Source of the DNA: Pseudomonadota bacterium
Lineage (GTDB): Bacteria > Oederibacteriota > Muellerivitia > Muellerivitales > Muellerivitaceae
Reading direction: 5' to 3'
Assembly (NCBI GenBank): GCA_021324075.1
Contig: JAJPJW010000049.1
Span: 1-45,774, forward strand
Length of the DNA: 45,774 nucleotides
A program made the translations under genes and the position numbers. Shown here piece after piece: positions 1-45,774 of the stretch; positions within the stretch are counted from its first letter, which is position 1; each line of letters opens with the position of its first letter. Under the pieces are notes generated by a model, which did not search any database, was not told where the DNA came from, and was given only the letters and a program-made list of their open reading frames with translations.

Positions 1-505
1 CGGTTTGAACATTGGCCTCGTCATCAATAAGGTAAGAACAAAAGCGGGAAACATAACCTGTTTTGATAATCGGGCAGTCGGGCCAGCGTTTGGCCAAAAG
101 GTTCAGGGATTTGACGCAACCGTTGAAGTCCTGGGTGTGAAATGCACATTGGGAATAAAGGTAAAGGGAATTGGCGCTAAGGTCTGAATCGGTGGCGGCG
201 AGGACTATTTTTTTGAAAATATCCATAGCCTTATCGTATTGTTTCGCCGCGTACAAGGCTTTGGCGTAGTCGTAAGCATCGGCTAATTTGGCGCGGGCAA
301 TGCCGTGGTTCCTTTCAATGGTTCGGACTGGCTCACTGGTTTGGGATTCGGAAGAGGGGTTCGCAACCGAGGGTTTGGCAAGGGGTGCGGCAACCGGAGT
401 TGTTTTTTTGTGTTTTTTCTTTTTGGACGAGGCGGCTGAAACAGTCGAAGGTAAAATCGAGGTGGCAAGGAAGAGGCAAGCAAAAGTTAAACAAAGCTTT
501 CTCAT
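1..505 (-). CDS. Secreted repeat-type protein, partial (C-terminus beyond window edge)
   Basis: The minus-strand frame is open from ATG at 505 to the window edge, giving 168 residues without a stop. The N-terminus is a signal peptide (MRKLCLTFACLFLATSIL, then an SAASS-type cleavage region). A Lys-rich and Pro/Ser/Thr-rich linker follows. From about residue 95 there are helical segments with TPR-like spacing (DAYDYAKALYAAKQYDKAMD, then a second one with LYLYSQCAFHTQDF). It is probably an exported tetratricopeptide-type protein, like those that support cell-envelope assemblies. The specific role is unknown because the C-terminus is missing. It diverges from the DUF192 gene. A sigma70-like promoter sits directly against the start codon. 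Confidence 0.7.
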   Translation of the reverse strand, partial: MRKLCLTFACLFLATSILPSTVSAASSKKKKHKKTTPVAAPLAKPSVANPSSESQTSEPVRTIERNHGIARAKLADAYDYAKALYAAKQYDKAMDIFKKIVLAATDSDLSANSLYLYSQCAFHTQDFNGCVKSLNLLAKRWPDCPIIKTGYVSRFCSYLIDDEANVQT

Positions 506-512
506 ATGGGAT

Positions 513-542
513 ATATTAAAACAACCCCTTGAAAAGCGTCAA
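513..542 (-). promoter_or_regulatory. Sigma70-like promoter of the partial minus-strand gene
   Basis: On the minus strand, TTGACG (542-537) and TAATAT (518-513) are separated by 18 nt. The predicted transcription start, near 506, almost coincides with the ATG at 505. The message would be leaderless or nearly so. Confidence 0.5.
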
Positions 543-594
543 TTTATTTCACTTTTTGGGCCGGATGTCCGTCGAATCCGGTTCCGGAGAATAG

Positions 595-1077
595 GTGCAA
601 GCCATGTCCAAATTCTTTAGAGCCCTGATCGTCCTCTTGGCGGTGAGTTTCGCCCCCTTTCTCACCGGAACATCCTGCCATCCAAAACCGAAAAGCGATA
701 TGCCGGTAGTCTCCTTGAAGGTGGACGGACAGGAGGTTTGGGCGGAAGTGGCCAACAAGGAAGCCACCCGAAGTTCGGGACTGATGTTCCGACAGGAAAT
801 GGATTGGAACAACGGGATGTTGTTTGTTTTCCCTGACACGGCGATGAGAGCCTTTTGGATGAAGAACACGCTGATCCCCCTCAGCGTCGCCTTTATGGAT
901 GAAAAAGGAAATATCATTAATACAGAGGAAATGATTCCACAAAGCGAACAGAGCGTTTGGTCCAAGGGCCCGGCCAAATATGTCCTGGAAATGAACGGAG
1001 GATGGTTCGGCAAGGAAGGCGTAAAACCAGGGGATAAAATGGAAGGGGTTTTGACCGCCCCCAAAGCGGAGAATTGA
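595..1077 (+). CDS. DUF192 family exported protein
   Basis: A protein of about 157-160 residues. The N-terminus is hydrophobic (FFRALIVLLAVSFAPFL) and is followed by a Cys in the context GTSC, so it may be a lipoprotein. The rest matches the DUF192 fold: the GLMFRQEMDWNNGMLFVF and MRAFWMKNTLIPLSVAFMD blocks are the family hallmarks, followed by a VLEMNGGWF segment. The family is a small secreted beta-barrel-like domain of unknown biochemical role. Start choice: GTG at 595 has GGAGA 4 nt upstream, while ATG at 604 gives a more ordinary N-terminus (MSKFFRAL) but a 13-nt spacing. Either is possible. It converges with the pilus operon, whose last gene ends 22 nt away. Confidence 0.85.
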   Translation: MQAMSKFFRALIVLLAVSFAPFLTGTSCHPKPKSDMPVVSLKVDGQEVWAEVANKEATRSSGLMFRQEMDWNNGMLFVFPDTAMRAFWMKNTLIPLSVAFMDEKGNIINTEEMIPQSEQSVWSKGPAKYVLEMNGGWFGKEGVKPGDKMEGVLTAPKAEN

Positions 1078-1099
1078 GCGGTTTAATTCCTCCAACCTT

Positions 1100-2131
1100 C
1101 TAAGTTTCACTGCCCGATTGGCCTACCAGCGAAGGAGTTACAAAAATAACAAGCTCCGTCTGGTTTTTTTGGTCGTTGGTGAAACGAAAGAGCTCGCCCA
1201 GGACGGGAATGTCGCTCAGGAGAGGTATGCCTGAGGTAAGTTTTTGGTCGTTTTCATTGATGAGACCGGCGATAACAAGAGTGCTGCCGCTTTTCATGTA
1301 AACCGACGTTTCAACCCACCGGGTGCTTAAAGCTGGAATAATAATGCCATTCCCGGTCGATACCCCGTTCGCGTTGTCGATGCCGCTGACCTCCACCCTC
1401 AAATCGGCGGAAATGTTGTCGTCACCATCGATGCTGGGCTTGATCTTGAGCTTTACGCCATAGGGTTTCCACTGGACATTCGACGAACCCAAATTACTTT
1501 CGGAAACATAGGGGATTTCCCCGCCTGAAAGAAAGCTGGCTTCCGACCCGCTGACAGCCAACAGTTTGGGTTTCGAGAGAATTTTGGCTTTTCCCCGGTC
1601 AATTAAAAGCTGGAGGCTGGCGCTCAAACTTTGCCGGGCAAAAGTTCCAAAAGAAACGAGGGGAGGAGGAAAGTTTTCGGCAATCCCGATGTTATTGGGG
1701 GTGACCGGCCCCGTTGCCAGGGAAACTCCATTCGAAGAACCGGTTCCAGTGGCCGGTTGAACCGATCCCCAGCTTAATCCGGCCCTTAGTGCGCTTTGAT
1801 TGTCGATTTCCATAACTTCCACATCCACTTCGACCATGGATTTTTTCAAGTTATGTGCCGAAACCGTGATAGTCCTGGTTTCCTTATCGCCGTCCGGAGA
1901 AACAAAAATGAGGTTTGTAGTGCCCGGAGATTTGGCTGAAAGAAGAATTTCTTGGTCGCTGACCGCCGTTACATCGGCAATGTCGGGATTTCCAATGGCG
2001 ACCTTTTTGGCGGATTCAACGTGGATTAATTTGGACTCCCCAGTGGTCAGATAAATAGGGCTAGCATTTGGAAAAACATCGAGTGGGCAAAAAAAACAAA
2101 GAATCAAAAAACAACCGGCAATATTTTTCAT
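1100..2131 (-). CDS. cpaC: Flp/Tad pilus secretin (CpaC/RcpA family)
   Basis: Outer-membrane secretin subunit through which a Tad pilus is extruded. The ATG at 2131 gives 343 residues starting with a signal peptide (MKNIAGCFLILCFFCPLDVF). The open frame extends further upstream, but that part overlaps cpaB and lacks a signal sequence, and GGTGA lies 8 nt before this ATG. Residues about 22-95 form the pilus-assembly N-terminal domain (LTTGESKLIHVESAKKVAIG, later LLSAKSPGTTNLIFV). Residues about 165-340 are the secretin domain (LQLLIDRGKAKILSKPKLLA, FLSGGEIPY, STRWVETSVYMKSGSTLVIA, then SDIPVLGELFR). It is shorter than many CpaC proteins, with no long N-terminal ring-building region. It is the last gene of the minus-strand pilus operon. 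Confidence 0.92.
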   Translation of the reverse strand: MKNIAGCFLILCFFCPLDVFPNASPIYLTTGESKLIHVESAKKVAIGNPDIADVTAVSDQEILLSAKSPGTTNLIFVSPDGDKETRTITVSAHNLKKSMVEVDVEVMEIDNQSALRAGLSWGSVQPATGTGSSNGVSLATGPVTPNNIGIAENFPPPLVSFGTFARQSLSASLQLLIDRGKAKILSKPKLLAVSGSEASFLSGGEIPYVSESNLGSSNVQWKPYGVKLKIKPSIDGDDNISADLRVEVSGIDNANGVSTGNGIIIPALSTRWVETSVYMKSGSTLVIAGLINENDQKLTSGIPLLSDIPVLGELFRFTNDQKNQTELVIFVTPSLVGQSGSET

Positions 2132-2135
2132 GCTT

Positions 2136-2918
2136 TTAGTCACCCGATTTGGAAGTTCCGCGGATAATTTGAATCCCGCGTTTGGAGGTGGGGGTGAAAT
2201 GCCCCAGCTTTGACAAGACGTCTGATTCGGTTTGCGCGGGTACTGAAACGATTTCATCGTCATTGGGCCCCCGCAGTATCAGGCGAAGAGGGCGGCCTTC
2301 CATATACATTAAAGTCTCGGCCTGCTCCGGAGTGACCGCCAGTGTTACCGTGCTGTAGCCTGAATTGTCATCGCCGGGAGCGGGGGCGGAGGTTTTAGAC
2401 AAGTTGGGTTTCCAACCGAGCTTTTGTCCAACAGCGATTACTGAAACATTTTGAAAAACAAAGGATGTTACCGAACGTTTGTCCGATTCGAGTCTTGTCA
2501 GGATATCAACATGGTTTCCCGGCTTCAAAAGACCGCCAATCCCGTTGGTTTCATCCACCGCCAGGGTGTAAGCGCGGTATCCGGGATTCAGTGCCAAGGC
2601 GAGGGAAGCTTCACCTTCGCTAAATTTATTCGAAAGTATCTGCTCGCCCGCCGAGATAGGGACCATTGTCATCATGCCATCGACTTCCTTTAAATCCCGG
2701 ATGGCACTGGGGCTAACATAGGAATCGGGAACCGATTTCTTTTGCACCATATCCGGTTTCAAAAAAACGCCGGCGGGTATGTAATCGACGGCCACTAAAA
2801 CCTCCACCGGGGTGGTTTTTTTTTCCAATTCGGCCGCATTTTGATAGAGGATGAAAAAGGCCAGGCCTCCGAACAAAACTCCAATAACGAGAGCGATCAG
2901 AGAATTTCGGTTGTTCAT
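2136..2918 (-). CDS. cpaB: Flp pilus assembly protein CpaB/RcpC
   Basis: Periplasmic, inner-membrane-anchored Tad component that works with the secretin. The 260-residue protein has one N-terminal transmembrane helix (LIALVIGVLFGGLAFFILYQ). An SAF domain follows at about residues 38-105 (VEVLVAVDYIPAGVFLKPDM, then ISAGEQILSNKF). After that comes the RcpC/CpaB core (ALNPGYRAYTLAVDETNGIG, GGLLKPGNHVDIL, then TLAVTPEQAETLMYME). Its stop lies 4 nt before the cpaC ATG, so the two are translationally close. The order CpaB then CpaC is standard for Tad loci. Confidence 0.93.
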   Translation of the reverse strand: MNNRNSLIALVIGVLFGGLAFFILYQNAAELEKKTTPVEVLVAVDYIPAGVFLKPDMVQKKSVPDSYVSPSAIRDLKEVDGMMTMVPISAGEQILSNKFSEGEASLALALNPGYRAYTLAVDETNGIGGLLKPGNHVDILTRLESDKRSVTSFVFQNVSVIAVGQKLGWKPNLSKTSAPAPGDDNSGYSTVTLAVTPEQAETLMYMEGRPLRLILRGPNDDEIVSVPAQTESDVLSKLGHFTPTSKRGIQIIRGTSKSGD

Positions 2919-2978
2919 AATGCTCCGATTCGTCCAATGTGTCCGAATATTTGCACTAAAAATAAAACAAATTTTAAC

Positions 2979-3713
2979 TTAGATTCTGTCGAGTTTCACC
3001 ACCGAAATTGTTTCTTTTTTGTCAGTCATTTCAATCGAGGCCAGCAAACGGATGGATCCCCTTTGGAGAAGGTAAACATGTCCTTCGCCTTGTTTGGACC
3101 AAAGACGGCCGTTAAATCCTTGTGAAGTGAAATCGTCAATAAAGCGGCCCTCTGGATTTGTCGAAAAAGGTAATGACCAAATGCAGGTTTCGACTTTTTG
3201 GGCTTTGATAGTGAAAATGTGAACAGCGTTTTGGGGCGGTTTCAGCGGGAAATCGATGGCGAAGGGCTTTTGCTCTTCCAGGGTCTTCGCGGGAATTTCA
3301 CAAATCCATTCATAGGTTTGATTGGAGTTGGAATCGCCAAGAAATCCTAATAAGCGAAAATTTTCCCCCTTTTTGAAACATCGCAATTGCGCAAATCGAT
3401 CAAGTGTTTCTTGGTCGCTTTTTGGCATGGTTGAAAGGAGGGGGGCCAAGTTCAGGATTCCCGTAATGCATTTCCAACCCTCGGCCTGCCATTGATCCGT
3501 GACGGATTCCAAAGATTCACGGAGCGGAGCGTTGCAAACCAAGAGCTGGTTGTCCTCAGTTACACCATTGATTTTGACGGAGAACTCCGAAAACTTTTTT
3601 GGTCGTATATCAAAAGGGGCAAAAATAAGGGCCCAGGCGCCCACCGCCGTAATAAAACACCACCCGAAAAGAGCGCTCCAAAACCACAGGTGTTGGCTGA
3701 AGATTTTTCTCAT
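2979..3713 (-). CDS. Unknown membrane-anchored protein of the Tad block
   Basis: 244 residues, not recognised. It has a short basic N-terminus, one transmembrane helix (about residues 10-32, WFWSALFGWCFITAVGAWAL) and a large extracytoplasmic domain with four or more cysteines and no motif I know. The start overlaps the end of the upstream TadE-like gene by 4 nt, and cpaB follows after a gap of about 60 nt, so it is co-transcribed with the pilus genes. Its position between pseudopilin genes and cpaB suggests a pilus accessory role, which is inference from context. Confidence 0.7.
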   Translation of the reverse strand: MRKIFSQHLWFWSALFGWCFITAVGAWALIFAPFDIRPKKFSEFSVKINGVTEDNQLLVCNAPLRESLESVTDQWQAEGWKCITGILNLAPLLSTMPKSDQETLDRFAQLRCFKKGENFRLLGFLGDSNSNQTYEWICEIPAKTLEEQKPFAIDFPLKPPQNAVHIFTIKAQKVETCIWSLPFSTNPEGRFIDDFTSQGFNGRLWSKQGEGHVYLLQRGSIRLLASIEMTDKKETISVVKLDRI

Positions 3714-4177
3714 GTTGGATACCGGTAGACCTGCATAACTGTTCGAAAGGTTATTCCATTTGGAAAGATTAGTTTAAACAAAAAGGGCGGATGGACTTTT
3801 ATGCTAATCGACCATTCATAGCCTTCATAATGAGGAACAAAGGGAAAGTATGAAATTGAATGGCGGACCTTGTCCAAGGCTTTTTCGGCATTGTTGCTTG
3901 GTGTCTGGATTCGAATATCAAGTGATCCAATATCGAAATATCCACTTAGGTTTCCCAGGTTATTTGCGATTCTGGATCCCAGCGCATCCTTGTTGATTGT
4001 TCCGGCAGCGTACTGGCGGGCCGCTTCACCACAGGCATGTTCGAATTGGACGTAGCAAAGGAAAGTGACCGCCAATTGGGAAATGCCTGCCACAAAAAGC
4101 AAAAGGATGGGAAGGGCCAGGATTATTTCGACAAGCGCCTGTCCCCTGAAATCACCCGGGATTTTGAGGTTTTTCAT
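3710..4177 (-). CDS. TadE-like pseudopilin (second copy)
   Basis: 155 residues. The N-terminus carries the TadE pattern: a short leader, then GQALVEIILALPILLLFVAG, where the E after V is at the position of the conserved pseudopilin glutamate. A hydrophobic helix and an extracytoplasmic domain (EHACGEAARQYAAG and following) come after it. TadE proteins are minor pseudopilins processed by the prepilin peptidase and needed for Flp pilus formation. The gene overlaps the preceding TadG-like gene by 4 nt, indicating translational coupling. Confidence 0.82.
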   Translation of the reverse strand: MKNLKIPGDFRGQALVEIILALPILLLFVAGISQLAVTFLCYVQFEHACGEAARQYAAGTINKDALGSRIANNLGNLSGYFDIGSLDIRIQTPSNNAEKALDKVRHSISYFPFVPHYEGYEWSISIKVHPPFLFKLIFPNGITFRTVMQVYRYPT

Positions 4178-5301
4178 AAACCGTTCAAAATATCCGAACT
4201 TTGGAGAATATTGTTGAGCACAGGTATGTTTCGAAGTGTTTGAAGGCTTTGGCGCAAGACGGGGAAAGCATCGATATTGACTTTGACCAGGTAAATCTGG
4301 AAAGGCTTTCCGGTATCCCAGGCCGATATTCCTTTCGTTTCGACGCGGACCTCACCAACCTCGTAGAGGCTTTTGTCCTGGGCTCCCGTTTTAACCTTCA
4401 TGTTTCCCAGCGTGGTGAAACTGTGGCAGGGCGGGTCGTCCCGGTCGGTGATATCCAACTTGAATTGATGCAAATATTTTTTCAACAAACCAATTCCGGT
4501 CACTTTTGAGAAAGGATTTTGGCCCGATAAATTGCCAGCGCCGCCGTCATCCAGCCCTCCCTTTTCTCGCCGTACCCACCACCCGGCAAACTCGGAACTG
4601 GAGAATTTTTTGACCCGCATTTGCTTTGGGTGTCGGGGGTTGTCGGCTGATTCAACCTGGTCCGAATAGAAATAGTGTCGGACCCCGTTATGCATCAAGG
4701 AGTAAGGCGCGACATTGTTATCGGGAAGGAATTCATCGGCATGGCGAAAACGTAGGGCCATATTGGGAGCGACGGCATCAATATCTTTCGCGGTTTCGTA
4801 GTTGTATGCATTGTAAGGGGGCAGGGACAGGGAGTTTTCGTTGGCCGTGAGATAGGCCTGCCCCGCGATGAGTGCCGGATAGGCTCCGATTCCGGCGGGG
4901 GTATCTACGCCGAATACGGCGGCAAAAATGTCTTGGGCCGGGTTTCGTGAATGGGGATCCGCTTTTTCCGCAGCCAAGGCCACTGCCGCAACATCGAGGG
5001 GAGGGGGCGCCAGTAAGGCCTCCCCAATGGATTGGGCAATGACCGCAGCATCAAAAGCGGCAGAACCCATTATGACGATATTAGCTTCCCGGACTAATTG
5101 AAGCCCGTTGGCATAGACCGCCCCACCGGTGAGGGAGGTCAAGTTGACCGCCCGGCGCGTCTCTTCTTTGACAATATAAGCTTGACCACTCTTGTAAAGA
5201 CCGAGGAAAAGAGCGATGAAAACGAAGCAAAAAAGGAGTGTGGCCAATAGCACTTGGCCAAGGGGATTTTGGTTGAAGTCCCTTAATTTTTGGAACGCCA
5301 T
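4174..5301 (-). CDS. TadG-like Flp pilus-assembly protein
   Basis: About 375 residues. The N-terminal helix (GQVLLATLLFCFVFIALFLG) resembles the Flp-assembly TadE/TadG family, in which a pilin-like helix is followed by a large exported domain. The region after it (YIVKEETRRAVNLTSLTGGA) is typical of TadG-like proteins. The C-terminal two thirds have no motif I can name. I chose ATG at 5301, which follows the stop of the upstream gene at 5306. An ATG at 5325 in the same frame would add eight residues and overlap that gene. It sits between two TadE-like genes. Confidence 0.75.
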   Translation of the reverse strand: MAFQKLRDFNQNPLGQVLLATLLFCFVFIALFLGLYKSGQAYIVKEETRRAVNLTSLTGGAVYANGLQLVREANIVIMGSAAFDAAVIAQSIGEALLAPPPLDVAAVALAAEKADPHSRNPAQDIFAAVFGVDTPAGIGAYPALIAGQAYLTANENSLSLPPYNAYNYETAKDIDAVAPNMALRFRHADEFLPDNNVAPYSLMHNGVRHYFYSDQVESADNPRHPKQMRVKKFSSSEFAGWWVRREKGGLDDGGAGNLSGQNPFSKVTGIGLLKKYLHQFKLDITDRDDPPCHSFTTLGNMKVKTGAQDKSLYEVGEVRVETKGISAWDTGKPFQIYLVKVNIDAFPVLRQSLQTLRNIPVLNNILQSSDILNGL

Positions 5302-5305
5302 TTGT

Positions 5306-5854
5306 TTACCGCCTATGACCCTCATTGAAAGTCGTCGCTTGATAACTTATCCAGCAAACCGGCAAGTGGACTCCCGAAAAGGACAAATCGGGGGACGGAT
5401 TCAAATTCAACATCTTAAAAATAGCTTTAATGGCTTGGCCGGCTGCCGTTGAATTGTAATCGGCCGTCGGAACCAAGGTTTCCCCGAGAACCTTATCCGC
5501 CAGGGGGACCCAAATAGGCATGGGATACCGGACTTGAGCGGTGATTTTTTGCCCGTCGGGTGAGACGGAAACTTTGCAGTCGCTTGCCAGAACGGTCAAA
5601 AGGGTTTTTCGATTCAAGTTTGCGATCGGCATGAGAGAAACGGCCAATTGGGTTTGGAAAAGAGCCTGGTTGTCAAGGCCGCTCAGTGAAGCCGTACGGG
5701 CTACGGCTAAGGCGGCCCTTTGAACCGCGAAAGACACGTAAGCCATATAACTGATTTGAATGATGGCAAAAAAGATGAAAAAAAGTAAAGGGGCTATCAG
5801 TACAAACTCAACCGCTGATTGCCCCTTCGCGGATGTTCGAGGAAACTTTCTCAT
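5306..5854 (-). CDS. TadE-like pseudopilin (first copy)
   Basis: 182 residues with the classic TadE start: a basic leader, then KGQSAVEFVLIAPLLFFIFF with the conserved VEF. The segment after the helix (YVSFAVQRAALAVARTASLS) is also typical of TadE. The rest is an exported domain ending in a Cys-containing segment. It is a likely prepilin-peptidase substrate, cleaved after the Gly of KGQSAVE. It lies downstream of the major pilin gene with a gap of only 15 nt. Confidence 0.87.
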   Translation of the reverse strand: MRKFPRTSAKGQSAVEFVLIAPLLFFIFFAIIQISYMAYVSFAVQRAALAVARTASLSGLDNQALFQTQLAVSLMPIANLNRKTLLTVLASDCKVSVSPDGQKITAQVRYPMPIWVPLADKVLGETLVPTADYNSTAAGQAIKAIFKMLNLNPSPDLSFSGVHLPVCWISYQATTFNEGHRR

Positions 5855-5869
5855 TCGTCAAACTTGCGG

Positions 5870-6070
5870 TTAAATTTTGCCGCCGGTTTGGTCCTTGCTG
5901 CTATCGGTCCCGGATTTGATGGCGCCGTTCACTTTATCCCCGGCATCTTTGAAGCCGCTTTTGACGTTGGAACCAAAAAATTTAACAACTCCAATAACGG
6001 CGACTGCGATCAAGGCGACGATCAAAATATATTCCGTCATGCCCTGGCCTTTTTGACTTAGATTCTTCAT
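5870..6070 (-). CDS. flp: Flp family type IVb pilin (major pilin candidate)
   Basis: 66 residues. The Flp signature is clear: KGQGMTEYILIVALIAVAVI fits G/XXXXEY, with prepilin-peptidase cleavage expected after the first Gly and Glu at +5 of the mature chain. The remainder is a short polar Lys/Gly/Ser/Asp-rich tail, the usual size for Flp1-like pilins. It is the likely fibre subunit of the Tad pilus. GAAAGGAGCCG upstream on the minus strand is a strong ribosome binding site. Confidence 0.94.
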   Translation of the reverse strand: MKNLSQKGQGMTEYILIVALIAVAVIGVVKFFGSNVKSGFKDAGDKVNGAIKSGTDSSKDQTGGKI

Positions 6071-6088
6071 CGGACGGCTCCTTTCAAA

Positions 6089-6325
6089 TTAAAACGGCAG
6101 AACGATCATGTCGAACAGCAGGGAAAGATAATGGTCCACCTGGTTCGAAAACAAAACCGACACTCCGGCGAACGCGATAAAGACCGCCGTCAATGTCAGC
6201 AGATATTCAACCGCCGCTTGTCCCGAAGTGTTTGCGGCGCTCCGGTGTTGACGAAATGTCATGGCAACAAACTTATCTCGAATCCCAAAGGTGTTCAATA
6301 AAATTTGCATTTTTTTGGTCAGCAT
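6089..6325 (-). CDS. Second Flp-like prepilin
   Basis: 78 residues. An unusually long leader (about 34 residues, several basic) precedes SGQAAVEYLLTLTAVFIAFA, which again fits G/XXXXEY followed by a hydrophobic helix. After the helix there are only about 20 residues, mostly hydrophobic, so it lacks the soluble tail of the neighbouring pilin. It may be a minor pilin or an assembly factor. It is the first gene of the minus-strand pilus operon. I see no convincing promoter in the spacer upstream. Confidence 0.75.
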   Translation of the reverse strand: MLTKKMQILLNTFGIRDKFVAMTFRQHRSAANTSGQAAVEYLLTLTAVFIAFAGVSVLFSNQVDHYLSLLFDMIVLPF

Positions 6326-6591
6326 TCCGTGGATTTATAAATCACTGTTGGGCGATAAAAAAATTCCACCGGTGTGAACGATCTTTGAGGAAGGGCCGGG
6401 ACCTAAAATGGGTTTACGAATCCTTAACCGGTGCCGTGCCGACCAGGAAAATGTAAACGTCTAAACACTCAAGAGTTGGCCTTAATGGCCGTTAGGAACA
6501 TGGAGAAAAACGTGAAAACAGCGGTAAAAGCCCTTGCAAGGGCTGGGCACCATGGTATAGTTAGGCCCATTTCTAGCGGAGAATGTGTTTC
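6326..6591. other. Divergent intergenic spacer
   Basis: About 266 bp between the divergent pilus operon and the zinc-ribbon gene. It is AT-rich near the pilus side. A weak TATAAA occurs on the minus strand near 6335-6340 without a clear -35. CTTGCAAGGGCTGG near 6533 may form a small hairpin. I see no gene here. Confidence 0.4.
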
Positions 6592-7056
6592 ATGAAATGT
6601 AGCCAATGCGGCGCTAAAAACGATCCTCAAAGCAAATTTTGCAAGGAATGTGGCGCCGATTTACTCAGCAACAAACCCAGGTCCACGCCGGTTACGGCCA
6701 TATCCGAGTTATACGGCAAGGAAGTCGAAGTCCTTTTCTTTATTGAGAACTTCTCCGGGAAAATCACGGGCATCGTCAATCCGACGGAAGACCAGATTGG
6801 CCGGTACCGGGAAGGGATTCTGCAGCGCGTTGTGATCGATGCTCCTGTGACCGCCGAGACCGATGAAAACATCGGGGCCGTCCTTACCTTTATCCGCCAA
6901 AGCAAGGAATACCTGGGCGAGAAATACAACGAAGGGCAGTACCGCAATTTCAGCACGGCCGATTTGAAAAAAGAATATCTCAAGCTTTTTGAGCGAATTT
7001 TGAAAGAGAAGGCCAAAGGTAATCCCGCACCCATGCCGGCACCCGAAAAGAAGTAA
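6592..7056 (+). CDS. Zinc-ribbon protein of unknown function
   Basis: 154 residues. The N-terminus is a zinc ribbon, CSQCGAKNDPQSKFCKECG (two CxxC pairs at about residues 3-21). It is followed by a soluble alpha/beta region without recognised motifs and a Pro/Ala/Lys tail. ATG at 6592 was chosen over ATG at 6583 because GCGGAG ends 10 nt before it, while the earlier ATG has almost no spacing. No transmembrane segment is visible. Such N-terminal ribbons often cap small regulatory or scaffold proteins, but the function cannot be inferred here. Confidence 0.75.
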   Translation: MKCSQCGAKNDPQSKFCKECGADLLSNKPRSTPVTAISELYGKEVEVLFFIENFSGKITGIVNPTEDQIGRYREGILQRVVIDAPVTAETDENIGAVLTFIRQSKEYLGEKYNEGQYRNFSTADLKKEYLKLFERILKEKAKGNPAPMPAPEKK

Positions 7057-7151
7057 GCCGCCACAAGGCCTGTTTCCGCTTTTCTTAAAGCTGCATCGTT
7101 TTCCAATCCGACCCCGGTTCCTGAAGTGACGGTTTTGCAGGGTGAAAAGGA

Positions 7152-7180
7152 TTGGACTCCCCTAGGGCCTGTGTTATATT
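7152..7180 (+). promoter_or_regulatory. Sigma70-like promoter upstream of mreB
   Basis: TTGGAC (7152-7157) and TATATT (7175-7180) are separated by 17 nt. The expected start near 7187 lies upstream of the terminator hairpin at 7220, so the mreB message would carry a long leader of about 200 nt. The 7057-7394 spacer has no gene. Confidence 0.6.
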
Positions 7181-7219
7181 AACCCCCCTGAAATAAAGGT
7201 TTTCGACCGCTTTCAAGAC

Positions 7220-7248
7220 CCTCGGTTTTTCAAACCGGGGTTTTTTTT
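7220..7248 (+). terminator. Intrinsic terminator inside the mreB leader
   Basis: A 9-bp stem (left arm 7220-7228, right arm 7232-7240, one wobble, 3-nt loop) is followed by eight T. It lies between a good promoter and mreB, so it may act as an attenuator or end a short RNA of about 60 nt. It could also simply end transcription from the zinc-ribbon gene. Confidence 0.7.
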
Positions 7249-7394
7249 GTGTTTGAAGGTCAAATCAACTGATCTTTTGAATCCGAAATCTTTCATACCC
7301 CCTCAATTGTTTCATAGGGTTTCGAAAGCAGCGGGAAACGGGTTTTAGGGGACATTTTTTGGTCTCCTGGAATAAACACCATTAGGAGCTTCGC

Positions 7395-8435
7395 TTGTTA
7401 AACTTTCTTTTAGGGTTATTCTCGAGTGATGTGGCCATCGACCTGGGTACGGCCACCACGCTGGTTTACGTGAAGGGCCGGGGGATTGTCCTCCAAGAGC
7501 CTTCCCTCGTGGTCGTTCATAAGAGCACCAACCAGATCCTGGCCGTAGGGAACGATGCCAAGCTGATGCTGGGGAGGACGCCGGGCTCAATTGTTTCCAT
7601 CCGCCCCATGAAGGATGGTGTCATCGCCGATTTCGAAGTGACCGAGCGCATGCTCCGTTACTTCATTTCCAAGGTCCATAACCGCCGTTCACTGATCCGG
7701 CCCCGCATCGTGGTGGCTATCCCTTCGGGTTGCACCGAGGTGGAAAAGCGCGCCGTGCGCGATTCGGCCGAACAGGCCGGCGCCCGGGAAGTCTACCTGG
7801 TTGAGGAACCCATGGCGGCGGCTATCGGGGCTGGCATGCCGATCGCCGAGCCCCAGGGCAACATGATCGTGGACATCGGCGGCGGAACGACTGAGGTCGC
7901 AGTTATTTCCCTGGGTGACATCGTCTACGGCAAATCCATCCGGGTTGCGGGTGACGAACTGGACGAAGCCATCATTAATTACATCAAGCGAACCTACAAT
8001 ATCCTGGTCGGGGAGAGAACGGCGGAAGACATCAAGATCCAGATCGGCTCGGCTTTCCCCTTGGAACAGGAGCTGCGCATGCAGATCAAAGGCCGGGACT
8101 TGGTCACCGGATTGCCGAAAACCATCGAACTGACAAGCGAGGAAGTGCGCGGCGCCCTGGAAGAGCCCCTGGTTCCCATCATTGAAACCATCAAGATGAC
8201 GTTGGAACGTACGCCTCCCGAGTTGGCGGCTGACATCGTGGACCGTGGCATCATCCTGGCCGGCGGTTCCTCCCTTCTCAAGGGGTTGGACGAGCGCCTT
8301 CGGGACGAAACGGGCGTACCGGTGAACCATGCGGATGATCCCACCACTGCGGTCGCCATGGGTGCGGGGCATTTGCTGGACCGTTCCATGGACTTCCTCA
8401 AGCGCATTTCTGTCCTCGAGAAAGAGTACGTGTAA
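7395..8435 (+). CDS. mreB: Rod shape-determining protein MreB
   Basis: Bacterial actin homologue that organises lateral cell-wall synthesis at the inner membrane. 346 residues, normal for MreB. The start is TTG at 7395, with AGGAG 6 nt upstream. The N-terminus has a short amphipathic leader ([11 protein letters not shown]) and then phosphate-1 [19 protein letters not shown]. Other actin-fold blocks are [33 protein letters not shown] (connect region), [20 protein letters not shown] (phosphate-2) and [17 protein letters not shown] (adenosine site). It heads mreB-mreC-mreD-mrdA-rodA. Confidence 0.98.
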
Positions 8436-8514
8436 CGACAGTTGCCGGCTGTCGGCTGTCAGGTTCCAGCTGAGAACCGACAACTGATGACTGAAAACTG
8501 CCTATCGGGGCCTC
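8436..8514 (+). repeat. mreB-mreC spacer with short CTGTC/CAACTG repeats
   Basis: This 79-bp spacer holds CTGTCGGCTGTCAGG and later ACAACTGATGACTGAAAACTG, i.e. imperfect repeats of a (T)GTC / ACTG unit. GGTTC (8462-8466) can pair with GAACC (8474-8478). It may be a small hairpin or a decayed intergenic repeat. Its function is not known. Confidence 0.35.
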
Positions 8515-9345
8515 ATGCTTAAATTTTTCCTTAAAAACATCTCCCGGTTCCTACTGACCGCCGCCCTCCTGTTTTGCGCCTGGCTTTTGATCGAACGCAA
8601 CAGCCACCGGGCCGATGCTGGGTCGGGGCCCAAAGGCGCGACCCTCGCCCTTTGGCTTCCGTTCCAAGAGTCCATTAATTGGTTGATCTCCTTTCCCGAA
8701 AATACCTTGAATGCCGTCCGGGAACTGAGGGTCCTCCGCCAGGAAGTGGAACGTCTGCAGCTGGAAAACCAATCCCTGCGCCTGGAACTGGCCAATCACA
8801 AGTCCGTTGAAACCGAGTTGTCGCGCCTGCAGGAGGTATTGCAGATCAAGGCCCACCTGCCCCACGCCGCCAAGATCGCCCGCATCATCGCCCACGATCC
8901 CAGCACCTGGGACAGCAGCTTCATCGTGGATGTTGGGTCGGACGACGGCATCCAGGAGGATTCACCCGTCATCTCCGAGCAGGGCATGGTGGGCCGCGTC
9001 ATCGAGGTTACCGCGAAGAATTCCAGGGTGCTTTTGCTCACGGACAACGGTTCCAGCGTGGCCGGCATCGACGACCGGTCCCGGGTGACGGGGATCGTGC
9101 AGGGAACAGGACACAACCAATTGCGGTACGCCTATGTCAATGCGGGTGAGGATATCCAAAAAAACGACGTCCTGGTTTCCTCCGGGATGGGGGGGGTCTT
9201 CCCCAAGGGCTATCCCATCGGGACGATCACCAAAAAAACCGAATCAGAAAACGGATTGAACACTGAAATCGAGGTGGCGCCGGCCGTCGATTTCGCCGCC
9301 TTGGATTATGTTTTTATCCTTCCGCCGGTGGATGTTTATCAATGA
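8515..9345 (+). CDS. mreC: Rod shape-determining protein MreC
   Basis: 276 residues. It has an N-terminal transmembrane helix (about residues 10-27, FLLTAALLFCAWLLI). A coiled coil follows at about residues 62-105 (ELRVLRQEVERLQLENQSLR). The periplasmic beta-barrel domain carries the family motifs GRVIEVTAKNSRVLLLTDNG and GMGGVFPKGYPIGTI. MreC links MreB to PBP2 and RodA in the elongasome. Its stop overlaps the mreD start (ATGA). Confidence 0.96.
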   Translation: MLKFFLKNISRFLLTAALLFCAWLLIERNSHRADAGSGPKGATLALWLPFQESINWLISFPENTLNAVRELRVLRQEVERLQLENQSLRLELANHKSVETELSRLQEVLQIKAHLPHAAKIARIIAHDPSTWDSSFIVDVGSDDGIQEDSPVISEQGMVGRVIEVTAKNSRVLLLTDNGSSVAGIDDRSRVTGIVQGTGHNQLRYAYVNAGEDIQKNDVLVSSGMGGVFPKGYPIGTITKKTESENGLNTEIEVAPAVDFAALDYVFILPPVDVYQ

Positions 9346-9824
9346 GAATTCCCAAAGAAATGCTGTGGATCCTGGCCCTGTTCTTTATCCAGCAACTGCC
9401 CGCCGTGGCGGCTTGGGGAGTGGATTTGCCCCTCTTATTCGTGGTGTTAGTCGGCCTCCGGACCGACCTGCCCAAGGCGGGGGGATGGGGGTTCCTGATG
9501 GGCCTGCTCCAGGACCTTTTATCGTCCGGATGGATCGGCCCCAACACGATTGCCAAGACCCTCACCGGTATCCTGGCCTCCTTATCGAAGAGGCATATTT
9601 ACCGGGAGAGGGTTTTGACCCAGACCTTCCTGGTTTTCTTGGCGACGCTTTTTCACCAGATTTTCATATGGGTTTTATTGAAATGGGACGGGACGGCTCC
9701 GCCGGCAGGGGACGCCTTGGGGATCCTCGTCAGGAGCCTTATGGCGACGACCTTGGCGGGGGTCGTGGTTTGTTTCTTTGTTGTCCGGTTCCGGAAGCGT
9801 CGTTTTGATCCCGCGACCGCTTAA
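9342..9824 (+). CDS. mreD: Rod shape-determining protein MreD
   Basis: 160 residues, almost entirely hydrophobic, with about five transmembrane helices (WILALFFIQQLPAVAAWGVD, LPLLFVVLVGLRTD and others). The GFLMGLLQDLLSSGWIGPNT segment is typical of MreD. It is an integral inner-membrane member of the elongasome. It overlaps mreC by 4 nt and precedes mrdA by 27 nt. Confidence 0.92.
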   Translation: MRIPKEMLWILALFFIQQLPAVAAWGVDLPLLFVVLVGLRTDLPKAGGWGFLMGLLQDLLSSGWIGPNTIAKTLTGILASLSKRHIYRERVLTQTFLVFLATLFHQIFIWVLLKWDGTAPPAGDALGILVRSLMATTLAGVVVCFFVVRFRKRRFDPATA

Positions 9825-9851
9825 ACTTGAGTTCGGGATCCGGGGGTTGAA

Positions 9852-11726
9852 GTGGCTTTAAAATTTCCACGGGGAAAATTCGGCGGCTCCCCAGAGAAAA
9901 AAATGGGCTTCCTGCTGGGCCTTATCACAATGGCTTTCGCAGGCATATTCCTGAAACTTTTTTACCTCCAAATCCTCAATTACCCCTTTTACCGCAGCCT
10001 TTCCGATACCAACAGCCTCCGCCTGATTCCCCAAAGGGCCCCCCGGGGCATCATCACGGACCGCAATAATGAGGTCCTGGCCACCAACCGGCCGACCTAC
10101 TCGCTTTTTCTTGTCCCTGCCGACGTTAAGGCATACGGCCCCTCTTTGCAAAAACTGAGCGAGCTCTTGGAAGAACCGCTGTCTTCCCTGGAGAACCTGG
10201 TGGAAAGCCGCCGCCAGCGGCGCAAATTTGAACCTGTCCGCCTCCAATCCCACCTGGACCCGGACCTGATCGCCCGCATCGAGGAAAACCGCGTCCACCT
10301 GCCGGGGGTCTATATCCAGATGGAGCCCGAGCGGTATTACCCCCAGGGGGACCTGGCCTCCCATGTCCTGGGTTACATCGGGGAGATCAATGAGGACGAG
10401 CTTGCGCGCCTGAGGGACAGCAATCACGACGAAGGGGACCTCATCGGTAAGATGGGAGTGGAACGCACCTACGACCGGGCCCTCAAAGGCGAGGACGGCG
10501 GTGTGGAAGTGGAAGTGGATGCCTCGGGCATCCAGCGCCGCACCCTGGCCTACCGGGAACCCGTCCAAGGCCAGACGCTCAAACTTTCGATCGACTGGAA
10601 ACTCCAAAAACTGGCTGAAGACCTCATGGGCAGCCAGGTGGGTTCCATCGTCGTCTCGAACCCCCAGACGGGTGAGGTCCTGGCCCTCGTCAGCCGCCCC
10701 AATTTCGACCCGAACGAATTTGTCAGCGGCATTTCCTACAAGGACTGGAACGACTTGATGAAGGACAAGCTCCATCCGCTCGAAGACCGGGCCATCAACG
10801 GCCTCTATCCGCCGGGTTCTATTTTTAAACCCATCACGGCGCTGGCGGCCCTGGAAGACAAGGTCATCGACCTGAACAAGGTGTTCCTCTGCACCGGTAT
10901 TTTCTGGTACAAGACTTGGCCCTACCGTTGCCACAACCACGCGGGCCACGGCTGGGTGAACCTGGAGCGGGCCATCATTGAGTCCTGCGACATTTTCTTC
11001 AACCAGGTGGGGCTCTTGGTGAAGGTCGACAAGATCTACCGGGTGGCGCGCCGGTTCGGCCTGGGCAGCCGCACCCAGATCGACCTGGATTCGGAGGCTT
11101 CGGGCCTGGTCCCCAATCCACGGTGGAAGGAAAGCACCCAGCACATGCCCTGGTTCCCGGGGGACACCATCCACTTGAGCATTGGACAGGGTTATCTTTT
11201 AACGACCCCCATCCAGATGTTGGACGTGATCAGCGGTCTGGCCATGGACGGCAAGATATTCAAACCCCATCTTTTGTACCGTATCCTGGACCACAATACG
11301 GGCCGGACGGTTTTCGAGGACCCACCCGATCTGCTTCGAGAGGCGGAGATCGTGCCCGAGGATTTGGCCTTCCTTAAGGCCACTCTGGAAAAGGTCGTCA
11401 GTTCGCCCCATGGAACAGGGAAAAAAGCCCGCATACCGGGGGTGAGGGTTGCGGGTAAAACAGGGAGCGCCGAGAACCCCTATGGGGATGACCACGGGTG
11501 GTTTATGGCCTATGCCCCGGCGGAGGATCCCAAGGTGGCGGTTTTGGTCATGGTGGAAAACGGAGGGGAAGGCGGCATTGTGGCGGCGCCCATCGCCAAG
11601 CGGCTGATGGAACTGGAACTGGGCCAGGAAGTTACACCGATGGAAATCCCCACACCGGGAACAACCCCCGGTGAGGCAGGCACACCGGTGCCCACACCGA
11701 CGGCGGCCAAGGGGGCGACCCCATGA
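9852..11726 (+). CDS. mrdA: Penicillin-binding protein 2, peptidoglycan transpeptidase
   Basis: Class B PBP that crosslinks peptidoglycan during elongation, paired with RodA. 624 residues from a GTG start. It has an N-terminal membrane helix (MGFLLGLITMAFAGIFLKLF) and a dimerisation domain with RGIITDRNNEVLATNRPTYS and VLGYIGEINEDEL. The transpeptidase domain carries all three motifs: SxxK with nucleophile Ser323 (PPGSIFKPI), SxN-type SCD at 378-380, and KTG at 536-538 (GKTGSAENP). The C-terminus is a Pro/Thr-rich tail (about residues 595-624). It overlaps rodA by 4 nt. Confidence 0.97.
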   Translation: MALKFPRGKFGGSPEKKMGFLLGLITMAFAGIFLKLFYLQILNYPFYRSLSDTNSLRLIPQRAPRGIITDRNNEVLATNRPTYSLFLVPADVKAYGPSLQKLSELLEEPLSSLENLVESRRQRRKFEPVRLQSHLDPDLIARIEENRVHLPGVYIQMEPERYYPQGDLASHVLGYIGEINEDELARLRDSNHDEGDLIGKMGVERTYDRALKGEDGGVEVEVDASGIQRRTLAYREPVQGQTLKLSIDWKLQKLAEDLMGSQVGSIVVSNPQTGEVLALVSRPNFDPNEFVSGISYKDWNDLMKDKLHPLEDRAINGLYPPGSIFKPITALAALEDKVIDLNKVFLCTGIFWYKTWPYRCHNHAGHGWVNLERAIIESCDIFFNQVGLLVKVDKIYRVARRFGLGSRTQIDLDSEASGLVPNPRWKESTQHMPWFPGDTIHLSIGQGYLLTTPIQMLDVISGLAMDGKIFKPHLLYRILDHNTGRTVFEDPPDLLREAEIVPEDLAFLKATLEKVVSSPHGTGKKARIPGVRVAGKTGSAENPYGDDHGWFMAYAPAEDPKVAVLVMVENGGEGGIVAAPIAKRLMELELGQEVTPMEIPTPGTTPGEAGTPVPTPTAAKGATP

Positions 11727-12841
11727 AAGGCGCGATTAAATCCTACCTTAAGGGCATGGACTGGGCCGTGGCCTCGAATGTCCTCGTCCTGTCGTTCATC
11801 GGTTTTTTCGTTGTTTTTTCGGCCACCTCGCATAATTTCGACATTACCCAACCCTGGAAAAGGCAATTGTTTTGGTTTTCCATTTCCCTTTTCGTCATGT
11901 GGCTCTTTTCCCGCATCGACTACCGCTTCTGGATCGAGGCTTCCTACATTTTTTATTGGGTCTCCATCGTTTCCTTGCTTGCCGTATTGGTCGTGGGGGA
12001 CGAGACCAACGGCGCCCGGCGCTGGATCAAGATCGGCATCCTTTCCTACCAGCCCTCCGAACTGGCTAAGCTGTCGGTGCTCCTGGTGCTGGCCCGGTTC
12101 ATCGGCAGCAAGACGGTGGAGCTTTTCTTCCTGGGACGCCTGTTGCTGCTCATGGCCATGCTGGGCCTGCCCCTCCTGCTGATCCTGAAACAACCCGACC
12201 TGGGTTCGGCCCTGCTCCTGGTGCCGGTTTCCATCATTCTCATGTACGTAGGCGGGGTGCCCTTCAAGTGGTTGACCTGGCTTTTCGTACTGGGATTGGC
12301 TTCCAGTCCCCTGGTGTGGCATTTCCTGAAGGACTATCAGAAAGAAAGACTGGAAGTCTTCATCAACCCCCAGGACGATCCCTTGGGCGCGGGGTACAAC
12401 ATCATCCAATCGATGATCGCCATCGGTTCGGGTGGCATTTCGGGGAAGGGCTACATGCAGGGGACCCAGACCCAGCTATCCTTCATCCCCGAGCACCATA
12501 CGGATTTCATCTTCTCGGTAGTGGGGGAGGAATGGGGTTTCGTGGGCTGTGTCCTCATTCTGGGCCTCTATTTCTTCATGATCCAAAGGACCTTCGAAAT
12601 TTCCCGCAAGGCCCGGGACCGGGAAGGGTCCCTCTTGGCCCTAGGGATCGCCTCCATGTTCGCGGTCCAGATCGTCATCAACGTCGGCATGACGGTGGGC
12701 CTCCTGCCTGTCACCGGCCTCACCCTGCCTTTCATCAGCTACGGCGGGTCGTCCCTCGTCTTCAGTTACGCGGCCGTGGGGATTCTTTTGAACATCTCCT
12801 ACGCCAACCGCCGGCCTGTCCTGGTGACCGGGCGCGGGTAA
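11723..12841 (+). CDS. rodA: Peptidoglycan polymerase RodA (SEDS family)
   Basis: 372 residues with about ten transmembrane helices. SEDS blocks are visible: GARRWIKIGILSYQPSELAK, LKQPDLGSALLLVPVSIILM (with the Asp of KQPDLGS), AGYNIIQSMIAIGSGGISGK, SFIPEHHTDFIFSVVGEEWG and the C-terminal GLTLPFISYGGSSLV. RodA is the glycosyltransferase partner of PBP2. It is the last gene of the operon, and the overlapping start with mrdA supports coupled translation. Confidence 0.97.
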   Translation: MKGAIKSYLKGMDWAVASNVLVLSFIGFFVVFSATSHNFDITQPWKRQLFWFSISLFVMWLFSRIDYRFWIEASYIFYWVSIVSLLAVLVVGDETNGARRWIKIGILSYQPSELAKLSVLLVLARFIGSKTVELFFLGRLLLLMAMLGLPLLLILKQPDLGSALLLVPVSIILMYVGGVPFKWLTWLFVLGLASSPLVWHFLKDYQKERLEVFINPQDDPLGAGYNIIQSMIAIGSGGISGKGYMQGTQTQLSFIPEHHTDFIFSVVGEEWGFVGCVLILGLYFFMIQRTFEISRKARDREGSLLALGIASMFAVQIVINVGMTVGLLPVTGLTLPFISYGGSSLVFSYAAVGILLNISYANRRPVLVTGRG

Positions 12842-12904
12842 GGTTTTTCCTCAAATAACGGCTATCCTTGCTATACTTCTTGGAATTTTTCGGGGGAAAA
12901 CCAC

Positions 12905-13348
12905 ATGGATTCCAAATCCAAACTACTGAACGGGAAGAACAGCCTTCTAATCTTCGCCGCCTGCTGGGTTTTTACATTCCTGGCGGTTTATGTCCTTCGC
13001 CAAGTCCTCATCCCCCGCGACGAATTGGATTGTTACGCCCGGGTCATCACTCTCCAAAAGGCCGTAAACCAATGGGACGCGGCCAATCCTTCCAAGCCTG
13101 TGACCGAAGACATTGATGAAAACGCCCTGGTACAGGCGGGCTACCTCCAGCCCCTTTCCTACGATCATGACAAGCATTACTACTTCGTGGGTGAAACGGC
13201 CCACGGCCTGAAGGTAAAGTGCAACAAGCACGAGGACAACCCCCTGATCCTGAAGTTGACGGGAGACACGATTTTGGCCGTGTTGGTTTTCGTCGTTTTT
13301 TGCATGCTCCGCGGGTATGTTCTCTTTGCCCCTGCGGGAAAAACCTGA
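12905..13348 (+). CDS. Membrane protein with a pseudopilin-like loop, unknown function
   Basis: 147 residues. Two transmembrane helices (about 13-33 and about 118-138) flank a polar region of about 85 residues. That loop has a spacing that recalls the C-terminal domain of some type II pseudopilin-like proteins: Cys near the start (LDCYARVITLQKAVNQWDAA), a loop containing an acidic stretch, ALVQAGYLQPLSY, then HYYF and LKVKCNKHEDN. The resemblance is by eye only. GGGGGAAAA precedes the ATG. It lies between rodA and a sugar kinase with no close operon contact. Confidence 0.6.
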   Translation: MDSKSKLLNGKNSLLIFAACWVFTFLAVYVLRQVLIPRDELDCYARVITLQKAVNQWDAANPSKPVTEDIDENALVQAGYLQPLSYDHDKHYYFVGETAHGLKVKCNKHEDNPLILKLTGDTILAVLVFVVFCMLRGYVLFAPAGKT

Positions 13349-13366
13349 AAAGTTAAAGGAAACAAC

Positions 13367-14284
13367 ATGTCCGAAGTCCTCATTGTCGGCTCTGTCGCTT
13401 ATGACGGCCTGAAAACGCCCTACGGTTCAGCGGACCGGGTTTTAGGCGGCGCCGCCACCTATTCCAGCCTGGCGGCTTCGCTTTTCGCCCCGGTGAAGAT
13501 GGTGGGCGTGGTAGGCGACGACTTCAAGGATTCGGACATGGCCCTGGTCAAGCGCCATGGGATCAATACGGACCTGGTCACGAAGGAAAAGGGAAAGACC
13601 TTTTATTGGAAGGGATACTACGAAAACGATATGGCGGTGGCCCATACGGTGAAGATCGACCTGGGCGTTTTCGAGCGGTTTGACCCGCATATTACAGGCC
13701 GTTCACGCAATGTCCCCTTCGTCTTCCTTGCGGCCATCCATCCGGACCTGCAGATGAACGTCTTGAAGCAGATGGTGAAGCCCAAGTTTGTGGTTTTGGA
13801 CACGCGGGACCTTTGGATCAACATCACCAAGCCGGCCTTGATGAAGGTGCTGAAAAAGACCGATTTGGTGGTGGTGAACGACCAGGAAATCCGCCTTTTG
13901 ACCGGTGAAATGCACCTGATGAAGGGCGCCCGAGCCCTGCAGAAACTGGGCCCCAAGACCGTTATTGTGAAAAAGGGGGAACACGGAGCCATGTTGTTCG
14001 GCCAGGGTTGGACCTTTCTTTCCCCGGCTGTGCCGCTGGACTACGTAGTCGATCCCACGGGGGCGGGGGATACCTTCGCGGGGGCCTTCATCGGTTACGT
14101 GGCCAGGGCGGGGAAGTTGACGCCGGAAATCCTAAAACAGGCGGTCATCGCCGGCAACTTGGTGGCGTCCTTCACCGTGCAAGGCCTGGGAACCAAGTCC
14201 ATCGCGGCCTTGAACAAAGCCAAGCTCAAGAAGCGGGCTGTTGATTACCACAAGTTTGCCAGCATACCGAAGGTGACGATTTAA
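13367..14284 (+). CDS. PfkB-family carbohydrate kinase
   Basis: 305 residues, a full-length PfkB/ribokinase-type kinase. The N-terminal beta-sheet lid and glycine motif read GSVAYDGLKTPYGSADRVLGGAATYSSLAA. The C-terminal signature DYVVDPTGAGDTFAGAFIGY contains the anion hole and catalytic Asp (GAGD). The central VVVNDQEIRLLTGE also fits. The substrate (ribose, adenosine, fructose, or another sugar or nucleoside) cannot be told from the sequence. AAAGGAAA precedes the ATG. The next gene starts 44 nt later. Confidence 0.9.
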   Translation: MSEVLIVGSVAYDGLKTPYGSADRVLGGAATYSSLAASLFAPVKMVGVVGDDFKDSDMALVKRHGINTDLVTKEKGKTFYWKGYYENDMAVAHTVKIDLGVFERFDPHITGRSRNVPFVFLAAIHPDLQMNVLKQMVKPKFVVLDTRDLWINITKPALMKVLKKTDLVVVNDQEIRLLTGEMHLMKGARALQKLGPKTVIVKKGEHGAMLFGQGWTFLSPAVPLDYVVDPTGAGDTFAGAFIGYVARAGKLTPEILKQAVIAGNLVASFTVQGLGTKSIAALNKAKLKKRAVDYHKFASIPKVTI

Positions 14285-14328
14285 TTTTTGCCCCCAGCTA
14301 AGAACTGGCGGCCGGGAGATGGTACAAA

Positions 14329-15510
14329 ATGCCGTTACAAACCGAAGCGAACCTCATTAAAAAATTCCCTCCCTATCTATTCGCGCGCCTGAACGCGGAA
14401 AAGCTGGCCGCGCGCCATAAAGGGGAGGACGTTATCGACTTCAGCATGGGCAACCCGGACAACCCCACGCCCCAGCCTGTGGTGGACAAATTGATCGAAG
14501 TGGTGCAGGACAAGAAGTCCCACCGCTATTCGACCTCCAAGGGCATTCCGGCCTTCTTAAGGGCGGTTTCTCGCTGGTACGAGCGCAAGTACGGGGTTTC
14601 CATCGATCCCAAAACCGAGGCCGTGTCGGCCATCGGTTCCAAGGAAGGTTTGGCCCATTTGGGGCTGGCGGTCATCAACCGGGGGGACAAGGTCCTCACC
14701 CCGACGCCGACCTATCCCATCCATCATTACAGTGTCATCATCGCGGGGGGGACCCTGGTTCCCATTTCCATCCTGGATGGGCCCGAAGCTTTCCTGCGGA
14801 ACCTGGGCAAGGCCTATTCGAAAGCCCGCCCCAAACCCAAAATTTTGATTATCAATTTCCCCCACAACCCGACCACGGTTTGCGTGGAACCGGATTTTTT
14901 CAAGGAAATCGTCAAGTGGGCCAAGAAAAACCAGGTGTTGGTGGTACACGATCTGGCCTATGCGGACATCGTGTTTGATGGATACAAGTCCCCCAGCTTC
15001 CTGGCCACACCGGGCGCCAAGGACATTGGCGTGGAATCTTTCACCCTTTCGAAGTCCTACAACATGGCGGGATGGAGGGTGGGGTTCATCGCGGGGAACC
15101 CGAAGGTCATCGCTTCCTTGGCGAAGATCAAAAGTTACATGGACTACGGCATCTTCACCCCCATCCAGGTGGCGGCCATTACCGCCTTGGACAGCCCGGA
15201 GGAAAACTTGAGGAAACTGGCGGCGGTTTACCAGGAACGCCGGGACATCATGGCGGATGGAATGAACAAGATGGGTTGGCCCGTTGATAAGCCCAAGGCC
15301 GCCATGTACCTTTGGGCCAAGATCCCCCAACGCTACGCGAAGATGAACTCGCTCGACTTCTCGATGATGTTGTTGAAGGAGGCGGCGGTGTCGATTTCGC
15401 CGGGCTCCGGCTTCGGCAGCCTGGGGGAGGGTTATGTGCGAATAGCCCTTGTCGAGAACAAGGACCGTATCCGCCAGGCCTTGAGAAACATCAAAAAGCT
15501 GTTTTCCTAA
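14329..15510 (+). CDS. alaC: Alanine-forming aminotransferase (AlaC/YfdZ type)
   Basis: PLP-dependent class I aminotransferase, 393 residues. It matches the glutamate-pyruvate aminotransferase AlaC closely along its length: KLAARHKGEDVIDFSMGNPD, YSTSKGIPAFLRAVSRWYER, AIGSKEGLAHLGLAV, FPHNPTTVCVE, VHDLAYADIVFDGYKSPSF, and SKSYNMAGWRVGF with the Schiff-base Lys at 242. The final RIALVENKDRIRQALRNIKK also fits. It likely makes alanine from pyruvate and glutamate. A related LL-diaminopimelate aminotransferase role is possible, since the families are near each other. Confidence 0.88.
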   Translation: MPLQTEANLIKKFPPYLFARLNAEKLAARHKGEDVIDFSMGNPDNPTPQPVVDKLIEVVQDKKSHRYSTSKGIPAFLRAVSRWYERKYGVSIDPKTEAVSAIGSKEGLAHLGLAVINRGDKVLTPTPTYPIHHYSVIIAGGTLVPISILDGPEAFLRNLGKAYSKARPKPKILIINFPHNPTTVCVEPDFFKEIVKWAKKNQVLVVHDLAYADIVFDGYKSPSFLATPGAKDIGVESFTLSKSYNMAGWRVGFIAGNPKVIASLAKIKSYMDYGIFTPIQVAAITALDSPEENLRKLAAVYQERRDIMADGMNKMGWPVDKPKAAMYLWAKIPQRYAKMNSLDFSMMLLKEAAVSISPGSGFGSLGEGYVRIALVENKDRIRQALRNIKKLFS

Positions 15511-15537
15511 GCCGGCAATTCTAAAATTGGGGGACGA

Positions 15538-15729
15538 ATGTTCAGGCAATTAGATAGGGTGGTCTTGAAAAAAGACATGCCCCTGCACCATTTATACCGC
15601 GGCGCCGCGGGTACGATCCTCAACGTTCACGCGAAAAGCGGCGGGTATGACGTTGAGTTCAATACGTCGAACGGGAAGCCGTCGATCGTCCTTCCGCTCA
15701 ATTCGTCCGCTATCCGGGCGCTTGATTAG
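15538..15729 (+). CDS. DUF4926-type small protein
   Basis: 63 residues. The layout fits the DUF4926 domain: an N-terminal DRVVLKKDMPLHHLYRGAAG, then GTILNVHAKSGGYDVEFNTS, and a hydrophobic end (SIVLPLNSSAIRAL). These are small SH3-like beta proteins without known function, sometimes coded beside toxin-like partners. Here the gene is alone between two aminotransferases. Confidence 0.7.
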   Translation: MFRQLDRVVLKKDMPLHHLYRGAAGTILNVHAKSGGYDVEFNTSNGKPSIVLPLNSSAIRALD

Positions 15730-15784
15730 TTTGACGTTGTTGGAATCTTTGCCAAGGGACGAAGGCTGAAAACGGGAGTGTGAA

Positions 15785-16948
15785 ATGGAAATCTCGGAAC
15801 GAATGAAACAAGTCGCCCCATCAATGACCCTGGCCATCGACGCCAAGGCCAAGAAACTGCAGGAAGAAGGGGTGGACGTCCTCAACTTCGGGGCGGGGGA
15901 GCCCGACTTCAACACGCCCGCGCCCATTTGTGAGGCGGCCAAGAAGGCCATTGACGGCGGCTTCCATAAGTACACGCCCGTTCCGGGAACGCTGGAACTG
16001 CGCAAAGCCATTGGCGAGTACCTGAACAAGGAATACAAGGTCCAATATGCCCCGACGGACATCGTTGTTTCCTGCGGCGCCAAACATTCCCTCTATAACG
16101 TCTTCATGGCTATCGTCAATCCCGGCGACGAAGTCCTGATTCCCGCGCCCTATTGGGTCAGCTATCCGGAGCAGGTCAAACTGGCGGGTGGCGTGCCGGT
16201 TTTCGTGGAATGCTCCGAGGCCGACGAATTCAAGCTGACCCCCCAGGCCTTGAAGGCCAAGATCACGTCCAAGACAAAGGCCCTGATCCTCAACTCCCCG
16301 AGCAATCCCACGGGCGCCGTGGTAGGCCGCAAGGCCATGGAGGGAATCGCCGAACTGGTCCTGAAACATAAGATCACGGTGGTTTCGGACGAGATTTACG
16401 CCAAGCTGGTCTATGGGGAAGAGCATGTTTGCTTCCCGTCGCTCTCGAAGGAAGTGGCGGCCCAGACCATCCTGGTCAACGGCATGTCCAAGGCCTATGC
16501 CATGACAGGCTGGCGCCTGGGTTACGCCGCGGGCCCGGCTAATGTAATGAAGGCCGTCTCCGACCTACAAGGGCAGTCCACCTCGAACCCCGCTTCCATC
16601 GTGCAAAAAGCCGGTGTGGCGGCGCTCGCCCTGCCAGACTCCGAAATCCAAAAGATGGTGGCTGTGTTCCAGAAACGCCGGGACATGATCGTCGAGGGTT
16701 TGAACGCCATCCCGGGCGTGAAATGCCTGAAGCCTGCGGGCGCTTTTTACGTATTTCCCAACGTTACGGGATTGTTTAAACCGCGCCGCTCCAATTCCAT
16801 GGAACTTTCCGGGTACCTTCTCGACAAGGCCAAGGTGGCCCTGACGCCCGGCATCGCCTTCGGCGCTGAGGGTTTCATGCGGATGTCCTACGCCACCGGC
16901 GAGAAGATCATTCAAGAGGGCCTGAAGCGGATCAAAGAGGCGGTTTGA
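15785..16948 (+). CDS. aspC: Aspartate aminotransferase (class I, gamma type)
   Basis: 387 residues. Motifs: INFGAGEPDF-type LNFGAGEPDFNTPAPICEAA, HKYTPVPGTLELRKAIGEYL, VSCGAKHSLYNVFMAI, LNSPSNPTGAVV, VVSDEIYAKLVYG, and NGMSKAYAMTGWRLGYAAGP with PLP Lys at 236. This subgroup usually interconverts aspartate and oxaloacetate and may also act on prephenate. It would supply aspartate for the hom-thrC-lysC operon directly downstream. GGGAGTG precedes the ATG. Confidence 0.92.
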   Translation: MEISERMKQVAPSMTLAIDAKAKKLQEEGVDVLNFGAGEPDFNTPAPICEAAKKAIDGGFHKYTPVPGTLELRKAIGEYLNKEYKVQYAPTDIVVSCGAKHSLYNVFMAIVNPGDEVLIPAPYWVSYPEQVKLAGGVPVFVECSEADEFKLTPQALKAKITSKTKALILNSPSNPTGAVVGRKAMEGIAELVLKHKITVVSDEIYAKLVYGEEHVCFPSLSKEVAAQTILVNGMSKAYAMTGWRLGYAAGPANVMKAVSDLQGQSTSNPASIVQKAGVAALALPDSEIQKMVAVFQKRRDMIVEGLNAIPGVKCLKPAGAFYVFPNVTGLFKPRRSNSMELSGYLLDKAKVALTPGIAFGAEGFMRMSYATGEKIIQEGLKRIKEAV

Positions 16949-16960
16949 CCGGGCTTTTCC

Positions 16961-16987
16961 TTGAATTGACCCCTGTTTTCTTATAAT
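16961..16987 (+). promoter_or_regulatory. Putative promoter of the hom-thrC-lysC operon
   Basis: A perfect -10 TATAAT (16982-16987) has TTGAAT (16961-16966) 15 nt upstream, a slightly short spacing. The expected start is about 16994, upstream of the hairpin at 17006. Confidence 0.55.
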
Positions 16988-17005
16988 CTAAGGCACCTTT
17001 TCACC

Positions 17006-17040
17006 AAACGCCCCGGCTTTTCATAAGCGCGGGGCGTTTT
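17006..17040 (+). terminator. Terminator-like hairpin in the hom leader
   Basis: A perfect 10-bp outer stem (17006-17015 with 17030-17039) contains a further GCTT/AAGC pairing (16-19 with 25-28) and ends in TTTT. It lies after a TATAAT promoter and only 26 nt before hom. It could be an attenuator of the operon, or the terminator of aspC. No leader peptide is obvious. Confidence 0.6.
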
Positions 17041-17066
17041 GCTATTTATGGTCACGGAGCGAAGTC

Positions 17067-18389
17067 ATGGTTGAAGGAAAATCCATCGTCCAGGTCGGCA
17101 TGATCGGTTTCGGCAATGTCGGCCAGGGGCTTTACCGCCTCTTGGAGAAAAACCGGACGCTTATCGAAGCCAAGGTCGGGGCCCAAATGCGCATCAAACG
17201 CATCATGGTCAAGGACCTTTCCAAGACCCGGGAAGTGGCTACGCCCGAGGGCATGCTTACCGATAAATATGAGGACATCCTGAATGACCCCGACATCGAC
17301 GTCGTCCTTGAATTGATGGGGGGCTATGAGCCTGCCCGGACCTACCTGCTGGATGCGATGAAAAAGGGCAAACACATCGTCACCGCCAACAAGGCCGTGC
17401 TTTCCGTCCATTGGGACGAAATCATTGAAACGGCCCGCGCCAACAAGGTGGACATCTATTTCGAGGCGGCCGTCTGCGGCGGTATTCCGGTCATCCAGGC
17501 CATCAACGACGGCCTGGCGGCTAACAATATCACCTCCATCTACGGCATCGTGAACGGTACCACCAATTTCATCCTGCAAAAGATGACCGAGGAAAAGAAA
17601 AGCTTCAAGGAAGCGCTCCAGATGGCCCAGAAGAAGGGATTGGCCGAGGCCGACCCCACCCTGGATATCAACGGCATGGACGCGGCCCACAAGCTGGCCA
17701 TCCTGGCCTCCCTGGCTTTTTCCAAGAGGGTCAAGGTGGAGGACATCCACGTGGAAGGGATCGACCGGATTACCCTCCAGGACATCGAGTTTGCCAAGGA
17801 AGAGTTCGGCCGGGTGGTCAAGCTTTTCGCCATCGCCGAGGTGGAAGGGGATGAACTGGAAGTGCGTGTGCATCCCACCCTTATCCCCCAGGAGCATCTT
17901 CTGGCCAAGGTGGACGGGGAATACAACGGCGTGCTGGTGACCGGCGATTTCGTGGGAACCACCATGTATTACGGCCTGGGCGCGGGCAACAAGCCCACGG
18001 CCTCGGCGGTCATGAGCGACCTCATCTACGTCTGCCGCAGCGTGAGCGACAACGTGGCTGGGGAAATCTCCAACTGCTGGTTCCTCTCCGACAACCCCGA
18101 GATCAAGCGCTTGCGCAAGATAGGAGACATCAAGTCCCGCTATTACCTCAAGTTCACCGTGCTGGACCAGGTGGGCGTCTTGTCCAACATCTCCCGGATC
18201 CTGGGCGAACACCAGATTTCCATCGCCTCGGTCATCCAGAAGGAACAAAAGAAGGGCGATAAGGTGCCGGTTGTCATCGTGACCTACGAAGCCCTGGAGA
18301 AAAACGTGCAAGAAGCACTCAAAAAGATCAATGGCCTGCCCTTTATCCAGGAGGAAACCCTCCTCATCCGCATGGACCGGGGGGAATAA
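17067..18389 (+). CDS. hom: Homoserine dehydrogenase
   Basis: Reduces aspartate semialdehyde to homoserine, the branch point to threonine and methionine. 440 residues. The Rossmann motif is GFGNVGQGLYRLLEK. Catalytic-domain blocks include LMGGYEPARTYLLDAMKKGK, VTANKAVLS, FEAAVCGGIPVIQAINDGL, GIVNGTTNFIL and AEADPTLDINGMDAAHKLAI. A C-terminal ACT domain (about 355-430, FTVLDQVGVLSNISRILGEH) suggests amino-acid feedback control. The next gene, thrC, starts at the next base after the stop. No homoserine kinase gene is in this operon. Confidence 0.97.
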   Translation: MVEGKSIVQVGMIGFGNVGQGLYRLLEKNRTLIEAKVGAQMRIKRIMVKDLSKTREVATPEGMLTDKYEDILNDPDIDVVLELMGGYEPARTYLLDAMKKGKHIVTANKAVLSVHWDEIIETARANKVDIYFEAAVCGGIPVIQAINDGLAANNITSIYGIVNGTTNFILQKMTEEKKSFKEALQMAQKKGLAEADPTLDINGMDAAHKLAILASLAFSKRVKVEDIHVEGIDRITLQDIEFAKEEFGRVVKLFAIAEVEGDELEVRVHPTLIPQEHLLAKVDGEYNGVLVTGDFVGTTMYYGLGAGNKPTASAVMSDLIYVCRSVSDNVAGEISNCWFLSDNPEIKRLRKIGDIKSRYYLKFTVLDQVGVLSNISRILGEHQISIASVIQKEQKKGDKVPVVIVTYEALEKNVQEALKKINGLPFIQEETLLIRMDRGE

Positions 18390-19451
18390 ATGGCCTATTG
18401 GAAAGGTTTGATCGAGGAATACCGGGTCCACCTGCCCGTTTCCGAAAAGACCCCCGTCATCACCCTCAAGGAGGGCGATACGCCGTTGCTCTATGGGCCG
18501 CGCATTTCCGCGAAGCTGGGTAACGGCATCAAGGTCTACTTCAAGTTCGAGGGCCTCAACCCCACTTGTTCCTTCAAGGACCGGGGAATGACCATGGCCA
18601 TCTCCAAGGCCGTGGAAGAAGGGTCCAAGGCGGTCATCTGCGCCTCGACGGGCAACACTTCCGCCTCGGCGGCGGCCTATTCGGCCCACGCGGGTATTTC
18701 CTGCGCCGTGCTTTTGCCCCATGGCTCCATTGCCCTAGGCAAACTGGCCCAGTCCATGATCTATGGCGCCAAGGTGTTGGCCGTGGAAGGAAGTTTTGAC
18801 CAGGCACTGGCCCTGACGCGCCAACTGGCCGAGAAGCACCCCATCACCATGGTGAACTCCAACAACCCCTACCGCATTGAGGGGCAGAAAACCGCGGCCT
18901 TCGAGATCGTGGACACCATCGGGGACGCCCCCGAATACCACGCCATCCCCGTGGGCAATGCCGGAAACATCACGGCCTATTGGAAAGGCTACAAGGAATA
19001 CAAACAACTGGGGAAGTCCACCCAACTGCCCCGCATGTGCGGTTTCCAGGCCGCCGGGGCGGCCCCGATCGTCAACCAGAAGGTGGTGGAGAACCCCCAA
19101 ACGATCGCCACTGCGATCAAGATCGGGAACCCCTATTCCTGGAAATCGGCCGAGTCAGCCCGCAACGAATCGCGTGGTTTGATTGAAGCGGTTACGGACG
19201 AGGAGATATTGGAAGCCTACGAGATGCTGGCCTCGATGGAAGGGATTTTCTGCGAGCCGGCTTCGGCAGCCTCCCTGGCCGGGGTTATCAAGAAGAACAA
19301 GGAAGAATACTTCATCGACGGCCAGAGGCGGATCGTCTGCACCCTGACCGGCCACGGCTTGAAGGACCCGGATACGGCGGTCATGCGCAGCACCAAGCCT
19401 ACGGTCATTAAACCCGAAATGGGCGACATCCTCAAAGCCTTGAAGTTGTAG
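18390..19451 (+). CDS. thrC: Threonine synthase (canonical, short form)
   Basis: PLP enzyme that converts O-phosphohomoserine to threonine. 353 residues. The active-site Lys63 is in CSFKDRGMTMA. Other blocks are CASTGNTSASAAAYSAHAGI, GNAGNITAYWKGY and IFCEPASAASLAG. It has no N-terminal zinc ribbon, unlike the second paralogue at 26303. It lies between hom and lysC, so it is the pathway threonine synthase. The substrate assignment rests on family and operon context. Confidence 0.95.
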   Translation: MAYWKGLIEEYRVHLPVSEKTPVITLKEGDTPLLYGPRISAKLGNGIKVYFKFEGLNPTCSFKDRGMTMAISKAVEEGSKAVICASTGNTSASAAAYSAHAGISCAVLLPHGSIALGKLAQSMIYGAKVLAVEGSFDQALALTRQLAEKHPITMVNSNNPYRIEGQKTAAFEIVDTIGDAPEYHAIPVGNAGNITAYWKGYKEYKQLGKSTQLPRMCGFQAAGAAPIVNQKVVENPQTIATAIKIGNPYSWKSAESARNESRGLIEAVTDEEILEAYEMLASMEGIFCEPASAASLAGVIKKNKEEYFIDGQRRIVCTLTGHGLKDPDTAVMRSTKPTVIKPEMGDILKALKL

Positions 19452-19476
19452 TTCGAATCCCCCCAAGGACGGAACC

Positions 19477-20712
19477 ATGGCATTGATCGTTCAAAAGTTC
19501 GGCGGTTCCTCGGTGGCGGACGCCTCCAAGATGCTGGAGGTGGCCAGCCGGATCGCCAAGACCCGCAAAAAAGGCCACCAGGTGGTGGTGGTCGTTTCGG
19601 CTCCCGGCGACACGACCGACGACCTTATTGAAATGGCGCATAAGATTACCGATAGTCCCAACGAGCGCGAAATGGACGTGCTCCTGGCGACCGGCGAACA
19701 GCAATCCATCGCCCTTTTGGCCCTGGCCATTCAGGCTGCCGGTTGTGATTCCATTTCCTTCACGGGGCCCCAGGTGGGAATCGTGACCGACAACGTCCAT
19801 ACCAAGGCCCGCATCGTCAAGGTGGGGGATTCGACCATCCGAAAGGCGCTGGATAACGGAAAAGTGGTTGTGGTGGCGGGATTCCAGGGGATGACCCGGG
19901 ACAACGAGATCACGACCCTGGGGCGGGGCGGCAGCGACCTGACGGCTGTGGCCATTGCCGCGGCCTTGAAGGCTGATGTCTGTGAATTCTATAAGGATGT
20001 GGACGGCGTCTTCACGGCCAATCCGGGCATGGTGAAGGATGCCAAGAAACTTTCGGTGATCAGCTATGATGAAATGCTGGAAATGGCCAGCGCGGGCGCC
20101 CAGGTGTTGAACGCCCGGTCGGTGGAGTTCGCGAAAAACTTCGGCATCAAGATCCACGTGAGGCCGACATTCAACGAAAAGGAAGGGACGATCGTCATGC
20201 AGGAAACCAAAGCCATGGAGAAAGTCGTCATCAGCGGGGTTACCTACAACAAGAACGAAGCCAAGATCACCGTGCGCGGCGTTCCGGACCGCCCGGGCAT
20301 CGCTTCCATCCTCTTCTCCAAACTGGGGAAAGCCGGTATCAACGTGGACATGATCATCCAGAACATCGGGGAAAAAGGGCATTCGGACGTTTCCTTCACG
20401 GTCGACAAGTCCGAGTTCAAGAAGGCCATGAAAGTGGTCGGGGATGCGGCCAAGACCTTGAAGCCTGCGGGCATCCTTTCGGATGAGGGCATCGCCAAGG
20501 TCTCGGTCGTGGGTGTGGGCATGCGTTCCCATTCGGGCGTGGCGGCCAATATGTTCAAGGCCCTGGCGGAGGCGGGCGTGAATATCGAAATGATCTCAAC
20601 CTCTGAGATTAAGATTTCGGTGGTCATCGACGAGAAAGACGTGGCCAAAGCGGTTGCGGCCATCCACAAGAAGTTCAATTTGGGCAAGAAAGTGGCGGGA
20701 GTCCGTGGATAA
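19477..20712 (+). CDS. lysC: Aspartate kinase
   Basis: First enzyme of the aspartate family pathway. 411 residues. Kinase motifs are VQKFGGSSVADASKM, VVVSAPGDTTDDLIEMA, GFQGMTRDNEITTLGRGGSD and FYKDVDGVFTANPG. Two ACT domains at about 265-400 (VRGVPDRPGIASILFSKL, then KVSVVGVGMRSHSGVAANMF) imply allosteric feedback, probably by lysine and threonine. AAGGA precedes the ATG. The cimA GTG overlaps its final codons. Confidence 0.97.
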   Translation: MALIVQKFGGSSVADASKMLEVASRIAKTRKKGHQVVVVVSAPGDTTDDLIEMAHKITDSPNEREMDVLLATGEQQSIALLALAIQAAGCDSISFTGPQVGIVTDNVHTKARIVKVGDSTIRKALDNGKVVVVAGFQGMTRDNEITTLGRGGSDLTAVAIAAALKADVCEFYKDVDGVFTANPGMVKDAKKLSVISYDEMLEMASAGAQVLNARSVEFAKNFGIKIHVRPTFNEKEGTIVMQETKAMEKVVISGVTYNKNEAKITVRGVPDRPGIASILFSKLGKAGINVDMIIQNIGEKGHSDVSFTVDKSEFKKAMKVVGDAAKTLKPAGILSDEGIAKVSVVGVGMRSHSGVAANMFKALAEAGVNIEMISTSEIKISVVIDEKDVAKAVAAIHKKFNLGKKVAGVRG

Positions 20713-22303
20713 AAAGATCGTCCTATACGACGCCCTTTTAAGGGAAGGGCCCCAGACCCAAGGAATCAACATGTCCGTGGAGGATAAACTGGCGCTCGCC
20801 CAGGCCCTGGACGACCTGGGGCTGCATTACCTGGAGGGCGGCTGGCCCGGGGCCAACCCCAAGGACACCGAATTCTTCCAACGAGTGAAGAAACTCAAGC
20901 TCAAGGCCCGCCTTTCGGCTTTCGGCATGACCCGCCGCGCCAAGCACAAGGCCCACGAGGACACGAACCTCCTGAACCTGGTCAAGTCGGGTGTTTCGAC
21001 CATCACGGTGGTGGGGAAGACCTGGGATTTCCACGTTACCAAGGCCCTGGGAATCACCCTTGAACAGAACCTGGACATCATTTTTGATTCCTTGAAATTC
21101 CTGAAGTCAAAGACGGACGAGGTTTTCTTCGACGCCGAGCATTTTTTTGACGGCTACAAACGCAACCCCGAATACGGCCTGAAATGCCTGGAAGCGGCCT
21201 TGGAAGGCGGGGCTGATTGCCTGGTGCTTTGCGACACCAACGGCGGCTCTTTGCCCGAGGAAATCGAAGCGGTGGTCACGCGCGTCCTCCAAAGGTTTCC
21301 CCAGGCCACCCTTGGCATCCACTGCCACAACGACTCCGACCTGGCGGTGGCCAACAGCATGGCGGCGCTTGCCGCCGGCGCCACCCAGGTGCAGGGCTGC
21401 ATGAACGGCTATGGAGAACGGGTGGGGAATACCAACCTGACTTCCCTCATCGGCACGCTGGCCTTGAAGAGCGGCTTCTCCTTTTTGAGACCCATCCATT
21501 TGGAGAAATTGACCGAAACTTCCCACCGGGTGGATGAAATCCTCAATTTGACCCCCCGGCCGGGGGCCCCTTATGTCGGCAAGAACGCCTTCACCCACAA
21601 GGGCGGCATGCATATCTCCGCCGTGCAAAAAGCCACAGAAGCTTACGAGCACGTGAACCCGGAAGAGGTGGGCAACCAGCGCAAGTTGGTTTTGTCCGAC
21701 CAAGCCGGCGCCTCGGCAGTCCTTTACCAGGCCGGCCAACGCCGCATTAAACTGGGCAAGGACACCCCCGAAGCCCGGGCCATCATCGACAAGGTTAAAA
21801 GGATGGAAAGCGAAGGCTACCAATTCGAGGGAGCCGAGGCGTCCTTTGAAATCCTCCTGAAAAAAGCCCTTGGCCAACACCAGCCCTTCTTCGACCTCGT
21901 CAGTTTCCGCGTCATCGTGGAAAACCGGGGCGATGGCAAGCTGGTTTCCGAGGCCACCCTCAAGGTCAAGGTGAAGGGTGAACTGGAAAACACCGTGGGC
22001 GAAGGGGACGGCCCCGTCAACGCCCTGGACCAGGCCCTGCGTAAGGCCCTGACCAAGTTCTACCCGTCCTTAAGCCAGGTCCATTTGACCGACTTCAAAG
22101 TGCGCGTCCTGGACGCCAAAGAAGGCACAGGAGCCAAGGTGCGTGTGCTGATCGAGAGCCGGGACAAGAAGGATTCCTGGGGCACGGTCGGCGTATCCGA
22201 AAACATCATCGAAGCGTCCTGGAACGCCCTGGTGGACTCCATTGATTACAAGCTTTTGAAAGACGGCGGTTCCAAAGGCGCCTCCAAGCGGAGAAAGCGT
22301 TGA
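20705..22303 (+). CDS. cimA: Citramalate synthase
   Basis: 532 residues. It condenses pyruvate with acetyl-CoA to make (R)-citramalate, which gives 2-oxobutyrate for isoleucine without threonine deaminase. The N-terminal block (YDALLREGPQTQG, then LHYLEGGWPGANPKDTEFF) matches the CimA subfamily rather than LeuA. HCHNDSDLAVANSMAALAAG is the metal-binding region, and FTHKGGMHISAV is conserved. The last ~150 residues form the LeuA-type regulatory domain. I placed the start at GTG 20705, overlapping the end of lysC. An upstream in-frame ATG would read far into lysC. Confidence 0.92.
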   Translation: MDKKIVLYDALLREGPQTQGINMSVEDKLALAQALDDLGLHYLEGGWPGANPKDTEFFQRVKKLKLKARLSAFGMTRRAKHKAHEDTNLLNLVKSGVSTITVVGKTWDFHVTKALGITLEQNLDIIFDSLKFLKSKTDEVFFDAEHFFDGYKRNPEYGLKCLEAALEGGADCLVLCDTNGGSLPEEIEAVVTRVLQRFPQATLGIHCHNDSDLAVANSMAALAAGATQVQGCMNGYGERVGNTNLTSLIGTLALKSGFSFLRPIHLEKLTETSHRVDEILNLTPRPGAPYVGKNAFTHKGGMHISAVQKATEAYEHVNPEEVGNQRKLVLSDQAGASAVLYQAGQRRIKLGKDTPEARAIIDKVKRMESEGYQFEGAEASFEILLKKALGQHQPFFDLVSFRVIVENRGDGKLVSEATLKVKVKGELENTVGEGDGPVNALDQALRKALTKFYPSLSQVHLTDFKVRVLDAKEGTGAKVRVLIESRDKKDSWGTVGVSENIIEASWNALVDSIDYKLLKDGGSKGASKRRKR

Positions 22304-23103
22304 AACACCTCCCCATCGGCGTCTTCGATTCGGGCCTGGGGGGATTGACGGTCGCCAAGGCCATCCAGAAGGAAATGCCAGGGGAAAAGCTGGTTTATTT
22401 CGGGGACACGGCGCGCATCCCCTACGGCACCAAAAGCCCCGAAACCATCGTCCGTTACGCCCGCCAGATCATCCGGTTCTTCCGCAAAGAAAAGAAGGTC
22501 AAATGCGTGGTCGTGGCCTGCAATACCTCCTCGGCCTGGGCCTTGGAGACGGTGCGGGGGGAATTTCCCATACCGATCCTGGGGGTGATTGAACCCGGGG
22601 CCTACGCCGCGGTTTCGGCGACGCGTAACGGCCGTATCGGCGTCATCGGAACGGAGGGCACCATCGCCTCGGGCGCCTATGTCCGGGCCATCCACAAGAT
22701 TTTCCCGAAAGCCAGGGTCTACTCCAAGGCCTGCCCCCTCTTCGTGCCTTTGGTGGAAGAAGGGAAATTGACGGGTTCAGTGACGGAAGCGGTGGCCAGT
22801 GAATACCTCCGGCCCCTTTTGAAAGCCAAAATCGACACCCTGGTCCTGGGATGCACCCATTACCCGCTTTTAAAGAAAACCCTGGCGAAGGTTGCCGGGA
22901 AAAAAGTGCGGATCGTGGATTCGGCGGAAGAAACGGCCCGAAGCCTTCACCATAACCTGGCCATGCACGGCGTCCCCATGAACGGACAGGGCGGATGCGC
23001 CTACTTCGTCAGCGACCTTTCGCGCAAGTTCAAGGAGCAAGCCCAGCGGTTCCTGGGGCGCGGCATTTCAAAAGTCGATAAGGTCTTCATTGAAAAATAC
23101 TGA
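22300..23103 (+). CDS. murI: Glutamate racemase
   Basis: Makes D-glutamate for peptidoglycan. 267 residues from TTG at 22300, overlapping the cimA stop. Both catalytic cysteines are present: Cys74 in VACNTSSAWA and Cys185 in LGCTHYPLL. The N-terminal GVFDSGLGGLTVAKAI and VYFGDTARIPYG-type LVYFGDTARIPYGTKSPETI are standard. It is the last enzyme of the amino-acid operon and overlaps the next frame by 14 nt. Confidence 0.96.
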   Translation: MKHLPIGVFDSGLGGLTVAKAIQKEMPGEKLVYFGDTARIPYGTKSPETIVRYARQIIRFFRKEKKVKCVVVACNTSSAWALETVRGEFPIPILGVIEPGAYAAVSATRNGRIGVIGTEGTIASGAYVRAIHKIFPKARVYSKACPLFVPLVEEGKLTGSVTEAVASEYLRPLLKAKIDTLVLGCTHYPLLKKTLAKVAGKKVRIVDSAEETARSLHHNLAMHGVPMNGQGGCAYFVSDLSRKFKEQAQRFLGRGISKVDKVFIEKY

Positions 23104-23902
23104 CGGATCGCCACGCCCGGCGCAGTTGGTTGACAAGCAAGTCATTCGCCCTAAAATAAGAGAAACTTGGAGGCCTTCCGTCAAACTCCACCGATTTTCC
23201 ATCATCCTTCTCCTGCTTTCCACCGCGCCCCTGGCCTGGGCCAAGGGTGAAACGGTTTCTTCCCCAACCAACTATGAAATGGTGGAGGCCCCCACGGCCT
23301 ATACCTTGATGCACGGCGGATATGACCTCGTCACGGAAATGTATGAAAACGGCGGACTTTTTGTCCGCGGCAACGTGGGGTTCGAAGATTTCTTCATGTT
23401 CGGGTTTTCCGGCAATGCCACCAACGTGGTGGGCCAGGGAACCATTCAAATCCAGACCCCGGGTATCGGCCTGAAGTTCAAGGCTTTGGACGAAAAAACC
23501 GCCCCGGTGGCCTTGGCGGTTGGATGGGACAACCGCGGGTACGGGACACAAACCAACGGAATTTTCTTTCCTGGCACCCAGAAGGGTTTTTATTCGGTGG
23601 TCAGCCACGAATTCAAGGAACTGGGCTACCTGCAAGCCCATGGGGGGATCAACGTCATTACCTTCGATCATTTCGATTCCAGCCAGGACCTGGGGGTCTT
23701 TTTGGGGACTTCCTTCGCCGTCGCCGAGCCGCTAATGTTCGACTTTGAGGTGGACAAGCTTTTGAGCAGCTACTGGCAATTCAACGCCAATGTGATGTTC
23801 AACGTGGACAATCCCTTGAGGGTGGGGGTGGACTTCCGGGATATCAACCGGGGGGACCTGTTCTCGAGGATCGTTCGCGTCCAATATATGGGATTCTTCT
23901 AA
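23090..23902 (+). CDS. Outer-membrane-type protein of unknown function
   Basis: 270 residues from the ATG inside the murI end. A cleavable signal (FSIILLLLSTAPLAWA, residues ~36-51) is preceded by a long, polar n-region, so the true start is uncertain; a TTG at 23126 is the other in-frame option. The mature part has alternating beta-type segments rich in Gly, Phe and Tyr and ends in an aromatic residue (VQYMGFF), as outer-membrane beta-barrels often do. Segments such as GGLFVRGNVGFEDFFMFGFS and LGVFLGTSFAVAEPLMFDFE resemble YjbH-like barrels. Function is unknown. Confidence 0.7.
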   Translation: MKNTDGSPRPAQLVDKQVIRPKIRETWRPSVKLHRFSIILLLLSTAPLAWAKGETVSSPTNYEMVEAPTAYTLMHGGYDLVTEMYENGGLFVRGNVGFEDFFMFGFSGNATNVVGQGTIQIQTPGIGLKFKALDEKTAPVALAVGWDNRGYGTQTNGIFFPGTQKGFYSVVSHEFKELGYLQAHGGINVITFDHFDSSQDLGVFLGTSFAVAEPLMFDFEVDKLLSSYWQFNANVMFNVDNPLRVGVDFRDINRGDLFSRIVRVQYMGFF

Positions 23903-23964
23903 ACCGTTTCCCCCACGCCCTTCTTTAACGGATTCGGTCCCATCCATCCTTAGCTGAGGTTTTC

Positions 23965-24483
23965 ATGGGGCAAAGACGATTGGCTGTCATTTTGGGGATC
24001 CTCTTCTTGGTGGGCTGCGGCAAGGGGGACAAGCTCGCCCTGGCCCCGCCCGCCCAAAGGCCCCAGGCGGCCGAAATTAAAGCCGATTTTTTTAACACCC
24101 CGGACCACTTGAATTTGGCCCGGGCGAAGGGCAAGGTGTTGGTGCTGGACTTCTGGGCCACCTGGTGCGGCCCCTGCCGGATGGAAATCCCCACGCTGAT
24201 CCGGATGTACAACACTTACCATCCGAAAGGGCTGGAGCTTTGGGGCCTTTCGGTGGAAGCCGGCGACGGCGAGACTAGGGAATATTTCAAAAAGTTCATC
24301 TCGGGGGCCGGCATCCCCTATCCCACCGGCCTGGCAAGCGCCGAGACCTTGAAATCCTACGGGATCGATCCGATCCCCGCGACTTTTTTCATCGACAAAT
24401 CCGGGCGAATCGCACTGGCTTTTGTCGGGGCGCATCCGGAAGCGGAATTTACAAGCGCCATTGAAAAACTTCTTTCAGAATAG
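23965..24483 (+). CDS. TlpA-like thioredoxin lipoprotein
   Basis: 172 residues. The lipoprotein signal LAVILGILFLVGCGKG has a convincing lipobox (LVGC). The thioredoxin domain of the TlpA/ResA type carries FWATWCGPCRMEIPTLI with the redox pair Cys68/Cys71, then IDPIPATFFIDKSGRIAL with the cis-Pro. It is likely a membrane-anchored periplasmic reductase, perhaps for cytochrome maturation or thiol-disulfide homeostasis. The next gene has its own promoter. Confidence 0.9.
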   Translation: MGQRRLAVILGILFLVGCGKGDKLALAPPAQRPQAAEIKADFFNTPDHLNLARAKGKVLVLDFWATWCGPCRMEIPTLIRMYNTYHPKGLELWGLSVEAGDGETREYFKKFISGAGIPYPTGLASAETLKSYGIDPIPATFFIDKSGRIALAFVGAHPEAEFTSAIEKLLSE

Positions 24484-24513
24484 TAAATATACCTGCCCGC
24501 CTTCCGGCGCGCT

Positions 24514-24541
24514 TTGTTTGGGAAGTGAAAAGGGGTATAAT
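24514..24541 (+). promoter_or_regulatory. Sigma70-like promoter
   Basis: TTGTTT (24514-24519) and a perfect TATAAT (24536-24541) are separated by 16 nt, 27 nt before the next start codon. Confidence 0.6.
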
Positions 24542-24567
24542 CTCGAAAACAAGGAACGGGGGATGCC

Positions 24568-25002
24568 ATGGTTCCACCACAGGACTCCGACGTAAGGGAA
24601 GGTTTCCTTGAGTTGTACCGTGAGCTGTTTTCCCACGTATCGTACATGGAAGTGGTGATCGAACGCCTGGTGCACGGCCAGCATGTGGACCGGGCCATGC
24701 TGGAAAACCACTTGGCCCAAATGATCGCTTCGATAGCTATGAACCAAAAGAAATATTCCAAGCCCCGCATCGTCAAGAGGGTCCGGAAGGACCATCCGGA
24801 TTATTTCCGCAACGAGATGCTCCGGGTTTCAAAGGTGATCAAGGGCCAACTTTCCGTACTGTTGAAGACGTCCTTCCTGGTGGACAGCCGGGAAGTGGAG
24901 GAAGATTACCTGCAAACCCTGAGTGACGTGACGGACAACATTTCGGGCGCCTTCCAGCACGTGGTCCGTTCCAATGTCCTGATGCCGGTCATGTTGAATT
25001 AA
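24568..25002 (+). CDS. Unknown cytoplasmic helical protein
   Basis: 144 residues, not recognised. There is no signal peptide or membrane helix. The composition points to an all-helical protein (LELYRELFSHVSYMEVVIER, then VSKVIKGQLSVLLKTSFLVD). A basic stretch (YSKPRIVKRVRKDH) lies in the middle. It has its own promoter and a GGGGG ribosome-binding region. It precedes a Fur-family gene by 56 nt. Confidence 0.6.
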   Translation: MVPPQDSDVREGFLELYRELFSHVSYMEVVIERLVHGQHVDRAMLENHLAQMIASIAMNQKKYSKPRIVKRVRKDHPDYFRNEMLRVSKVIKGQLSVLLKTSFLVDSREVEEDYLQTLSDVTDNISGAFQHVVRSNVLMPVMLN

Positions 25003-25058
25003 ATTCCTTTTAAAATCCAGCCGCCCTTTGGGTGAAAAGCCGCTGAGGATACCCTTTT

Positions 25059-25523
25059 ATGAAAAATCAGGTGAAGGAAAAAGAAGGAGCCGGCGAACAT
25101 GAGGTCTTTAGCCGTTACCTTAAGGAAAAGGACCTCAAGCTGACGGCGCAAAGGGAACTGATTTTGGAGACTTTCCTGGCCTCCGAGGGCCATGTTTCCG
25201 CCGAGGAACTCTACCAAAAGGCGAAGGAAAAGCAGCCCCATATGGGCTTTGCCACGGTTTACCGGACCCTGAAGCACATGACCCAATGCGGCCTGGCGAG
25301 GGAATTGGATTTCGGGGATGGCCGGTTCAAATATGAACCGGATTTCAACCGGCGGCACCACGACCACATGATCTGCACCAACTGCGGGGCCTATATCGAG
25401 TTTTTGAACCCGGAAATCGAAGAGTTGCAGGAACAGGTCAGCCGCAAACACGGCTTTAAAATCACCTCCCACCGCATGCAGTTGTATGGGCTGTGCCAGA
25501 AGTGCCAGAAGAGCGGCAAGTAA
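25059..25523 (+). CDS. fur: Fur-family metal-responsive regulator
   Basis: 154 residues. The winged-helix half contains KLTAQRELILETFLASEGHV, SAEELYQKAKE and GFATVYRTLKHM, the Fur recognition helix. The metal and dimerisation half contains HHHDHMICTNCGAYIEF and the C-terminal CQKCQ, giving two CxxC pairs for structural zinc. It could be Fur, Zur or PerR; the ligands seen do not separate these. Confidence 0.92.
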   Translation: MKNQVKEKEGAGEHEVFSRYLKEKDLKLTAQRELILETFLASEGHVSAEELYQKAKEKQPHMGFATVYRTLKHMTQCGLARELDFGDGRFKYEPDFNRRHHDHMICTNCGAYIEFLNPEIEELQEQVSRKHGFKITSHRMQLYGLCQKCQKSGK

Positions 25524-25550
25524 TATCTCAAGGCTTATGAGGAGAAGAAA

Positions 25551-26033
25551 ATGTCCGACTTTCTCGTATCCCGGGCCACCCGGGACAAACTCCAGGACGA
25601 GCTCAACAAGCTCAAGGTCGTCCGCCGGCCCCAGGTGGCCAAGGCCCTGGAAGAGGCGCGCGCCCACGGTGACCTGAAGGAAAACGCCGAATACGACGCG
25701 GCCAAGCAGGAACAGGGACTTTTAGAGGCCCGCATCCGCGAGCTGGAGGACAAGCTGGCCCGGGCGCGTATCCTGGAGGATGAGAACATCACCGGGGAAC
25801 ATGTTTCCATCGGATGCGTGGTTAGGGTGAAGGACCTGAAGACCAAGCAGGAGGAGATCTACCGGTTGGTGGGGGAAGAGGAAGCGAACTTCGCCCAGAA
25901 TAAAATCTCCATCCGCACCCCCATCGCCCGCGGGCTTATCGGCAAGAAGGTGGGTGAGAAGGCCGAGATCCAGGTTCCGGCGGGGCTTTTACAGTATGAG
26001 ATCCTCAAAATTGAGGTGGCGCCAGCCGACTAG
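25551..26033 (+). CDS. greA: Transcription elongation factor GreA
   Basis: 160 residues, the usual length. The N-terminal coiled coil carries the acidic tip region LKENAEYDAAKQEQGLLEAR, which enters the RNA polymerase secondary channel and stimulates cleavage of backtracked RNA. The C-terminal domain has the GreA pattern VGEEEANFAQNKISIRTPIA and GLIGKKVGEKAEIQVPAG. GAGGAGAAGAAA precedes the ATG. Confidence 0.96.
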   Translation: MSDFLVSRATRDKLQDELNKLKVVRRPQVAKALEEARAHGDLKENAEYDAAKQEQGLLEARIRELEDKLARARILEDENITGEHVSIGCVVRVKDLKTKQEEIYRLVGEEEANFAQNKISIRTPIARGLIGKKVGEKAEIQVPAGLLQYEILKIEVAPAD

Positions 26034-26043
26034 GGGCCATCCC

Positions 26044-26073
26044 TTGACAGGGGGGGCGGCTGTTCAGTACCAT
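26044..26073 (+). promoter_or_regulatory. Promoter of the SAM-I riboswitch transcript
   Basis: Consensus TTGACA (26044-26049) and TACCAT (26068-26073) are separated by 18 nt. Predicted initiation near 26080 lies just upstream of the riboswitch P1 stem. Confidence 0.6.
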
Positions 26074-26091
26074 CTGTCCAACAATTTATCG

Positions 26092-26210
26092 CTCTTATCG
26101 CGAGTGGCGGAGGGACAGGCCCTTTGATGCCACGGCAACCGGACCCGAAAGGGTCGCCAGGTGCCAAATCCTGCTCCGGAAGAAAACAACGATCCGGGGA
26201 AAGATGAGAG
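26092..26210 (+). ncRNA. SAM-I riboswitch (S-box)
   Basis: The S-box core is clear: P1 5' strand CTCTTATC (26092-26099), then AGTGGCGGAGGGAC, GGCCCTTTGATGCCACGGCA, the P3 hairpin GACCCGAAAGGGTC, GCCAGGTGCCAAATCCTGC, a variable P4 hairpin, and GAAAGATGAGAG-type closure with P1 3' strand GATGAGAG (26203-26210). GAGATGGAA (26208-26216) is exactly complementary to TTCCATCTC (26234-26242) in the terminator's 5' arm, giving an antiterminator. Known S-box logic predicts that SAM binding stabilises P1, frees the terminator and turns the downstream gene off. Confidence 0.96.
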
Positions 26211-26227
26211 ATGGAAATCCAAATACC

Positions 26228-26260
26228 AAAGGCTTCCATCTCAGGATGGAGGCCTTTTTT
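26228..26260 (+). terminator. Riboswitch-controlled intrinsic terminator
   Basis: A 12-bp stem with one wobble (26228-26239 with 26246-26257, 6-nt loop) runs into six T. Its 5' arm is the target of the antiterminator at 26208-26216. Confidence 0.93.
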
Positions 26261-26302
26261 GTTTCTGAAAAAGCCCCCTCCGAGAGCGGAAGGGAAAAAC
26301 CA

Positions 26303-27532
26303 ATGAGTTACGTGAAGGCCTTGAAATGCCGCGAATGCGGGCAGGAATACGAGAAGACGGCAAAATACGTCTGCGAGTTTTGCTTCGGCCCCCTGGAAGC
26401 GGCCTATGATTACGACAAGATCAAGAAAGATGTTTCCCGGGAAAAAATCGCATCCCGCCCGCTGAATATCTGGCGTTACAGGGAATTCCTTCCCGTGGAG
26501 GGAACACGCTACAACACCCTGGAAGAGGGCTACACACCCCTCATCCGCGCCGAACGGCTCGGGGAAGAACTGGGGCTTTCCAACCTCTATGTGAAGAACG
26601 ACTGCGCCAACCCGACCCACTCCTTCAAGGACCGGGTCGTAGCCGTGGCCTCGACCAGGGCACTGGAATTGGGTTTTGACACCCTGGCTTGTGCCTCGAC
26701 GGGAAACCTGGCCAACGCCGTTTCGGCCTATGGCGCCAAAGGCGGCATGAAGCGTTTCGTCTTCATTCCCTCGAACCTGGAACCGAGCAAGGTGACGGCC
26801 TCCCTGATTTACGAGCCGAACCTGATCGGCGTAAACGGCAATTACGACGATGTGAACCGCCTTTGCAGTGAAATCGCCGGCAAGTACAAATGGGCCTTTG
26901 TGAACATCAACATGCGGCCCTATTACGCCGAGGGATCCAAAACGCTGGGTTTCGAGGTGGCCGAACAATTGGGTTGGAAGGCGCCGGACCAAGTGGTGGT
27001 GCCAGTGGCATCCGGGTCCCTTTTGACCAAGATCTGGAAGGGCACGGAAGAATTCGCCAAAGTGGGACTGATCGAAAGGAAAAAAATGAAGGTCTTTGGG
27101 GCCCAGGCCGCCGGTTGTTCGCCCGTGACGACCGCCTTCAAGGCCAAGACCGACACTTTCCGGCCGGTGAAGCCCAACACTATCGCCAAGTCCTTGGCCA
27201 TCGGCAACCCTGCGGACGGTTTCTACGCCCTGAAAACGATCGCCGAATCCAACGGCGGGGCCGAGATGGTGACGGATGAGGAAATCGTTGAAGGGATCAA
27301 GCTCCTGGCCCGCACCGAGGGCATCTTTGCCGAAACGGCGGGAGGGGTGACCATTGGCTGCCTGAAAAAACTCGTGGAATCAGGGGCCCTGGACCCCCAC
27401 GCGGTGACGGTGGCTTATGTTACTGGAACGGGCCTCAAAACCCAGGAAGCCGTGACGGACCACTTGAAGGAAGTCAAGGTCATCCAGCCCAATTTGGCGG
27501 CCTTTGAAGCCACCCATATGGTTCCGGCTTGA
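26303..27532 (+). CDS. SAM-regulated threonine-synthase paralogue with N-terminal zinc ribbon
   Basis: 409 residues from ATG 26303. A longer frame starts inside the riboswitch and is rejected. Cys9, Cys12, Cys24 and Cys27 form an N-terminal zinc ribbon. The fold-type II PLP domain has Lys109 in THSFKDRVVAVAS, then CASTGNLANAVSAYGAKGG, VVPVASGSLLTKIWKG and IFAETAGGVTIG. A second, canonical thrC exists at 18390, so this copy is redundant for threonine. Control by a SAM riboswitch points to methionine metabolism: it may use O-phosphohomoserine to make homocysteine, with sulfur from a ThiS-like carrier (see 30964). That is inference; the family itself would be called threonine synthase. Confidence 0.88.
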   Translation: MSYVKALKCRECGQEYEKTAKYVCEFCFGPLEAAYDYDKIKKDVSREKIASRPLNIWRYREFLPVEGTRYNTLEEGYTPLIRAERLGEELGLSNLYVKNDCANPTHSFKDRVVAVASTRALELGFDTLACASTGNLANAVSAYGAKGGMKRFVFIPSNLEPSKVTASLIYEPNLIGVNGNYDDVNRLCSEIAGKYKWAFVNINMRPYYAEGSKTLGFEVAEQLGWKAPDQVVVPVASGSLLTKIWKGTEEFAKVGLIERKKMKVFGAQAAGCSPVTTAFKAKTDTFRPVKPNTIAKSLAIGNPADGFYALKTIAESNGGAEMVTDEEIVEGIKLLARTEGIFAETAGGVTIGCLKKLVESGALDPHAVTVAYVTGTGLKTQEAVTDHLKEVKVIQPNLAAFEATHMVPA

Positions 27533-27536
27533 ACGA

Positions 27537-27983
27537 ATGAAGATATTCCTGCTTGTCTTGGCGTTGGGGTGGGTCCCAGCGTGGGTCCGGGCGGTCGCAC
27601 CGGAGGATTATTACAACGCCGGCATGGATCTTTTTAAAAACCGGGATTACGAGAAGGCCATCCAGTATTTCCGGGCGGCGGTGGATGAACGGCCCGACTA
27701 TTGGCAAGCCTACCAATTCCTGGGGGAAGCCTATTACCAGGATGCCAACCGTACCGAGGCGGTGGTGGCCATGGAAAAGAGCCTCCAACTCCATCCCAAT
27801 AACCCTGATTTAAGGAAATTTGTCTCAAAAATCAGGGACGACAGTCCCTGGGCCTCCAAGGAATTCTCAACGGGGTTCCTGCCGATCCTTGCTTTGCTTC
27901 TTTCGGTTTTCAGCGCGGGCTGGACGGGTTATGGCGCCTGGAAGAACCGTTCCTCTTTGCGCCGCCCACCGACCCAGTCCTGA
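27537..27983 (+). CDS. TPR-repeat protein with C-terminal membrane helix
   Basis: 148 residues from ATG 27537, four bases after the threonine-synthase paralogue. It has a signal peptide or anchor (IFLLVLALGWVPAWVRA). Two to three TPR motifs follow (YYNAGMDLFKNRDYEKAIQY, YWQAYQFLGEAYYQDANRTE, VVAMEKSLQLHPNNPDLRKF). A membrane helix near the C-terminus (LPILALLLSVFSAGWTGYGA) ends in a basic tail. It is probably an envelope scaffold. The tight spacing suggests co-transcription under SAM control, but a functional link is not evident. Confidence 0.8.
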   Translation: MKIFLLVLALGWVPAWVRAVAPEDYYNAGMDLFKNRDYEKAIQYFRAAVDERPDYWQAYQFLGEAYYQDANRTEAVVAMEKSLQLHPNNPDLRKFVSKIRDDSPWASKEFSTGFLPILALLLSVFSAGWTGYGAWKNRSSLRRPPTQS

Positions 27984-28090
27984 ACCTGGGTTTCCAGTCC
28001 CGGCCTCCATCCTCCGGCGAACTTGGCAAAGCTACCGGTTGTTTCGAGGCGAGTCCCCCAAACCTGTTCAAAAAAAAGAACCGGGAAGAG

Positions 28091-28417
28091 TCAGGGCTGG
28101 GGCTTGCTTTTTCTCAACTTGGAATGATTTTTTTTATTTTTGTGGTTCCGGGGCCTGCCGCGTTGGGCGGTCAAATGGCGTGGTTCCTTCAAAAAACTAT
28201 GGACGGGGCAGTCGAGCTGGTGTGCCAGGTTGTAAAGGGTCTTGAGGGTGATGTTGCGGCCCGATTCCCAATATTGGACCATTTGAATGGAGACGCCGGC
28301 TTGTTCGGCCAGTTGGAATTGGGTGTACCCCATTTGCAACCGGATTTCCCCGATTTTCCGGCCGACTTTTTTCAGGAATTGGTGGTCTGAGTTCGAAGGC
28401 TCAATAAATGACCGCAT
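28091..28417 (-). CDS. XRE-family regulator with basic tail
   Basis: 108 residues. The helix-turn-helix is at about residues 22-75: IGEIRLQMGYTQFQLAEQAG, then VSIQMVQYWESGRNITLKTL and DCPVHSFLKE. The last ~30 residues are very basic (RGRPRNHKNKKNHSKLRKSK). The base composition is AT-rich compared with flanking genes. It shares the RNITL and PVHxF pattern with the second XRE protein at 33956. A palindrome next to its start suggests autoregulation. It converges with the TPR gene and diverges from the GH127-type gene. Confidence 0.82.
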   Translation of the reverse strand: MRSFIEPSNSDHQFLKKVGRKIGEIRLQMGYTQFQLAEQAGVSIQMVQYWESGRNITLKTLYNLAHQLDCPVHSFLKEPRHLTAQRGRPRNHKNKKNHSKLRKSKPQP

Positions 28418-28432
28418 AGAGACTCTCTTATA
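28418..28432 (-). promoter_or_regulatory. Palindrome overlapping the XRE promoter
   Basis: AGAGACTCTCT (28418-28428) is a perfect odd palindrome. The minus-strand -10-like TATAAG (28432-28427) overlaps it, so a bound dimer could block transcription of the XRE gene. Predicted initiation is within a few bases of the ATG. Confidence 0.4.
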
Positions 28433-28743
28433 GGGTTACTTGTGAATTGAAAAAACCAATGAAGGATTAGTAGTTAAACAAAAAAGGCGGCACGATGGAC
28501 GGCTTGTTTTGAATTCCCCGGCGGAAATTCATTCAGAGGTTGAAGAGTGGAAGCGAACCGGCTGATAAAACATAACCCTTTTTGGGGGAAATATCAAAGA
28601 AAGTAAATTAAAAATCACTTCGGAAGAGTTTTCTTGCCAAAATAGGAACGCTAAACTTGGAGTGCAGTTCGTTCAAGAAGGTTAAAGGTTTGAAGTTGGA
28701 AATAACTTGCGAATATTTTTTTCGAAAGACGGGTTGGTCTTGA
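28433..28743. other. AT-rich non-coding spacer
   Basis: About 310 bp between the divergent XRE gene and the GH127-type gene, clearly more AT-rich than its surroundings. GAACG near 28648 can pair with CGTTC near 28670. I see no gene and no strong promoter. The composition hints at acquired DNA. Confidence 0.4.
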
Positions 28744-30792
28744 GTGGAATCGAATCCATCATCCTCGGAAAATGAAAAAAGATTTCCAATCCCGCATTGG
28801 TTGTGGGTGACGGTATTGGTATTGGCGGCGCTGGCCGGGGCTGCTTATTTCCTGGTTCAAGAAGGGGAAAAAAGAAACCGGCCTGTCGGGTTGGAACCGC
28901 TGGCCTTCCGACCGCTCCCCTTGGGGCAGGTCAAACCCGCAGGATGGCTGCTCGAGCAACTCCAGCTACAGGCCGGGGGGCTTTCGGGCCATTTGGACGA
29001 ATTTTGGCCGGACGTCCATGAAAGCGGATGGATCGGCGGCCCGGCCGAAGGGTGGGAGCGGGCGCCTTATTGGCTGGACGGCTTTATCCCCTTGGCTTAC
29101 CTGACCGGCGACAAGAAGCTCCAGGACAAAGCCAAACGCTGGGTTAATTACATCCTGGGGCACCAGTGGCCCGATGGATGGCTCGGGCCGCAACAGAGCC
29201 CCCCGCCGACAGGCGCACCTCCGGGAGCCGAGGCCCCCGATCCCAAGGATCCCTGGCCCCAATTCGTCATCCTCAAGGCCTTGTCCCAATACGCCGAGGC
29301 CACGGGTGACCCCCGGGTCGTTGCGGCCATGGAAAAGGACCTTTGGTGCATCAACAGCCAGCTCAACCAACGACCGCTCTTCGGATGGAATTATTTCAGG
29401 TGGGGGGATTTGCTGGTCACCTTGTTTTGGCTTTACGACCAAACCCAGGAGCCCTGGCTTCTGGAACTGGCCGCCAAGGCGGCGAACCAGGGTTACGACT
29501 GGCCTAAGCATTTTTCCGACCTGCCCATCAAGGAAAAATCACCCACCTGGAACTGGACCGGCCATGGGGTGAACAATGCCATGGGCCTCAAGGTACCGGC
29601 GCTGCTTTTCCGGCTGACGGGGGATGAAAAATACAAAAAGCTGTCCGCCCGGGCCTTGGAGCAGTTGGACCGCTACCACGGGGAAGCCAACGGCCTTTTC
29701 AGCGCGGATGAATGCCTGGCCGGCAAAAGCCCCTCCCAAGGGACGGAATTCTGCGCCATCGTTGAGACGATGTTTTCCCTGGAAAACAGTTTGTCGGCCC
29801 TCGGCAGGGTCGGGGACGCCGACCGCCTGGAAAAGATCGCCTTCAACGCCCTGCCGGCCGCCTGCACGGCCGACTACTGGCAACACCAGTATGATGAGCA
29901 GGCCAACCAGGTGGCTTGTGTTTACGCCCCACAACCCGTTTACACCACCAACCGGGGGGAATCGAACTTATTTGGCTTGGAACCCCAGTACGGCTGCTGC
30001 ACCGCCAATTTCCACCAAGGCTGGCCCAAATTCGCCTCCCGCCTCTGGATGTCCACACCCGACGGCGGCTTGGCCGCCGTCATTTACGCCCCCTCGGTGG
30101 TGGAAACCACGGTTTCCGGGCAGCCGGTCCGTGTTGAATTGGCCACTGATTATCCTTTCAGCGAACAACTGGCCTTCAAGGTTTCAACTTCCAAGCCCAT
30201 CCTCTTCCCCCTCTACTTGCGGGTGCCCGAATGGGCGGACCAAGCCGTTCTTACCTTGCCGGACGGAACCAAGCAAACACTGGAACGGGGAAGGTTTCAA
30301 AAGGTGGCCCGTGAATGGAAGCAAGGGGACACGGTTCAACTTTACCTCCACATGCCCTTCAAGGTTCGGCGGGGGTTCCAAGATTCGGTGAGCGTTGAAA
30401 TGGGCCCCTTGGTCCTTTGCCTGGGGTTGAAAGAAATCTGGAAGCCATCCCTTCCATTCCCTTATCAACCAAAGGGGATTCGAAAATACGACTACGCGGT
30501 CATTCCCCAGACGGCTTGGAATTACGCCCTCTCCCTGGATCCGGAGAATCCCGGAAAGTCGCTGGCCTTCAAAGGTTTCCGGGAGTTCAAAGGAAACCCC
30601 TTCACTCTGGACAACGCACCGCTTCTTGTAACGGTGGGCGGCAAGCGGCTGGAGGATTGGGCTTTCGCGCAGGGAGCCGCCGAACCTCCGCCCCAAAGCC
30701 CCGTGGCAAGCGCCGCGCCGATGGAAGACCTGATTTTGGTGCCTTATGGTTCCACGCGTTTGCGGGTGACGGAATTTCCGCTTCTAAAATAA
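28744..30792 (+). CDS. Membrane-anchored GH127-like glycoside hydrolase
   Basis: 682 residues from a GTG start. One transmembrane helix near the N-terminus (WLWVTVLVLAALAGAAYFLV, residues ~19-38) anchors an exported enzyme. The body matches the GH127 (former DUF1680) (alpha/alpha)6 barrel of beta-L-arabinofuranosidases. The metal and nucleophile set is present: Glu335 and Cys337 in GTEFCAIVE, and Cys418-Cys419 in YGCCTANFHQGW, as in the characterised zinc-cysteine enzymes. A C-terminal beta domain follows (LYLRVPEWADQAVLTLPDGT, then SVEMGPLVLCLG). A likely substrate is a beta-L-arabinofuranoside, but the wider family has other activities. It lies alone, next to an XRE regulator. Confidence 0.88.
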   Translation: MESNPSSSENEKRFPIPHWLWVTVLVLAALAGAAYFLVQEGEKRNRPVGLEPLAFRPLPLGQVKPAGWLLEQLQLQAGGLSGHLDEFWPDVHESGWIGGPAEGWERAPYWLDGFIPLAYLTGDKKLQDKAKRWVNYILGHQWPDGWLGPQQSPPPTGAPPGAEAPDPKDPWPQFVILKALSQYAEATGDPRVVAAMEKDLWCINSQLNQRPLFGWNYFRWGDLLVTLFWLYDQTQEPWLLELAAKAANQGYDWPKHFSDLPIKEKSPTWNWTGHGVNNAMGLKVPALLFRLTGDEKYKKLSARALEQLDRYHGEANGLFSADECLAGKSPSQGTEFCAIVETMFSLENSLSALGRVGDADRLEKIAFNALPAACTADYWQHQYDEQANQVACVYAPQPVYTTNRGESNLFGLEPQYGCCTANFHQGWPKFASRLWMSTPDGGLAAVIYAPSVVETTVSGQPVRVELATDYPFSEQLAFKVSTSKPILFPLYLRVPEWADQAVLTLPDGTKQTLERGRFQKVAREWKQGDTVQLYLHMPFKVRRGFQDSVSVEMGPLVLCLGLKEIWKPSLPFPYQPKGIRKYDYAVIPQTAWNYALSLDPENPGKSLAFKGFREFKGNPFTLDNAPLLVTVGGKRLEDWAFAQGAAEPPPQSPVASAAPMEDLILVPYGSTRLRVTEFPLLK

Positions 30793-30863
30793 AACGGGAC
30801 AAGTTCCGGCGGCACGGGAGGGTCAAGGGTTGGCGTGCCCGGCCGAATATCGCGCTTTTCCCC

Positions 30864-30893
30864 TGGAAACGGCGGGGCTTTTTCGGTCATAAT
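30864..30893 (+). promoter_or_regulatory. Possible promoter of the sulfur-carrier operon
   Basis: TGGAAA (30864-30869) and CATAAT (30888-30893) are separated by 18 nt, about 70 nt before the carrier gene. This is a weak match. Confidence 0.35.
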
Positions 30894-30963
30894 CCTGCAT
30901 CACCCCATCGGTGCACCGTGTTTTAAAGAAGATGTGGGTAGCCGAATTCCAGGAGGAATTTAC

Positions 30964-31245
30964 ATGGCAGTGAAAGTGCTCATCCCAACCCCCTTAAGGA
31001 ACCTTACCAACAACCAGGCTGAAGTCAACGCCGAAGGGGCAACCGTGGCCGACCTCATCAACGACCTGGGGAAGAACTACAACGGCCTTAAAGACCGCCT
31101 TTGCGATGAAAACGGGAAGATCCGCCGGTTCGTGAACATCTATTTGAACGAAGAGGACATCCGCTTCCTGCAAGGGGAATCCACCGCCGTGAAGGCGGGG
31201 GACCAGGTCTCCATCGTGCCCGCCATCGCGGGCGGGATCTATTGA
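30964..31245 (+). CDS. ThiS/MoaD-family sulfur carrier protein with C-terminal extension
   Basis: 93 residues with an ideal ribosome binding site (AGGAGGAA, 7 nt before ATG). The beta-grasp pattern fits MoaD/CysO-type carriers: [54 protein letters not shown] and [13 protein letters not shown]. The chain ends GGIY, so two residues follow the di-glycine. Carriers need a free GG to be adenylated and thiocarboxylated, so Ile-Tyr would have to be removed first, as known for QbsE and for the Wolinella carrier HcyS. No JAMM-type peptidase is in the window. The neighbours (NIL protein, E1-like protein, CysK) support a role in cysteine or homocysteine synthesis. Confidence 0.92.
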
Positions 31246-31273
31246 TCGTTTTTCCGCATCCGGGAGTTTTTCC

Positions 31274-31519
31274 GTGACCCCATCCAAAAAACTCATTGAA
31301 CTGGACTATCCCACCGATTTGGTGACCAAACCGGTCCTTTCAGAGATGATCAAAAAATACGACGTGACCGTCAATATCCGACGGGCTTCCATCACCAAGG
31401 GTTTCGGCTACGTGCAGATGGAAATCGAGGGTGACGAGAAGGAATTGGACCGGGCCTTGAAAGACCTGGCCGGCCAGGGGATCGACGTAAATCCCATCGT
31501 CAAAGACATTGTCGAGTAG
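31274..31519 (+). CDS. NIL-domain protein
   Basis: 81 residues from GTG at 31274, with GGGAG 7 nt upstream. The whole protein is one ferredoxin-like NIL domain: LIELDYPTDLVTKPVLSEMI, DVTVNIRRASITKGFGYVQM, EIEGDEKELDRALKDLAGQG and a final VNPIV. NIL domains bind small ligands in methionine ABC transporters (MetN C-terminus) and occur in methanogen proteins needed for homocysteine formation. Here it stands alone between the sulfur carrier and the E1-like gene, consistent with a role as sensor or partner in methionine or cysteine synthesis. Confidence 0.9.
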   Translation: MTPSKKLIELDYPTDLVTKPVLSEMIKKYDVTVNIRRASITKGFGYVQMEIEGDEKELDRALKDLAGQGIDVNPIVKDIVE

Positions 31520-31524
31520 CTTTG

Positions 31525-32226
31525 ATGCCACCCAAGGGGAATCCACCCGTGGACCGGAAACCGGGGCCCGCCTCCGAAGGCCGTTATTCCCGACAAACCA
31601 TCCTTCCGTCAGTCGGGCCTGAGGGCCAGGCCAAATGGTCCGGTGCCGCGGTCCTATTGGTGGGGGAGGGAGTGACCCTCCAGTCCGCCGCGGTAGCCCT
31701 TGCTTCGGTAGGCGTTTCGAAATTGTTCATCGTTCCCCTGGGCCCCATTGATTCCTTCTCCCTGACTTCCCAATTCCCCCACCTCCAAGTGGATGTCTTG
31801 CCGGAAGAGTTCGAGCATTTGCCCGAAACTTCGGCCTCGGTGGTCCTGACCGAAAACAGGGATGTCCGCCGGCGTTTCAGCCGGTGGCTGCGCCACCACG
31901 CCCGGCCGAGTTTTTTCGCCTGGCCCGCGGGAAGCGGGTTCGCCCTGTTGACGGCCCGTCACGAGGGGGGGCAATGCCCTTGCCTGGAATGTTTCGAGGT
32001 GATGAACCCGAAGGCCTTCACAAAGGGGGAGGCTTCATTGCACCGCATGATGGGTGCCATGGCCGCTTCCGAGGCCCTCCAATGGATTTCGAACGGAAAA
32101 TCGGCGCTGGAAGGGAAGGTGTGGCTGACCTCCCTTGAGACGGGCGCCTCCTTCCACCATGATGTCCAACCCACCTACAAATGCCCGGCCCGGCTGTTGG
32201 AGGAAGGCGCTCCGGTCACCCCATGA
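31525..32226 (+). CDS. Degenerate ThiF/MoeB-like E1 protein
   Basis: 233 residues from ATG 31525 (TTG at 31522 is the alternative). The entry segment (GRYSRQTILPSVGPEGQAKW) is typical of MoeB/ThiF. Where the nucleotide loop GxGGLG is expected, the sequence reads VLLVGEGVTLQSAAVALASV, so the glycine loop is altered. The usual Asp after strand 2 and the N-L-x-R-Q segment are missing. One CPCLEC cysteine cluster remains, with a lone Cys near the end, so the second zinc-binding CxxC is lost. It is unlikely to adenylate a carrier by itself and may act as a scaffold or partner. It overlaps cysK by 4 nt. Confidence 0.78.
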   Translation: MPPKGNPPVDRKPGPASEGRYSRQTILPSVGPEGQAKWSGAAVLLVGEGVTLQSAAVALASVGVSKLFIVPLGPIDSFSLTSQFPHLQVDVLPEEFEHLPETSASVVLTENRDVRRRFSRWLRHHARPSFFAWPAGSGFALLTARHEGGQCPCLECFEVMNPKAFTKGEASLHRMMGAMAASEALQWISNGKSALEGKVWLTSLETGASFHHDVQPTYKCPARLLEEGAPVTP

Positions 32227-33170
32227 CGTTCAACCGCTACACTCCGGCCACCAACATCACCCACTTGATCGGCAATACGCCCCTTTTGCGCCTGCACCGA
32301 ATTCCGGAAAAAGGCGGGGCCCAGGTTCTTTGTAAACTGGAGTTTTACAATCCGGGCGGCAGCGTCAAGGACCGGATCGCCCTGGCCATGATCGAGGACG
32401 CGGAAAAACGGGGGCTCTTGAAACCCGGAGGCACCCTGGTGGAACCCACCAGCGGCAATACGGGCATCGGCCTTGCCCTGGTCTGCGCCCAAAGGGGGTA
32501 CAAATTGATCCTGGTCATGCCCGAGGATATGAGCCAGGAGCGGCGGGTGCTTTTGAGGGCCTATGGGGCCGAACTGGTCCTGACTCCCGCCAAGGGACTC
32601 ATGGCCGAGGCGGTCCGCAAAGCCAGGGAAATCAGGGAGCGGCATCCGGAGTATTTCATGCCGGAACAATTCGCCAACCGCGCGAATCCCGAAGCCCATA
32701 AAAAAACCACGGCTCCCGAGATCGAAAAAGATACGGAAGGAAGGCTCGACGGCTTCGTGGCAGGCATCGGGACGGGAGGCACCATTACGGGGGTGGGGGA
32801 ATACTTCAAGGCCCGGAACCCCAAGATCCGGATCATCGGTGTGGAACCGGCGGCCTCGGCGGTCCTTTCAGGCGGTTCGCCGGGCATCCACCGGATCCAA
32901 GGAATCGGCGCGGGGTTTGTGCCGTCGGTTTTAAACCGGTCGGTGGTGGATGAGATCCTTACGATCGAGGACAAGGAAGCCTATCTCATGACCAAACGCC
33001 TGGCGCGGGAAGAAGGCCTGCTCTTGGGCATTTCCTCCGGTGCCAATGTGGCAGCCGCCGTCAAGGTTGCCCAAAAGATGGGTCCGGACTCCCGCGTGGC
33101 CACCATTTGCTGCGACATGGGTGAAAGGTATTTCAGCCTGGAGGAGGAGTTCGAGAAGGAAGGTCATTAA
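32223..33170 (+). CDS. cysK: Cysteine synthase (CysK family)
   Basis: 315 residues from ATG 32223, in ATGA overlap with the previous stop. PLP Lys49 lies in NPGGSVKDRIALAMI. Other motifs are VEPTSGNTGIGLALVCAQRG, GIGTGGTITGVGEYFK and HRIQGIGAGFVPSVL, the last being typical of O-acetylserine sulfhydrylase A (CysK). LLLGISSGANVAAAVKVAQK also fits. It normally combines O-acetylserine and sulfide. Co-transcription with a ThiS-like carrier raises the possibility that it uses carrier thiocarboxylate, as CysM of Mycobacterium does with CysO. That point is inference. Confidence 0.93.
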   Translation: MTFNRYTPATNITHLIGNTPLLRLHRIPEKGGAQVLCKLEFYNPGGSVKDRIALAMIEDAEKRGLLKPGGTLVEPTSGNTGIGLALVCAQRGYKLILVMPEDMSQERRVLLRAYGAELVLTPAKGLMAEAVRKAREIRERHPEYFMPEQFANRANPEAHKKTTAPEIEKDTEGRLDGFVAGIGTGGTITGVGEYFKARNPKIRIIGVEPAASAVLSGGSPGIHRIQGIGAGFVPSVLNRSVVDEILTIEDKEAYLMTKRLAREEGLLLGISSGANVAAAVKVAQKMGPDSRVATICCDMGERYFSLEEEFEKEGH

Positions 33171-33190
33171 GGTTTTCGCCGCAAAACCTT
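33169..33190. terminator. Bidirectional terminator candidate between cysK and yjbQ
   Basis: AAGGTTTT (33169-33176) and AAAACCTT (33183-33190) are a perfect 8-bp inverted repeat with a 6-nt loop, between two convergent genes. The A/T-rich arms give T-runs on either strand, but the stem is weak. Confidence 0.5.
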
Positions 33191-33192
33191 AA

Positions 33193-33597
33193 TTATCCTC
33201 CGGCTTCGGGCAGCCACTTCAGCCAAATTTCCCGGTCCTTCGGCCCGTCGAATTCACAGAAATAGAGTCCCTGCCACCGGCCCAAACGGATTTCCCCTTT
33301 TTCCACAATCACGACAAGTGAAAAGCCGGTTAACACCGATTTGATATGGGCGTCCGCGTTGTCCTCAAAATGCCTGAATTCCGGGGATTGGGGGATGGTT
33401 TTCTTCAGGTGGTAAAGGATGTCCCGCTTCACGTCCGGATCGGCGTTTTCGTTGATGGAAATCGCCGCGGTGGTATGGGGGCAAAAAAGGGCCAATAAAC
33501 CGGAACCCCAACCGTTTTTTTCCACCGCTTCCCGGACCTGCCGGGTGATATCCAGGATTTGTTCGCGCTGGTCCGTTTGAATTCTTACTGTTTTCAT
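33193..33597 (-). CDS. YjbQ-family protein (UPF0047)
   Basis: 134 residues from ATG at 33597. The frame is open further upstream, but the normal family N-terminus starts here (KTVRIQTDQREQILDITRQV). The family signature is present: LALFCPHTTAAISINENADP, then DAHIKSVLTGFSLVV, and GRWQGLYFCEFDGPKDREIW. YjbQ proteins are small homotrimers; weak thiamin-phosphate synthase activity has been reported for some members. The physiological role is not settled. Confidence 0.92.
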   Translation of the reverse strand: MKTVRIQTDQREQILDITRQVREAVEKNGWGSGLLALFCPHTTAAISINENADPDVKRDILYHLKKTIPQSPEFRHFEDNADAHIKSVLTGFSLVVIVEKGEIRLGRWQGLYFCEFDGPKDREIWLKWLPEAGG

Positions 33598-33651
33598 CCC
33601 CCCATCATAAATGGAAAAATTTGAAAAATCCCGGGAAGAGCCCGTGTTTCC

Positions 33652-33912
33652 ATGACCTTTCCTCGGCGTAAAACCACGAGTAGTGAGTGGCACAAAAGCC
33701 TTGCTTCGGGCAAATTAACGGTTCCAAACCAAGGCGTTTTCGGGGCTGCGTTGCTTGAAGAAACGCATGTTTATATTTTCCAACTTATCGGAACCCAAGA
33801 ACTTTATGAAGTTGAGAGCGGGGATTCAGCGGAGGCCTTCCGGCGCTGCCTTCGGGAAAAGGTATGGCCTATTGAAAGGGTTGCGTACTTAGGGAAAAAA
33901 GAATCGCCCTGA
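33652..33912 (+). CDS. Unknown small protein of the inverted-repeat segment
   Basis: 86 residues, not recognised. It has a basic start (PRRKTTSSEWHKSLASGK) and two beta-type segments (AALLEETHVYIFQLIGTQEL). The 15-bp inverted repeat at 33676-33690 lies inside its 5' end, so either that repeat is an operator or the start is downstream. It converges with the XRE gene at 33956. A two-gene toxin-antitoxin-like pairing is conceivable, but no toxin motif is visible. Confidence 0.5.
   Translation: MTFPRRKTTSSEWHKSLASGKLTVPNQGVFGAALLEETHVYIFQLIGTQELYEVESGDSAEAFRRCLREKVWPIERVAYLGKKESP
33674..33690 (+). repeat. 15-bp inverted repeat, left copy
   Basis: ACGAGTAGTGAGTGG (33676-33690) is the exact reverse complement of CCACTCACTACTCGT at 34207-34221. 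CCAC...GTGG (33674-33690) is also a short internal palindrome. Similarity continues on the GTTTT..GCC side. Confidence 0.65.
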
Positions 33913-33955
33913 ACCCGGAATGGATGGGGAACCGGTGTCTCCCCCTCTTCAGTGG

Positions 33956-34174
33956 TTAAATTCCCTCGAACAATTTGTGAACGGGGTAATTCAAACCCTT
34001 TGCGATCTTGACGGCGTTTCGAAGGGTGATGTTTCGTTCGCCCCGCTCGACAAAACCGATGAAATTCGGCGTCAGGCCGGCATGTTGGGCCAGTTGTTCC
34101 TGGGTCCAACGCCGCTTGAGCCGCAGCTTGCGGACGTTGACGCCGAATTGCTTGATGATGGTTTCTTTGTTCAT
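33956..34174 (-). CDS. Small XRE-family regulator
   Basis: 72 residues, almost entirely one helix-turn-helix: VRKLRLKRRWTQEQLAQHAG, LTPNFIGFVERGERNITLRN, and KGLNYPVHKLFEG. It is a Cro/C1-type DNA-binding protein without an effector domain. The repeat at 34207-34221 lies 33 bp upstream of its start on the minus strand, with an ACTAC-TC-GTAGT palindrome (34213-34224), and is a good candidate for its own operator. Its partner gene would be the convergent frame at 33652. Confidence 0.88.
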   Translation of the reverse strand: MNKETIIKQFGVNVRKLRLKRRWTQEQLAQHAGLTPNFIGFVERGERNITLRNAVKIAKGLNYPVHKLFEGI

Positions 34175-34206
34175 GTTTTTAACTTATGGTTAATCCCACC
34201 TTTTTA

Positions 34207-34224
34207 CCACTCACTACTCGTAGT
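34207..34224 (-). promoter_or_regulatory. 15-bp inverted repeat, right copy, with palindrome
   Basis: CCACTCACTACTCGT (34207-34221) matches the left copy in reverse complement. ACTAC-TC-GTAGT (34213-34224) is a perfect palindrome upstream of the XRE gene. It is a likely operator or end of a small mobile segment. Confidence 0.6.
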
Positions 34225-34407
34225 TTTTGCCATGAAATCTTGGCCCTTGTCCCACCCTTTCGTGAATATTTGAGTTTTGTTTTGAAAGCGGGCGGGCCTA
34301 TTGTGTAGGGATGTTTTTAAAGTGGGGGGATTGATTTAGCCTTGGAAACTTGTTCCGCCCGTCTCCCGTCCTTACCTTGAATGAAACATGGTTTTGGAGG
34401 AAACGAA

Positions 34408-35043
34408 ATGGAAGTATTGAAAATCGACGTTTATTCCGACGTGATCTGCCCCTGGTGCTACCTGGGAAAGAAAAGACTTGAGAAGGCTTTGGGTTCAGCC
34501 GGGAAAAACGCCCAGGCGGAGGTGCGTTTTTTGCCCTACGAGCTCAACCCCGCCACGCCCGAGGAAGGGCTGGACCACAAAGCCCATTTGGCCGCCAAGT
34601 TTGGTGGAGTGCACGCCCTGGACGCGGCCCATGCCCGCCTGACCGCCCTTGGAAAAGAAGTGGGTATTGATTACCGGTTCGACGATATCCGGCGGACGCC
34701 CAACACCTTCAATGCCCACCGGGTTCTTTGGATGGCGGAAAAGGAAGGGAAGGGAAACGCCGCCCATAATGCTTTCTTCAAGGCTTATTTCACCGATGGG
34801 AGGGACCTGGGGGATAAAAAAGTCTTAGCGGAAGTAGCCGTCTCCACAGGCCTGGACAAGGCCGCGGTCGAAAGCCTCCTGGCGGGAAAGGGAGGGGAAG
34901 AGGAAGTGCGCGCGGCGGAGGAAAAGGCCTATGACCTTGGCATCAACGGCGTCCCCTTTTTCATTTTCAACGGTAAGTTCGCGGTTTCCGGCGCCCAAAG
35001 CGTGGAGACCTTCGTCAAAGCGTTGGAAAAAGCTTCCGAATAA
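34408..35043 (+). CDS. DsbA-family oxidoreductase (FrnE type)
   Basis: 211 residues from ATG 34408, with GGAGG 7 nt upstream; the upstream in-frame ATG lacks this. The thioredoxin-like start holds the redox motif CPWC (Cys14-Cys17) in DVYSDVICPWCYLGKKRLEK. The inserted helical domain and the C-terminal INGVPFFIFNGKFAVSGAQS with the cis-Pro VP are typical of cytoplasmic FrnE-like proteins. No signal peptide is present. It is probably a cytoplasmic disulfide oxidoreductase or isomerase. Confidence 0.92.
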   Translation: MEVLKIDVYSDVICPWCYLGKKRLEKALGSAGKNAQAEVRFLPYELNPATPEEGLDHKAHLAAKFGGVHALDAAHARLTALGKEVGIDYRFDDIRRTPNTFNAHRVLWMAEKEGKGNAAHNAFFKAYFTDGRDLGDKKVLAEVAVSTGLDKAAVESLLAGKGGEEEVRAAEEKAYDLGINGVPFFIFNGKFAVSGAQSVETFVKALEKASE

Positions 35044-35049
35044 GTTTGC

Positions 35050-35661
35050 TCAGGCCGACCCGCTGTGAATCCTGGGGCCGGACGGCTGGTTCTGGATGAT
35101 TTTCGCTTCTTCTTCCAGTAGATGGGCCCAACGTATTTCGATTTCCCGGGCGGGGAGGACTTTTTTAGCCATGTCCACGAAAAGCCGGTAATGGCCGTTT
35201 TCCGATTTGATCAAACCCGCGTAAAATTTCGACAATTCGGAATCTTTGCAGGATTCCACCAACCGTTCAAACCTTTCGCAGGAACGGGCTTCAATCAAGG
35301 CTGAAATAAGGAGCCGGTCGGCCAAATCCTGCTTTCCCCTGCCGCGCCGTACCAGGCGGTGCAAATCGACCGCATAGGGGTTTTTATGCGACCTTTCCAG
35401 CCGGCCTCCCCTTTTTTCCAGGAGCCTCAAGGCCAGTTTTAAATGGGCCGTTTCATCACCGGCGATGGCGCTCACGGAGGATAGCCAATGGTCGGGGGCT
35501 TGGGCGCTGGGCCAGAGGTTGAGGAACTCCAAGGCGTTATTGGCGGCCTTTTTTTCCAGGTAAGCCTGGTCCGAAAGAAGGGCCAGGGGTTCTTGGAGGA
35601 CCTTCGGGGCCCATTCGGCGGACGTCTGGTGTTTAAGCGGTGAAACTTTCCGGTGACTCAA
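35050..35661 (-). CDS. miaE: MiaE-like tRNA hydroxylase
   Basis: 203 residues. The di-iron ferritin-like fold of MiaE is visible: YLEKKAANNALEFLNLW, GDETAHLKLALRLLEKRGGR (ExxH), LISALIEARSCERFERLVES and IKSENGHYRLFVDMAKK (ExxH). MiaE hydroxylates the isopentenyl group of ms2i6A37 in tRNA using molecular oxygen, so its presence suggests at least some exposure to oxygen. It converges with the FrnE-type gene. No partner tRNA-modifying genes (miaA, miaB) are in the window. Confidence 0.88.
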   Translation of the reverse strand: MSHRKVSPLKHQTSAEWAPKVLQEPLALLSDQAYLEKKAANNALEFLNLWPSAQAPDHWLSSVSAIAGDETAHLKLALRLLEKRGGRLERSHKNPYAVDLHRLVRRGRGKQDLADRLLISALIEARSCERFERLVESCKDSELSKFYAGLIKSENGHYRLFVDMAKKVLPAREIEIRWAHLLEEEAKIIQNQPSGPRIHSGSA

Positions 35662-35728
35662 ATTTAATCCCTCGTTTCAACGTCGTTAAATCGGCCTGTT
35701 CTCCCAGGGGCTTTCGCTGGACAGAGTG

Positions 35729-35953
35729 ATAAAAGTCCGTAAAACGGACTTTTATGCCAGTGTCGCGAATCATTAAAAGAAGGCATAAAAATGATTCGCG
35801 CCTAGCCAGCGGCTGTCGACAGGATGTAACGGCATTTATACGGCATCCTGTTAGAATGTCCTTATTCTAGCAGGACGACATAAAATCACTTTGTCTAGAA
35901 AGCGTTCTTGTCGGATATTTCGAGACACCCAAATTCCTCCGGAATTTGGGTGT
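35729..35953. repeat. Cluster of perfect hairpins in an intergenic spacer
   Basis: Four long stems lie in about 225 bp: ATAAAAGTCCG/CGGACTTTTAT (35729-35739 and 35745-35755, 11 bp), CGCGAATCATT/AATGATTCGCG (35764-35774 and 35790-35800, 11 bp), a 12-bp stem with one wobble (35846-35857 and 35864-35875) and a perfect 13-bp stem (35925-35937 and 35941-35953). ACAGGATG/CATCCTGT (35819-35826 and 35844-35851), the palindrome CTGTCGACAG and the direct repeat ACGGCAT (twice) also occur. TTTTATGCC (35750-35758) can pair instead with GGCATAAAA (35782-35790). The upstream part, 35662-35728, shows nothing clear. The nature is unknown: structured RNA, mobile repeat or recombination site. Confidence 0.7.
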
Positions 35954-36015
35954 GGCAGACTCTAAAAGGTTTTTTTGAACCATGGGCAGCCTGCCAGCTT
36001 TCGCGAAGGAAAATT

Positions 36016-36966
36016 TTGGCCACTTATTTCCACGGACAGCACCGGATTCAAAGGCGGCCCCGGCGCTCCTTTTGGCTTTGGGAAGACCTGAAGGCCATCG
36101 TTTGGGCCACGGGTAAAGTCCTGGGCAACGGCAACCAACCCCGCCGCGGCCAGAAGCGCCTTTACGCCAGCTCCTTGGCTTTCAAGACCAGTTTGGCCCT
36201 CGTGCCCGCCTTGGCCATCCTCATGGCCGTGCTTTCCAGCGACGCCTTTGCCCAAAAGAGGGAACAGCTGCTGGACCAGATCGTCGACGCCATTTACCCG
36301 GTCCAGACCCAGACCACCAACTCCATCCTGGACCCTTCCGAACCCCAGAACCTCCAACAACTCAACCAGTTGGGCAAGCAGCAGATCCGTATTTCCATGC
36401 GGAAGTTCGCCTTTTTCTCCCAAAAAGTCGGCTATATCGGTTTTTTGGGGTTCCTGCTGATCGTCTTTCTTTTGCTCCGGGACGTAGAGCATTCCTTTAA
36501 TTATCTTTGGGAAGTGGAGAAGCCCCGGCCTTTGGTAGCCCAAATGGTGCGCCACGCCACCTTTTTCATCGGGGTTCCCCTGATCAGTGTTTTGCTGCTG
36601 ACCTTGAAGGGGTGGGCGGGCGCGCTCAACCTTTTCAACCCGTCCTTCCATCATTGGCTTTTTACTTTGGCTTTTCCTTTTTGCCTCTTGTGGGCCGCCT
36701 GTGCTTGGATGTACGCCTGGATCCCCCACACCCAAGTGGATGCAAAGGCGGCGGCCTCCACCGGCCTGGTGGCGGCGATCCTGCTCCAGACCGCTCGATG
36801 GGGGATGAACTGGTACACCTTGAAGGTTTTCGAGCGCAGCCACGTCTACGGGGCGTTGTGGACCATCCCCGTCATCCTCGTTTGGTTTTACCTTTCCTGG
36901 ATCATCCTGCTGTTCGGGGCGGAAGTGACCTTTTTCGTCCAACAGCGCCGCAACCAAAGGGCCTAA
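36016..36966 (+). CDS. YihY/BrkB-family inner-membrane protein
   Basis: About 316 residues with six or so membrane helices: SLAFKTSLALVPALAILMAV, VGYIGFLGFLLIVFLLLRDV, HATFFIGVPLISVLLLTL, WLFTLAFPFCLLWAACAWMY, and the C-terminal VYGALWTIPVILVWFYLSWI followed by LFGAEVTFFVQQRRNQRA. This is the YihY/UPF0761 family (once called RNase BN), whose function is unknown. The frame is open from 35908, but its first part covers the 13-bp hairpin. TTG at 36016, with AAGGA 6 nt upstream, is a more plausible start. Confidence 0.82.
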   Translation: MATYFHGQHRIQRRPRRSFWLWEDLKAIVWATGKVLGNGNQPRRGQKRLYASSLAFKTSLALVPALAILMAVLSSDAFAQKREQLLDQIVDAIYPVQTQTTNSILDPSEPQNLQQLNQLGKQQIRISMRKFAFFSQKVGYIGFLGFLLIVFLLLRDVEHSFNYLWEVEKPRPLVAQMVRHATFFIGVPLISVLLLTLKGWAGALNLFNPSFHHWLFTLAFPFCLLWAACAWMYAWIPHTQVDAKAAASTGLVAAILLQTARWGMNWYTLKVFERSHVYGALWTIPVILVWFYLSWIILLFGAEVTFFVQQRRNQRA

Positions 36967-37036
36967 GCCCACCTTTCCCTGACTGAAAGGCGGGAAAGCT
37001 TCACTCCGCCGATGACGGGCGTTATATCATGGCGCC

Positions 37037-38593
37037 ATGAAATACGCCCGCGCAGGGTCGCTCAGCAATACGGTTTTGCTGACCGCAGTCCTTTTTTGGG
37101 GTTCATTCCCCGGCGTTTCGGCCCAAGGACAGCCCCCCTATTTAAAGTCCGCCACCTTGACCTTGGCATCCGACGGGTGGGTGGATATTTGGCTCAATGG
37201 TGTCCCCATCCGGGAGAGCCAGCCTTCAACCCCGGATTCCAAGGGCTTCCAGACCATCCAATGCCTCCCGGAGCATCTTTGCTATTTTCAAAATGAAAAC
37301 GTACTGGCCATCGAAAACGCCAATGCCTTCCGCGAATCCCCGCCTCTGAACCGGCAGATCGGGACCGCTTACGTCCTCCAACTCCGGTTTTCGGATGGTT
37401 CCATAAGGACGCTTTCCAGCAATGACCTCCAAGACCACAGGGCTTATTACCTTCCCGACCGGGAAACAGGGGAGCCCCTCCATTGGCAGGCCATGTCCTT
37501 CAACGATGCCGGGTGGTCTTCCGCCTATTCGCTCGGAACCACCATTCCCGGAGTGGCGAGGCTTCCGGACCCGGGAACCGGGCAAGCTATCCCTTATTTG
37601 GCGTCCTCCGGTGCGACATTTGAGGTTCGTACCTCAGGAGAACGGCATCTTTACCGGCGGGAATTCAACTTGGATATCAGACCCAACCCCGGTTGTTCAG
37701 GCCGGGAAACCGTCCCCTTGAAACAATCCGTGAAGACGGTTCGTTGGGTACGCCGCCCATCCCTTGTTTCCCGGCCGCCGACTGTTTCTGAATCCACACG
37801 GGTGGACAAACCGGCCCCTTCGAGTGAAAGGATGGGGGAAAACAGGATGGAGGAGATCCATCCCCGCGTCGAGTCCCCCCAAGGCTTGCCGGCCGTTTTT
37901 CCCACCGCCACGCTTGTGTCCACGGTCAAAAAGGCCGCCCCGGCCTCTGTGCCGTTTTCATTTGCCGCATCCCCGACGAAAATAGCCGTGCCGGCCAAAG
38001 CTTTGACTCCCGCGCCGACCCCAACTCCCGCTCCCGTTTGGCCGCCGCCCACCTGGACCCCTGTCGTACGGTTGTCAGCTCCGACGGTCATGCCCCAACG
38101 CACTCCCTTGCCCGCGCCGAACCCGCGCAGGCTTTTAACCCCGACGGCGGTTTATTCCCGGCGGCCAAGCTTGCAAAGGCCAACCCCCACAGCCGTCCTG
38201 GAATTTGGGAGTCCGAACCGGGCCGATCCGTTTGAAATCAAGGCGCCGATGGTTCTCCCAAGGGTTCCAACACCCGTTCCAAGTCCGGCCACGGGCCCCG
38301 CCTTGGTTTCTGATGGGGCCCAGACCATTGTTTTCGAAAGCCAGCCTGCTAATATTTATATCAACTACGCTGATGGCGCGGGCACCTACCGCCTTGAGGT
38401 CATCGATTCTTCGCTTCGCCCAATAAGGGCTTTGTTCGAAAAACGCGTGGTGGCCCAACAAGACGATTGGGTGGAGTGGGATGGGAAGGATGACGCTGGG
38501 CGGGAGATGCCCCCCGGCCAATACACCGTGTTGTATACGAAGGATGGAACGGAGCTTAACAAGCTCATTCTCGTCAAAACGGCGGACCGCTGA
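37037..38593 (+). CDS. Secreted Pro/Thr-rich protein with FlgD-like C-terminus
   Basis: 518 residues. A signal peptide (LSNTVLLTAVLFWGSFPGVS) leads to an N-terminal ~190-residue beta domain (LTLASDGWVDIWLNGVPIRE, NENVLAIENANAF) of the carbohydrate-binding or jelly-roll type. A long low-complexity linker (about 205-425) is full of Pro, Thr, Val and Ala, including APTPTPAPVWPPPTWTP. The last ~75 residues resemble a FlgD/T9SS-like Ig domain (YRLEVIDSSLRPIRALFEKR, VEWDGKDDAGREMPPGQYTV). It may be surface exposed or wall-associated. Function is unknown. Confidence 0.72.
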   Translation: MKYARAGSLSNTVLLTAVLFWGSFPGVSAQGQPPYLKSATLTLASDGWVDIWLNGVPIRESQPSTPDSKGFQTIQCLPEHLCYFQNENVLAIENANAFRESPPLNRQIGTAYVLQLRFSDGSIRTLSSNDLQDHRAYYLPDRETGEPLHWQAMSFNDAGWSSAYSLGTTIPGVARLPDPGTGQAIPYLASSGATFEVRTSGERHLYRREFNLDIRPNPGCSGRETVPLKQSVKTVRWVRRPSLVSRPPTVSESTRVDKPAPSSERMGENRMEEIHPRVESPQGLPAVFPTATLVSTVKKAAPASVPFSFAASPTKIAVPAKALTPAPTPTPAPVWPPPTWTPVVRLSAPTVMPQRTPLPAPNPRRLLTPTAVYSRRPSLQRPTPTAVLEFGSPNRADPFEIKAPMVLPRVPTPVPSPATGPALVSDGAQTIVFESQPANIYINYADGAGTYRLEVIDSSLRPIRALFEKRVVAQQDDWVEWDGKDDAGREMPPGQYTVLYTKDGTELNKLILVKTADR

Positions 38594-38606
38594 AAGGAAA
38601 GTTCCT

Positions 38607-38795
38607 GTGGGTGAATTCTTCACCGGCCTTTGCCTTGTTATTTTGGGATTCGGGATTTACCAGTTTTCCAGGCTTTTTGGCCTATATCCCGCCCAGGGCC
38701 AAAAGAACATTCCCTGGCCCTATTTGGTTCTTACCGTCCTTTCCTATTCTTTGATGGGGATTGGCGCCATTGTGATGGTTATCGGCCTACTGTGA
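38607..38795 (+). CDS. Small membrane protein
   Basis: 62 residues from GTG at 38607, AGGA 8 nt upstream. Two transmembrane helices (FFTGLCLVILGFGIYQFSRL and YLVLTVLSYSLMGIGAIVMV) are separated by a short loop. No family is recognised. It lies 13 nt after the previous gene and 7 nt before the E1 gene, so the three may be co-transcribed. Confidence 0.6.
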   Translation: MGEFFTGLCLVILGFGIYQFSRLFGLYPAQGQKNIPWPYLVLTVLSYSLMGIGAIVMVIGLL

Positions 38796-38802
38796 GGAAA
38801 CC

Positions 38803-39501
38803 GTGAGGAAAAAAATTTTGGTGGTCGGGGTCGGAGGCCTGGGATGTCCGGTTTCCCTGGTTTTGGCCGAGGCGGGTGTGGAAACCTTGGGTCTCATGGA
38901 TCCGGATAAGGTAGAACTCTCCAACCTGCACCGGCAGGTCCTTTATTCCGAGGCCGACCTGGGGCGCCCCAAGGTTGAGGCCGCGTCGGATTACCTTAAA
39001 AAACACCACCCGAAGGTCAAGACAAACCTGGTTCCCAATGCTTTTGCGCCCCAAAACGCCGAAAAAATCTTTTCCCAATATGACCTCGTCATCGACGGCT
39101 TGGACCGACTGGAAAAGAAATTCATCCTCAACGACTGGTGCGTAAAACTGGGAATACCTTACGTACATGCGGGCGTGGTCAAGTTTGAAGGGCAGGTTTT
39201 ACCGGTCCTGCCGGGGAAAACCGCCTGCCTGAGGTGCCTGATCCCTAAAATTCCGCCTCCCTTCGCCATGCCTACCTGCCAGGAGGCCGGGGTCTTGGGT
39301 TCTTTTTCCCAGGCCATCGGTTATTTCCAAGCCCATGAGGCCTTGAGGCTTGCGGAAGGCCGGGGGCCCTTCCGGCTTTGGAAAATGGACATCCAAAAGA
39401 AGGAAGCCCGGTCGATCATTCCGGGCCGGAATCCGGATTGCGAGGCTTGTGGACAAGGCAAGGTTGAGAGGGATATGGTTTCGGCCCAATGCGAGGCTTA
39501 A
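38803..39501 (+). CDS. ThiF/MoeB-family E1 sulfur-carrier-activating enzyme
   Basis: 232 residues from GTG 38803. All E1 hallmarks are present: KKILVVGVGGLGCPVSLVLA (ATP loop), GLMDPDKVELSNLHRQVLYS (Asp and NLHRQ), then DGLDRLEKKFILND. A zinc site is formed by Cys142/Cys145 and Cys213/Cys216. The candidate catalytic cysteine is Cys159 (PTCQEAGVLG). These enzymes adenylate the C-terminal glycine of ThiS/MoaD-type carriers. It is the best candidate to activate the carrier at 30964 once its GG is exposed. A ThiF or MoeB role is equally possible. There is no rhodanese domain. Confidence 0.92.
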   Translation: MRKKILVVGVGGLGCPVSLVLAEAGVETLGLMDPDKVELSNLHRQVLYSEADLGRPKVEAASDYLKKHHPKVKTNLVPNAFAPQNAEKIFSQYDLVIDGLDRLEKKFILNDWCVKLGIPYVHAGVVKFEGQVLPVLPGKTACLRCLIPKIPPPFAMPTCQEAGVLGSFSQAIGYFQAHEALRLAEGRGPFRLWKMDIQKKEARSIIPGRNPDCEACGQGKVERDMVSAQCEA

Positions 39502-39518
39502 GGATTAAGGAGGAGACA

Positions 39519-40346
39519 TTGTTAAAGAAATCCAGGTCGGGTTGGTTCAAGATTTTTTGGACGGTTTTTGGAGTCCTGTCGGTACTGATGATGGGGGTCT
39601 CGGTTGGGAGTGCCCTCCTGCAACTCCAACCGGACCAGCCACTGCCCCGGAATGACGCCAATTCCCAAAAGGCCCATCTCCAGTTGCTGGACAAAGCCAA
39701 AAAGGGGGGCATTGACGTTTATTTTGAAGGCGATTCCATTGTGCGCCGCTGGGGGGCGACGGATTACCCCCAACAGCTGGCCAATTGGAACCAGAACTTC
39801 TACGGTTGGAACGCCGCCGACTTTGGGTGGGGCGCCGACCGGCTCGAGAACATTCTCTGGCGCCTGCAAAACGGGGAATTGGAGGGGGTCCATCCCAAGG
39901 TCATCGTGTTGCTCGGGGGTACGAACAATATCGCAGCCAACCAATGGGTTGCGTCCAATAGCCCGAGCGAAATCCTCCTTGGCTTTAAGAAGATCCTTGA
40001 AACCATGGAAAGCAAGGCGCCTGAGGCGACGATCATCCTGACGGGCATTTTTCCACGGAACGACCACATGGAATTGATTCCGGCCATCAATGAGGTGAAC
40101 GCAGGCCTCGCCAAATTGGCCGACGGAAAGAAAGTCCGATATCTCAACATCAACGACAAGCTGGCGGATAAGGATGGAAAATTGTTCGATGGAATGATGA
40201 ACCCAACCGACCACCTGCATCCCGCGCTCAGGGGTTACCAGGTTTGGGCGGACGCATTGAAACCCATTTTTACCGAACTGCTGGGGCCACCCGCGAAGAC
40301 CGACCATGCGCCGCCCCCCACGGGCGACCCCGCGGCTTCCCACTAG
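39519..40346 (+). CDS. SGNH/GDSL-family hydrolase, membrane-anchored
   Basis: 275 residues from TTG 39519, with GGAGGAG 4-5 nt upstream. An N-terminal hydrophobic helix (IFWTVFGVLSVLMMGVSVGS) anchors the exported domain. SGNH blocks follow: VYFEGDSIVRRWGATDY (block I, with the catalytic Ser in GDS), NFYGWNAADFGWGADRLENI (Gly), VIVLLGGTNNIA (Asn), and the C-terminal NPTDHLHPALRGYQVWADAL with Asp-x-x-His. It resembles the PAF-acetylhydrolase-like esterases. The substrate is not known, and a carbohydrate or lipid deacetylase is possible. Confidence 0.9.
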   Translation: MLKKSRSGWFKIFWTVFGVLSVLMMGVSVGSALLQLQPDQPLPRNDANSQKAHLQLLDKAKKGGIDVYFEGDSIVRRWGATDYPQQLANWNQNFYGWNAADFGWGADRLENILWRLQNGELEGVHPKVIVLLGGTNNIAANQWVASNSPSEILLGFKKILETMESKAPEATIILTGIFPRNDHMELIPAINEVNAGLAKLADGKKVRYLNINDKLADKDGKLFDGMMNPTDHLHPALRGYQVWADALKPIFTELLGPPAKTDHAPPPTGDPAASH

Positions 40347-40373
40347 GGGTAAAAAGCCAATTTTACGAAGGAG

Positions 40374-40402
40374 TTGACATCCGGGGATTGTTCCGGTAAA
40401 TT
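40374..40402 (+). promoter_or_regulatory. Sigma70-type promoter of the sulfate-importer operon
   Basis: Perfect TTGACA (40374-40379) and TAAATT (40397-40402) are separated by 17 nt. Initiation near 40409 would put leader element 1 at the very 5' end of the RNA. Confidence 0.72.
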
Positions 40403-40417
40403 TCAACCATTCAACGC

Positions 40418-40474
40418 GGGCTTTAAGTTCCAACTTGCTCCGGCGTTCCGAAAGGTAAACAGGAGCTAAAGCGG
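40418..40474 (+). ncRNA. Riboswitch-like leader element, copy 1
   Basis: Three nested stems: P1 GCTTTA (40420-40425) with TAAAGC (40467-40472), P2 GCTCC with GGAGC, and P3 GTTCC-GAAA-GG..AAC. Between P1 and P2 is the conserved ACTTGC context CCAACTTGC. TAAAGCGG (40467-40474) is also exactly complementary to CCGCTTTA (40508-40515), the 5' arm of the following terminator. P1 and this antiterminator are mutually exclusive. I cannot match it to a known class; sulfur-related ligands (SAM, cysteine, sulfide or OAS) are guesses from the downstream genes. Confidence 0.7.
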
Positions 40475-40502
40475 CAAACGAAGTTTAGAGAAATCCCTAA
40501 AC

Positions 40503-40534
40503 CCAGACCGCTTTAAAGGCGGCCTGGTTTTTTT
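40503..40534 (+). terminator. Intrinsic terminator after leader element 1
   Basis: CCAG/CTGG and CCGC/GCGG arms (40503-40511 and 40519-40527) form the stem, then seven T (40528-40534). Its 5' arm competes with leader element 1. Confidence 0.85.
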
Positions 40535-40552
40535 GTTTTCGGGCATTTTTAA

Positions 40553-40572
40553 GCGTTTTTTGCAAAAAACGC
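40553..40572. repeat. 20-bp perfect palindrome between the leader copies
   Basis: GCGTTTTTTG followed directly by its reverse complement. It may be a protein-binding operator or a structural separator between the two riboswitch-like units. Confidence 0.55.
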
Positions 40573-40577
40573 CGGCG

Positions 40578-40643
40578 AGGCTTTAACTACCAACTTGCCC
40601 CGGCCGTGCACCTGAAAGGGATGCAAACAGGGCGCTAAAGCGG
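40578..40643 (+). ncRNA. Riboswitch-like leader element, copy 2
   Basis: Same design as copy 1: GCTTTA (40580-40585) with TAAAGC (40636-40641), an inner GCCC/GGGC stem and an apical hairpin with GAAAGG. The blocks CTTTAA, CCAACTTGC, CCGGC, GAAAGG, AAACAGG and GCTAAAGCGG are shared. The apical stem differs in sequence and length but keeps pairing (compensatory change). A second terminator follows. Confidence 0.7.
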
Positions 40644-40666
40644 AGTTGAGATTATTGAACTTCATA

Positions 40667-40703
40667 ATCCCGGCCCGCGGTCAGCGGGGTCCGGGATTTT
40701 TTG
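40667..40703 (+). terminator. Intrinsic terminator after leader element 2
   Basis: ATCCCGG/CCGGGAT outer stem (40667-40673 and 40691-40697) with CCCGC/GCGGG inside, then a T-run to 40702. GATTAT (40650-40655) can pair with ATAATC (40664-40669) and so compete with its base. Confidence 0.85.
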
Positions 40704-40739
40704 TCTGGACTCCAAATCTTAGGAAAAGGGGTTCGGAAC

Positions 40740-41744
40740 ATGCAAAAAGCATATCTTTATTCTGCGGCGTTGTTGGTGGTGTTGGGTAGTGCAGCCTTGG
40801 CTTCGGCCCAGGTGACCCTTTTAAACGTGTCTTATGACCCGACGAGGGAGCTTTATGAAGACTACGACAAGGTCTTCGCCGACCATTGGAAGAAGGAAAA
40901 GGGTCAGGACGTCACCATCAACTTGTCCAACGGCGGTTCGGGCAAGCAGGCCCGTGCCATCATTGACGGCCTGGAGGCCGACGTTGCCACCTTGGGACTA
41001 GCCGGGGATATCGACGCCATCGCCTCTAAGGCCAAGCTGCTCCCGGGAAATTGGCAGTCGCGGCTGCCACACAACAGCGCGCCTTACACTTCGGCCATTG
41101 TGCTCCTGGTGCGCGCGGGAAATCCTAAACACATCAAGGATTGGGAGGACCTGGCGCGGCCGGATGTCTCGGTCATTACCGCCAACCCCAAGACTTCCGG
41201 TGGAGCCCGGTGGAATTTCCTGGCGGCCTGGGGTTATGCGCTGAAGAAATACGGCAGTGAGGAAAAGGCCCGCGAGTTCGTGGGCAAGCTTTATAAGAAT
41301 GTGGCTGTCCTGGATTCGGGCGCCCGCGGTTCCACCACGACCTTCGTGGAACGGGGCATCGGGGACGTGCTCATCGCCTGGGAAAATGAGGCTTTCCTGG
41401 CCGTGAAGGAATTGGGCAAGGGTAAGTTCGAGATCGTGGTTCCTTCGGCCAGCATCCTCGCGGAACCGACGGTGGCCTGGGTCGACGATAACACCCAAAA
41501 ACACGGTACCACCGAGGTGGCCAAGGCTTATTTGGAATACCTCTACTCCAAGGAAGGGCAGGAAGCCGTCGCCCGGAATTACTACCGGCCCCAGGACCCG
41601 AAGGTGGCAGCGAAATACGCCAAGCAGTTTCCGAAGATCAAGCTCTTCACCATCGACAAGGTTTTCGGGGGCTGGAAAAAGGCCCAACCGGCCTTTTTCG
41701 GCGACGGCGGTGTTTTTGACCAGATTTACCAACCGGGGAAGTAA
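40740..41744 (+). CDS. sbp: Sulfate-binding protein of the sulfate ABC importer
   Basis: 334 residues from ATG 40740 (AAGGGG 9 nt upstream). A signal peptide ([20 protein letters not shown]) is followed by the mature sulfate-binding protein. Family motifs: [79 protein letters not shown] and [20 protein letters not shown]. It captures sulfate (or thiosulfate) in the periplasm for CysTWA. It is the first gene after the double leader. Confidence 0.96.
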
Positions 41745-41766
41745 ACTGTCGGGGCTTTAAAAGGGG

Positions 41767-42600
41767 ATGGGAATGAAATTCAAATCCACGGGCATATTGC
41801 CGGGTTTCGGGCTGACCATGGGCTTCACCCTGGCCTATTTGAGCCTGATCGTCCTGATCCCCTTGGCGGCCTTGATCCTGAAATCCACCACGCTCACCTG
41901 GGCCCAGTTCGTCCAGGAAGTCACCAGCCCCCGGGTGATGGCGTCCTACAAGCTGACCTTCGGGGCTTCCCTGGTCGGTGCGTTAATCAATTCGGTTTTC
42001 GGAGTCATCGTGGCCTGGGTGCTGGTCCGCTATGAATTTCCCGGCAAGAAATTGGTGGATGCCATGGTGGACCTGCCCTTCGCGCTGCCCACGGCGGTGG
42101 CGGGCATCACCTTGACCGCCCTCTACGCGCCCACAGGATGGATCGGAAGGCTGCTGGAGCCCCTTGGAATCCCCGTGGCTTATACGCCCCTGGGGGTTGT
42201 GGTGGCCCTGACCTTCATTGGCCTGCCTTTCGTGGTGAGGACCCTCCAACCCGTCCTGGAATCCCTGGACCCGGAAATGGAGAAGGCGGCGGTGAGCCTG
42301 GGCGCCGGCCGCTGGTACACGGTCACGCGGGTCATCCTGCCCACCCTGGCCCCGGCCTGGATCACCGGGTCTTCCCTGGCTTTTGCCCGGGCGGTGGGGG
42401 AGTACGGCTCGGTGGTTTTTATCGCCGGCAATATGCCCATGAAAACCGAAATCACCCCCCTCCTCATCATCACCAAACTGGAGCAATACGATTACGCGGG
42501 AGCCACCTCCATCGGCGTGGTCATGCTGGTGATTTCCTTTACGCTGCTTTTGGCCATCAATTGGCTGCAATCCCGGACCGGCGTCCACCGGATCCATTGA
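41767..42600 (+). CDS. cysT: Sulfate ABC transporter permease CysT
   Basis: 277 residues with six membrane helices. The family pattern is clear: FGLTMGFTLAYLSLIVLIPL, VAWVLVRYEFPGKKLVDAMV, DLPFALPTAVAGITLTALYA, and the EAA loop EKAAVSLGAGRWYTVTRVIL, then FARAVGEYGSVVFIAGNMPM. ATG 41767 is used, although M at 41773 is close. It pairs with CysW. Confidence 0.95.
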   Translation: MGMKFKSTGILPGFGLTMGFTLAYLSLIVLIPLAALILKSTTLTWAQFVQEVTSPRVMASYKLTFGASLVGALINSVFGVIVAWVLVRYEFPGKKLVDAMVDLPFALPTAVAGITLTALYAPTGWIGRLLEPLGIPVAYTPLGVVVALTFIGLPFVVRTLQPVLESLDPEMEKAAVSLGAGRWYTVTRVILPTLAPAWITGSSLAFARAVGEYGSVVFIAGNMPMKTEITPLLIITKLEQYDYAGATSIGVVMLVISFTLLLAINWLQSRTGVHRIH

Positions 42601-42603
42601 GGA

Positions 42604-43512
42604 ATGGAAATGGCCCCAAGGGTTGACGAGGTGAAAACCTATCCTGTGCTGGACCCGGCCAGGGCCCTCACCGAGCCCCGGTGGGTGCGTTGGGTCCTGA
42701 TCGCGGTGGCGCTGTCTTTCATCGCCTTGTTCCTGCTGGTGCCCCTGGCCCAAGTCTTTGCCTCCGCCTTGGACAAGGGCATGGGTTATTATTTCAACGC
42801 CGTCCGGGAACCGGCGGCCCTGTCGGCCGTCAAACTGACCCTTGTTGCGGCTTTCTTTTCGGTGGTTTTTAATTCAGCTTTCGGGCTGGCTTCGGCCTGG
42901 GCCATCACCAAGTTCCGCTTTCCGGGAAAGAGCCTCCTGATCACCCTCATCGACCTTCCTTTCACCGTTTCGCCGGTGGTTTCGGGATTGATCTACGTTT
43001 TGCTCTTCGGCCTCCAGGGACTGTTGGGGCCCTGGCTGAAGGCCCATAACCTTCATATCATCTTCGCCCTTCCGGGAATCGTCCTGGCTACGGTCTTCGT
43101 GACCTTCCCCTTCATTTCCCGGGAACTGATTCCCCTCATGCAGGAACAAGGTTCGGAAGAAGAGGAGGCGGCCATGGTCCTGGGCGCCGGCGGCCGGCAG
43201 ATCTTCTGGAAAGTGACCCTGCCCAACATCCAGTGGGGGCTTCTTTACGGCGTGATCCTTTGCAACGCCCGCGCCATGGGGGAATTCGGGGCTGTTTCGG
43301 TGGTTTCGGGCCACATCCGCGGCTTGACCAACACCCTGCCACTGCATGTGGAAATCCTCTATAACGAATATGACTTCACCGCGGCCTTTGCCGTGGCGTC
43401 GCTTCTGACTTTCCTCGCCGTCTTGACGCTGATCGCAAAAACTCTTGTCGGATTGAAATACGAAAAGTCGCGCCAAACGCCTGCGGCGCAGGCTGAAAGT
43501 GGAATCGCATGA
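42604..43512 (+). CDS. cysW: Sulfate ABC transporter permease CysW
   Basis: 302 residues with six membrane helices. Motifs: VPLAQVFASALDKGMGYYFN, WAITKFRFPGKSLLITLIDL, PFTVSPVVSGLIYVLLFGLQ, the EAA loop EEEAAMVLGAGGRQIFWKVT, and NARAMGEFGAVSVVSGHIRG. The C-terminal end overlaps cysA by 4 nt, so the two are coupled. Confidence 0.95.
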   Translation: MEMAPRVDEVKTYPVLDPARALTEPRWVRWVLIAVALSFIALFLLVPLAQVFASALDKGMGYYFNAVREPAALSAVKLTLVAAFFSVVFNSAFGLASAWAITKFRFPGKSLLITLIDLPFTVSPVVSGLIYVLLFGLQGLLGPWLKAHNLHIIFALPGIVLATVFVTFPFISRELIPLMQEQGSEEEEAAMVLGAGGRQIFWKVTLPNIQWGLLYGVILCNARAMGEFGAVSVVSGHIRGLTNTLPLHVEILYNEYDFTAAFAVASLLTFLAVLTLIAKTLVGLKYEKSRQTPAAQAESGIA

Positions 43513-44561
43513 GCATCGAAGTTCGCGGCCTCTGCAAACATTACAACGGCTTCAAGGCCGTCCATAACGTGAGCGCGAAACTGGAGACAGGGTCCCTGAC
43601 CGCCCTGTTGGGCCCTTCGGGCTCGGGAAAGAGCACCCTGCTCCGCATGATCGCGGGGCTGGAGGTACCCGATTCGGGGGAGATCCACCTGACCGGCCGG
43701 GAAGCCACCTTCGCCTCGGCCAAGGAACGCAACGTGGGCTTCGTCTTCCAGCATTACGCCCTCTTCAAGCACATGACGGTTTTCGAGAACATCGCCTTCG
43801 GCCTCAGGGTGCGCAAACAGGGCGAGAGGGGGATCCAGGACCGGGTCTTCGAACTCCTGAAGCTCATCCAACTGACCGGCTACGAGAAGCGCTACCCCTC
43901 CCAGCTCTCCGGCGGGCAGCGCCAGAGGGTGGCGGTGGCCCGGGCCCTGGCCCCCCGGCCTGAAGTGCTGCTCCTGGACGAACCCTTCGGCGCCCTGGAT
44001 GCGAAGGTGCGGGAGGAACTGCGGGAATGGATCCTCCGGCTGCATGAGGAAACCAACATGACCACCCTTTTCGTCACCCACGACCAACAGGAGGCCATGG
44101 AAGTGGCGGGCCGCATCCTCATCATGAACCACGGTGAGATCGAGCAGGACGGCACGCCCATCGAGATCTTCGACCAACCCGCCACCCATTTCATCGCCCA
44201 ATTCGTGGGGGAATCGAACTTCATCGACACCGAGGTTTCGGAAAAAGGCCTGGCGGTTTGGGGCCCTTTCCGGTTTTCGGTGGCTCCCAGCCTGCCGGTG
44301 GGGAAGAAGATCCGCATTTATTTCCGGCCCAATGACGTCTATATGACCGCCCAATTCGAGACCCTGCAGGTGCGGGCCAGGATCGCCAAGACCCGGTTCA
44401 AGGGGACCACGATCGAGTACAAACTGGATATAGGAGAAGATAAATATATTTCCGCCCAGATCCCCAAGGGCGTGGCCCTGGCCAGCGGTTTCAAGGAAGG
44501 GGGGGAAGTCTATGCCGCCATCACGGCCTTCCACGTGTTTCCGATCGACGCCGAGGGTTAA
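43509..44561 (+). CDS. cysA: Sulfate ABC transporter ATPase CysA
   Basis: 350 residues. Walker A is GPSGSGKSTLLRMIAGLEVP. The Q-loop is in GFVFQHYALFKHM, the signature is QLSGGQRQRVAVARALA, Walker B is VLLLDEPFGALD and the H-loop is VTHDQQEAME. The TOBE-like C-terminal domain (residues ~235-345) matches the CysA form. It powers sulfate import by CysTW-Sbp. A terminator follows at 44600. Confidence 0.96.
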   Translation: MSIEVRGLCKHYNGFKAVHNVSAKLETGSLTALLGPSGSGKSTLLRMIAGLEVPDSGEIHLTGREATFASAKERNVGFVFQHYALFKHMTVFENIAFGLRVRKQGERGIQDRVFELLKLIQLTGYEKRYPSQLSGGQRQRVAVARALAPRPEVLLLDEPFGALDAKVREELREWILRLHEETNMTTLFVTHDQQEAMEVAGRILIMNHGEIEQDGTPIEIFDQPATHFIAQFVGESNFIDTEVSEKGLAVWGPFRFSVAPSLPVGKKIRIYFRPNDVYMTAQFETLQVRARIAKTRFKGTTIEYKLDIGEDKYISAQIPKGVALASGFKEGGEVYAAITAFHVFPIDAEG

Positions 44562-44599
44562 CCCTTTAGTCGTGAAATTTCGGCAAGGATCGAAAATTT

Positions 44600-44625
44600 C
44601 CCGACCTTAAGGATCGGGTGTTTTT
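44600..44625 (+). terminator. Intrinsic terminator of the sulfate-importer operon
   Basis: CCCGA (44600-44604) pairs with TCGGG (44614-44618) around CTTAAGG, then TGTTTTT. The remaining 167 bp to cysD show no clear gene or promoter. Confidence 0.72.
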
Positions 44626-44792
44626 ATAGTGGTTTCGCTTTTGAAGTTTTGGGATGCAATCCTGTTTGGTTTTAGATTGTTAGGGGTTAAGGATTGAGTA
44701 AAAACGCAGAAAAGTGTATTTTTGGGTGCCGCCCGAGGGGATGGATAAAAAGGGCGGGAAAACCGACTATTGAAGGCTGAAACGAGAGCAAA

Positions 44793-45716
44793 ATGCCGAT
44801 AACCACCGATTCCAAAACCATTTCCCACTTAAAACAACTGGAAGCGGAGAGCATCCACATCATCCGCGAAGTGGCGGCGGAGTTCAAAAACCCCGTCATG
44901 CTTTATTCGGTGGGGAAGGACTCCAGTTGCATGGTGCGCCTGGCCCAGAAGGCCTTCCACCCCGGAAAGATCCCCTTTCCCCTGATGCACGTGGACACGG
45001 GCTATAAATTCCCCGAGATGTACGAGTTCCGAGACAAGTTCATCGCCGATATCGGGGCGAAACTCTTCGTCGAGCGCAATGAAAAGGCCATCGCCGAGGG
45101 CTCCAGCCCCTTCAAATACGGGGTCCAGAAGTGCTGCGGCCTCTTGAAGACCCAGGGCCTGTTGGACGGACTTGCCAAGCACGGGTTTGACGCGGCTTTC
45201 GGCGGCGCCCGCCGGGAAGAGGAGAAGTCCCGGGCCAAGGAGCGGGTTTATTCCTTCCGGGATTCCTTCGGCCAATGGGACCCGAAGAACCAGCGGCCCG
45301 AGCTGTGGGACCTTTATAACTCTAAAATCAACGAAGGCGAGTCCATCCGGGTGTTCCCCCTGTCCAACTGGACCGAACTGGACATCTGGCTCTATATCGA
45401 AATGGAAAAAATCCCGGTGGTGCCCATCTACTTCACCCATACGCGCAAGATCATCAAGCGCAACAACCTGCTGATCCCCTGGGTATCCCACATCCCCATC
45501 CTGCCCGGTGACGAAGTGAAGGAGATGCGGGTCCGGTTCCGGTCCCTGGGCTGCATGTCCTGTACGGGCGCGGTGGAGAATAAAGAGGAAGTCCATGACC
45601 TGCGGGGCATCATCGAGGACCTCATCCAGACACGGAAGAGCGAGCGGGAAAACCGCATCATCGACCACGGGTCCGACAGCTCCATGGAACAGAAGAAAAA
45701 GGAAGGCTACTTTTGA
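44793..45716 (+). CDS. cysD: Sulfate adenylyltransferase subunit 2
   Basis: 307 residues. With CysN it forms ATP sulfurylase, which makes APS from sulfate and ATP. Motifs: [20 protein letters not shown], then [20 protein letters not shown] (PP-loop SVGKDSS), [54 protein letters not shown], and [15 protein letters not shown]. The gene overlaps cysN by 4 nt. Its promoter is not clear. Confidence 0.97.
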
Positions 45717-45774
45717 CCCTCAGCGCCAAGACCCTCCTCAATTACGAAAAGATGGACATGCTTCGTTTCTCGAC
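45713..45774 (+). CDS. cysN: Sulfate adenylyltransferase subunit 1, partial
   Basis: Starts at TTG 45713, overlapping the cysD stop, and runs off the window after 20 codons. The translation begins [19 protein letters not shown], the typical CysN N-terminus just before its GTPase P-loop (the P-loop itself is outside). The TTG start and coupling to cysD fit the known cysDN arrangement. Confidence 0.88.

Follow-up and report, generated by a model that had tools for sequence, protein, structure and literature searches.

A candidate SAM-II/SAM-V-like riboswitch variant, predicted to act as two OFF switches in series, lies upstream of sulfate importer genes in an uncultured bacterium

SAM-II riboswitches have been reported from Proteobacteria, and those with the long loop from Bacteroidetes and from marine samples (PMC2704228, PMC2864571). 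In the crystal structure of the SAM-V riboswitch, U47 and U8 contact the adenine of the ligand and U9 and U20 its sulfonium, with A48 and A50 as further contacts (PMC6061858). Complete riboswitches for one ligand also occur in tandem, including 44 tandem SAM-II pairs, and such arrangements are predicted to respond in a more digital manner (PMC9481103). The leader described here, found in a window of 45,774 nucleotides (the whole stretch of DNA that was analysed), appears to contain a new SAM-II/SAM-V-like riboswitch variant, in this case as two OFF switches in series.

The locus, from an uncultured bacterium, reads in the 5' to 3' direction promoter, aptamer 1, terminator 1, aptamer 2, terminator 2, sbp-cysTWA, and cysD, with all features on the forward strand. 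The sigma-70-like promoter (TTGACA-17-TAAATT, 40374–40402), identified by consensus match only, agrees with the consensus in 10 of 12 letters (0.2 expected in shuffled sequences). The two aptamer copies (40413–40474 and 40573–40643), whose letters were checked, share the blocks CTTTAA, CCAACTTGC, CCGGC, AAACAGG, and GCTAAAGCGG, and are followed by intrinsic terminators with T tails at 40503–40535 and 40666–40702, respectively. Downstream are genes for a sulfate ABC transporter substrate-binding protein (sbp, 40740–41744; NCBIfam NF008022, 509.6 bits), the sulfate permeases cysT (41767–42600; TIGR02139, 412.6 bits) and cysW (42604–43512; TIGR02140, 390.7 bits), a cysA-type sulfate transport ATPase (43509–44561; TIGR00968, 356.8 bits, above the cut-off), and the small subunit of sulfate adenylyltransferase (cysD, 44793–45716; TIGR02039, 434.1 bits). 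The preliminary description of this DNA had proposed the promoter, two copies of one element with shared blocks, a terminator for each copy, and sbp-cysTWA as the target; the promoter, the copies, and the terminators all hold at these coordinates, and the NCBIfam and TIGR matches confirm the gene identities and add cysD. Two genes upstream of the leader lies a MoeB/ThiF-type adenylyltransferase (38803–39501).

A further tandem pair lies on another contig of this genome, upstream of a gene for a secreted or outer-membrane protein. A model derived from all four copies (R1) recovers the element from each of the eight genomes of the window's bacterial family, which places the leader far beyond chance, and from others of the phylum; the tandem arrangement is the rule in the family. 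The conserved RNA that had been postulated from the window is borne out. Weak R1 matches in nine genomes (G008, G012, G017–G020, G022, G040, and G041) were rejected on inspection. Scanning 84,980 species with a DNA pattern returned 16 stretches, from FCPU426, Elusimicrobia, Acidobacteria, Coatesbacteria, and Desantisbacteria. All pattern matches that were read carry the upstream NUUU(A/G) strand, which the pattern did not require, and a terminator follows nearly all of them. At E ≤ 0.01, a second model (R2) gave matches in Elusimicrobia (31 of 295 genomes), Acidobacteria (2 of 297), and the window's own phylum (13 of 45), the weakest of them inspected in part; copy 2 of the window scores 79.5 bits. 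We count 58 convincing members, from FCPU426 and Elusimicrobia plus single genomes of Acidobacteria, Coatesbacteria, and Desantisbacteria. Comparison of these members shows that the RNA is conserved, together with both of its helices (P1 and P2), its terminators, and the kind of genes that follow it. No earlier description of the variant in these phyla was found in Rfam 15 and in open-access papers. The alignment used below (A4) has 60 rows; its two weak rows L071:3167 and L115:1384 are not members, yet one or both enter some of the counts.

The fold that the comparison supports is an H-type pseudoknot of P1 and P2, since P1 encloses only the 5' strand of P2. P2 pairs UUGNNC with GNN'CUAA and covaries across members. 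Double compensatory changes occur in 19 cells, a number reached by 0 of 500 shuffles and far lower in slid versions of the pairing, in an alignment fitted to a model that holds part of P2 and with P2 columns that adjoin invariant letters. The pair equivalent to 22:45 of SAM-V is C-G in 48 members, G-C in eight, and U-A in one; the pair 23:44, often unpaired, is U-A in nine and A-U in one, and where U23 and a letter at 44 are both present, the latter is A in 9/9. P1 joins the letters that immediately precede the third strand to those directly after the 5' strand of P2. It reads AACGC/GCGTT and CGGC/GCCG in the window, and AGGC/GCCT, CGGT/ACCG, TTAT/ATAA, or GAAAGGC/GCCTTTC in other members. Helices formed with their own partners average 3.63 pairs, versus 3.11 ± 0.12 with swapped partners, and 0 of 2000 swaps did as well. 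Members usually have a P3 hairpin, which varies in sequence and is absent in L062, L063, L065, and L078. In members upstream of peroxiredoxin genes and in L065, long insertions separate the third strand from P2; within the window's family, a long-loop second form precedes a peroxiredoxin gene in each of four genomes (L053:1269–1340, L057:8185–8279, L056:6407–6501, and L054:9970–10060).

In copy 1, where covariation in relatives backs both helices, P1 is at 40413–40417/40443–40447, the third strand UUU at 40422–40424, P2 at 40435–40440/40463–40469, and a short P3 at 40448–40455; U40467, which corresponds to U47 of SAM-V, is bulged, and A40470 corresponds to A50. Copy 2 has P1 at 40573–40576/40603–40606, the third strand at 40582–40584, P2 at 40595–40600/40632–40638 with one C·C mismatch and with U40636 and A40639 as the equivalents of U47 and A50, and a P3 hairpin at 40607–40625. 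A possible P2a consists of CC 40430–40431/GG 40473–40474 in copy 1 and CC 40590–40591/GG 40642–40643 in copy 2.

A fold and binding site shared with SAM-II and SAM-V are supported. The equivalents of U9, U20, U47, A48, and A50 of SAM-V are constant in 59/59 rows of A4, and that of U8 in 57/59; the ligand-binding letters of SAM-II (the UUU of the third strand, UUGC, and GCUAAA) are likewise conserved in members. The covariation of P1 and P2 and these SAM contacts give substance to the link to SAM-II/SAM-V pseudoknots that had been raised tentatively and without proof. As in SAM-II, the elements follow in the order P1, third strand, P2, P1', P2', the core GAUUU..CUUGC..GCUAAAG.GG is aligned by cmscan, some members have long-loop inserts between UUUAA and CAACUUGC, and transcription terminators, tandem copies, and sulfur and methionine genes accompany the element. 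However, the variant mostly carries P3 (absent in a few members), which SAM-II lacks, and its hosts are FCPU426, Elusimicrobia, and others. With SAM-V, compared with the text of PMC6061858, the variant shares a P1 of about 4 bp and a P3 hairpin between P1' and P2', and it also has an A-rich linker upstream of P2', a bulged U47 in P2, and the same ligand contacts. One member (L092, upstream of metY), which has GCUAAAUAGGAG directly before the AUG and no terminator, looks translational and resembles SAM-V in this too, whereas masking of the Shine-Dalgarno sequence by P2a is not the variant's rule, and almost all members use transcription termination. Also unlike SAM-V, which has A18, most members have C at position 18, and the SAM-V model reaches its threshold in none of the related loci. 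The leader resembles the tandem SAM-II/SAM-V and SAM-II arrays of PMC9481103 in that two complete riboswitches for a common ligand follow one another, but in the leader each copy is of the new variant.

Neither the window nor any of 37 related loci has a member that reaches an Rfam 15 gathering cut-off, and the variant does not belong formally to RF00521, RF01726, or RF01826 as these are defined. An Rfam search with the window's two copies gave chance matches only, with no SAM-II or SAM-V match at E < 10. SAM-II and SAM-V model searches of the window's genome found no match, and neither did the positive control, so that the SAM-V negative carries no weight by itself. For the P3-less L063, just two of 4227 Rfam families matched at E < 10, namely SAM_alpha (RF00521) and SAM-II (RF01726); the alignments to SAM_alpha and to the SAM-II long-loop form are both in register over the core, and the best SAM-II scores were 13.8 and 14.8 bits against gathering thresholds of 36 and 44 bits. 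L092 likewise aligns to SAM_alpha below the curated threshold. L106, of the metH type, gave chance matches only; the SAM-II signal is therefore present in some members only. The Rfam kinship rests on these sub-threshold matches, which we take as supporting, not decisive. SAM-I (S-box, RF00162) has the same expected ligand as the variant, but an unrelated fold with a four-way junction. Its model matches neither leader copy and, in the window, only a separate site at 26092–26210, a clear SAM-I riboswitch (83.4 bits) with a terminator. The gene behind that site is thrC, a threonine synthase (NF006050), so that SAM control of the threonine branch occurs in the same window as the SAM-II/V-like switches.

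The genes downstream of the members, identified with NCBIfam or Pfam, look like the expected SAM regulon. They include metY-cysK-metX (L077), metY (L073, L092), metX (L087), metH (L106, L099), metK behind a tandem pair (L104), cysT (L102), cysDN (L063), a methionine-aminotransferase-like protein (L116), taurine/SaoA-type transport ATPases (L059, L062), a nitrite/sulfite reductase or CobG-type protein (L061), peroxiredoxin and Porin_O_P proteins near sulfate importers (L053), and DsrE_2 (L064). In translations that were read, metH follows nine further Elusimicrobia members and metY two further ones. The Elusimicrobia loci L098, L105, L109, L113, and L115 have an inverted P2 pair (UUGG/CCUAAA), often upstream of TPR proteins of unknown role. 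Behind the Acidobacteria members lies a small protein of about 90 amino acids that has no Pfam match (L071:2862–3128, L069, and L122); L071 also carries a tRNA-Sec.

The most likely ligand would thus be S-adenosylmethionine, given both the conserved contacts and the downstream genes. Alternatively, the aptamer, or a subset of members, may have kept the SAM-II/SAM-V fold while coming to bind something else, for instance SAH, methionine, or some metabolite of sulfur or polyamine metabolism. Few mutations can be enough for an aptamer to change its ligand, and close variants of SAM-I have moved to spermidine (PMC10853860), position 18 differs from SAM-V, and some members precede genes without an obvious SAM link (peroxiredoxin, TPR proteins, or DUF3034). 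However, this explanation is unlikely, as the SAM-contacting letters are nearly invariant, including U9 and U20, which discriminate SAM from SAH in SAM-V, and as the most frequent neighbours, which include metK and metH, are well-established SAM targets.

Terminators follow 53 of the 58 members, versus 9.6 ± 2.2 in shuffled sequences; most members are therefore transcriptional. An element copy without a terminator (L055:1620–1687, genome G024, 42 bits) lies about 370 bases upstream of a NUDIX-like open frame and is perhaps a remnant or has another expression platform. In copy 1 of the window, UAAAGCGG (40467–40474), comprising the 3' strand of P2 and its extension, is exactly complementary over 8 bp to CCGCUUUA (40508–40515) in the 5' arm of the terminator, a match found in 1 of 5000 shuffles. 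The two would form an antiterminator (40467–40515, fold −12.6 kcal/mol), to which a conserved-looking hairpin GUUUAG/CUAAAC (40483–40488/40497–40502) adds. The exclusive pairing in copy 1 that had been pointed out earlier was thus correctly seen as an exact match, but the strand involved belongs to the 3' side of P2 and not to a nested P1. Copy 2 has a hairpin GATTAT/ATAATC (40650–40669) that extends into the 5' arm of terminator 2 and that, together with GCGG 40640–40643/CCGC 40675–40678, may act as an antiterminator; only 4 bp reach the aptamer, which is weaker than in copy 1. The complementarity is mostly 8–9 bp in counterparts of copy 1. Across the whole family it is not clearly above that of swapped partners (36/300), and we therefore propose antitermination only for copy 1 with its counterparts.

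We infer the ligand, the direction of switching, the antitermination, and the behaviour in series as follows. Each copy would be a SAM aptamer made of P1, a P2 triplex whose third strand is rich in U, and an optional P3 hairpin, and would have its own terminator. Abundant SAM would stabilise P2; in copy 1, UAAAGCGG would then be held in P2 and kept from the 5' arm of the terminator, so that the terminator forms and transcription stops upstream of sbp-cysTWA. When SAM is scarce, UAAAGCGG would pair with the terminator arm and the sulfate importer would be made. Since bound SAM would leave the terminator free, this would be an OFF switch, and two in series may be expected to give a steeper, more digital shut-off. 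The preliminary description had likewise seen a pair of OFF-type switches in series controlling sulfate uptake, and the sulfur compound that it had left unspecified is most likely S-adenosylmethionine. As far as sequence comparison can tell, it is thus very probable that the leader consists of two SAM-sensing SAM-II/SAM-V-type pseudoknot aptamers, each with its own terminator, acting as OFF switches in series before sbp-cysTWA.

Protein-binding leaders and attenuation systems control sulfate and methionine genes elsewhere, and the leader could instead be of this kind (with a leader peptide, a T-box, or a CysB-like operator) and not a riboswitch. This is very unlikely, as no leader peptide was seen, T-box and other Rfam leaders stay below threshold, the spacing to the start codon varies widely, and conservation tracks the ligand-binding pseudoknot. 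Least credible of all is the nested hairpin leader of the preliminary description, a class unrelated to SAM-II with apical stems and P1 = GCTTTA/TAAAGC, for although its six pairs can form in the window's copies and an energy model that cannot draw pseudoknots favours them in copy 1, that P1 does not covary (0.034 versus 0.033 in shuffles, 231/500), only 55% of cells have its two outer pairs, and relatives often have GATTTA facing the near-constant TAAAGC, with A at position 7 opposite a near-constant G in 26 rows. The U and A letters of GCTTTA/TAAAGC would correspond to the third strand and the P2 strand of a major-groove triplex.

Returning to the SAM-II/SAM-V-like pseudoknot, one can speculate that the variant is a third, separate branch of the superfamily, spread across several mostly uncultured phyla, that mixes traits of SAM-II (terminators, long loops, and tandems) with traits of SAM-V (P3 and the occasional translational form); it could mark their common ancestor, and the subsets upstream of peroxiredoxin and TPR genes may sense a ligand other than SAM. 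We offer this scenario tentatively and consider it possible rather than probable. With a core that is short and pseudoknotted, this family, which has at least 58 members, has escaped the Rfam models. SAM-II and SAM-V have hitherto been regarded as mainly proteobacterial and marine, and the superfamily would be widened greatly by a homologous switch in FCPU426, Elusimicrobia, and further deep-branching groups that are mostly uncultured. The variant would readily annotate genes of sulfur and methionine metabolism in those groups, along with some unknown ones, and, because it combines the expression platforms and architectures of SAM-II and SAM-V, it would link the two.
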